From positions 1 to 35,850 of the forward strand of contig JAKPOP010000025.1 in the NCBI GenBank assembly GCA_029547805.1: DNA of 35,850 nt, written 5' to 3'. The translations under genes and the position numbers were made by a program. Position 1 is the first letter of the stretch; every line of letters starts with the position of its first letter. The notes beneath the pieces were generated by a model, which saw only the letters and a program-made list of their open reading frames with translations, did not search any database and was not told where the DNA came from. Origin of the DNA: Deltaproteobacteria bacterium (GTDB taxonomy: Bacteria; Myxococcota_A; UBA9042; DTJE01). Of the stretch, positions 1 to 35,850 are shown piece after piece.

Positions 1-131
1 AGACATGGTCTGGTCGCCGAGTCGGGGACTTCAAACCCTCAGCCCCCTGGACGGAGTCTGCCCAAATCCCTGCGGATCTGGGCCGGAACGCGCCGGGAAC
101 ATGCCCGAGTCAGGCCTGGCCGCCTTACCGG

Positions 132-602
132 TCAGTCCTGCTGCCGGGGCAGGCACAGGAAGATCGGGTCGGGATTCGATGCATACTGACCACAGAACCA
201 TCCGGGAGGACAGTTCTCCAGGCAGACCGCCCCGCAGAGCCGCCCTTCGGGCGTCGCGATGCAGAATCCCGACTGGCAGTCCCGGTTCTCCCGGCAGGGG
301 CACCAGGAGGCCCCCGGGTCGTCCCGGCAGGGGTCCTCCTGGACCTCGGCATCCTCCCGCACCTCCCCGGGAACCTCTGGAGATCCCTCGGGGTACGAGT
401 CGAGACCCACCTCCTCCCCGGGCCCAGGGCCCGCCTCGCCGACATCACGCGCCGTTCCCGGGTCCCCGGCGTCCCGGTAGAGGTCCACCGGGATCTCCAG
501 CGGGCCCCCGGGGTCCCGGTCCGCTCCCGAGTCCTCCCCGTTCCCACCACCACCGCAGGCCCACCACCCCAGACACAGCCACACGACCGCCCGGCTCCTC
601 AT
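132..602 (-). CDS. Small Cys-rich lipoprotein
   Basis: Predicted secreted lipoprotein of 156 aa with unknown function. The N-terminus has a short basic and hydrophobic stretch (MRSRAVVWLCLGWWACGGG) with a Cys at about residue 16 that fits a lipobox (WWAC). A long Asp/Glu/Gly/Pro-rich linker follows, then a C-terminal region with about ten cysteines (WCPCRENRDCQSGFC, LCGAVCLENCPPGWFC), typical of extracytoplasmic lipoproteins of Myxococcota. The start at 602 is chosen because its ATG overlaps the holA stop as ATGA, implying translational coupling; the reading frame stays open further upstream but there lies inside holA. Coupling to a replication gene is probably positional rather than functional. 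The secreted, Cys-rich reading is fairly safe; no enzymatic function is visible. Confidence 0.72.
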   Translation of the reverse strand: MRSRAVVWLCLGWWACGGGGNGEDSGADRDPGGPLEIPVDLYRDAGDPGTARDVGEAGPGPGEEVGLDSYPEGSPEVPGEVREDAEVQEDPCRDDPGASWCPCRENRDCQSGFCIATPEGRLCGAVCLENCPPGWFCGQYASNPDPIFLCLPRQQD

Positions 603-1681
603 GGTCGCCTCCCCATCCCCGGGGCGATCCGGGGATCGGATTCCCGCCGCCCCTTGCCCCGCGGCAGGATCACCCGTGTCAGCAGTGCCGTCACCAGCGT
701 CTCGGGTCGCCCGGGCCCTCGCTTCAGGCGCGTCTCCCAGGCCGGGGCCTCCCGGAGAACGGCATCCAGTTCCTCCGGGGTATAGCGCCCGGCCCCCTTC
801 CGCAGGGCCTCCCACTTGAACTCGTGGCGCAGTTTCAGGACCTCCATCGCCTCGTCCGAGGGGACCTTCCGGGCCACCAGATCCTGGGCCATCCGGATCT
901 GCTGCACCTGCCGGACCACCCGGCCAAGGATCGCGAGCATTTCCTCCCCCGGGCGCTTCGCATCCTCCAAGTCCCGCCAGGCGACCTTCAGGGCCTTGCG
1001 CAGGTCCCGCTCCACCACGGCATCGGGCAGGTCCCAGGGGGCGTTCTGCCGGGACCGCTGCACCATGCCCAGCAGGTCCCCCTCGGCGACCCGCCCCCCG
1101 GGCCCCACCAGGTCCCGGATGGACCGGATCACCGACTCCAGGGTCGCCCGGTCAGGTCCCACCAGGTCCGCCAGGGATTCCTGGGCCCGGGCCTCGATCG
1201 CGATGCCGGCCTCCCGGGCCAGGGCCTGGATCAAGCGCACCGCCTCCCGGGCCTTCGGGACCTGGGCCAGCACCACGAGGCCCCCGGCAGCCAGGACGGC
1301 CTTGGCCAGGGCTCCACCCCGGGCCTTTTCGTCGGCCAGCAGCACCAGCCGCAGGTGGGACGGCCGCTTCGCCAGCACCTCGTCCAGTTCCTTGGCCCCC
1401 TGCCCCCCGGAGCCCATGTTCTCGACCACCCAGACGACCCCTTGCCCGAACAGGGGCACGGTCATCGCGTCGACCTTCACCCGGTCCCAGACATCGGATT
1501 TCGGCGGTCCGGCATCCCCCCGAGTCACGTCCACCGGGGAGCAGGTTCGCCCCAGGTCCCCCTGGACCAGCCCGATCACCTGCTCCCGGACCGCCTCGTC
1601 CTCCCCGGCCACCAGCACGACAACGGGGGCCTTCCCGCCCCTCAGCGCCGCCTCCAGTTCCCGGGTCTCGGGCAGTTGCAT
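599..1681 (-). CDS. holA: DNA polymerase III delta subunit
   Basis: 360 aa, close to the usual length of the clamp-loader delta subunit, which opens the beta sliding clamp during replication. The N-terminal third has the delta fold pattern (PVVVLVAGEDEAVREQVIGLV, then VVWVVENMGSGG and LRLVLLADEKARGG). The middle has the helical lid (EARAQESLADLVGPDRATLESVIRSI) and the C-terminus the helical collar (AILGRVVRQVQQIRMAQDL, FKWEALRKGAGRYTPEELDAVL). The ATG at 1681 follows GGGAGG by about 8 nt, so the longer in-frame extension is not needed. The stop overlaps the start of the downstream lipoprotein. Similarity to delta is recognisable across the full length; the other clamp-loader genes are not in this window. 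Confidence 0.85.
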   Translation of the reverse strand: MQLPETRELEAALRGGKAPVVVLVAGEDEAVREQVIGLVQGDLGRTCSPVDVTRGDAGPPKSDVWDRVKVDAMTVPLFGQGVVWVVENMGSGGQGAKELDEVLAKRPSHLRLVLLADEKARGGALAKAVLAAGGLVVLAQVPKAREAVRLIQALAREAGIAIEARAQESLADLVGPDRATLESVIRSIRDLVGPGGRVAEGDLLGMVQRSRQNAPWDLPDAVVERDLRKALKVAWRDLEDAKRPGEEMLAILGRVVRQVQQIRMAQDLVARKVPSDEAMEVLKLRHEFKWEALRKGAGRYTPEELDAVLREAPAWETRLKRGPGRPETLVTALLTRVILPRGKGRRESDPRIAPGMGRRP

Positions 1682-1810
1682 CTTCCGGCCTCCCAGGGTC
1701 CCGTCCAATCGTGCCCCTGGACCATCGCTCGGTCAATCGGCCGGCGGGTCCCGCTGACCCAGGGACCTGCCTCGCAAGGACCCGCCTCGTCTCGGATCAG
1801 ATGGGAGACC

Positions 1811-4800
1811 TCACGGATCCAGGGGGTCCCGGGCGTCCTCGAAGAGCGACCGCGGGTCGGCCAGGAAGCAGCCGTCCTCGTCATCCAGGACCTGCACGAA
1901 CCGGTAGGGCACGTAGCCCAGTTCGGCCTCGCAACGGGCGGCCAGGGCCGAGATGTAGAGCACCTGGAGCCCGTCGCTGCTGATCAGGGCCGGTTGCCGG
2001 GGCGGGATGCCGTAGCGCAGGATCAGGCGAGCCGCATTCCGCAGGTTCGTCGTGGTGTGCCGGGCATGGGGGTCCACGAGGATGGCGTTCTCGGGAACCG
2101 CATGGGCCTCCATGAGGTAGCGCTTCATCTCGATGGCCTCGGAGTAGGGGGTCCGGTCCGGGTGGACGTGCCCCCCCGACAGCAGCAGGAAGGGCGCCAG
2201 GCCCGCCTGCCACCGCCGCACCGCGATGTCGCAGTGCTGCTGTCCGGTCGGCGACAGGGGGTGGTCCAGGTCATCGGGCCCCCAGCCCGGAACCAGGATC
2301 ACCGAAAAGGGCCATTGGGACCAGTCGATGGCCGCCATCCGGTGCAGGGCCGCCCGGTTCTCGCCCTCCGCCAGGGGCTCGTAGCGCCCCGCCTCGTCCC
2401 GGCCATCCCGGATCAATCCCTCCATGGCCACCTCGCGGATCGGACCGTAGAAGGGCATCGGGTCCCGATGGCGATCCACCACGGTGGCCAGGAGGTCCGC
2501 CAGGTCGGCCCGAGGCAGCGCCTCCCGTTCCACGACGGCCTGGGCCGTGGCCAGGGCGTCGGTCATCGCCGCAGCCGCCAGCCCCGGGTCGTCCAGGCCC
2601 GCGTGCAGCGCAAAGGCCCCCGAGGGCCGCAGTTCCGACGCCACGACCCCCGCCGCGGCCAGGACCCGACCGGTGTCCGCCGCAGCCGCCGCCAGGGTGT
2701 CGGGGTCGAACCGGATGGCCTCCGCCAGACAGGCCGCATCGTTCCCGCAACTGGCCACCGCCTGTCGGAGGGCCTGGTCCCGGGCCTCCGACAGGCCCTG
2801 GAGCGCCGGGTCTGTCGCCACGGCCTCCGAGGCGGCCGCAACCTGATCCAGCACCGTCAGCAGGTACCAGTTCTTGTCCCGGACCGCCGACCCGCTGGTG
2901 ACCCGCCCATGGCCGGGATCGAAGCCCAGGAGGTCCGGGGGGTCGGGGAGGCCACAGACCGCCGGGTCCAGCGCCCCGAAGTCCCGCCCGCCATGGGACG
3001 GGGTCCACCCCGCGAAGAGCCACTCCGGCGTCACCTCGGCGAACGCGATGGCATCGTAGGGCGACAGGCGCCCGTGCTCGTAGAGGACGCCCAGGCCCCC
3101 GTCCGTGGCCGTCAGGTCCGAGTAGGCCGCGGGTCCCGGAACGATCCATCGGCCCACGGGCCAGGTCGATCCCCCGTCCAGGCTCACGTGAATCGTCAAC
3201 ATCTCCCGGTCCCAGGAGGCGGCGTTGGACCGCACCAGCGTCCCCGCGTGAGCCCTCGCCGGGTCCCAGCCCGGTCCCGACACCGCCAGCACCGACCCCT
3301 GGCAGTGGGGATCGACGGCACCCGGCGCCTCCCGCCCGGCGCTCCAGGTCACGCCGCCGTCGCGGCTCACCGACACGCCGCGCCGGGGCGAAACGAACCG
3401 CGTGCGGTAGTCCATCAGCAACGAGCCATCGAGCCGCTGGGCGATCGATGCCTCGTCCCCGAAGGCCCCGGGAACGACGCCCGCAAGTCGCCAGGTCACC
3501 CCAGGCTCGTCGGAACCAGGGGATCGGCCCTGCACCTCCCCCCGCACCGCACACGAGAAGGCCTCCCCGGGCCCAGGCCCCCGGGTGAAGTTGCACGGCG
3601 CGACCAGGGTGCCATCGGCCAGCTGGATCCCGTGGCCCGGTCCGGTGGCGGCCCACCGCCAGTCGGCCCCCTTCACCGCGGCATCGAGGTTCATCGGGTC
3701 GGACCAGGTCGCCCCCTCGTCGTCGCTGTGCATGACCCACAGGCTCCGGGCAGCCCTGCCGGCGTTGATCTGCCCCTCGGAGGCATCCCCGGGGTTCGTG
3801 GTCAGCAGCAGCCAGACCTTGCCGGTCGTGCGATCCACGATCGGGACCGGGTTGCCTGCCGTGTCCGGTCCGACGTCCAGGACGACCTGCAGCGGCCCCC
3901 AGGTCCTGCCGCCGTCGTTCGATCGCCGCATCACCAGGTCGATGTTCCCCGAGTCCCCCGGGCCGTCCACCCGCCCCTCGGCGAAGGCCAGGAGGGTCCC
4001 CGAGGCCACCCGGACCAGGGCCGGGATCCGGTATGAGGCGTAGCCACCGTCGCCGGCCCGGAACACCTCCACGCCCTCGGGTCCCGGCGGGAGGACCGCC
4101 GAGTCCCCCTCCAGCCAGAAGTCCTCGATGGTCACCACGTCCAGGTCCGGGCAGGCACCCAGGAACCAGGCCGCCCTCCCCGGGACGACCCCGACGGTCA
4201 CCACGTCCGGCAAGGGATCCGGTCCGTCAAAGACGACGACATCATCGACCCGCAACGCCAGGTTCCCTTGCGCCCGGGTCATCTCGACCACGAAGGGCAC
4301 GCCGTCGGCCACTGGCGAGGGACTCACCCGCACCTCGTCATCGGGGAACATCGGTCCCTCGAGCACCAGGTCGCCCGAGGCGTCCCGGAACCGGACCCGA
4401 TTGCTGCCGCCGATGAGCAACGCGGTCCCGGACGGCGTGTCGATCCGACCGGAGAGGTGCACCCGGACATCGCCGCGGCCCACGATCATCCGCCCGCCGT
4501 GCAGGAAGTTGTCGCATCCCGTATTCGACAGTCCAGCGCTTCCTGGCTCCCAGGGCGTCCCGTCGATCCGGACGTCCACCGGAACCCCGCTCCGGACGAA
4601 GACCGCCGCCCCCACCGGAATCGTGGTTGCGTCGCCACCCAAATCCTCGGCCTCCAGGTCGCCCAGGACGTCCGTGGCCTCCAGCGGCCCGTCCGCAGGA
4701 CCCGGATCCGCCGCCTCTTCGACCCGGTCGTCCGGGTCTTGCTGGTCCGGGAGGTCCGCTACCACGTCCCCCCGCAGGTCCGGCCCCGCGTCCTCGGGGC

Positions 4801-4900
4801 CCTGTCGGTCCTGACCGCCCGACGATGGGCACCCGGCCATCGCCGCAAGGACCAGGGAGGCCAGGCAACCTCCCACGGATCCACCCCCGACGCCCCTCAT
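1811..4900 (-). CDS. Lipoprotein: sialidase propeller fused to YdcF
   Basis: 1029 aa. The start at 4900 follows GGGGAGG by about 6 nt; a GTG at 4930 is possible but lacks a site. The lipoprotein signal ends in LAAMAGC and is followed by an Asp/Glu-rich linker. Residues about 100-280 look like a beta-sandwich with concanavalin-like features. Residues about 285-600 are an exo-sialidase-type propeller: the YRIPAL motif, an AFAEGR segment, and four Asp boxes (SNDGGRTW, SDDEGATW, SRDGGVTW, SLDGGSTW). From about 640 on there is a two-part YdcF/DUF218 protein: a helical part (DKNWYLLTVLDQ, LRPSGAF, GRDEAGRYEPLAEGENRAA), then the Rossmann-like domain (VILVPGWGPDD, LLLSGGH, EAIEMKRYL, TTTNLRNAARL). 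It is probably anchored outside the inner membrane and acts on glycans. The sialidase substrate and the YdcF reaction are unknown. The gene is monocistronic or first in a unit, 129 nt from holA. Confidence 0.85.
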   Translation of the reverse strand: MRGVGGGSVGGCLASLVLAAMAGCPSSGGQDRQGPEDAGPDLRGDVVADLPDQQDPDDRVEEAADPGPADGPLEATDVLGDLEAEDLGGDATTIPVGAAVFVRSGVPVDVRIDGTPWEPGSAGLSNTGCDNFLHGGRMIVGRGDVRVHLSGRIDTPSGTALLIGGSNRVRFRDASGDLVLEGPMFPDDEVRVSPSPVADGVPFVVEMTRAQGNLALRVDDVVVFDGPDPLPDVVTVGVVPGRAAWFLGACPDLDVVTIEDFWLEGDSAVLPPGPEGVEVFRAGDGGYASYRIPALVRVASGTLLAFAEGRVDGPGDSGNIDLVMRRSNDGGRTWGPLQVVLDVGPDTAGNPVPIVDRTTGKVWLLLTTNPGDASEGQINAGRAARSLWVMHSDDEGATWSDPMNLDAAVKGADWRWAATGPGHGIQLADGTLVAPCNFTRGPGPGEAFSCAVRGEVQGRSPGSDEPGVTWRLAGVVPGAFGDEASIAQRLDGSLLMDYRTRFVSPRRGVSVSRDGGVTWSAGREAPGAVDPHCQGSVLAVSGPGWDPARAHAGTLVRSNAASWDREMLTIHVSLDGGSTWPVGRWIVPGPAAYSDLTATDGGLGVLYEHGRLSPYDAIAFAEVTPEWLFAGWTPSHGGRDFGALDPAVCGLPDPPDLLGFDPGHGRVTSGSAVRDKNWYLLTVLDQVAAASEAVATDPALQGLSEARDQALRQAVASCGNDAACLAEAIRFDPDTLAAAAADTGRVLAAAGVVASELRPSGAFALHAGLDDPGLAAAAMTDALATAQAVVEREALPRADLADLLATVVDRHRDPMPFYGPIREVAMEGLIRDGRDEAGRYEPLAEGENRAALHRMAAIDWSQWPFSVILVPGWGPDDLDHPLSPTGQQHCDIAVRRWQAGLAPFLLLSGGHVHPDRTPYSEAIEMKRYLMEAHAVPENAILVDPHARHTTTNLRNAARLILRYGIPPRQPALISSDGLQVLYISALAARCEAELGYVPYRFVQVLDDEDGCFLADPRSLFEDARDPLDP

Positions 4901-5215
4901 ACGCCCCTCCCCGTGCCAGCCTCCGCGCACCAGGCTCCCCAGGTGCCGCGACGACGACGCTGCGACTCCTCCCGGGGATCCGGACCTGCCGTCGCCCCTT
5001 CCCGCGCCCCCGCCCAGGGCCCCTCTCGTCTACCACGGAATCGAAGAAACGGGGGCGGAGGCCGACCCCGAAATGCCCGGAGCCGAAGTTCCCCCGTCGG
5101 GACGCCGCCCTGTTCGAGATCCTCCTGCAAGCCGACGACTGCCACCCGCGTCCTGACCCTGGAGTCCTGTCCGGAGGCAGGTCGGGCACCGGTGGGAGGG
5201 GGCCCGAGGGGGTGT
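4901..5215. other. Intergenic stretch without a recognised gene
   Basis: 315 nt separate the membrane protein gene from the sialidase lipoprotein gene, both on the minus strand. Short open frames here have no ribosome binding site or recognisable protein similarity and are extremely Arg/Pro/Gly-rich, as expected for shadows in such GC-rich DNA. A less GC-rich patch near 5030-5050 on the minus side could belong to the promoter of the large lipoprotein, but no convincing -35/-10 pair was found. Confidence 0.5.
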
Positions 5216-6067
5216 TCAGTAGGGGGTGTAGGGCGCCGGAGCCATGCCCCGGGCCCAGAGGACCGCTGCGCCGGTCACCAGGACCGCCACCAGGGTCGGA
5301 ACCAGGACCGCGGCCAGGGAGCCGCGGAAGAGGCGACCCGTCCCGGAGGCGATGGGAGCGGCCAGGGCCATCACCAGCGGGCCTCGGGGCGCCTCGGTGA
5401 AGGCCCAGGCATAGACCAGCACCCCGCCGTAGGCCAGCACCAGGGAACCCACCGTCCCCGCCGGCACCCGCCCCCAGCGGACCCCCAGGACCGCCAGGAC
5501 CCCGGCCACCACGGCGATGGCCCCCATCACCTGGCCCAGCAACGCGCTGCCCGAGAGGCCCAGCAGACCCGCGGCCCCCGCCGATGCCCCTGCCCAGGCC
5601 CCGAACCACCCCGGGGCCCCCGACGACCGCAAGACCGAGGTCGCACCCCAGAGGGCCCCCAGGACCAGGGCGGCCCAGACCCAGGAGGCCGAGGGGTCGG
5701 ACCCCGACGGGACCATCACCAATCGGGCAGCCCCCAGGCACAGGCCCCCGGCCCACAGGACCAGGAAGGGGGCCCGGCCCCTCGCCGGGATCGCCTGGGC
5801 CGCCGCCCCGACCAGGGCCGCCAGCACCACCAGCGGTCCGATCCAGTCCAGCGTGTCCGCCACGGGCCAGTGGGGAACGCCGCGGGCCCCCAGCAAGGCC
5901 GCGACCACCCCTGCTCCGAAGGCGATCCCCGCCGCGGAGACCGCCAGGTCCCGGCGGGCCATCCGCCCCGTGAGCCAGGCGCCGAGGATCACGGTCACCG
6001 CAGCCAGTGCGGGCCAGACCCCGGTCCGCAGCAGCACCGCCACCTGGATGTCCGACCCCGTGTTCAT
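5216..6067 (-). CDS. Multi-pass membrane protein, unknown function
   Basis: 283 aa, almost entirely hydrophobic, with about nine to ten predicted transmembrane helices (for example VWPALAAVTVILGAWL, AVSAAGIAFGAGVVAALL, PLVVLAALVGAAAQAI and, near the C-terminus, AAVLVPTLVAVLVTGAAVLW). The second of two nearby ATGs (6067) is preferred because GGGAGG lies 6 nt before it; the first ATG (6073) directly abuts that site. Arg-rich loops alternate with Gly/Ala-rich helices. No transporter or enzyme motif stands out. It lies 30 nt downstream of the YceI gene on the same strand and may be transcribed with arsR-yceI. YceI-family proteins bind isoprenoid lipids and often sit beside membrane proteins such as cytochrome b561, but no heme-ligating histidine pattern is visible, so that identity is not supported. 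Confidence 0.7.
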   Translation of the reverse strand: MNTGSDIQVAVLLRTGVWPALAAVTVILGAWLTGRMARRDLAVSAAGIAFGAGVVAALLGARGVPHWPVADTLDWIGPLVVLAALVGAAAQAIPARGRAPFLVLWAGGLCLGAARLVMVPSGSDPSASWVWAALVLGALWGATSVLRSSGAPGWFGAWAGASAGAAGLLGLSGSALLGQVMGAIAVVAGVLAVLGVRWGRVPAGTVGSLVLAYGGVLVYAWAFTEAPRGPLVMALAAPIASGTGRLFRGSLAAVLVPTLVAVLVTGAAVLWARGMAPAPYTPY

Positions 6068-6097
6068 GTCCATCCTCCCGCCCGGCGCCCCGCACGA

Positions 6098-6676
6098 TCA
6101 CTTCTGACGAATCGCCTCGATGTCCAGAATGACCTCCACCTCCCGACCCAGGCCCTCGGGCATGTAGGAGATGCCGAAGTCCATCCGGTTCACGGTGAAC
6201 CGGGCCGACAGCCCGATCCGGTAGTTGCCCCAGGGGTCGTTCCCCTGGCCCAGTTTCCGGGCCTTGAACTTCAGGGGCTTCGTGACCCCGCGAACCGTCA
6301 GGTCCCCCTCGATCTCGAAGGTGTCGTTGCCCACCTCCCGGACCGATCGGGACCGGAAGGTCCACTTCGGAGCCTGCTTCACGTTGAAGAAGTCGGGGCC
6401 CCGGAGGTGCTGGTCCCGCTTCTCGTCCCGCGTGTTCACGCTCTCAGGAACCAGCGTGAACTCGACCGAGGACCTCGCCGCATCCGCCGCGTCCAGCACG
6501 ATGGTTCCCTCGAACTTCTGGAACCATCCCCAGATCTGTCCAATCCCCAGGTGGTTGACCTGGAACAGGACCTGCGAGTGCACCGGGTCCACCTGGTAGG
6601 ACTCGGCGGCCCGGGCGACGCTGGACAGGCCCCCGATTCCCGCGACGATGACGGCAGCGATCAGGCGATGCTTCAT
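6098..6676 (-). CDS. YceI-family periplasmic protein
   Basis: 192 aa. A cleavable signal peptide (MKHRLIAAVIVAGIGGLSSV, cleavage after ARA) precedes a full YceI lipocalin-like domain: YQVDPVHSQVLFQVNHLGIG at the start, a WFQKFEGTIVLD segment, then DFFNVKQAPKWTFRS, GDLTVRGVTKPLKFKA and the closing RFTVNRMDFGISY and VEVILDIEA strands. Members of this family form a beta-barrel that binds polyisoprenoid chains and are often induced by stress. The length fits the family. The ATG overlaps the stop of the upstream ArsR-type gene as ATGA, so the two are translationally coupled and expression is probably under that repressor. The in vivo ligand cannot be told from the sequence. Confidence 0.9.
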   Translation of the reverse strand: MKHRLIAAVIVAGIGGLSSVARAAESYQVDPVHSQVLFQVNHLGIGQIWGWFQKFEGTIVLDAADAARSSVEFTLVPESVNTRDEKRDQHLRGPDFFNVKQAPKWTFRSRSVREVGNDTFEIEGDLTVRGVTKPLKFKARKLGQGNDPWGNYRIGLSARFTVNRMDFGISYMPEGLGREVEVILDIEAIRQK

Positions 6677-7017
6677 GACGATTCCTCCACCACATTGGGT
6701 TCCCTGCTGACGGGGGGAGGCCCCCCCTCTCCTGCCTGGCCCTTGCCGAGCAGGCGGTCCTGCATCGCCCGAAGAAACGCCCCCAGGACCTCCTGGTTCA
6801 CCGAAAAGAACCCGAACTGGCCCTCCCGTCGGACCCGCACCACCCCCGCGTCGAGCAGGATCTTCAGGTGATGCGAGATCGTGGACTGGCCCACCGGGAA
6901 CCGTTCGGCGAGGGCCCCGCAGGAAACCACTCCCTCCCGGACCAGCGTCTCCAGGATGTCTCGTCTCCTGGAATCCGCCAGGGCCTTCGCGATGCGGTCC
7001 ACCTGCGATGCGTCCAT
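6673..7017 (-). CDS. ArsR-type winged-helix repressor
   Basis: 114 aa. A winged helix-turn-helix of the ArsR/SmtB type: an N-terminal helix (DRIAKALADSRRRDILETLV), the recognition segment (CGALAERFPVGQSTISHHLK) and the wing (VVRVRREGQFGFFSVN). There is no CxC metal-binding motif, so it belongs with the non-metal ArsR members. The start at 7017 follows GGGAGG by 6 nt; the frame runs on upstream to 7083 but without such a site, through the promoter. It is the first gene of an arsR-yceI pair and most likely represses itself and yceI through the palindrome at 7077-7099. A short disordered tail follows the winged helix. Confidence 0.88.
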   Translation of the reverse strand: MDASQVDRIAKALADSRRRDILETLVREGVVSCGALAERFPVGQSTISHHLKILLDAGVVRVRREGQFGFFSVNQEVLGAFLRAMQDRLLGKGQAGEGGPPPVSREPNVVEESS

Positions 7018-7054
7018 TCCAGACCTCCCGGCGCCCTCGGGCGACGCTTCGACA

Positions 7055-7083
7055 TTTCTATGAACGTCGATGCGTTTTGTCAA
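7055..7083 (-). promoter_or_regulatory. Sigma70-like promoter for arsR-yceI
   Basis: Read on the minus strand: TTGACA (7083-7078), a 17-nt spacer, then TAGAAA (7060-7055), about 38 nt before the arsR start. This is the best promoter match in the window, in an unusually AT-rich patch. The -35 lies inside the left arm of the adjacent palindrome, so a bound repressor would block polymerase. Confidence 0.7.
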
Positions 7084-7099
7084 GAATGGTGATTGACAA
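7077..7099. promoter_or_regulatory. Palindromic putative ArsR operator
   Basis: Perfect 7-bp inverted repeat, TTGTCAA (7077-7083) and TTGACAA (7093-7099), separated by 9 bp. It covers the -35 of the arsR promoter, the layout expected of an autorepressor site. That the neighbouring ArsR-type protein binds it is inference. Confidence 0.55.
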
Positions 7100-7237
7100 T
7101 CTATTTATTCATCCAGATCAACGGCCGATCGAGCACTGCCGCATGGCAGCCCACCAGGAGGACGCCGCACCAGGCTGCCTCGAAGCCGGAACCTGGGTCG
7201 GTGCTGTGGCGACAGCGGCCTGGCGAGGGAGGTCTCG

Positions 7238-7255
7238 CACCCCGTCAACGGGGTG
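7238..7255 (-). terminator. GC hairpin at end of radical SAM operon
   Basis: Perfect 7-bp stem (CACCCCG and CGGGGTG) with a 4-nt loop. The loop contains the TGA stop of the last gene of the operon. There is no T-tract after it, so it may be a 3'-end stabilising structure or a non-canonical terminator rather than a classical intrinsic one. Confidence 0.4.
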
Positions 7256-8438
7256 GGAGCCGATCCCCCGGGGCCGGGACGGACGGACGGACGAGGTCCG
7301 GGGCGCACCCCGAGGGGGCCGGGCCGGTCCGGAGGGTCGCCAGGATGTCCCGGAGGCGACCCTGAACGATGTCGCCAACCGGTCGGGGCAAGAAGGGGCA
7401 GGCCCGCACCTGCCCCAGGGGATTGGCATAGATGAACTGGTGCCCCCCCACACACCCCCGAGGGGCCTCCCAGACCGCCGCGGACCAGGCCAGGGGACGA
7501 GGACGGGCGCCCCGGTTGTTCCGGGCCATCAGGCTCTCCAGGCGGGCATGCTCGGCGGGGGTCAACCCGAAGCGGCCATGAACGGCCGCCCCGCCGCTCG
7601 GATGGGCCGGGAAGAAGTTCACGAAGTGCACCCCCAGGTCCCCGACGAAGTCCAGATAGCGGTCGAAGCCCTCGGGGTCCAGGACCTCCGGCCCCACCAT
7701 GCAGTCCACGCTGGCCAGCAGGCCCACCTGCACGGCGGCCCGCAGGGCCGACACGGCGACGTCGAAGGCCCCGGGGTTCCCCTTGCTGCGGGCCACGGTG
7801 GCCGCATCCCGGCCGTCCAGCGAGACGATCACGCCCGCCAGGCCCCCTTCGGCCAGTCGGGCCAGCACCTCCCGGTCCGCCCGGTGGCCCGTGGTGACCA
7901 GGAAGCACCGCAGGCCGGCCTCCCGGGCGGTTCGCACCAGGACCGGCAGGTCCTCGACCCGCATCAGGGGCTCCCCCCCGGTGAAGAACACCGCCCGGGC
8001 GCCGGCCTCGGCCAGGTCCCGGACCGCCTGGACCAGGGCCTCGAGGGGCACCGCCTCCTCGGGCCCGAGTTCCGGCAGGGCGTAGCAGTGGGGGCACCGG
8101 TAGGGACACCGGCTGGAGACCGAGAGGAGGCCGAACAGCAGCGGCAGCGGTCGGCCCTCGGCGATGGCCATCACCTCCTCGGCCACGAGGTCGGGGAAGG
8201 AGGGGTCGTTCAGGGGTGGCATCGCGGTGGCCGCGAAGACCTCCCCGTGCCGGGACCGGACATAGCGCCCGGGGCCGCCCCGCAGGAGGTTCCGGGGGCT
8301 CCGGAGGTAGTCCCGGAAGGCCCGACCGAAGGCTGCCGGCCCCGCCCGAGCCACCCCCCGGGCCAGCAGGGCCCCGACGATCCGGGCCTCCAGCAGGGCC
8401 TTTTCGGTGCCGGTGACATACCGCACGGCGTCATCCAT
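7245..8438 (-). CDS. Radical SAM protein with SPASM-like tail
   Basis: 397 aa, last gene of the eight-gene minus-strand operon. The radical SAM cluster motif is C111-PYR-C115-PH-C118, followed by the SAM-binding FFTGGEPL at 152-159. An N-terminal helical stretch of about 100 aa precedes the barrel. The C-terminal part (RGCVGGHQFIYANPLGQVRACPF, then a further GCAPD) has the spacing of a shortened SPASM/twitch region that could hold an extra Fe-S cluster. Such enzymes usually modify peptides or small molecules by carbon-radical chemistry. The ATG at 8438 follows GGAGG and overlaps the end of the upstream gene by 8 nt. No close functional relative recognised; related in layout to its upstream neighbour. 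The substrate is unknown. Confidence 0.85.
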   Translation of the reverse strand: MDDAVRYVTGTEKALLEARIVGALLARGVARAGPAAFGRAFRDYLRSPRNLLRGGPGRYVRSRHGEVFAATAMPPLNDPSFPDLVAEEVMAIAEGRPLPLLFGLLSVSSRCPYRCPHCYALPELGPEEAVPLEALVQAVRDLAEAGARAVFFTGGEPLMRVEDLPVLVRTAREAGLRCFLVTTGHRADREVLARLAEGGLAGVIVSLDGRDAATVARSKGNPGAFDVAVSALRAAVQVGLLASVDCMVGPEVLDPEGFDRYLDFVGDLGVHFVNFFPAHPSGGAAVHGRFGLTPAEHARLESLMARNNRGARPRPLAWSAAVWEAPRGCVGGHQFIYANPLGQVRACPFLPRPVGDIVQGRLRDILATLRTGPAPSGCAPDLVRPSVPAPGDRLPPR

Positions 8439-9618
8439 CGCGGCCCTCCGGCTCCGGGACGCCGAGGACCCGGAGGGCCCCGGGGCTCAGCACCTGGACC
8501 TCCGACCGGTGCCGGGCCACGAAGTCCCGCAGGAACGCGGGGTCCGTGAAGAACTGGCAGTGGAGCCGTTCCCCCCGGGCCTCGGCCTCCCGGTGGCGCT
8601 CCCGGAGGGCCCGGTAGAGGGGATCGTCCCGGAAGGCCTCCCACAGGGGCCTCTGGTGGATGTTCGAACCGCTCATCCCCAGGGCCACCGCCGGACAGGG
8701 GGCCAGGGTCCCGTCATGCCAGACCGTCAGGCTGAAGACCCCCGCCGGGCAGGCCGTCAGGCGCTGCTCGATGCCCAGGAGGTCCATCACCGCCAGGCGC
8801 CCCAACTGCCGGTTCAGGGCCATGGCCCGGTCGAAGAGGGCCTCCCGACGCCCGGCGTCCAGCACCAGGTCGAAGTCCCCCTTCGGGTCCACCGGGACGT
8901 AGGGGACGTAGGCCACCAGCCAGGCCCCCTGGGCCTCGAGCCACCGGAGGAACGGAAGGGAGGTCACCTCGTCGTGGTTCTCCCGGTGGATCATCGTGGT
9001 GACCAGGAAGGGAACCTTCCGCTGCCGGAGTCCCACCATGAGGCCCTGCTGGGCCTCGAAGGCCCCGGGGCCCTTCCGGCGGTCGGTGGTCTGCCCCAGG
9101 CCGTCGATGTTCAGCACCGGCACGATGTTCCCGGCAGCGGCGATCCGGTCCAGGTGCCCCGCCCCGACCCGCCGGCCCTCGGTGAACAGCAGGAAGAACT
9201 GCCCCCGGTGCCGCGCCAGCAAGGCCAGCAGGTCGTCGGCGTCGGCCCGGTAGAAGGGGTCCGCCCCCATCAGGTACACCTGGGTGATGCCCATGGCCCG
9301 GGCCTCGCCGAAGAGGCGGTCCAGGTCCCCCAGGGACAGGCGGCTGCGGTGATCGGCGAACCCGAGGAAGGTGCAGTGGGCGCACCCGGCCCGGCAGGCC
9401 ACATCGTCCACCACCTGCAGCGTCACCGGACTCGGCACCCCGTCCCGCCGGGCCCGAAGACGGGCCGGAATGCCCTGGCGCAGGCCGATCCACCAGGCCT
9501 GCCAGCCGGCCCGCCAGGTCGCCCGACTGGCCCCGAGGGATCGCCGGGCCAGGCGCCAGAGGATCGGCCCCATCACCCGGTAGTACCGAAAATCCGTTCG
9601 ATAGTTCCGAACGAACAT
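8431..9618 (-). CDS. Radical SAM protein with SPASM-like tail
   Basis: 395 aa. The first 60 residues are rich in Arg and Trp and could be an amphipathic, membrane-touching segment (MGPILWRLARRSLGASRA and WRAGWQAWWIGL). The cluster motif is C75-RAG-C79-AH-C82. The usual GGEP is replaced by a degenerate MGADPFYR, as in several SPASM-type members. The C-terminal region has CPAGVFSLTVWHDGTLAPCP, the cysteine spacing of a SPASM-like auxiliary cluster, followed by a typical 'NIHQRPLWEAF' turn. The start follows GGGAGG. The upstream gene ends 9 nt before, and the downstream gene overlaps by 8 nt. Substrate unknown; the position in the operon suggests a tailoring step after the cobalamin-type enzymes. 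Confidence 0.85.
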   Translation of the reverse strand: MFVRNYRTDFRYYRVMGPILWRLARRSLGASRATWRAGWQAWWIGLRQGIPARLRARRDGVPSPVTLQVVDDVACRAGCAHCTFLGFADHRSRLSLGDLDRLFGEARAMGITQVYLMGADPFYRADADDLLALLARHRGQFFLLFTEGRRVGAGHLDRIAAAGNIVPVLNIDGLGQTTDRRKGPGAFEAQQGLMVGLRQRKVPFLVTTMIHRENHDEVTSLPFLRWLEAQGAWLVAYVPYVPVDPKGDFDLVLDAGRREALFDRAMALNRQLGRLAVMDLLGIEQRLTACPAGVFSLTVWHDGTLAPCPAVALGMSGSNIHQRPLWEAFRDDPLYRALRERHREAEARGERLHCQFFTDPAFLRDFVARHRSEVQVLSPGALRVLGVPEPEGRDG

Positions 9619-9627
9619 GCGCCTCCC

Positions 9628-10950
9628 TCAGAAGATGTTGGGCGGCACCCGGCGATAGACGTAGCGCCGGTAGTGCAGGTTCACCACCAGGGCGAAGAGG
9701 TGCATCAGGGGCCTCTTCCAGAAGTCCCACCGGAAGACGACCCGCCGGAGGATGCTCCTCCAGGAGAAGACCCGCCGGTTCAGCCACCAGTAGAGTTCGG
9801 TCAGCCGGTCCGGGTCGATGCGTGCCGGGCGGTGGACCGCCGTGGACCCGTCGTAGCGGCGCCAGTCCTCGGTGATCAGCCGCCCCTCGTCGCGCATCTG
9901 CTCGTAGAGGGGCGTCCCGGGCATCGGCGTCAGGATGTAGAACCGGGGGATGGGAACCCGGGTCCGGTCGATGAAGTCGGCGGTGGCCCGGATGCTCTCC
10001 TCGGTGTCCCCGTCGGTGCCGACCATCATCTCCGTCGAGGGCATGATGCCCGCCTCGGTGATCCGCCGGAGCAGGGACTCGTGGTCCTCCACCTTGAGCC
10101 AGTCCTTCCGGAGCCGGTCGAGGCCCTCCTGGGTGATGCTCTCGAGGCCGAAGGACATCAGGTTGCAACCGCTTCGCCGGACCCGGTCCAGCAGCCGGGG
10201 GTTCCGGGCCAGTTGCAGGCTGCACTGGGAGGACCACTCCATCTTCCAGGGGGTGATGGCGTCGCAGAAGGCCTCCAGGAACCCCGGGTTCGACACGATG
10301 TTGTCGTCCAGCAGGAAGAACTTCCGAAACCCCAGTTCCCGGATGCGCCGGATGTCCCGGAGGACCTCGTCCAGGGGCCGGGCCAGATAGCGCCCCTGGT
10401 AGATGCAGGCGATGCTGCAGAAGGAGCAGAGGTGGGGACAGCCCCGCCCCGCCTGGACCGGCAGCCGGTCCCCGATGGGCTTGCTCGTCAGCAGTTCATA
10501 GCGGGGGACCGGCAGCCCCGCGAGGCTGGTCACGGGGTTCCGGTAGATCGGGTCGATCCGCCCGGTCCGTTCGAAGTCCTGCAGCAGCCGGGGGAAGGAG
10601 ACCTCGCCGTCGCCGACCACCACCGAGTCCACGTGTTCCAGCACCCGCTCGGGAACCAGCGAGGCCATGTAGCCGCCCATGAACACCGGTCGCCCCCGGC
10701 GCCGGAACTCCTGGGCGATCTCGATGCCGCGCCAGGTGGCGTAGCCCATCGTCCCGATCCCCACCAGGTCCACGTCGGCGTCGAAGTCGATGTCGTCCAC
10801 CACCTCCAGCCGGACGTCGATCTCCCAATGTCGGGGGGCCAGGGCCGCCAGCAGCGGAAAGGCCAGTCCCGGCAGGAAGATCCGTCGCTGCTTGCACAAC
10901 TTCCCGCCCCGGTCGTACTGGGTGGGCTGGATCAGCATCAGTCTCGGCAT
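9628..10950 (-). CDS. B12-binding-type radical SAM enzyme
   Basis: 440 aa. The N-terminal cobalamin-binding-like Rossmann domain covers residues 1-130 (LMLIQPTQYDRGGKL, DLVGIGTMGYATWRGIEIA, PVFMGGYMASLVPE, SVVVGDGEVSFPRLL). The radical SAM barrel follows, with C171-PHL-C175-SF-C178, then the RPLDEVLRDIRRI and FFLLDDNI segments and the late GLESITQEGL and MVGTDGDTEESI motifs. Enzymes of this build often methylate unactivated carbon or phosphorus, or make C-C bonds. The ATG at 10950 overlaps the previous gene by 13 nt and has GGAGG 10 nt before it; the longer open frame upstream is a shadow of that gene. The C-terminal helical tail is basic and aromatic (YRRYVYRRVPPNIF), as in lipid-acting relatives, but the substrate is unknown. 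Confidence 0.87.
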   Translation of the reverse strand: MPRLMLIQPTQYDRGGKLCKQRRIFLPGLAFPLLAALAPRHWEIDVRLEVVDDIDFDADVDLVGIGTMGYATWRGIEIAQEFRRRGRPVFMGGYMASLVPERVLEHVDSVVVGDGEVSFPRLLQDFERTGRIDPIYRNPVTSLAGLPVPRYELLTSKPIGDRLPVQAGRGCPHLCSFCSIACIYQGRYLARPLDEVLRDIRRIRELGFRKFFLLDDNIVSNPGFLEAFCDAITPWKMEWSSQCSLQLARNPRLLDRVRRSGCNLMSFGLESITQEGLDRLRKDWLKVEDHESLLRRITEAGIMPSTEMMVGTDGDTEESIRATADFIDRTRVPIPRFYILTPMPGTPLYEQMRDEGRLITEDWRRYDGSTAVHRPARIDPDRLTELYWWLNRRVFSWRSILRRVVFRWDFWKRPLMHLFALVVNLHYRRYVYRRVPPNIF

Positions 10951-12347
10951 CGGGCACGGGCCTCCGCCAGTTTCTTCCGGTACTGCCGATCCACCAGGGC
11001 CGTGCCCCGGATCATCTTCCAGATCATCCGGGGGGACCGGCGCCGGTGAGCCCAGAGGGCCTGGGGATGGAACAGGACCCGCCAGTAGAGCCGGATCAGT
11101 TCTTCGTAGAACTCCGCCTCGGTCAGCCGTTCGGGGCGGATCATCACGTGGGCCAGGTCCCACCGGGGGAAGTCCGACCGCGGGACCAGCAGCCGGTCGG
11201 GGTCCACCTCGATGCCGGTCCCCGGGAGCGGCGTCAGGGGCTGGAGGTTCACGAACCGCACGCCCAGGGCCCGGAGGCGTTCCCCGCACCGCTGAAACTC
11301 CTCCCGTCCCCAGGAGGCCGGGAGGATCATCGTGGCATAGCATTCGACCCCGTGGCGGTTCAGGACCGCCATCGCCTCCTCGTTGACCCCCGAGGAGGTC
11401 CCCTTCCGGAAGAGGTCCAGGTCCCGGTCCAGGAAGGACTCGAACCCCACGATGACGGTCCGGAGCCCGGCCTCGCGGAACTCCCGGATGACCTCGGGGT
11501 TCTGGGCGATGAAGTCCGCCCGGCCATAGACCAGGTAGTGCTTCCGGAGGCCCCGGGACCGGACCCCGGCGATGAAGGCCCGCACCCGGTCCGCGGTCAC
11601 CAGGAAGTCGTCATCGACGATGTAGACCTCCTGCTGATCGATTCCCTGGAGTTCGTCCAGCACCTCCTCCAGGGGGCGCTCCCGGTAACGATCCCCGGTG
11701 ATTCGCCGGCAGAAGCAGAAGGTGCACCGGTAGGGGCACCCGAAGGAGGTCTTCAGCAGGGCCACCCGGTCGTGGAAGATGTAGAAGTAGCGGTCCTGAT
11801 AGTGGCGGGTCAGGGACCGATCCGGCAGCGACCAGGCGAAGTCGAAGGGTGGGAGCCGGGCGGGGTCCGCCGACTCCCCGGGCTGCAGGACCCCCGGGGG
11901 CACCTCACCCGCCCCCTCGGCCACCAGGCGCAGCAGCCGGGGCCAGGCCGACACGGCATTGCGCACGACCCGGAACTGCACGTCGGGGTGGTCCAGGTCC
12001 CCGGGTACCACCTCGCAGTGCACGCCACCCACCACCGTGACGATCCGGTCGTCCCGGACCCGGGCCCGATGGCAGGCGTCGATCATGGCCGGGACATTGG
12101 TGATGTAGCCCGTCACCCCCAGCACGTCGGGCTTTTCCCGAGCCAGGAAGGCGTCCAGGCCCTCCCGCTCCAGCGTCAGGTCCACGACCCGGACCTGGTG
12201 CCCCTCCCGTCGGCAGATCCCCCCGAGGACCTCCAGTTCCAGCGGCTCCACCAGCATCACGTGCTGCAGCCCGATCGTCTCGGGGTCCGGTCGGGGCCGG
12301 ACCAGCAGCACCCTCAGGGGACGCCCACGAGGTCGAAGGGTCGTCAT
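10938..12347 (-). CDS. B12-binding-type radical SAM enzyme
   Basis: 469 aa. The cobalamin-binding-like domain covers about residues 10-140 (LRVLLVRPRPDPETIGL, PDVLGVTGYITNVPAMID, VTVVGGVHCEVV). The radical SAM motif C204-PYR-C208-TF-C211 is followed at once by F-C213, then RYRERPLEEVLDEL and the acidic VYIVDDDFL segment. It is clearly paralogous to the gene at 12974-14425: same CxxxCxFCFC signature, same EPLELE segment near residue 37, same late PLPGT motif. The ATG at 12347 overlaps the methyltransferase stop as ATGA. The classical DxHxxG cobalamin-ligand motif is not visible, so cobalamin would bind base-off without that histidine, as in other members, or not at all. Confidence 0.86.
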   Translation of the reverse strand: MTTLRPRGRPLRVLLVRPRPDPETIGLQHVMLVEPLELEVLGGICRREGHQVRVVDLTLEREGLDAFLAREKPDVLGVTGYITNVPAMIDACHRARVRDDRIVTVVGGVHCEVVPGDLDHPDVQFRVVRNAVSAWPRLLRLVAEGAGEVPPGVLQPGESADPARLPPFDFAWSLPDRSLTRHYQDRYFYIFHDRVALLKTSFGCPYRCTFCFCRRITGDRYRERPLEEVLDELQGIDQQEVYIVDDDFLVTADRVRAFIAGVRSRGLRKHYLVYGRADFIAQNPEVIREFREAGLRTVIVGFESFLDRDLDLFRKGTSSGVNEEAMAVLNRHGVECYATMILPASWGREEFQRCGERLRALGVRFVNLQPLTPLPGTGIEVDPDRLLVPRSDFPRWDLAHVMIRPERLTEAEFYEELIRLYWRVLFHPQALWAHRRRSPRMIWKMIRGTALVDRQYRKKLAEARARCRD

Positions 12348-12970
12348 GGCCGAACTGCCTCGATCAACCGTAGCGATGCCATGCCCGGCAAGGTCGGGAT
12401 CGGCCGGATCGCCACCGGGCGCCACCCGGCCTGCTGCATCCAGCCCCGGACCCGGGCCGAGGGGGCGTAGTTCGCCGGCCCGGTGGTGACCTTGACGGCC
12501 CGGAGCAACAGGGCATCCCAGCGATTCTCGGTGCAGGCCTGGGCCAGCAGGATCCCGCCGCCAGGGCGTACGACGGCCCGCAGACGCCGCAGAAAGTCCA
12601 CCGGGTCCTCCACGTAGGGGAAGGCGTGGGTGGTCACCACCAGGTCGAACGGGGGGGCCCCCGGGACGTCCTCGACCCGCCCCTCCCGGTAGTCGATCCG
12701 GGGGTGGGGCCGGTCCCGCCGGGCCACCGCGATCATCTCCGGGGAGGGGTCCACGGCCGTCACCACCATTTCGGGGAACCGCTCCACCAGCGCCAGGGCC
12801 AGCTGGCCGACGCCGCATCCCATGTCCAGCACCCGCCGGGCCCCGGACCAGTCCTCGGTGACGCGCCGGATCACGAACTCCCGGGTCGGCCGGAGGCTGA
12901 TGGGCTGCACCGGCAGCCAGGCGTAGCGGCGGGCATAGAGACTCCAGGCCTGTCCTCGGCGAAAGATCAT
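12344..12970 (-). CDS. Class I SAM-dependent methyltransferase
   Basis: 208 aa. Class I Rossmann methyltransferase with motif I VLDMGCGVGQLALAL (about 47-61), the acidic residue ending beta2 (VTAVDPSPEMIAVAR), the FDLVVTTHAFPYVEDP motif and the VVRPGGGILLAQ motif. Methyl is transferred from SAM to an O, N or activated C position of an unknown small molecule. The start at 12970 has GGGAGGGG upstream, 3 nt after the end of the preceding gene. The stop overlaps the next B12-type radical SAM gene. Within the operon it is the only conventional methyltransferase, so it probably acts on the same substrate as its radical SAM neighbours. Confidence 0.87.
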   Translation of the reverse strand: MIFRRGQAWSLYARRYAWLPVQPISLRPTREFVIRRVTEDWSGARRVLDMGCGVGQLALALVERFPEMVVTAVDPSPEMIAVARRDRPHPRIDYREGRVEDVPGAPPFDLVVTTHAFPYVEDPVDFLRRLRAVVRPGGGILLAQACTENRWDALLLRAVKVTTGPANYAPSARVRGWMQQAGWRPVAIRPIPTLPGMASLRLIEAVRP

Positions 12971-12973
12971 CTG

Positions 12974-14425
12974 TCACCCCTCCCTGCCGTCCGGCAACGG
13001 GCCCCACCGGGCCAGGGCCCACAGGAACCGCCCCCCCACCTGGACCGCCGAGGCCGTGGCCCGAAGGGCCCCCAGCGTTCCGTAGCGTCGTCGCATGCCC
13101 TCGAAGGCCTTCCGGTCCCGGGCCGGCCCCAGGTAGAGACGGAACAATCGCAAGTAGTATCCCCAAGGCGACAGGAAAAGGGGAGGCCGGTGGAGGCGCA
13201 GCAAGTCGTAGCGCCAGCCGGATGCCGGGACGTCCCGGTCCGAGGCACCCTTCTCCCGGGCCAGCCGGGTCCCCGGCAGGACCGTCAGGGTGCTGAAGGT
13301 GGCGAAGGTGATCCCCCACTCCCGCACCTGCCGCTCGAGGCGGTCCAGGCGATCAGGGGGCCAGTCCGGGTCCACCACGAAGAGCCCGAAGACCTCGATG
13401 TCCAGTTCCCGGCAGACCCGGAGGCACTCCCGGGCATCGGCGACCCGGGACCGCTTGTCCACCGCCGCCAGGTCCTCGTCCTCGACGAACTCGAACCCCA
13501 CGATCACCCCCGTCAGGCCGGCCTCCCGGAGGGCCCTCATCACGTCGGGATGCCTTGCCACGAAGTCCGCGGTGCCATAGCAGAGGAAGGACAGGCGTTC
13601 CTGGAGCCCCCGCTGCCGCACCCCCCGGGCGAACTCCAGCACCCGGGCAGGATGCGTCAGGAAGTTGTCGTCCAGCAGGAAGATGGTTCGGGCCCCCCGA
13701 ATGGATTCGATCTCGTCCAGCACCCGGGAGACGGGCCGGGGCCCGTAGCGCCCCTGGTGCTGCTCGGTGCAGAAGCAGAACGAACAGCGGTCCGGGCACC
13801 CGAAGGCCGTCTTGACCACCGCGCACCGGTCCATCCACAGGTAGTGCCAGCGCGCCGGATCGGCCTCGAAGCGACTCCGCCGCGGCAGGGGCAGGGCCGC
13901 CGGGTCCAGGGTCGGTCCCGGGTTCACCCGCCACGCCCCAGACTCGCCGGGGGCCGGCGGAAAGGCCGCCCCCGGGAGGTCCTCCCAGGGCCGGCCGTCA
14001 GCGATGCGCGCCAGACACTCCCGGATGCCGGTCAGGGCGTCGGCGAAGAAGACCCCGTCCACCCCCGGCGCGAAGAAGTGCGATGGACAGACCTCGGCGT
14101 GGGGCCCCCCGACGAAGACCCGGGGGGGCCTCGGCAGGGACCGGAGGGCGGCGGCCCATTCCCGGATCGAGGGGACCGAGGTGATGAAGCCCGTGAACAG
14201 CACCACGTCCGGCGCCAGGCGCCGGGCCACCGTGACCGGGTCCCCCCGGTCGGTCATGCCGTCCCAGATCAGGACCTCATGGTCCGGGGCGAGCACCGTC
14301 TCCAGGTACTCCAGTTCCAGGGGCTCGGTGAGGATCCAGGCCCGCATGTCCAGCGTCTGGGGCGCCGGGGGCGGCCGGACTGCCAGCACCCGGAGCCGGC
14401 GCCGGGCCGACATCGACGACATCAT
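12974..14425 (-). CDS. B12-binding-type radical SAM enzyme
   Basis: 483 aa. The cobalamin-binding-like domain covers residues 10-140 (LRVLAVRPPPAPQTLDM, PDVVLFTGFITSVPSIREW, PRVFVGGPHAEVC). The radical SAM motif is C210-PDR-C214-SF-C217-F-C219, followed by GRYGPRPVSRVLDEI and FLLDDNFLTHPARV. Later come GVIVGFEFVEDEDL and TVLPGTRLA, common to this enzyme class. The C-terminus is aromatic and basic (SPWGYYLRLFRLYLG). The ATG at 14425 overlaps the previous stop as ATGA; ATGs at 14422 and 14413 are alternatives. It is a paralogue of the gene at 10938-12347. Likely chemistry is radical methylation at unactivated carbon or a rearrangement; the substrate is not known. Confidence 0.86.
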   Translation of the reverse strand: MMSSMSARRRLRVLAVRPPPAPQTLDMRAWILTEPLELEYLETVLAPDHEVLIWDGMTDRGDPVTVARRLAPDVVLFTGFITSVPSIREWAAALRSLPRPPRVFVGGPHAEVCPSHFFAPGVDGVFFADALTGIRECLARIADGRPWEDLPGAAFPPAPGESGAWRVNPGPTLDPAALPLPRRSRFEADPARWHYLWMDRCAVVKTAFGCPDRCSFCFCTEQHQGRYGPRPVSRVLDEIESIRGARTIFLLDDNFLTHPARVLEFARGVRQRGLQERLSFLCYGTADFVARHPDVMRALREAGLTGVIVGFEFVEDEDLAAVDKRSRVADARECLRVCRELDIEVFGLFVVDPDWPPDRLDRLERQVREWGITFATFSTLTVLPGTRLAREKGASDRDVPASGWRYDLLRLHRPPLFLSPWGYYLRLFRLYLGPARDRKAFEGMRRRYGTLGALRATASAVQVGGRFLWALARWGPLPDGREG

Positions 14426-15435
14426 GCCGCCCCCCCGTGGACGAAGGGGTGCGCCGGGGGCACGACCCGGCGATACTCCAGCCAGGGTCGGCCCCGGCGG
14501 ACCAGCCACCGGACCGCCGCGGACCGGTGCCACCCGAACATTCGCCGATCCCGGCATCGGCCCCCCAGGCGCATCTTCGGCACCTCAGCGGTCTGGCCCA
14601 GGTCCAGCCATCGGACCCCGTCGTCGATGGCCTCCCGGAGGATCGCCACCAGCAGGTTGAAGTAGGTGGCCCGGGTCCCCAGGGTCCGGTAGTCCACCCC
14701 GCCGAAGAGGAACCATCGCCGAGGGCCCTCGGTCCAGGCCACGTGCCAGGCCACCAGGGCCTCGCCGTCCCGGTGCACGGACAGATGGCACTCCCGGGGC
14801 AGGCCCGTGAAGAAGGCCGGCTCCAGGCGCTCCAGGCGCCCCTCACTGCGGCGCCAGACCTCCTGGTAGAGGTGGTGCATCGGCCCGGTATAGGCCCCAC
14901 AGGGAAGCCGCTCGGTGGAGACGCCCTTCCACCGGGACAGGACCCGCCCCAGCCGCCGCCGATAATCGGACCGGAGGGCCTGCCGGTACTCCGAAAACGA
15001 CCGCCAGGGAACCTCCATCTCCACCGAGGGCAGGGTCCGACCCCAGGTGCCTCCGGAGACCGGGAATTCCCGATCCAGGTTCAGGCCCACCACCAGCCCC
15101 CGTTCCCGGGGAAGACACGCGGCCACCAGGTCCCGGATCCCGTCGGGGTCGCCCAGGACCCCGGGGGACCCCACTGATACCGGCAGCCCCAGGATGGTCA
15201 TCCGGACCGGACTCGGAAGCCCCAGGAAGGTCAGGAGGTCCAGCCGCAGGTCGTAGGCCACCGCCCCGGCCCGGATCCGCCCGTCTTCATGCCACTCCCA
15301 GTAGCGCTGACCGCAGGGGTTGACCGTTTCCAGATGCCCCAGGAAGGCCCGCCGCTGGAAGGGGGTCGCCGCCAGGGCATCCCACCCCTCATCCAGGTCC
15401 CCGGACCGGGCCACTGGACGCAGCACGGCGGTCAC
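14422..15435 (-). CDS. FemAB-like GNAT transferase
   Basis: 337 aa. Resembles the GNAT-fold, FemAB-like transferases (Acetyltransf_6/BioF2-like), which move acyl or aminoacyl groups onto amines. An N-terminal half (DEGWDALAATPFQRRAFLGHLE, a GLPSPVRMTILGLPVS segment) is followed by the C-terminal GNAT repeat: HLSVHRDGEALVAWHVAW, FLFGGVDYRTLGTRATYFNL, AILREAIDDGVRWLDLGQTAEVPKMRLGGR. The start is GTG at 15435 with GAGGGGG upstream; it overlaps the stop of the previous gene as GTGA, and no ATG suits. In family members the donor is acyl-CoA or aminoacyl-tRNA; which applies here is unknown. Its place at the head of the operon beside a second GNAT protein suggests substrate conjugation. Confidence 0.8.
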   Translation of the reverse strand: MTAVLRPVARSGDLDEGWDALAATPFQRRAFLGHLETVNPCGQRYWEWHEDGRIRAGAVAYDLRLDLLTFLGLPSPVRMTILGLPVSVGSPGVLGDPDGIRDLVAACLPRERGLVVGLNLDREFPVSGGTWGRTLPSVEMEVPWRSFSEYRQALRSDYRRRLGRVLSRWKGVSTERLPCGAYTGPMHHLYQEVWRRSEGRLERLEPAFFTGLPRECHLSVHRDGEALVAWHVAWTEGPRRWFLFGGVDYRTLGTRATYFNLLVAILREAIDDGVRWLDLGQTAEVPKMRLGGRCRDRRMFGWHRSAAVRWLVRRGRPWLEYRRVVPPAHPFVHGGAA

Positions 15436-16529
15436 AGGTCCCCCTCGAAGACGACGTAGTGCCGGTGGGGTTCCAGAGGCTGGCCGAATGCCCGGGCGAT
15501 GAACTTCAGGGTCATGCCCAGGCTTCCCTGGTTCTCCTGAAAGATGAACCCCCCCTCGCAGAACTGGTAGGGTCCCCGCTCCACCGCCTCGATCATCGCC
15601 AGCACGAGGGCCGCCGTGGCGGCACCGCCACGGTGGTCCGGCAGGACCCCGATCTCGGCCAGCCGCACCGCCCGGATGGGATTGCGGAGGCGGTAGCGCA
15701 GCACGTCCCGGACGCCCAGTTCCCGACCCGGGCCCGCCAGCTGGTTGAAGTCCGGATACCACAGGATGAAGCCCACGGCCCGGTCGCCCTCCTCGACGAA
15801 GATCAGGTTCTCGGGCCGGATCAGGAACCGGAAGGGATGGAAGAGCTCGTAGTCCTCCTCCGGGTGCCGGTCGGACCAGTAGAGGTGATCCCGGAAGCAC
15901 CGGTTGTTCAGGTCGGTGTAGAGGGCCGTGTCCCGCTCCAGGTGGCCCATGTCCAGGGGACGCACCCGGTAGGGGCCCGGATCGAAGGCCTCCCGGGCCT
16001 CCCGGGCGAACCGGTAGAAGGGCCCGTTGGGGAAACGGTAGGAGACCATCGGGTGCTGCCGCATCCCGCGCCAGTGGTCCAGCGTTCCGGGCGGATTCCA
16101 GGGAAGCCCGAAGATCGGCGGTTCCTCGAAGCGGCTGCACAGGAAGCCCGCCCCGTAGTTCATGTGGCCCCAGAGGCCGGCGACCAGCATCCTGGCGTCG
16201 GGAAACACCCTCCGGGCCTCATCCCGGACGATGTCCTGCACGCCGTCCACCCCGTCGAGGCACTCGAAGAAGGCCACCATGGCCCGTTCCGGCGCCTGCC
16301 GGTCCTGGACCAGGGCCAGGCGTCCCACGACCTCGGTCCCCCGCCGGACCAGATACGGCCGCACCTCCGCGTGGGTCCGGAAGAAGGTCCGCCCGAAGCA
16401 CAGCATCCGGACGATGCCCTCCTCGGTGGCCCGGTGCTGCGGGTGATGCCGGTGAAGCCGCCAGGGCAGCCGGCAGAATGCCCGTCGCTCGTCGGCGCCA
16501 GACACCGCCTGCAATCCCACGGTCTCCAT
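15432..16529 (-). CDS. GNAT-type acyltransferase, two-domain
   Basis: 365 aa, first gene of the eight-gene operon. The C-terminal part has a GNAT acyl-CoA site (LAEIGVLPDHRGGAATAALV, about 280-300) with a preceding AVGFILWYPDFN strand. The N-terminal part (TFFRTHAEVRPYLVRR, GRLALVQD, FFECLDGVDGVQDI) looks like a second, divergent GNAT-like lobe. The start at 16529 follows AGGAGG; the frame runs on upstream, but through the promoter. It lies 147 nt from a divergent ModE-type regulator. The acyl donor and acceptor are not predictable. Family: GNAT N-acetyltransferase, subfamily not recognised. Confidence 0.78.
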   Translation of the reverse strand: METVGLQAVSGADERRAFCRLPWRLHRHHPQHRATEEGIVRMLCFGRTFFRTHAEVRPYLVRRGTEVVGRLALVQDRQAPERAMVAFFECLDGVDGVQDIVRDEARRVFPDARMLVAGLWGHMNYGAGFLCSRFEEPPIFGLPWNPPGTLDHWRGMRQHPMVSYRFPNGPFYRFAREAREAFDPGPYRVRPLDMGHLERDTALYTDLNNRCFRDHLYWSDRHPEEDYELFHPFRFLIRPENLIFVEEGDRAVGFILWYPDFNQLAGPGRELGVRDVLRYRLRNPIRAVRLAEIGVLPDHRGGAATAALVLAMIEAVERGPYQFCEGGFIFQENQGSLGMTLKFIARAFGQPLEPHRHYVVFEGDL

Positions 16530-16570
16530 GCCCCTGCGCCTCCTGCACCCGGCTCCTGATTCCTGGCAGT

Positions 16571-16600
16571 AGGCTATGGGATCAGGGGCGGGACGGTCAA
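16571..16600 (-). promoter_or_regulatory. Candidate promoter, radical SAM operon
   Basis: On the minus strand, TTGACC (16600-16595), an 18-nt spacer and TAGCCT (16576-16571), about 42 nt before the first gene of the operon. A moderate match to sigma70 elements, placed as expected in a divergent intergenic region. Confidence 0.45.
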
Positions 16601-16623
16601 TGCAACGCAGGCCGGCAGGGCCG

Positions 16624-16652
16624 TTGGCCGGTCCGTCGAGAGGCGATAGCAT
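16624..16652 (+). promoter_or_regulatory. Candidate promoter, ModE-type regulator
   Basis: TTGGCC (16624-16629), a 17-nt spacer, then TAGCAT (16647-16652), 24 nt before the regulator's ATG. It is back to back with the candidate operon promoter, so one bound protein in the intervening 23 nt could affect both. Confidence 0.45.
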
Positions 16653-16676
16653 GACCTGACACCGGCGGAGGCCTCG

Positions 16677-17087
16677 ATGGCACGAACACCAACGGAACGC
16701 CCTCGGGAGGACCGCGGGCCCCGGGTCCGGGTCCGGGCGTGGATCGAATGGGACGGGGAGACCTTCATCGGACCGGGGCGGGCCCGCCTGCTGGAGGCCA
16801 TCGATCGCCTGGGTTCCATCACCCGGGCGGCCCTGGAGGTCGGGGTCTCCTACCGGACGGCCTGGGCCTGGATCGACCGGATGAACCGGCTGGCGTCGGG
16901 GCGGCTGGTGGCGGCCTCTCCCGGCGGCCGGGGAGGCGGCGGTGCCGTGCTGACCCCTGCGGGGCGAGCGGTGCTGCAGGTCCACCGGCGTCTGGTGCAG
17001 GAAGCGGCGGCCTTCACGGAACGCATGGACCGGGAGGTCCGGGCCATCGGGGCCCGCGGGGAAGCACCTCAGGAATCCTCCTCATAG
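16677..17087 (+). CDS. ModE-type winged-helix regulator
   Basis: 136 aa. Matches the N-terminal DNA-binding domain of ModE/LysR-like winged-helix proteins: GRARLLEAIDRLGSITRAAL, then VGVSYRTAWAWIDRMNR as the recognition helix region and GRGGGGAVLTPAGRAVLQVHRRL, the typical GGxGGG-LT wing. The ATG at 16677 has GGAGG 5 nt upstream. There is no C-terminal molybdate-binding (TOBE/MopB) domain, so it may sense nothing directly or another signal. It is divergent from the radical SAM operon and is the natural candidate to control it. The 3' end overlaps the convergent TrmO gene by 19 nt. ModE-domain proteins lacking the ligand domain are common as small regulators. Confidence 0.85.
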   Translation: MARTPTERPREDRGPRVRVRAWIEWDGETFIGPGRARLLEAIDRLGSITRAALEVGVSYRTAWAWIDRMNRLASGRLVAASPGGRGGGGAVLTPAGRAVLQVHRRLVQEAAAFTERMDREVRAIGARGEAPQESSS

Positions 17088-17896
17088 AGGCCCTCGGACA
17101 CCCACCGCAGGGGGTCCTCTCGGGCGAAGACCTCCTGCCGATCCTCCCGGATGACCACCGTCAGGGTCCGATCCCCGGCCTGGAAGCGGAACCGGGCCTT
17201 CCCGATCCCCGGGTCGATCCCCACCCGGCCCGAGGCGAAGTGCCCCCCCATCAGGCCTACCAGGGCATCCAGCGCCGCATCGCAGCGCCCCGTCCGGACC
17301 GACAGGGCCTCCTCCCGGGGCGGCAGGTCGAAGGCCCGGATGGCATGGAAGACGGCCGCCAGGCCCACCCGGGCCTCGGGGGTCTCGGCCAGGGGGCCGA
17401 GGTAGTTCTGGAGGTCCCGGCGCAGGAAGACCAGCAGCGTCCCATCGGGGATTCGGGACTGGCGCACCCGCTTCGGGTGCCGGGCGCCAAAGACCCCGTC
17501 CCAGCCCGGGTCGTAGGGTTTCAGGTCCACGAGGGGGGTGCCGTCCAGCAGGTCCAGGTGATCGACGTGCACCCGCAGGCCCTCCCGGCGCAGCAGGGGC
17601 ACGACGCTGACCGAGACTGGATTGGGCCGGTCCGGGGACCGGGTCCCGAAGACCCCCCTGTCGGGGACCTCGGGGTCGATGCGCCGGGACCGGGCCATCA
17701 GCACCGACCGGTCCGCCTGGTGCAGCCAGGCCAGCACCACCAGATGGGAGGACCGCTCGACGCCGTCCAGGGCCGCCTCGAACTCCGGAAAGACCTCCAG
17801 CATGGCCGGAGCGCCCCCCAGGGGAACCTCGTCCCGGGTCCCCCACTGGCTGTGAATGACGCCGATGGGTCGAAGAACCGCCCGTTCCGGATCCAT
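17069..17896 (-). CDS. TrmO/TsaA-type methyltransferase, extra domain
   Basis: 275 aa. The N-terminal ~150 residues are TsaA/TrmO-like: PIGVIHSQWGTRDEVP, LVVLAWLHQADRS, GVFGTRSPDRPNPVSVSVV and LLDGTPLVDLKPYDPGWD are the family signature. TrmO methylates N6-threonylcarbamoyl-adenosine at position 37 of certain tRNAs using SAM. The remaining ~115 residues (RTGRCDAALDALVGLMGGHF, ASGRVGIDPGIGKARFRF) do not match the usual TrmO tail; they faintly recall the FmdE family (CxVDAxQxxTGCTFGKGN) but have lost most of its cysteines. The start at 17896 has GGGAGGGG upstream. The gene is convergent with, and overlaps, the ModE-type gene. The role of the second domain is unknown. Confidence 0.82.
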   Translation of the reverse strand: MDPERAVLRPIGVIHSQWGTRDEVPLGGAPAMLEVFPEFEAALDGVERSSHLVVLAWLHQADRSVLMARSRRIDPEVPDRGVFGTRSPDRPNPVSVSVVPLLRREGLRVHVDHLDLLDGTPLVDLKPYDPGWDGVFGARHPKRVRQSRIPDGTLLVFLRRDLQNYLGPLAETPEARVGLAAVFHAIRAFDLPPREEALSVRTGRCDAALDALVGLMGGHFASGRVGIDPGIGKARFRFQAGDRTLTVVIREDRQEVFAREDPLRWVSEGLYEEDS

Positions 17897-18272
17897 GCCC
17901 CTCCCACCCTCCGGGAGCCACGCGGTTGCCCCGAGAACGACCGGGGCCCCGACCGGAACCCTACCCGGAGCCGGGCATGTCGTCCAGGCATCGTCGCATC
18001 TGGAGACCCCACGGGTCGGTGTCTGGGGCCGTTCCCGGAGCCCCCTGGAGGTCTCGCCCGAGCCACGGACAGCGCCTTTGCGAAAGACGGCGGCGAGCCG
18101 CCTGGACCAAGACCCGGACCCGGGATCAGGGATCGGTGACGGGAGGGATCGGCACCCGCTCCCTGCCCGATGGCGCCCGCCGATGCCGCCGGTGGCCGGC
18201 CTGGCCACGGATGACGGGACCACGGGACTCAAGGATGCTATCCTTCGCCGTTCCCGGGGCGAGGGAAGCGGG
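17897..18272. other. Divergent intergenic region upstream of hisG
   Basis: 376 nt between the TrmO-type gene (minus) and hisG (plus). No gene is recognisable; open frames here are Arg/Pro-rich with no ribosome binding site. A perfect stem GGCGG-CGAG-CCGCC lies near 18091-18104 and a palindrome at 18231-18245. I see no T-box, no His-rich leader peptide and no riboswitch, so histidine control, if any, must act differently. Confidence 0.5.
18231..18245 (+). promoter_or_regulatory. Palindrome at candidate hisG -10
   Basis: Perfect inverted repeat AAGGAT-GCT-ATCCTT. Its right half contains TATCCT (18239-18244), a -10-like hexamer 28 nt before the hisG ATG. No good -35 was found at 16-18 nt, as expected for an activated or weak promoter. 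A repressor-site reading is inference. Confidence 0.35.
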
Positions 18273-19145
18273 ATGAACGAGGGCGTGTCGCGGATCCGGA
18301 TGGGGCTGCCGAAGGGGCGCATGCAGGAGGGAGTGCTGGACCTGCTCCGGCAGGCGGGGATCCCGGTCCGGATCGACCCCCGGGGCTACCGGCCGTCGGT
18401 GGGATGGGACCGGGCCGAGGCCAAGATGCTGAAACCCCAGAACATCGTCGAGATGCTCGGGGCCGGTTCCCGGGACGTGGGCTTCGCCGGGGCCGACTGG
18501 GTCGCCGAACTGGACGTCCCGCTGGTGGACCTGCTGGACACGGGCCTGGACCCGGTGCGGCTGGTCGCGGCGGCCCCGACGGCCCTGCTGGCCGGAGGGG
18601 CGCTGCCCCGGGACCGGGAACTGGTGGTCGCCTCGGAGTATGAGCGGCTGGCCCGCCGGTGGATCGACACGGCGGGCATCCGGGCCCGGTTCGTGCGGTC
18701 CTACGGGGCCACCGAGGCCTTCCCGCCCGAGGACGCCGACTGCATCGTGGACAACACCGCCACCGGGTCCACCCTGCAGGCCAACGGCCTGGTCGTGCTG
18801 GACGAACTGATGCGGTCCTCGACTCACCTGTATGCGAGCCCCCAGGCGATGAAGGATCCGGGCCGCCGGCGGGTGATCGAGGACCTGGTCCTGCTGCTCC
18901 AGAGCGTTCTGGAGGCCCGGCGGCGCGTGCTGCTGGAACTGAACGTCCCGGCAGATCGCCTGGAGGCCGTCGTGGCGCTGCTGCCGGCCATGCGGGAGCC
19001 GACCGTCTCGCCACTCCACGGTGGCAATGGCTACGCGGTGAAGGTGGCCGTCCGGCGGGAGGAACTGCCGGGCCTGATCCCCCGGGTGAAGGCCGCCGGG
19101 GGGACGGACCTGCTGGTGACGGCCCCGTCCCAGATCGTGGCGTGA
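18273..19145 (+). CDS. hisG: ATP phosphoribosyltransferase, long form
   Basis: 290 aa, catalysing the first histidine step (ATP plus PRPP to phosphoribosyl-ATP). N-terminus MGLPKGRMQEGVLDLLRQAG, then DVGFAGADWVAEL and the PRPP loop region DADCIVDNTATGSTLQANGL. The C-terminal ~75 residues (VPADRLEAVVALLPAMREPT, VSPLHGGNGYAVKVAVRREE) are the ACT-like feedback domain of the long form, so no HisZ partner is needed, and none is present. The start at 18273 follows GAGGGAAGC. It is the first gene of the his operon, 13 nt before the next, and is likely inhibited by histidine like other long-form enzymes. Confidence 0.95.
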   Translation: MNEGVSRIRMGLPKGRMQEGVLDLLRQAGIPVRIDPRGYRPSVGWDRAEAKMLKPQNIVEMLGAGSRDVGFAGADWVAELDVPLVDLLDTGLDPVRLVAAAPTALLAGGALPRDRELVVASEYERLARRWIDTAGIRARFVRSYGATEAFPPEDADCIVDNTATGSTLQANGLVVLDELMRSSTHLYASPQAMKDPGRRRVIEDLVLLLQSVLEARRRVLLELNVPADRLEAVVALLPAMREPTVSPLHGGNGYAVKVAVRREELPGLIPRVKAAGGTDLLVTAPSQIVA

Positions 19146-19158
19146 CCGGAGGGGACCG

Positions 19159-20955
19159 ATGCCATCGCCCAGTCACGAAGGCCCCGATCGCCCCGTTCCC
19201 ATCGCGAGCCTCCGGGACCGCCAGGCCTATCGGGTCCCCCGGCACCCGGCGCCCATCGACCTCTACCTGGACGGCAACGAGGGGTCGAGCCCGCCCATGG
19301 ACCTCCTGGAGGGCCTGTCCGGAAACGGCACGGACCTGCTCCGTCGCTATCCCGACGCCGGGCCGCTGGAGGCCCTGCTGGCGGCCCACTACGGGGTGGA
19401 GCCGGACCGGGTGCTGGTCACCGCCGGCGGCGACGACGCCCTGGAGCGGGCCATCCGGTGCGTGGTCGAACCGGGGCGGGCCCTGGTGGCTCCGGTGCCG
19501 TCCTTCGAGATGCTCGGGCGCTTCGCCCGGATGGCCGGCGGGGAGGTCCGGGAGGTTCCCTGGCCCCCCGGGAGCCCCTTCCCGCTGCAGGAATTCCTGG
19601 CCGTGGTGGACCGATCCGTGGCGGCCATCGCCATCGTGAGCCCCAACAACCCCACCGGGGCGGTGGCCTTGGTGGACCAGTTCCGGGCCCTCGCCCGCCA
19701 GGCCCCCTGGGCGCTGGTCCTGGCGGACCTGGCCTACGTGGAGTTCGCCGACGAGGACCCGACCCGGGACCTGCTGGACCTGCCCAACGTGGTGGTCTTC
19801 CGCACCTTCTCGAAGGCCTGGGGACTGGCGGGACTCCGGGTCGGCCACGCCATCGCCCCCCGGGAGGTGGCCGGCTGGATGCGGGCCGGGGGCCTGCCCT
19901 ACCCCTGCTCCCGGCCCTCCCTGGCCCTGGCCGAGGCCCGCTGGCGCCAGGGGTCCCAGGAGGTCCGGGCCTTCGTGGGCCAGGTCCGGCAGGAGCGTGC
20001 GGCCCTGACGGCACGACTGGCCGACCTGGGCCTCCATCCCTTCCCGGGGCAAGGCAACTTCGTGCTGGTGCGGTGCCCCGACGCGGCCTGGGTCCGGGAT
20101 GCCCTGGCGGGGGTCGGCATCTCGGTCCGGGCCTTCCCGAACCATCCGGACCTCCGGGACGACCTGCGCATCACCTGCCCCGGAGACCCGGCGGCCTTCG
20201 ACCGGCTGATGGCGGGACTGGAGCAGGCCCTGGATCCCCAGGCCCTGCTGTTCGACATGGACGGCGTGCTGGCCGACGTCCGGGACTCCTACCTCCAGGC
20301 CATCGGTCTCACGGCGGCCTCCTTCGGCGTCCCGGTCACCCCGGAGGACGTCGCCCGGGCCAAGGCCCTCCCAGGCCACAACAACGACTGGGTGGCGACC
20401 CGCTGGCTGCTGTCCCGGGCCGGCGTCGAGGTCCCCCTCCAGGAGGTGATCCGACGCTTCGAGGCCCTCTACCAGGGCGACGGCGACCGGGCGGGGCTGC
20501 ATCGGCTCGAGCGGCTGCTGGTGGCGCCGGAGGTCCTGCGGGACCTCGCGGCCCGGCTGCCCCTGGCCGTGGTCACCGGGAGGCCCCGACGGGATGCCCG
20601 GCGGTTCCTGGAAGACCAGGGCATCGAGGACTGCTTCGGGGCCCTGGTGTGCCTGGAGGACGCCCCGGGGAAGCCGGACCCGGCCCCGGTGCGGCTGGCC
20701 ATGGACCGCCTGGGGGTGCAGCGGGCCTGGATGATCGGAGACTCCCCCGACGACATCCGGGCGTCCCGGGCCGCCGGGGTGGTCCCCCTGGGCATCGGGA
20801 CCGAGGAAGACCGGGCGCTGCTGGCGGTCGGGGCGGCCCGGGTGCTGGGGTCGGCCGCCGAGGTCCGGGACCTGCTGGACCGCCTCCCGGGCGGCCCGGG
20901 CCGAGGCGATGGGATCGGGCGGCCAGCAGCCCGGTCCACGGGAGGGACCTCATGA
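19159..20955 (+). CDS. hisC: Histidinol-P aminotransferase fused to HAD phosphatase
   Basis: 598 aa in one uninterrupted frame. Residues 1-360 are a PLP fold-type I HisC: DGNEGSSPP, LVTAGGDDALERAIR, SPNNPTGAV and the PLP lysine K219 in FRTFSKAWGLAGLRVGHA. Residues from about 362 are a HAD subfamily I phosphatase: FDMDGVLAD (nucleophile D366, acid D368), VVTGRPRRDAR, KPDPAPVRLAMDRLG and MIGDSPDDIRASRAAG. No other histidinol-phosphatase (PHP-type HisJ, HisN or HisB N-domain) is encoded in the operon, so this domain may supply that step, giving transamination then dephosphorylation in one chain. That is inference; HAD specificity cannot be read. RBS GGAGGGG before 19159; the stop overlaps hisB as ATGA. 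Confidence 0.92.
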   Translation: MPSPSHEGPDRPVPIASLRDRQAYRVPRHPAPIDLYLDGNEGSSPPMDLLEGLSGNGTDLLRRYPDAGPLEALLAAHYGVEPDRVLVTAGGDDALERAIRCVVEPGRALVAPVPSFEMLGRFARMAGGEVREVPWPPGSPFPLQEFLAVVDRSVAAIAIVSPNNPTGAVALVDQFRALARQAPWALVLADLAYVEFADEDPTRDLLDLPNVVVFRTFSKAWGLAGLRVGHAIAPREVAGWMRAGGLPYPCSRPSLALAEARWRQGSQEVRAFVGQVRQERAALTARLADLGLHPFPGQGNFVLVRCPDAAWVRDALAGVGISVRAFPNHPDLRDDLRITCPGDPAAFDRLMAGLEQALDPQALLFDMDGVLADVRDSYLQAIGLTAASFGVPVTPEDVARAKALPGHNNDWVATRWLLSRAGVEVPLQEVIRRFEALYQGDGDRAGLHRLERLLVAPEVLRDLAARLPLAVVTGRPRRDARRFLEDQGIEDCFGALVCLEDAPGKPDPAPVRLAMDRLGVQRAWMIGDSPDDIRASRAAGVVPLGIGTEEDRALLAVGAARVLGSAAEVRDLLDRLPGGPGRGDGIGRPAARSTGGTS

Positions 20956-21539
20956 ACCGCGTCATCTCGCTGTCCCGGGCCACCCGGGAGACCCGGGTCG
21001 AGTGCCGACTGGACCTGGACGGAACCGGCCAGGTCGAGGTCCGGACGGGAATCGGCTTCCTGGACCACCTGTGGACGGCCATGGCGGTTCACGGCCGATT
21101 CGACCTGGACCTCCGCTGCCAGGGGGACCTCCAGGTGGACGACCACCACAGCGCCGAGGACACCGCCCTGGCCCTGGGCCAGGCCCTGGATCAGGCCCTC
21201 GGGGACCGCCGGGGCATTGCCCGGTTCGGGGAGGCCATCGTGCCGATGGACGAGGCCCTGGCCCGGGTCGTGGTGGACCTCTCGGGCCGGCCGATGCCGG
21301 TGGTGGACCTGGGCCTGCGACGGCCCGCCATCGGGGACCTCGCCACCGAGATGATCCCCCACGTGCTGCAGTCCCTGGCGGTGGCCGGGCGCATGGCCCT
21401 CCACGCCGATGTGATCCGGGGCGACAACGACCACCACCGGGCCGAGGCGACCTTCAAGGCCCTGGGTCTGGCCCTCCGCCGGGCCGTGGCCCTCGATGGT
21501 CCCGGGGACCGCATCCCCTCGTCCAAGGGGGCCCTGTGA
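20952..21539 (+). CDS. hisB: Imidazoleglycerol-phosphate dehydratase
   Basis: 195 aa, the normal length for a stand-alone dehydratase without the HAD domain found in the enterobacterial HisB. Both metal-binding histidine repeats are present: GFLDHL ... DDHHSAEDTA and DNDHHRAEA. The DEALAR motif, TEMIPHVLQSLA and terminal SSKGAL complete the signature. It converts imidazole glycerol phosphate to imidazole acetol phosphate. The ATG overlaps the hisC-HAD stop (ATGA) and the stop overlaps the hisH GTG (GTGA), indicating translational coupling. Confidence 0.96.
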   Translation: MNRVISLSRATRETRVECRLDLDGTGQVEVRTGIGFLDHLWTAMAVHGRFDLDLRCQGDLQVDDHHSAEDTALALGQALDQALGDRRGIARFGEAIVPMDEALARVVVDLSGRPMPVVDLGLRRPAIGDLATEMIPHVLQSLAVAGRMALHADVIRGDNDHHRAEATFKALGLALRRAVALDGPGDRIPSSKGAL

Positions 21540-22210
21540 GCAGCGTGACCGGGACATCGGGAGGGCCCCGGGAGGGCCCCGCCGGGACGGTGATGGTGGT
21601 GGCCACCGGGGTGGCCAACGTCGCGTCGGTGCTGGCCGCCTGGCGGCGCCTGGGCGTCTCGGCCCGCCTGACCCGGGACCCGGCGGAGGTCCTGGAGGCC
21701 TCCCACGTGCAACTGCCCGGGGTCGGGTCCTTCGGGGCGGCCATGGAGTCCCTCCGGCAGGACGGCCTCGACGAGGCGCTGCGGCGGCGGATGGCCCTGG
21801 GCCGGCCGACGCTGGCCATCTGCGTGGGCCTCCAGGTCCTGGCGGAGGCCAGCGAGGAGAGCCCCGGGGTCCCGGGGATCGGGGTGTTTCCCGGCGTCGT
21901 GAGGCGCTTCCCAGGCACCGTCCGGGTGCCCCAGTTTGGCTGGAACGCCGTCTCGCTGCCCGGCGGCCAGCGACCGCCGGAAGCCCCCCTGGCGCCGGGA
22001 CATGCCTACTTCGCCAACTCCTACCGGCTGGCCGAGGCCCCCGGCGGCTGGCAGTGGGCCGTCGCGGACCACGGAGGCCCCTTCGTCGCGGCGTTGTGGC
22101 GCGGGGCCGTCCTGGCCACCCAGTTCCACCCCGAGCTGTCGGGGCCCTGGGGACTCGGGGTGATGGCCCGGTTCGCGGCCTTGCCCGCCGACGGGAGGAC
22201 ATCATGGTGA
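21536..22210 (+). CDS. hisH: Imidazole glycerol phosphate synthase, HisH
   Basis: 224 aa, class I glutamine amidotransferase that feeds ammonia to HisF. Motifs: QLPGVGSFGAAMESL, the nucleophile Cys in LAICVGLQVLAEAS and the His/Glu pair in TQFHPELSGPWG. The first residues (MVVATGVANVASVLAAW) are divergent from the usual IDYGxGN. The start is taken as GTG at 21536 because it overlaps the hisB stop as GTGA; an ATG at 21593 gives a family-like N-terminus without the ~19-residue extension. The stop overlaps hisF by 7 nt. Confidence 0.93.
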   Translation: MSSVTGTSGGPREGPAGTVMVVATGVANVASVLAAWRRLGVSARLTRDPAEVLEASHVQLPGVGSFGAAMESLRQDGLDEALRRRMALGRPTLAICVGLQVLAEASEESPGVPGIGVFPGVVRRFPGTVRVPQFGWNAVSLPGGQRPPEAPLAPGHAYFANSYRLAEAPGGWQWAVADHGGPFVAALWRGAVLATQFHPELSGPWGLGVMARFAALPADGRTSW

Positions 22211-22962
22211 CCCGGCGGGTGATCCCCTGTCTCGACGTCCGAGACGGACGGGTCGTGAAGGGGGTCCGCTTCCAGGGACTTCGGGACCAGGGGGACCCGG
22301 CGGCCCTGGCACAGTCCTACGAGGCCCAGGGGGCCGATGAAATCGTGATGCTGGACGTCTCGGCCACCCCCGAGGGCCGGCGAACCGCCCTCGAGACCGT
22401 CCGGGCCATCCGGGAGGTCCTCTCAATCCCCCTGACCGTCGGCGGCGGGGTCCGGTCCCTGGCCGACGCCCGGGCCCTGCTGGAGGCCGGGGCGGACAAG
22501 GTCTCGGTGAACACCGCGGCCTTCGAGGACCCGGGCCTCCTCTCGGCCATCGCCGAGGGCCTCGGGCGACAGTGCGCGGTGCTGGCCCTGGACGCCGCCC
22601 GACGGCCCGAGGGGGGCTTCGAGGTCCTGGTCCGGTCGGGACGCCAGCGGACCGGTCGGGACGCCGTGGCCTGGGCCCGGGAGGCAGTGGCCGCCGGGGC
22701 CGGGGAGGTCCTCCTGACCTCCTGGGACCGGGACGGGACCGGCGAGGGCTACGACCTGGACCTGCTGGCGGCGGTCTGCCAGGCCGTGCCGGTGCCGGTC
22801 ATCGCCAGCGGCGGCGCCGACCGGCCCGAGGACCTGGTGGCGGCCTTCCGGGCCGGGGCCGATGCGGTGCTGGCGGCCTCGATCTTCCACGAGGGCCGCT
22901 GGACCGTTGACCGACTGAAGGAACACCTGGCCCGGGAGGGCATCGAGGTGCGACGATGCTGA
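22204..22962 (+). CDS. hisF: Imidazole glycerol phosphate synthase, HisF
   Basis: 252 aa TIM barrel, the cyclase that makes imidazole glycerol phosphate and AICAR from PRFAR. VIPCLDVRDGRVVKGVRF carries D11; the second catalytic Asp is in LALDAARR (about 130). Phosphate-binding segments VGGGVRSLADA, ADKVSVNT, SWDRDGTGEGYD and IASGGADRPEDL are all present. The ATG at 22204 lies inside hisH and the stop overlaps hisA by 7 nt. Partner of HisH, probably made in equal amounts. Confidence 0.96.
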   Translation: MVTRRVIPCLDVRDGRVVKGVRFQGLRDQGDPAALAQSYEAQGADEIVMLDVSATPEGRRTALETVRAIREVLSIPLTVGGGVRSLADARALLEAGADKVSVNTAAFEDPGLLSAIAEGLGRQCAVLALDAARRPEGGFEVLVRSGRQRTGRDAVAWAREAVAAGAGEVLLTSWDRDGTGEGYDLDLLAAVCQAVPVPVIASGGADRPEDLVAAFRAGADAVLAASIFHEGRWTVDRLKEHLAREGIEVRRC

Positions 22963-24230
22963 TTCCATCCATCGACCTCCAGCAGGGGCACGCCGTCCAG
23001 CTGGAGGGCGGCGCGGTGCTGCGGATCGACGCCGGGGACCCCGTTCCCTGGGCCCGGCGGTTCGGGCGGGTCGGGGAGGTTGCGGTGATCGACCTGGACG
23101 CCGCCCGGGGGATCGGGAGCAACCGGGAGGTCCTCCGGTCCTTGCTGCCCCTGGCCCGGTGTCGGGTCGGGGGCGGGATCCGGGACCTGGAGACGGCCAT
23201 CGCCTGGCTGGACGCCGGCGCCGAGAAGGTGATCCTGGGCACCGCGGCGGACCCGGCCCTGATCTCCCGGCTGCCCCGGGAGCGGGTGATCGCCGCCGTC
23301 GATGCCCGCCACGGGGAGGTGGTGGACCAGGGCTGGCAGCGGGGCACCGGCGAGGGACTGCTGCAGCGGATCGACCGGCTGCGCCCCTTCGTCGGGGGCT
23401 TCCTGGTGACCTTCGTCGAGCGGGAGGGGCGCCTCCAGGGGATGGACCTGGAGGCGGTCCGGCAGGTCCTCCAGGCGGCCGACGGGGTCCCCGTGACGGT
23501 GGCCGGAGGCGTCTCCACCCCGGAGGAGGTGGCGACCCTGGACCGGTTGGGGGCCGACGCCCAGGTCGGCATGGCCCTCTACTCGGGCCGGATGTCCCTG
23601 GCCGACGCCCTGTGGGCGATGGTCCGGTCCGACCGCCCGGACGGACTGGTGCCGACCCTGGTCTGCGACGAGGGGGGCGAGGCCCTGGGCCTGGCCTGGT
23701 CGGACCGGGAGTCGCTGGATCAGGCCATCGAGAGCGGCCGGGGGGTCTATCACTCCCGACGCCGGGGCCTCTGGGTCAAGGGCGAGACCTCCGGGGACCA
23801 CCAGGACCTGCTGGCCGTGGACCTGGACTGCGACCGCGACGCCCTCCGCTTCCGGGTGCGGCAGCATGGCCGGGGCTTCTGTCACCGGGGGACCTGGACC
23901 TGCTTCGGGCCGGACCGGGGGATCCGGGCCCTGGCCCGGCGGCTGGCCGACCGGGTCCGGGAGGCCCCCGAGGGGTCCTACACCCGGCGCCTCTTCCAGG
24001 AGCCGGGGCTGCTGGAGGCCAAGATCCGCGAGGAGGCCGGAGAACTGGCGGCGGCCGGGACCCCCGGGGAGGTCGCCTTCGAGGCCGCCGACGTGATCTA
24101 CTTCACGCTGGTGGCGCTGGCCCGGGCCGGGGTCGCCCTGGAGGAGGTCGAGGCCGAGCTGCACCGCCGGTCCCTCCGGGTGACGCGGCGGAAGGGCGAC
24201 GCGAAGCCACCGCCCCCACACCAGGAGTGA
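22956..24230 (+). CDS. hisA: HisA-HisI-HisE trifunctional fusion
   Basis: 424 aa with three enzymes in one frame. Residues 1-225 are the HisA barrel: IDLQQGHAVQL (D7), VGGGIRDLET, AAVDARHG (D116), TVAGGVST; the usual RDG of the catalytic loop is REG (E157). Residues about 229-318 are PRA-cyclohydrolase HisI: YHSRRRGLWVKGETSGDHQ, DLDCDRDAL (D291, C292, D293, D295), FCHRGTWTCF (C309, H310, C316). Residues about 322-408 are PRA-pyrophosphohydrolase HisE: REEAGELAAAG and FEAADVIYFTLVAL. Order of action is E, then I, then A. HisI-HisE fusions are common; HisA at the front is unusual. Catalytic residues of all three parts look intact. The next gene starts 5 nt on. Confidence 0.93.
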   Translation: MLIPSIDLQQGHAVQLEGGAVLRIDAGDPVPWARRFGRVGEVAVIDLDAARGIGSNREVLRSLLPLARCRVGGGIRDLETAIAWLDAGAEKVILGTAADPALISRLPRERVIAAVDARHGEVVDQGWQRGTGEGLLQRIDRLRPFVGGFLVTFVEREGRLQGMDLEAVRQVLQAADGVPVTVAGGVSTPEEVATLDRLGADAQVGMALYSGRMSLADALWAMVRSDRPDGLVPTLVCDEGGEALGLAWSDRESLDQAIESGRGVYHSRRRGLWVKGETSGDHQDLLAVDLDCDRDALRFRVRQHGRGFCHRGTWTCFGPDRGIRALARRLADRVREAPEGSYTRRLFQEPGLLEAKIREEAGELAAAGTPGEVAFEAADVIYFTLVALARAGVALEEVEAELHRRSLRVTRRKGDAKPPPPHQE

Positions 24231-24235
24231 CGACG

Positions 24236-25510
24236 ATGGAACCCTTCGTGGGACTGGCACGATTGCGGGCCGATGCCGTCGGCAGCGGCCGGCGGGACCC
24301 GGTCGATCCCGAGGCCCTGCGGGTCGCCGACGGGATCCTGGAGGACCTCCGGCAGCGGGGCGAGGCGGCCCTCCGGGAGCACGCCGAGCGTCTGGGCGAG
24401 ATCGGGCCCGGGGAGGCCTGGTTCCTCACCAGGGGGGACCTGGAGCAGGCGGCCCGGCGGATCTCGGATCGGGACCGGGAGGTCCTGGAGCGGACGCGGG
24501 CGCGCATCGAGGCCTTCGCCAAGGCCCAGATGGCCTCGCTGCTGGAGATGGAGGTCCCGATCCCCGGCGGACGGGCCGGCCACCGGGTGGTCCCGGTCCG
24601 ACGGGCCGGGTGCTATGCCCCCGGGGGGCGCTTCCCGCTGCCCTCGTCGGTGCTGATGACCGTGGTGCCGGCCCGGGTGGCCGGGGTCCGGGAGGTGGTG
24701 GTGGCCTCCCCGCGACCGGGGGACCTGACCCTGGCCGCGGCGTTCCTGGCCGGGGCCGACGCCCTGATCCGGGTCGGCGGGGCCCAGGCCATCGGGGCGA
24801 TGGCCTTCGGAATGGGTCCCCTGGCCCCCTGCGACCTGCTGGTGGGGCCCGGCAACCGCTACGTCACGGCGGCCAAGCACCGGGTCGCCGGCCGGGTGGG
24901 CATCGACATGCTGGCGGGCCCCTCCGAACTGGTCGTGCTGGCCGACGAGACCGCGGACCCGGCGGTGGTCGCCGCGGACCTGCTGGCGCAGGCGGAGCAC
25001 GACCCCGACGCCCTGCCGGTGGTGGTCACCATGGCGGGACCGGACTGGCTGGACCGCCTGGACCGGGCCATCGGGCAGGCCCTCCAGGACCTCCCGACCC
25101 GCCCGGTGGCCGAACGGGCCCTGGCTCGGGGGTTTGCGGTCCAGTCCACATCGCTGGAGGAGGCCTGTGCCCTCTGTGACCGCCTGGCGCCGGAGCACCT
25201 GGAGGTGATGGTGGCCGACCTGCCGGCCGCGGCGGCCCGCCTGTCGGACTTCGGGGCCCTGTTCCTGGGTCCCCGGGCGGCGGAGGTCTTCGGGGACTAC
25301 GGCGCCGGGCCCAACCACGTGCTGCCGACGGGGGGCACCGCCCGGTTCACCGGCGGCCTGTCGGTGATGACCTTTCTGCGGGTGCACACCTGGATGGAAC
25401 TGGACCAGCCCGAGGCGCTGATCGACGACACGGCCCGACTGGCCCGGATGGAGGGCCTGGAGGCCCACGCCCGGGCCGCCGAGGCCCGCCGCCGCCCCCC
25501 CGGCGGGTGA
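24236..25510 (+). CDS. hisD: Histidinol dehydrogenase
   Basis: 424 aa, near the usual length. Oxidises histidinol to histidine with two NAD+, using a zinc ion. Motifs include YAPGGRFPLPSSVLMTVVPA, GPGNRYVTAAKH, the zinc-site LLAQAEHDPDA, the catalytic Glu-His in LAPEHLEV and GPNHVLPTGGTARFTGGLS. ATG 24236 has AGGAG 8 nt upstream; a GTG at 24227 would overlap the previous stop as GTGA and is the alternative. Last gene of the his operon; its stop lies in a hairpin loop. Confidence 0.95.
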   Translation: MEPFVGLARLRADAVGSGRRDPVDPEALRVADGILEDLRQRGEAALREHAERLGEIGPGEAWFLTRGDLEQAARRISDRDREVLERTRARIEAFAKAQMASLLEMEVPIPGGRAGHRVVPVRRAGCYAPGGRFPLPSSVLMTVVPARVAGVREVVVASPRPGDLTLAAAFLAGADALIRVGGAQAIGAMAFGMGPLAPCDLLVGPGNRYVTAAKHRVAGRVGIDMLAGPSELVVLADETADPAVVAADLLAQAEHDPDALPVVVTMAGPDWLDRLDRAIGQALQDLPTRPVAERALARGFAVQSTSLEEACALCDRLAPEHLEVMVADLPAAAARLSDFGALFLGPRAAEVFGDYGAGPNHVLPTGGTARFTGGLSVMTFLRVHTWMELDQPEALIDDTARLARMEGLEAHARAAEARRRPPGG

Positions 25511-25517
25511 CCCGCCG
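25501..25517 (+). terminator. GC hairpin around hisD stop codon
   Basis: Perfect 7-bp stem CGGCGGG / CCCGCCG whose 3-nt loop is exactly the hisD TGA. No T-tract follows. The stem is symmetric and lies between convergent hisD and the helicase gene (ends 27 nt apart), so it could serve both, as a terminator or 3'-end protector. Confidence 0.4.
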
Positions 25518-25537
25518 TCCCGCCTTGCGATGCGCCC

Positions 25538-27103
25538 CTACCGCCAGGACCGACGCCCGGGACCCCGACCTGGACCGGCGCTGCGCACCCAGGACCCGGA
25601 CCGGGTCGCCTCCGGAGCCGGCGAGACCGGTGGCTGGGCCCGGGGAGCCGCCGCGGTGACGGGCCCGGGGGCCGTCGGCCGGGAGTCCGGGACCCTGTGG
25701 GAATCCGGGATTCTGCGGGAATCTGGGGTGTTGCGGGGATCCGGAGTTCTTCGGGGACCGGACGCCTCGCGGGAGGCCTGGGCCGAGGGCCCCGTGGCCT
25801 TGACCGTCCGGGCCGGGGATCCCCCCTGGGCTGCCGCCCGCCGTTCGGCCTTTTCCCGGGCCCGGGCCCGTTCCTCGGCCTTCCGGGCCCGGATCTCGGC
25901 GATCCGGACCGCCAGCGGGACCTCGAAGCGCTCCTCGGGACGCATCCCGTAGTCGAACCCCTCCAGGCGCTCCCGGGGAAGCCGGGTCCCCAGGGCCCGC
26001 TCGATGGCCCGGAGGTCCTCCTCCTCCTCCGGGGAGACCAGCGTGATGGCCACTCCCGTGGCCTCGGCCCGGGCCGTGCGGCCCACCCGGTGGATGTAGT
26101 CCTCGACCAGATGCGGCACATCGACGTTGACCACCATCGCCAGTTCCTCGATGTCGATGCCCCGGGCCGCGATGTCCGTTGCGACCATGACCCGGAAGGA
26201 CCCGTCCTTGAAGCCGGCCAGGGCCTCGGTCCGGCGGGTCTGGCTGCGGTTGCCGTGGATGCGGGTGCAGGCCACGCCGTGGCGATCCAGCAGGTCCGCC
26301 AGCCGGTTGGCCCGGTGCTTCGTCCGGGTGAAGGCCAGCACGCTCTTGCACGGCATCCGCTGCAGCAGCGCCACCAGCAGGGCCGGCTTCTGGTCCTGGG
26401 CCACCGGGTACACGTGGTGTTCGATGCCCCGGGCCGGCGCCGCCTTCCGGTCGATGTTCAGGGCCACCGGGTCCTTCAGCAGGCCCCGGGACAGCGCCAC
26501 GATGGGCGGCGGCATGGTCGCCGAGAACAGCAGGGTCTGCCGCCGGGGAGGCAGCCGGCCCAGCACCCGCCGGACGTCTGGCAGAAAGCCCATGTCCAGC
26601 ATCCGGTCCGCCTCGTCCAGCACCAGCACCTCCAGCCCCTCCAGCCGGGCATGGTCATGCTGCATGTGGTCCAGCAGGCGCCCGGGGGTGGCCACCAGCA
26701 CGTCCACGCCGCGCCGGAAGGCCTCCACCTGGGGCATCATGCCCACACCGCCGAAGACCGCCGCCGCCGACAGCCGGGTGTGCCGGGCCAGTTCCCGCAT
26801 GTGGTCCACCACCTGGGCCGCCAGTTCCCGGGTCGGCTCCAGCACCAGCACCCGGGTGGTGCCTCGGGGCCTGGGCATGAGCCGGTGCAGGATCGGCAGC
26901 AGGAATGCCGCCGTCTTGCCCGATCCCGTTGCCGCCGCACCCAGCACGTCCCGGCCTTCCATCAGCGGGGGGATGGCGAGGGCCTGAATCGGCGTGGGCC
27001 TGGTGAAGCCCATGTCGCCGATGCCTCGCAGCAGGTCCTGGTGGAGGCCGAAGGCCTCGAATGCCGGCGCCGCCGGCTCGGTGTTTCGCGAACTCTGTTC
27101 CAT
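25538..27103 (-). CDS. RhlE-like DEAD-box RNA helicase
   Basis: 521 aa from ATG 27103. All helicase motifs are present: Q-motif (FTRPTPIQALAIP), Walker A ATGSGKT, PTRELAAQV, TPGRLLDH, DEADRMLDMGF, SAT, ATDIAARGID and HRVGRTAR. The tail after about residue 390 is Arg/Lys/Ala-rich, then Pro/Asp/Arg-rich hexapeptide repeats, a likely disordered RNA-binding extension seen in RhlE-type proteins. It unwinds RNA duplexes, for example in ribosome assembly or mRNA decay. The start is uncertain: no strong ribosome binding site precedes 27103, and the frame is open to 27295 (another ATG at 27157). It is convergent with hisD. Confidence 0.9.
   Translation of the reverse strand: MEQSSRNTEPAAPAFEAFGLHQDLLRGIGDMGFTRPTPIQALAIPPLMEGRDVLGAAATGSGKTAAFLLPILHRLMPRPRGTTRVLVLEPTRELAAQVVDHMRELARHTRLSAAAVFGGVGMMPQVEAFRRGVDVLVATPGRLLDHMQHDHARLEGLEVLVLDEADRMLDMGFLPDVRRVLGRLPPRRQTLLFSATMPPPIVALSRGLLKDPVALNIDRKAAPARGIEHHVYPVAQDQKPALLVALLQRMPCKSVLAFTRTKHRANRLADLLDRHGVACTRIHGNRSQTRRTEALAGFKDGSFRVMVATDIAARGIDIEELAMVVNVDVPHLVEDYIHRVGRTARAEATGVAITLVSPEEEEDLRAIERALGTRLPRERLEGFDYGMRPEERFEVPLAVRIAEIRARKAEERARAREKAERRAAAQGGSPARTVKATGPSAQASREASGPRRTPDPRNTPDSRRIPDSHRVPDSRPTAPGPVTAAAPRAQPPVSPAPEATRSGSWVRSAGPGRGPGRRSWR
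25681..25752. repeat. Four 18-bp tandem repeats in helicase tail
   Basis: Four diverged 18-bp units beginning GGGAGTCCG, GGGAATCCG, GGGAATCTG, GGGGATCCG on the plus strand, a fifth partial after. In the helicase protein (minus strand) they encode hexapeptides of the type RNTPDS, RRIPDS, HRVPDS. Confidence 0.75.
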
Positions 27104-27614
27104 CACGTGATCCAGACTCAAGATCCATGCTCCCTGCCCCTGCCTCTGGCGGGGCATTGCATCGGAGGGCATCCTGCCCATCCGGTTCCGGCCTGACTGT
27201 CGAAAAAACGGGGGAATCGCCGGAGGAGGCCACCGTCTTGCCACCCGAAGGGGCGGCGTCGGCTCCATCATGCATCCTTTCCGCCCGCCTGGCAAGCCTT
27301 CCCTGCATTTTCCTCAGTACACGGACCAGATCAGGTCCATCCATGACAGGCCGGACCGGGCCAGATGGAGGCCCCGATGTCGCAACGACTGGCGGCAGGA
27401 GCTGACCTGCACCCGTCGTTGCGCCCAGCGGGCCCATTCGGTTCCTGCGATCCACGGTCGGAATCACCGCTGCCCTTGCCGGCTACAAGGTCGGCTTGAT
27501 CCGACTCGACGACGACGGTTGGCTCGTCCGGACATGCTCTCTGCCCCTGGGCGGAGTCGGTCAGCAGGCCTGTCTTGTGGATGGAACTTCCCGTTGGCCC
27601 CGATTGGCTTCGCC
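27104..27614. other. Intergenic region, no gene recognised
   Basis: About 510 nt between the helicase start and the end of the large lipoprotein gene, both on the minus strand. GC and codon pattern are less extreme than to the left, and the accessory region seems to begin here. Frames on both strands lack ribosome binding sites and recognisable motifs. One plus-strand stretch near 27430-27540 reads as protein-like (for example VGITAALAGYKVGLIRLDDD) but has no plausible start and may be debris. The helicase promoter presumably lies here. Confidence 0.45.
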
Positions 27615-30566
27615 TCAAAAGGCCGGGGTGAGCAGGAAGCTGCCACGGGTGTCGGAAACAGGGTCCAGCGATGAAATGAGGATCTGGCCGCGATCGTTGA
27701 TGGCTATCGGGATGCAACCGAGCGAGGTGCCGGCGGGATTCCACACCGGGGTGAGATCTTGCGGTACGCCGTCTCGCCAGACCACGCACCGGCTATGCGC
27801 CAAGGTCCAGCCAGCGACATCCGCGTAACCGGCAACCACCACGCCGTCATTGTTCATCACGAGCGCCCCCACGGCGACCATCGCAAAGTCAGGCAGCGGG
27901 GGAAGGGTGATGAAACCGGTCGGTGTCTGGAGCATGATGGACGGGGCAGTACCACTCGGGTCGTGCACCGCGACGACCGTCCCATGGTCGTTCAAGTCCG
28001 CCAGGATCGACGGACCGGGGTTCCACGTGGGCCCGGCGATCATCTCCACGGTCCCTCCGGGCTGCCAGATGGCATACTCGCCCGCCGATGTGACTCCCAG
28101 GACCTGCCGGGCGTTGTTGATGCGCACCGAACTCTGCAATCCGATCTGCTCGTTGGGTCCGCCACCGTGTGGCTCGTACCCTGGGCAATGGCTCATCTGG
28201 CCACCCGCGTAGCAGGGGCCCGGTTCGCCGTTTGATGTCGAGATGTAGTATGCCCCGATGGCGTCTCCCGCGTCGTTGATGTCGGTGAGGTAGCTTCCTT
28301 CCCAGGTCAGGTTGGCAAAGCCCGGTGTCGCAGGTAGAGAGGTCAGGATGTTCCGGATATTCCCGTCCTTCCACACGACGGCAGTAGTAAAATCGGGGTC
28401 GCCGCTCATGAGCATTGTGGCAAAGCCTCCGTCTTGCGTGAGCTTCGGACCTCCCACGTTCTTCGGAAGGCTGATCTGGTGCAGCGAACCGTCCCACAGC
28501 AGCACGACATCGGCGCAGGCCGTATTCGCGCACCCGACGACTCGGCCGGCGTTGTCGAGATCGGTTCCGAGGAGCCCCATCGCGCCGAGGTCCTGAACGC
28601 AGTACTCCGATCCAGCCACCGGCTGGCAGGAGGCGCCCACCGTGACAGTGAAGAGATCTACCGGCGTGCCGTAGCGACCGCCGCACGCCGGGCCCGAACG
28701 CTCCAGCACCAGGTCGAACGGTTCGTTGGCAGCAAGCCCGAGCGCGGTGCGCACCGCGCCGACGTCCACATCAAACCCCACGCTGTCGGTCATGAGTCTC
28801 GTGCCCGAGGGCGTGAGATGGCTCCATGCGTGCCGCGAGCCCTGACGGACAAGATACAGGGTGAGGACGTCGTTCTCGATGCGCTCGGCGCTGGTGAGGT
28901 CTGGCTCGTAGCAGACGAGAGCAGCCAGCGGCCCACGCAGCTTGAGGACATCGCCGGCCACCGCAGAGATCGCCAGCGTCGTGGGCGAAGTCCCGGGAGC
29001 GGCCCCCGGGGAAGCCACATGCTGCTCGCGCAGTGTCCCCTTCGAATCGTAGATGGAAATCGCGAGGGTGGAGGCGCAGTGATGGGCATCCACCTGGACC
29101 GGCGTTGGATCGGCGAGAACTGCGGCGAGGGCGCCCAGCACCCCCATGTCCTCTGTGGTCTGGCACAGCTCGTAGCCTGACTTCCACACCGTTTCGGCCA
29201 CGCCGCGCGCCCCCATTGCGCCGAGCGTGTCAGCCAGCGCACCCATGTCGATGGCGTAGAGATCGTAGAAAAGCCTGCTGGCTCGTGTCACCTCGTCCAC
29301 CAGGATCTGCCAGTCCTGCCGCTGGTTCAGGGACAGCAGCGGCTGCCGCGGAGGCGAGACCGGCCCATGGTAGAGACTGCAATACGGCGGCAGCGGGGGG
29401 TTCGGCGGGGGCGACTCGGGCGCGTTGCAGATGCACCGCACCAATTGATCCCGGTTTGTCTGATCTTTCATGAACTTCACCAGCTCTTCTGCCTTCATGT
29501 TCACCAGGTACCCGGCCTGCAACGCCTCAGGACACGTGCCATCGGCGTTCAACATCTGCACCATCGCCGCGCTCGCCATCACAGGCGCAGCGTAGAACCG
29601 AAACTCCCACTGGCACTTGGGTACCGAGTTCTCCAGGTCCATCTTCTTGCTGGCATAGGTGGAACACGCCTCCCGACGCAGCTCGGCCATGAGCTGGTCG
29701 AACTCTTGCTGACGCGCGGGGTCACCCGAGATCACCAGGATGAGCGATTTGATCACGAGATCGAGAGCGGCCGCGTCCTCGACCTGCCCCCCCTGCACCA
29801 GCTGCCGCGCGAGCATCATGAGCGCCGGGATCGACTGGTCTGCCGAAAGCTGGCTCGCACTCAAGAACATCTTGTCCAAGTAGGAATCGAACATCAGGGC
29901 ATACTTGGCGTCAAAGCGCGGCGCCATGCCCACGTGGCCGAGGAAGCGGGCGGTGACCGTCATGGTGCGCCCTCCCTCGTCCACCATGGGGGCCAGCGGG
30001 ATGATGTAGGCGCCACCCCGGTACTCGAGCCACCCGTCGTTCGTCGTCACCCCCGGCGGCAAGGTCACGCGGATGGTCGCGGGCCGCTCGAAAACGAGGC
30101 CTGCCGGCCGGACCTCGGCCGACAGCCATTGCCCAGCCGCCAGCGGTGCCGACATGAGTGTGAGGTCGACGGGCCCACGCAGTGCGTCGGGAGGGATCTC
30201 CACCTCCACGGTTACGCGCTCCGGGCTGACGTAGGTGACCGTAGCACCGGCCCGGTCCACCGTCTGCGTAACCGTGCCGGTGGGCTCGGGGCCGACTGCC
30301 GGCAAGTCGCAGGTTTCGTCCGTGCACACCCCGAAGACACAGTCATCCGCGACGGCGCAGGCGCTGCCGGGCGCGCAGCGGACCGGGCAGATACCGCCAC
30401 AATCGACGTCCGTCTCCCCCGGGCTGAGCACTCCGTCGCCGCAATGGGTGGGGTCCGGCACCTGGGATGGCGACCCGGAGGAACAGGCGACAAGCGCCAG
30501 CGCAATCACGCCGCCACTCAGGCGGCGGAGGAACCCAATCACCTCACGATCGGATCGAATCCCCAT
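27615..30566 (-). CDS. Large lipoprotein with ZU5-like domain and HAF repeats
   Basis: 983 aa from ATG 30566. A lipoprotein signal ends in LALVAC (Cys28). A Cys-rich segment follows (THCGDGVLSPGETDVDCGG, CAPGSACAVADDCVFGVC), like the Cys-rich modules of myxobacterial surface proteins. Residues about 100-210 resemble a ZU5-type beta domain (TVEVEIPPDALRGPVDLTL, VTLPPGVTTNDGWLEYRG). A long middle region is mostly helical and unassigned. From about 690 there are HAF-type propeller repeats (TDLDNAGRVVGCA, TDINDAGDAIGAY, VRINNARQVLGV, ADLNDHGTVVAV, IAINDRGQILI), each an 'IN-x-x-G-x-V-G' unit. Probably an outer-membrane or surface protein, function unknown. The same frame runs on upstream to 30878 through an HU-like remnant, so the start is not certain. 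Third-codon GC is lower than in the his operon. Confidence 0.8.
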   Translation of the reverse strand: MGIRSDREVIGFLRRLSGGVIALALVACSSGSPSQVPDPTHCGDGVLSPGETDVDCGGICPVRCAPGSACAVADDCVFGVCTDETCDLPAVGPEPTGTVTQTVDRAGATVTYVSPERVTVEVEIPPDALRGPVDLTLMSAPLAAGQWLSAEVRPAGLVFERPATIRVTLPPGVTTNDGWLEYRGGAYIIPLAPMVDEGGRTMTVTARFLGHVGMAPRFDAKYALMFDSYLDKMFLSASQLSADQSIPALMMLARQLVQGGQVEDAAALDLVIKSLILVISGDPARQQEFDQLMAELRREACSTYASKKMDLENSVPKCQWEFRFYAAPVMASAAMVQMLNADGTCPEALQAGYLVNMKAEELVKFMKDQTNRDQLVRCICNAPESPPPNPPLPPYCSLYHGPVSPPRQPLLSLNQRQDWQILVDEVTRASRLFYDLYAIDMGALADTLGAMGARGVAETVWKSGYELCQTTEDMGVLGALAAVLADPTPVQVDAHHCASTLAISIYDSKGTLREQHVASPGAAPGTSPTTLAISAVAGDVLKLRGPLAALVCYEPDLTSAERIENDVLTLYLVRQGSRHAWSHLTPSGTRLMTDSVGFDVDVGAVRTALGLAANEPFDLVLERSGPACGGRYGTPVDLFTVTVGASCQPVAGSEYCVQDLGAMGLLGTDLDNAGRVVGCANTACADVVLLWDGSLHQISLPKNVGGPKLTQDGGFATMLMSGDPDFTTAVVWKDGNIRNILTSLPATPGFANLTWEGSYLTDINDAGDAIGAYYISTSNGEPGPCYAGGQMSHCPGYEPHGGGPNEQIGLQSSVRINNARQVLGVTSAGEYAIWQPGGTVEMIAGPTWNPGPSILADLNDHGTVVAVHDPSGTAPSIMLQTPTGFITLPPLPDFAMVAVGALVMNNDGVVVAGYADVAGWTLAHSRCVVWRDGVPQDLTPVWNPAGTSLGCIPIAINDRGQILISSLDPVSDTRGSFLLTPAF

Positions 30567-30743
30567 GAAACGCTGATCCCCAGGCGGGGGGGGGCTGAGC
30601 CAACCAAGCGCCAACCTCTTGTCTTTCTTGGCCGCGCTTTTCATCGCCTCGAACCACCCGTTCAGGGCCACCTCGATCTCCCCCTTGATGAGCCCCAACC
30701 CCTTCGCGCCACGGATCTCCTCGATGAACTCGGTGTTGGTCAT
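30567..30743 (-). pseudogene. HU-like N-terminal remnant, in frame with lipoprotein
   Basis: 59 codons from an ATG with a strong GGGAGG site 5 nt upstream. Residues 2-48 read like the N-terminal helices and first strand of an HU/IHF DNA-binding protein: TNTEFIEEIRGAKGL, IEVALNGWFEAMKSA, KKDKRLALGW. The DNA-binding arms and C-terminal helix that should follow are missing: the frame enters a Pro stretch coded by a C9 tract and then runs into the lipoprotein without a stop. Either a truncated HU gene whose 5' part was joined to the lipoprotein, or a real leader gene expressed with it. Similarity is by eye over a short length. Confidence 0.5.
30586..30594 (-). repeat. C9 homopolymer tract
   Basis: Nine consecutive C on the minus strand (G on the plus strand). 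It codes the Pro run that joins the HU-like remnant to the lipoprotein. Loss or gain of one base ends the upstream frame within about 20 codons, so this tract decides whether the two are joined. Confidence 0.8.
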
Positions 30744-30946
30744 CTGGTCCTCCCGAAAACGATCCAGAAGACGCCTGAGTCTGTTGTCGTATGGCCCGCG
30801 TCTGCCCACAGGACCTCCAACACAAGAATCTGATGTGACGAATCGTACTGGCGGGGAGAGAGGCATGTCAATCAACATTCGAGCACGGGACTGGAATGCG
30901 AGTCATGGACGCCGACGAGTCGAAATGACTGTTCAATCCCCTCACG

Positions 30947-31050
30947 TACAGGGCAGAGTCCCTGTTCAACCCGAGCCATGCGGTGTCCGACGCGATGGCC
31001 ACCTACAGGATGGCCTGGCTGAAGACGAACCACGCGGAGGCGTTTGAACG
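30947..31050 (+). pseudogene. DnaE-like fragment
   Basis: A plus-strand stretch of about 33 codons reads YRAESLFNPSHAVSDAMATY then RMAWLKTNHAEAF. It resembles the conserved FNKSHAxAYALxxYQTAWLKxxxPxEF segment of the DNA polymerase III alpha subunit (DnaE or DnaE2). Nothing before (stop at 30926-30928) or after matches, and it runs into the ribosome binding site of the next gene. Likely a scrap left by recombination or decay. By-eye similarity only, about a dozen matching positions. Confidence 0.35.
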
Positions 31051-31104
31051 GGGGTGCAGGAATCTCGGAATTCGGGAACAATCAGTCTGCCGGGAGGACC
31101 CACC

Positions 31105-32529
31105 ATGTGGTTTGAAGGTCGCCACCGTCTCCATGGCTACTCTGAACGCGGCGTCGTCAATGCCGTCTTTGAGACCATCGCCAACCATGAGAACGGAGCC
31201 GCGCTGCTCGAGGACCTGCTGGACCTCCTGTTGCCCTGGGATGGCCGCGGCGGGGGCGAGTTGCTCACCCGACGCGGCAGGCGGCTGGTCGACTTCGACA
31301 TCTACATCGAGCCGTCGCTTTCCGACTTCGGGAACCCGGACGTCCTGGTCTTCGCCTGCTACCGTGACCCCGTCGAGGGCACGGAAGAATGGGAGACGTT
31401 CTTCATCGAAGCGAAGATGGAACCCTTCCTGATGAGTTCGCCCCCGACTGCGGAGGAACTCTCGAAGACACCAACCTCGACGGAGACGAAATGGAACGAC
31501 CCCCGCGAGGCAACGGACTACCGGGAATTGGCGGGCATCCTGACGACGTGCGACTTCGATCCCTTGGAAGCAGCGAACGAAGTGGAGGAACTCTGGCGTG
31601 CCCTGGTCGGACACGCGATTCCGACCCGCGCATACTACCAGACCAACGCCAGCAGCCTGCTTCACGAACTGTTCATGAAGTACCGGTTCTGGGAGACCCA
31701 CATCCACTCCTCCAGGGGTGATCGACCGACCTGGGCCGACCTGAAGAATGGCGTCCGGGTGTACTCGGGGGAGAAGGAAGATGGCCGGCGGAAGATCGGG
31801 GCCGACCCGACCGTGCTGCGCCTGGTCCACCGGCTCCGCCAGCAGGGCGTTGTGGCTCATTTCGTCTCGATGACCACCGATCCGCCTCCGGCCCCGGACG
31901 AGGTAGCCGCCCAGAGGCAGTGGCCATTGGGGATGGCGGTGACCCGCCACCTGGCTGAGATCTACGAATGGAACAATGGACCCTGCAATCCTTGGGGCAT
32001 GTGGTGCGAACTCGCCTGCCAGTTGTCGTGGTTCGACGTCCGAGCCTGGGCCGCCAGATACCAGTTGCGGCGAGTCCAGCAGGCCCTGGACGAGAACGAG
32101 GAGAAGTTCCGTTTCTGGCCGAGGTGCGCGTGCATTCCCTCCGGACCTCAAGGGAAGTACCAGATGTCCCCGCAGCATGAACCCCTGCTGGAGTTCCTGC
32201 GCCAGGCAGACCCGGGCGCCACGTGGAACGTGACCCCCAGGACCCGCCCGTGGCGGGCCAGCCTCTGCCGCAACGGAGTCCCCATCCTGAGGATGACCCC
32301 GGAGGCAGGCTTCTCCAACGGCTACTGGCTTCAGGTTGCCTCGGACCAGGATCGCGCCCGGCAGACGCTGGCGGAGCGGGGTCTCCCGCATTGCTTCCGG
32401 CTTCCTGCCGACGCAGGCTGGAGGCTCGTCCCGGACTCCGAAGGAGCCCGGTGCCTCAGGCTGGTCGTGGAAACGTTTCGCAAAGCAGGAGCCACGACCG
32501 ATCCGCTACAACGGAGACAAGCGCGTTGA
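31105..32529 (+). CDS. Hypothetical protein, PD-(D/E)XK-like motif
   Basis: 474 aa, no family recognised. Near the N-terminus, NPDVLVFACY (P78, D79) followed 22 residues later by FFIEAKM (E102-A-K104) fits a PD-(D/E)XK nuclease core, with an N-terminal helix containing E37 that could complete it. The middle has DPTVLRLVHRLRQQGVVAHF and a Trp-rich stretch (WNNGPCNPWGMWCELACQL); the C-terminal ~100 residues look like a compact alpha/beta domain. The start at 31105 has GGGAGG 8 nt upstream; the frame is open further upstream but without a site. The stop overlaps the TTG start of the next gene as TTGA, so the two are made together. Setting beside transposases suggests mobile cargo, possibly defence. 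Nuclease activity is an inference from the motif. Confidence 0.7.
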   Translation: MWFEGRHRLHGYSERGVVNAVFETIANHENGAALLEDLLDLLLPWDGRGGGELLTRRGRRLVDFDIYIEPSLSDFGNPDVLVFACYRDPVEGTEEWETFFIEAKMEPFLMSSPPTAEELSKTPTSTETKWNDPREATDYRELAGILTTCDFDPLEAANEVEELWRALVGHAIPTRAYYQTNASSLLHELFMKYRFWETHIHSSRGDRPTWADLKNGVRVYSGEKEDGRRKIGADPTVLRLVHRLRQQGVVAHFVSMTTDPPPAPDEVAAQRQWPLGMAVTRHLAEIYEWNNGPCNPWGMWCELACQLSWFDVRAWAARYQLRRVQQALDENEEKFRFWPRCACIPSGPQGKYQMSPQHEPLLEFLRQADPGATWNVTPRTRPWRASLCRNGVPILRMTPEAGFSNGYWLQVASDQDRARQTLAERGLPHCFRLPADAGWRLVPDSEGARCLRLVVETFRKAGATTDPLQRRQAR

Positions 32530-33779
32530 ACATTCGCATCCTGGGCGGCGCCCACGAGATTGGCGGCAACTGCGTCGAACTGGAGTCCGGCGGCGCGCGA
32601 CTGCTGCTGGACCTTGGGCGGCCACTGTCCGCCGCTCCGGACGATGACGTGCCCCTGCCGCCCGTGGCCGGACTGGACACAGGCGATGACCCCGACCTGC
32701 TGGGCATCGTCATCAGCCATGGCCACCTCGACCACTACGGCCTGCTGGAGCGGGCCCATCCCGACGTCCCGGTATTCATGGGCGAGGCTGCCGCCCGCAT
32801 CCTCGCGGAGGCGGCCTTCTTCCTGAGGAACCCCTTGGTGCCCAGGCCCACAGGCTTCCTGCAGGATGGCGTCCCGTTGGACATCAGCCCCTTCCGGGTG
32901 ACGCCGTGGCTGGTCGACCACTCGGCCTTCGACGCCTACGCCCTGGAGGTGGAGGCTGGAGGTCAGAGGCTCTTCTACACCGGGGACCTGCGTGGCCATG
33001 GCCGCAAGGCATCCCTGTTCCAGCGTCTGCTGGTCAAGCCGCCGCGCGACATCGACGTGCTGTTGGCCGAGGCGACCAACGTCCGTGATTCCGACGCCCC
33101 GCCCACCCCCATCTGGACCGAGGAAGTCATTGAGCAGCGCTTTGTCGAGGCCTTCCGCGCCACGAGCGGACTGGCCCTGGTCGCCTTCTCGGTTCAGAAC
33201 ATCGACCGACTGGTCACCTTGTATCGGGCAGCCCGCCGGGCAGACCGGGAACTGGTCGTGGACCTGTACGCCGCGACGGTCGCCCGTGCGACAGGACACG
33301 CCAACATCCCCCAGCCTCCCGGCGTTGGACCGTCCTTCGACCACTACCGAGTCTTCGTGCCGCTGCACCAGCGCTTGCGGGTCAAGGAACAGGAGGAGTT
33401 CGATCGCGTGAACTGGATCCGCGACGTGCGCCTCTTCCCCAAGGAACTGGCCGCAAATCCCAACCGCTTCGTGATGCTGTTCCGCGGCTCCATGATCTGC
33501 GACCTGCGGCACCTGGCCAAACTCCCGGGACCGGGTCTCGCGGGTGCACGGGCATGGTGGTCCCTGTGGAAAGGTTACCTGGAGCAACCCGCGGGCCTGC
33601 GCCTGCGAACTGACCTTGACGGCCTGGGCATCCCCCTGGACGTCATCCACACCTCGGGACACGCCAGCGTCGAGGATCTACGCCGCCTCGCCCAGGCCAT
33701 CAATGCGAGGGAAGTCATCTATCTGCACACCGAGCACCCCGATGCAGCGAAGGGAATTGCGGTGAATCCTCGGGATTGA
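32526..33779 (+). CDS. RNase J-like metallo-beta-lactamase-fold protein
   Basis: 417 aa from TTG 32526 with GGAGA upstream. An MBL-fold hydrolase: NIRILGGAHEIGGNCVELES, ISHGHLDH (H65, H67, D69, H70), H132 in VDHSAFDAY, FYTGDLRGHGR (D154, H158) and the C-terminal TSGHASVEDL with LHTEHP. The GGxxEIGGN start, the DH-SAFDAY strand and the SGHAS motif are those of the RNase J/CPSF beta-CASP group, which cut or trim RNA or DNA with two zinc ions. It is shorter than RNase J (about 550 aa) and lacks its C-terminal domain. Translationally coupled to the PD-(D/E)XK-like protein. Confidence 0.82.
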   Translation: MNIRILGGAHEIGGNCVELESGGARLLLDLGRPLSAAPDDDVPLPPVAGLDTGDDPDLLGIVISHGHLDHYGLLERAHPDVPVFMGEAAARILAEAAFFLRNPLVPRPTGFLQDGVPLDISPFRVTPWLVDHSAFDAYALEVEAGGQRLFYTGDLRGHGRKASLFQRLLVKPPRDIDVLLAEATNVRDSDAPPTPIWTEEVIEQRFVEAFRATSGLALVAFSVQNIDRLVTLYRAARRADRELVVDLYAATVARATGHANIPQPPGVGPSFDHYRVFVPLHQRLRVKEQEEFDRVNWIRDVRLFPKELAANPNRFVMLFRGSMICDLRHLAKLPGPGLAGARAWWSLWKGYLEQPAGLRLRTDLDGLGIPLDVIHTSGHASVEDLRRLAQAINAREVIYLHTEHPDAAKGIAVNPRD

Positions 33780-33830
33780 AACCATGAAACCAGACGCGCC
33801 CGAGTGCTGATGATCTGGTGCCCGGACACG

Positions 33831-33973
33831 ATCCATGGTCACCGTCCCTCCGTGCCATCCTCCGACACTGCCACCCCTCTTCCACAGCAGTAGGTTCACG
33901 CGAAACAGGGCGAGCCCTTGCTGGGCGCGGCTGAGCCGGTGATCTGGGCGGATCGGGTCGTGTGACCATGGAT
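33831..33973. repeat. 12-bp inverted repeats flanking 119 bp
   Basis: Perfect inverted repeat: ATCCATGGTCAC at 33831-33842 and GTGACCATGGAT at 33962-33973, in the 218-nt gap between the MBL gene and the transposase. No gene lies inside. It could be a large hairpin or a small miniature element; the flanks show no obvious target-site duplication. Confidence 0.6.
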
Positions 33974-33997
33974 TCCGGGGGTCTCGGCGGCGGGCCG

Positions 33998-35440
33998 CTA
34001 CCGGGTCATCTCGGCAATTCGTTGATCTGATGGGGTTGCTTCCAGGAGGCGTGGCGGCGGTGTGACGCCGACGGCCTTGAAGGATTGATACTGGAGTTGG
34101 GTGATCTCGGTGCGCTGGGCGAAGAGTCCGTCCCGGCCCGTGAAGACGCCCCGATGCAGGCGATCCATTTCCTCGTGGACCCGGCGCCAGGTCTGGCCGG
34201 TCTTGACCTCGACCACGCGGACCAGGAGCAGCGCGAGCCAGCAGAGCAGGACGTGCGCCTTGATGCGGTCGGCCTTGCGGTGGTGCATCGGGCGCAGATC
34301 GAGGCCCGACTTCATGTCCCGCCACGCCCGCTCGAGCTCCGCGAGCTGCTTGTACCCGAGCGCCACGTCCTCGGTCGTCAGCGTGTCGTCGCTGGTCACG
34401 ATCAGGTACTTGCCGTCCAGGCGCTCCTCAGCCTTCACCTTCGCGCGGCCGATCACCGGGCGGCCCTTCTTGTCCTTCGTCAGGAAGCGGCCCATGGTCG
34501 GGTGCGCCAAGAGCTTGCAGACCGCCTTGGAGTGCTCGTCCCCGGCCGCAGGAAGCCCGGCCAGGGTCTGCTCGATGCGTTTGAGCAGCCGCTCGCGATC
34601 CTCGCGGTCCCGTTCGACCTGGGCCGGGTTGCGGACCAGGATGTACCGCTTCCGACGAGCGCCGTCCCCCACGACGACCTCCTTGACCTCCAGGTTGTCG
34701 CGGACCGCGCGATACCGGCCCGGCCGGGACAGCGCCTCCTCGACCTCCTTCCGGCCCGCCCGCATCTTCTCGCCAGCGACGTAGTGCGCACCGCCCTTGC
34801 GCAGTTCCGTCAGGTTCTCGTCGGACACCATGCCGCGGTCCACGGCACAGACCACGCGGTTCAGGCGCCAGCCCGACAGCGACTCCTTCACCGTCTTGAC
34901 CGTCTCGGCGTCGTTCGTGTTGCCCGGGAAGACCCAGCACCGGACCGGAATCCCCTCCCGCGTCTCCGCCATCCCGATCACCACCTGCGGGACGTCGGGC
35001 CGGTGGTCCTTCGAGTGGCCCTGCATGCGGAGAGGCGGACGGTTCACGACCTGCGGCTCCGGGCGCCTCGGCTCCGGACCCGCCCCGGCCTGGTGCGCCT
35101 GCCACCGCTCGTCCCGCTCCGCGATCTCCTCGTCGTCCTCGTCCATCTCGAAGCAGGTCGACGTCGTGTCGTAGAGCAGCAGATCGACGTCCAGGTTCAG
35201 GAGGTCCGCCGTCGAGAAGAAGACCGACTTCTGGACCTCCTCCTCCGGCCCCAGGAAGCGCTTGATGCTGCGCACCAGCCGCCGCAGGCCTTCCTCGTCC
35301 ACCTCTTCCCGGCGGCCGAAGTTGATGAGCACTTCCGCCTTCGCACGCTTCCTCACCGGGTCCCAGTGGTTGTGCGCCAGCGCAATGTACTCAACCGTCG
35401 TGCCGTCCTGGTTCCTGCGGGTGGTGGTTCGCAAGTACAT
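33998..35440 (-). CDS. IS1634-like transposase, internally shortened
   Basis: 480 aa DDE transposase. N-terminus MYLRTTTRRNQDGTTVEYIA and VLINFGRREEVDEEGLRRLV; catalytic Asp in LLLYDTTSTCFE, second Asp in VVCAVDRGMVSDEN and Glu in LAELERAWRDMKSGLDLRP. Right after RFLGPEEEVQKSVFFSTADL the segment of roughly 100-120 residues found in most family members (about 550-600 aa) between GPEE and VFFSxADLLNL is missing, in frame. All three catalytic residues remain, so activity is uncertain. ATG at 35440 with a weak AGG site. Terminal inverted repeats were not found with confidence. Confidence 0.85.
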   Translation of the reverse strand: MYLRTTTRRNQDGTTVEYIALAHNHWDPVRKRAKAEVLINFGRREEVDEEGLRRLVRSIKRFLGPEEEVQKSVFFSTADLLNLDVDLLLYDTTSTCFEMDEDDEEIAERDERWQAHQAGAGPEPRRPEPQVVNRPPLRMQGHSKDHRPDVPQVVIGMAETREGIPVRCWVFPGNTNDAETVKTVKESLSGWRLNRVVCAVDRGMVSDENLTELRKGGAHYVAGEKMRAGRKEVEEALSRPGRYRAVRDNLEVKEVVVGDGARRKRYILVRNPAQVERDREDRERLLKRIEQTLAGLPAAGDEHSKAVCKLLAHPTMGRFLTKDKKGRPVIGRAKVKAEERLDGKYLIVTSDDTLTTEDVALGYKQLAELERAWRDMKSGLDLRPMHHRKADRIKAHVLLCWLALLLVRVVEVKTGQTWRRVHEEMDRLHRGVFTGRDGLFAQRTEITQLQYQSFKAVGVTPPPRLLEATPSDQRIAEMTR

Positions 35441-35553
35441 GTCCAGCTTGTAACCTTGGACTATCGGCTTGTCCCGAACTTTATTGGTCTGACGTGTGCC
35501 TATTGCTTTCCGGAGCCGACAACGGTGACGGGCGCGGAAGTCGCGGAAACTGC

Positions 35554-35850
35554 TCAGGCGGGATCAGGCCAATCGGGGTGCCGCGTGCCTACTGCTGTGG
35601 AACCCGGGATCAAGGAGACCAGGAACCAGGCAGAAGCCATGACCAGGATGAGGCGGTCCAGCCGATCAGGACGGTCCTTCAGACGGTACTCACCGAGGCT
35701 CCAGCCGTCACGGGTGCTCTTCTTGTCGCGGAAGACTTCCTCGATGGTGAAGCGGCGTCCGTAGAGACGGACGATCTCGCAGGCCGGCAGGTCGAGGTCG
35801 GTGAAGAGGTACCATGCGTCCTTCTGGCCGTGGTCAAAGATGGCCACCAG
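35554..35850 (-). CDS. IS4-type transposase, C-terminal part at window end
   Basis: The last ~98 codons of a second transposase, running off the right edge of the window (its start lies beyond 35850). YGRRFTIEEVFRDKKS carries the IS4-family Y-(2)-R-(3)-E-(6)-K signature with the third catalytic Glu, followed by a GWSLGEYRLKDRPDRLDRLI region. Different family from the neighbouring transposase. Intactness cannot be judged from this fragment. Confidence 0.8.
   Translation of the reverse strand: MVAIFDHGQKDAWYLFTDLDLPACEIVRLYGRRFTIEEVFRDKKSTRDGWSLGEYRLKDRPDRLDRLILVMASAWFLVSLIPGSTAVGTRHPDWPDPA

Follow-up and report, generated by a model that had tools for sequence, protein, structure and literature searches.

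A sporadically distributed radical SAM and acyltransferase cassette of uncultured bacteria, with a possible role in fatty-amide lipid synthesis

What might be made by an operon in which five radical SAM genes are joined to genes for a methyltransferase, a FemAB-fold transferase and a GNAT transferase? Such an operon occupies the minus strand at 7245-16529 of the 35,850-nt stretch of DNA analysed here (the window). All eight ORFs of the original prediction are present, the outer coordinates are the same, and its classes (five radical SAM proteins, one class I methyltransferase, one FemAB-like and one GNAT protein) were all matched by Pfam. It had described overlaps of 4-13 nt and gaps of at most 9 nt, in agreement with the measured junctions, which run from -13 to +9 nt. 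From the first gene onwards these are g8-g7 -4, g7-g6 -4, g6-g5 +3, g5-g4 -4, g4-g3 -13, g3-g2 +9 and g2-g1 -8 nt.

The operon is not a chance arrangement, since another genome of the same genus (G001) keeps all eight genes in order (82-92% identity, dN/dS 0.14-0.30) and a core of the operon is syntenic across phyla. All eight genes are under purifying selection. When the genomes of 84,980 species were scanned, the order GNAT (g8), FemAB (g7), B12 radical SAM (g4), B12 radical SAM (g3) turned up on a single strand in Myxococcota, Cloacimonadota, Krumholzibacteriota and Bacteroidota; it is partly split in Calditrichota, and a divergent version occurs in Lachnospiraceae. This cassette is sporadic, being carried by between 1 of 345 and 3 of 80 genomes. 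The five core families, one of which is absent from the window, have correlated pairwise distances (r 0.77-0.94, Mantel p 0.001).

The core of the operon is g8-g7-g4-g3, and g6-g5 and g2-g1 are optional pairs. Thus, the co-conservation expected of all eight genes was found across phyla for the core, with the two pairs being accessory only, and the idea of one indivisible unit had to be given up in favour of four core genes, two optional pairs and a fifth core gene that is missing here. The methyltransferase gene g5 mostly adjoins g6, which travels with it in some relatives. Only 4 of 24 cassette genomes contain g2; close copies of g1 adjoin it in G001, G214 and G006, and in G296 a weaker g1 homologue adjoins a g8-like GNAT gene.

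The fifth core gene of the relatives, absent from the window's genus, encodes a protein resembling diaminopimelate decarboxylase (DapDC-like). It aligns end to end with the fold type III PLP enzymes LysA and BtrK and retains the GGGF and EPGR motifs, but falls under the LysA cut-off. In 17 of 17 orthologues the lysine that forms the PLP Schiff base is replaced by Met and the catalytic Cys (CESxD) by Thr, and the stacking histidine is also replaced, whereas the LysA paralogues of the same genomes retain CESGD. Because both catalytic residues are replaced throughout, an ordinary decarboxylase is ruled out, and the protein is more likely to be a binding partner or a non-PLP catalytic partner. The ancestral cassette probably had this lysine-less, fold-III PLP-like protein as a ninth gene. 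On a first locus map it appeared to be a mutually exclusive alternative to g1/g2, an idea rejected on finding both in G214 and G006.

The five radical SAM proteins match PF04055 (E 3e-12 to 2e-21), and the CxxxCxxC motif can be read in each. Of the three N-terminal cobalamin domains originally proposed, those of g4 (10938..12347, 469 aa) and its paralogue g6 (12974..14425, 483 aa) score above the PF02310 cut-off, and that of g3 (9628..10950, 440 aa) lies below it (26.8 against 32.1 bits). Two SPASM-like tails had also been proposed; g2 (8431..9618, 395 aa) shows one weakly, at 17.5 bits against a Pfam cut-off of 21.5, and g1 (7245..8438, 397 aa) has no SPASM match in Pfam. The product of g5 (12344..12970, 208 aa) is a class I SAM methyltransferase (Methyltransf_25/11) with syntenic copies in relatives. 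The most conserved core protein is the B12-type g3, with 47-66% identity across phyla, a mean column identity of 71% and an invariant C-terminal PNI(F/L/I) tail; for g4 the identity across phyla is 41-57%.

None of the operon's radical SAM proteins reaches the cut-off of any curated family model. The best model for both g4 (184 bits) and g6 (100 bits) is that of the hopanoid C-3 methylase HpnR (TIGR04367, cut-off 650), which shares their B12-binding and radical SAM architecture but not their acyltransferase partners. The HpnR family modifies lipids. The ladderane-associated B12 radical SAM family (TIGR04072) is similar in that several radical SAM genes are clustered, possibly with a lipid target; g3 matches it weakly (75 bits, cut-off 360), but the operon lacks fatty-acid synthase genes.

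The first gene, g8 (15432..16529, 365 aa), encodes an Acetyltransf_1 protein that is homologous to Escherichia coli YghO along its full length (hhalign 98.9%, E 1.6e-17, 341 columns; HMM match 71 bits). An AF2 model (pLDDT 91) has tandem GNATs as its nearest PDB folds, and its structural neighbours include N-acyl-histidine and N-myristoyl transferases; a PDB sequence search with the g8 profile gave nothing significant. In dihydroceramide synthesis, YghO and CC_1154 are jointly listed as the acyl-CoA N-acyltransferase (PMC9386255). Judged by profile comparison, g8 belongs with these N-acyltransferases, which narrows the chemistry of the operon towards N-acyl or amide formation. It differs from them in that identity is only ~16% and its partners are B12 radical SAM enzymes; neither the operon nor its flanks showed sphingolipid genes (serine palmitoyltransferase, acp, reductase).

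The second gene, g7 (14422..15435, 337 aa, GTG start), encodes an Acetyltransf_6 protein whose AF2 model (pLDDT 91) has a tandem GNAT, FemX-like fold (Foldseek E 2.5e-10). The nearest PDB entries are the aminoacyl-tRNA-dependent enzymes Sbb17/Sba18, FemX and aa-PGS/MprF. These are only ~10-16% identical to g7, and a PDB sequence search with its profile found nothing significant.

We suggest, tentatively and at somewhat less than an even chance, that the operon is this genus's version of a widespread cassette for making an N-acylated lipid (a fatty amide) or a metabolite resembling one. By analogy with CC_1154/YghO, assigned such a role in ceramide formation, g8 would acylate an amine with a fatty acid, and g7 might attach a second group, either aminoacyl or acyl. 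Next, unactivated carbons of the product would be methylated or joined, independently of O2, by the two B12 radical SAM enzymes that are obligatory, g4 and g3; in some lineages g6 and g5 together, and likewise g2 and g1, might add further methylation or oxidation steps. We infer both the product class and the order of the steps. This reading is supported by the conserved core order, the correlated distances of the core families, the purifying selection on all eight genes, the homology of g8 to YghO and its N-acyl-histidine and N-myristoyl transferase fold neighbours, the fold of g7, the nearness of g4 and g6 to HpnR, and two kinds of neighbouring gene. FeeM-like N-acyl amino acid synthase genes lie downstream of the cassette at loci L061 and L067, and MMPL transporter genes precede it at L056 and L067. 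At L061 a phosphatidylserine-decarboxylase-like gene also follows the cassette.

Several observations count against a lipid product. The core contains no acyl-CoA/ACP or head-group gene, the radical SAM likeness to HpnR is distant, the FeeM and MMPL neighbours occur at two loci each only, and tandem-GNAT and FemAB folds are also used in antibiotic and peptidoglycan pathways. Moreover, the pathway of the window's genus may differ from that of the relatives, since the fifth core gene is absent there. A more specific version, in which the product belongs to a new class of bacterial amide lipids and the two dedicated B12 radical SAM enzymes cross-link or cyclise its acyl chains, aided by the lysine-less relative of fold-III PLP enzymes, seems doubtful at present.

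A water-soluble small molecule resembling an antibiotic or cofactor is a rather unlikely product. Here g7 would act as a ligase that depends on aminoacyl-tRNA, like those of streptothricin-type pathways, g8 would transfer acetyl or short acyl groups, and tailoring of the core would fall to the B12 radical SAM enzymes. The best fold match of g7 is indeed Sbb17/Sba18 with streptothrisamine, that of g8 is a tandem GNAT of clavulanic acid biosynthesis, and g3 and g4 have the aminoglycoside radical SAM enzyme AprD4 (6fd2) among their sequence matches. However, by sequence g8 is homologous to YghO, and cyclitol, sugar, NRPS and resistance genes do not recur in the flanks.

Decoration of the cell envelope (peptidoglycan or an aminoacyl-phospholipid), with g7 transferring an aminoacyl group as FemX and MprF do and the remaining enzymes modifying that group, is improbable: the g7 model does match FemX and aa-PGS/MprF, and the diaminopimelate decarboxylase family is the origin of the fifth core gene, but the core lacks a cell-wall synthesis partner, the homology of g8 suggests acylation and the cassette is sporadic. 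RiPP maturation is very unlikely, given that g1 and g2 are dispensable, peptidase or leader-binding genes are absent, and no small ORF is conserved across loci, the recurring ones being high-GC artefacts; in its favour are low-scoring likenesses of g1 to SPASM peptide maturases (StsB, 86 bits, cut-off 625) and of g3 to ApyD (94 bits, cut-off 750). Hopanoid modification, by HpnR-type C-3 methylation and related steps, is favoured by HpnR being the best model for g4 and g6 but can practically be dismissed, as their scores are far under the cut-off and squalene-hopene cyclase (PF13249) is absent from 22 of 23 cassette carriers, including the window's genome unless the gene lies in the few percent missing from the assembly.

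The original prediction of a single undescribed, multistep tailoring pathway is strengthened by conservation far beyond one strain and by the lack of any curated radical SAM family assignment; the hopanoid, bacteriochlorophyll and RiPP matches that might have overturned it received no support. No description of the cassette was found in the literature linking radical SAM enzymes to FemAB, N-acyl compounds, ladderanes or lipids, covered mostly outside subscription journals. Anti-phage defence was rejected, as the PADLOC matches were all of a generic radical SAM or methyltransferase kind and none fell on g7 or g8.

Two obligatory B12 radical SAM enzymes kept in fixed order in uncultured bacteria of several phyla point to an unknown compound class, not a single-strain curiosity. 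Non-methylating chemistry is understood for few B12 radical SAM enzymes (PMC13142503). The PNIF-type tail of g3 and the lysine-less DapDC-like protein are distinctive markers by which the pathway is easily found, and the product can be tested for by comparing carriers with non-carriers.

Rfam gave no match within the window. Upstream of g8, on the plus strand at 16677..17087, lies a short LysR/ModE-N-like ORF (Pfam HTH_1, E 2e-8), a possible divergent regulator of the operon by its position only. G001 has a similar HTH ORF in the same place.

Contig C27 (35,850 b, GC 70.9%) constitutes the entire window, and the genome it belongs to, G000, is 4.08 Mb at 97% completeness. The eight-gene operon noted earlier was confirmed: eight genes, g8 to g1 in transcription order, occupy the minus strand at 7245-16529, neighbours overlapping by up to 13 nt or lying up to 9 nt apart. 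They encode a tandem GNAT (g8), a FemAB-fold protein (g7), three B12-type radical SAM proteins (g6, g4, g3), a methyltransferase (g5) and two further radical SAM proteins (g2, g1). This domain content is as originally described, but the SPASM-like tails are weak (g2 below cut-off, g1 unmatched). None of the five radical SAM proteins reached an NCBIfam cut-off. HpnR was the best match of both g4 (184 bits, cut-off 650) and g6 (100 bits); g3 came nearest to ApyD/BchE/ladderane-type models, and g1 and g2 to SPASM maturases, all below cut-off.

A g4-profile scan of genome contigs, pattern-based and thus missing relatives without the query motifs, identified 20 loci. Their labels, which are those of the submitters of mostly metagenome-assembled genomes, include Myxococcota/Deltaproteobacteria, Calditrichota, Cloacimonadota, Krumholzibacteriia, Bacteroidota, Lachnospiraceae and unclassified. 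In most of these loci GNAT, FemAB, g4 and g3 genes recur in the same order on one strand. The Lachnospiraceae locus (L069) has g8-, g4- and g3-like genes and extra B12 radical SAM genes, and lacks the FemAB gene. With near-copies taken out first, pairwise distances of the five core families (these four and a decarboxylase-like fifth) were correlated (r 0.77-0.94, Mantel p 0.001). That the core genes are inherited together as a genuine unit is near certain. Conservation beyond the strain, the check originally proposed, holds for the core, which keeps its order across phyla, but the eight genes are not one unit, g6-g5 and g2-g1 being accessory. The proposal of a single undescribed pathway is supported for the core, with the corrections that these pairs are optional and that the core has a fifth gene. 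The novelty is at the pathway level: the superfamilies are known, and their combination is widely shared and undescribed in the literature searched, most subscription journals lying outside it.

The best-conserved core protein is g3 (window gene 9628-10950), with 47-66% identity to the window copy outside the window's family. Its C-terminus has an invariant PNI, then F, L or I as last residue, in 18 of 18 orthologues (alignment A7); this unusual tail may be functional. Carriers are rare: of 284 genomes in the window's phylum, 5 have strong g3 matches (E < 1e-200, seed genomes included), and the counts for the phyla of loci L059, L054 and L056 are 1/345, 3/125 and 3/80, respectively. In the g3 tree Cloacimonadota and most Bacteroidota cluster by phylum, Myxococcota are not united, and several deep branches are weakly supported; transfer is thus plausible. 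A divergent related locus in G200 (L085:2420-7783) encodes an overt YghO-type GNAT and FemAB-like, g4-like (36%) and g3-like (40%) proteins, and may represent a second pathway subtype.

In most relatives the fifth gene, of the Orn/DAP decarboxylase family (370-390 aa), lies directly upstream of g8. Whole-genome searches found this cassette-linked, fold-III PLP-decarboxylase-like family (L041:6112-7293 and 16 orthologues, L089-L105) in 17 of 23 genomes at 490-657 bits, and only LysA-grade matches in G000 and its congener G001; the window genus has no copy. Against solved LysA structures the profile places Met at the PLP lysine position (17/17 orthologues). The stacking His position is Tyr in 16 of 17 under the search pattern used, and the remaining orthologue (L056/L099) reads LHLYAGTD in this region (alignment A4). 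CESxD, with the catalytic Cys, is replaced by TYS(R/Q)D in all 17, and LysA paralogues from these genomes still have CESGD. The phosphate-binding GGGF and EPGR motifs are retained. With these three residues replaced, a normal PLP decarboxylase is unlikely.

G001 retains the eight genes in unchanged order, together with TrmO; identity across the eight is 82-92% (dN/dS 0.14-0.30 against G000). In G006, a member of the same family, one contig ends with g8-g7-g6-g5 and another starts with g5-g4, g3 lying ~6.6 kb after g4; g2-g1 are adjacent on a separate further contig. Schlafen-like and SMC-like genes are inserted between g4 and g3; this insertion (L040:2052-6339, Schlafen/AlbA_2 and SMC-like ATPase genes) resembles a small defence insertion. 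The g6-g5 pair is present in the window's family, L060, L053, G214 and L059, whereas g2-g1 form a close pair in four genomes, only within the window's phylum. G214 has every gene of the window's set in the same order, and the fifth gene as well, with a break of at most ~14 kb separating g6 from g5; this arrangement suggests an ancestral order of nine genes, with loss of the first gene in the window genus. Apart from the cassette, the region L147:9254-11479 of G296 holds a second GNAT gene resembling g8 and, immediately behind it, a g1-like radical SAM gene with a stop within the matched stretch; G297 has a similar GNAT with an adjoining g1-like trace.

AlphaFold models of g7 and g8 are confident (pLDDT 91). 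Among solved structures, g7 is closest in fold to the aminoacyl-tRNA-dependent synthases Sbb17/Sba18, to FemX and to aminoacyl-PG synthases, and g8 to tandem GNATs, among them N-acyl-histidine and N-myristoyl transferases. By sequence profile, g8 is homologous over its full length to E. coli YghO; yghO and Caulobacter CC_1154 are listed as the acyl-CoA N-acyltransferase of dihydroceramide formation (PMC9386255). Because of this homology, g8 may use long acyl chains. It would acylate an amine, and g7 would add an aminoacyl or acyl group. Cobalamin radical SAM enzymes methylate in most cases, but BchE, OxsB, HpnJ and PbsB catalyze ring formation or rearrangement, as is proposed for ladderane and tetraether-ring enzymes (PMC13142503); g4 and g3, with B12 and SAM, may thus methylate carbons or join them. 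The accessory pairs would provide further decoration.

Hopanoids were excluded as substrate in 22 of 23 carriers, which have no squalene-hopene cyclase. No short peptide ORF is conserved across loci. Lipid or N-acyl chemistry is favoured by neighbouring genes, each in few loci: FeeM-like N-acyl amino acid synthases downstream (L061, L067), a phosphatidylserine-decarboxylase-like gene (L061), and an AMP-ligase (L069) and MMPL transporters (L056, L067) ahead of the cassette. Tentatively, the product is best read as a fatty-amide lipid or lipid-like compound.

A short HTH gene (LysR/ModE-N-like, 16677-17087) lies upstream of the operon in divergent orientation; found in the same place in G001, it is a possible regulator. 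TrmO and a histidine operon also lie upstream, and the histidine operon contains two fusions (19159-20955 and 22956-24230), one of a HisC-like aminotransferase with a HAD hydrolase and a second of a HisA-type domain with HisI and HisE.
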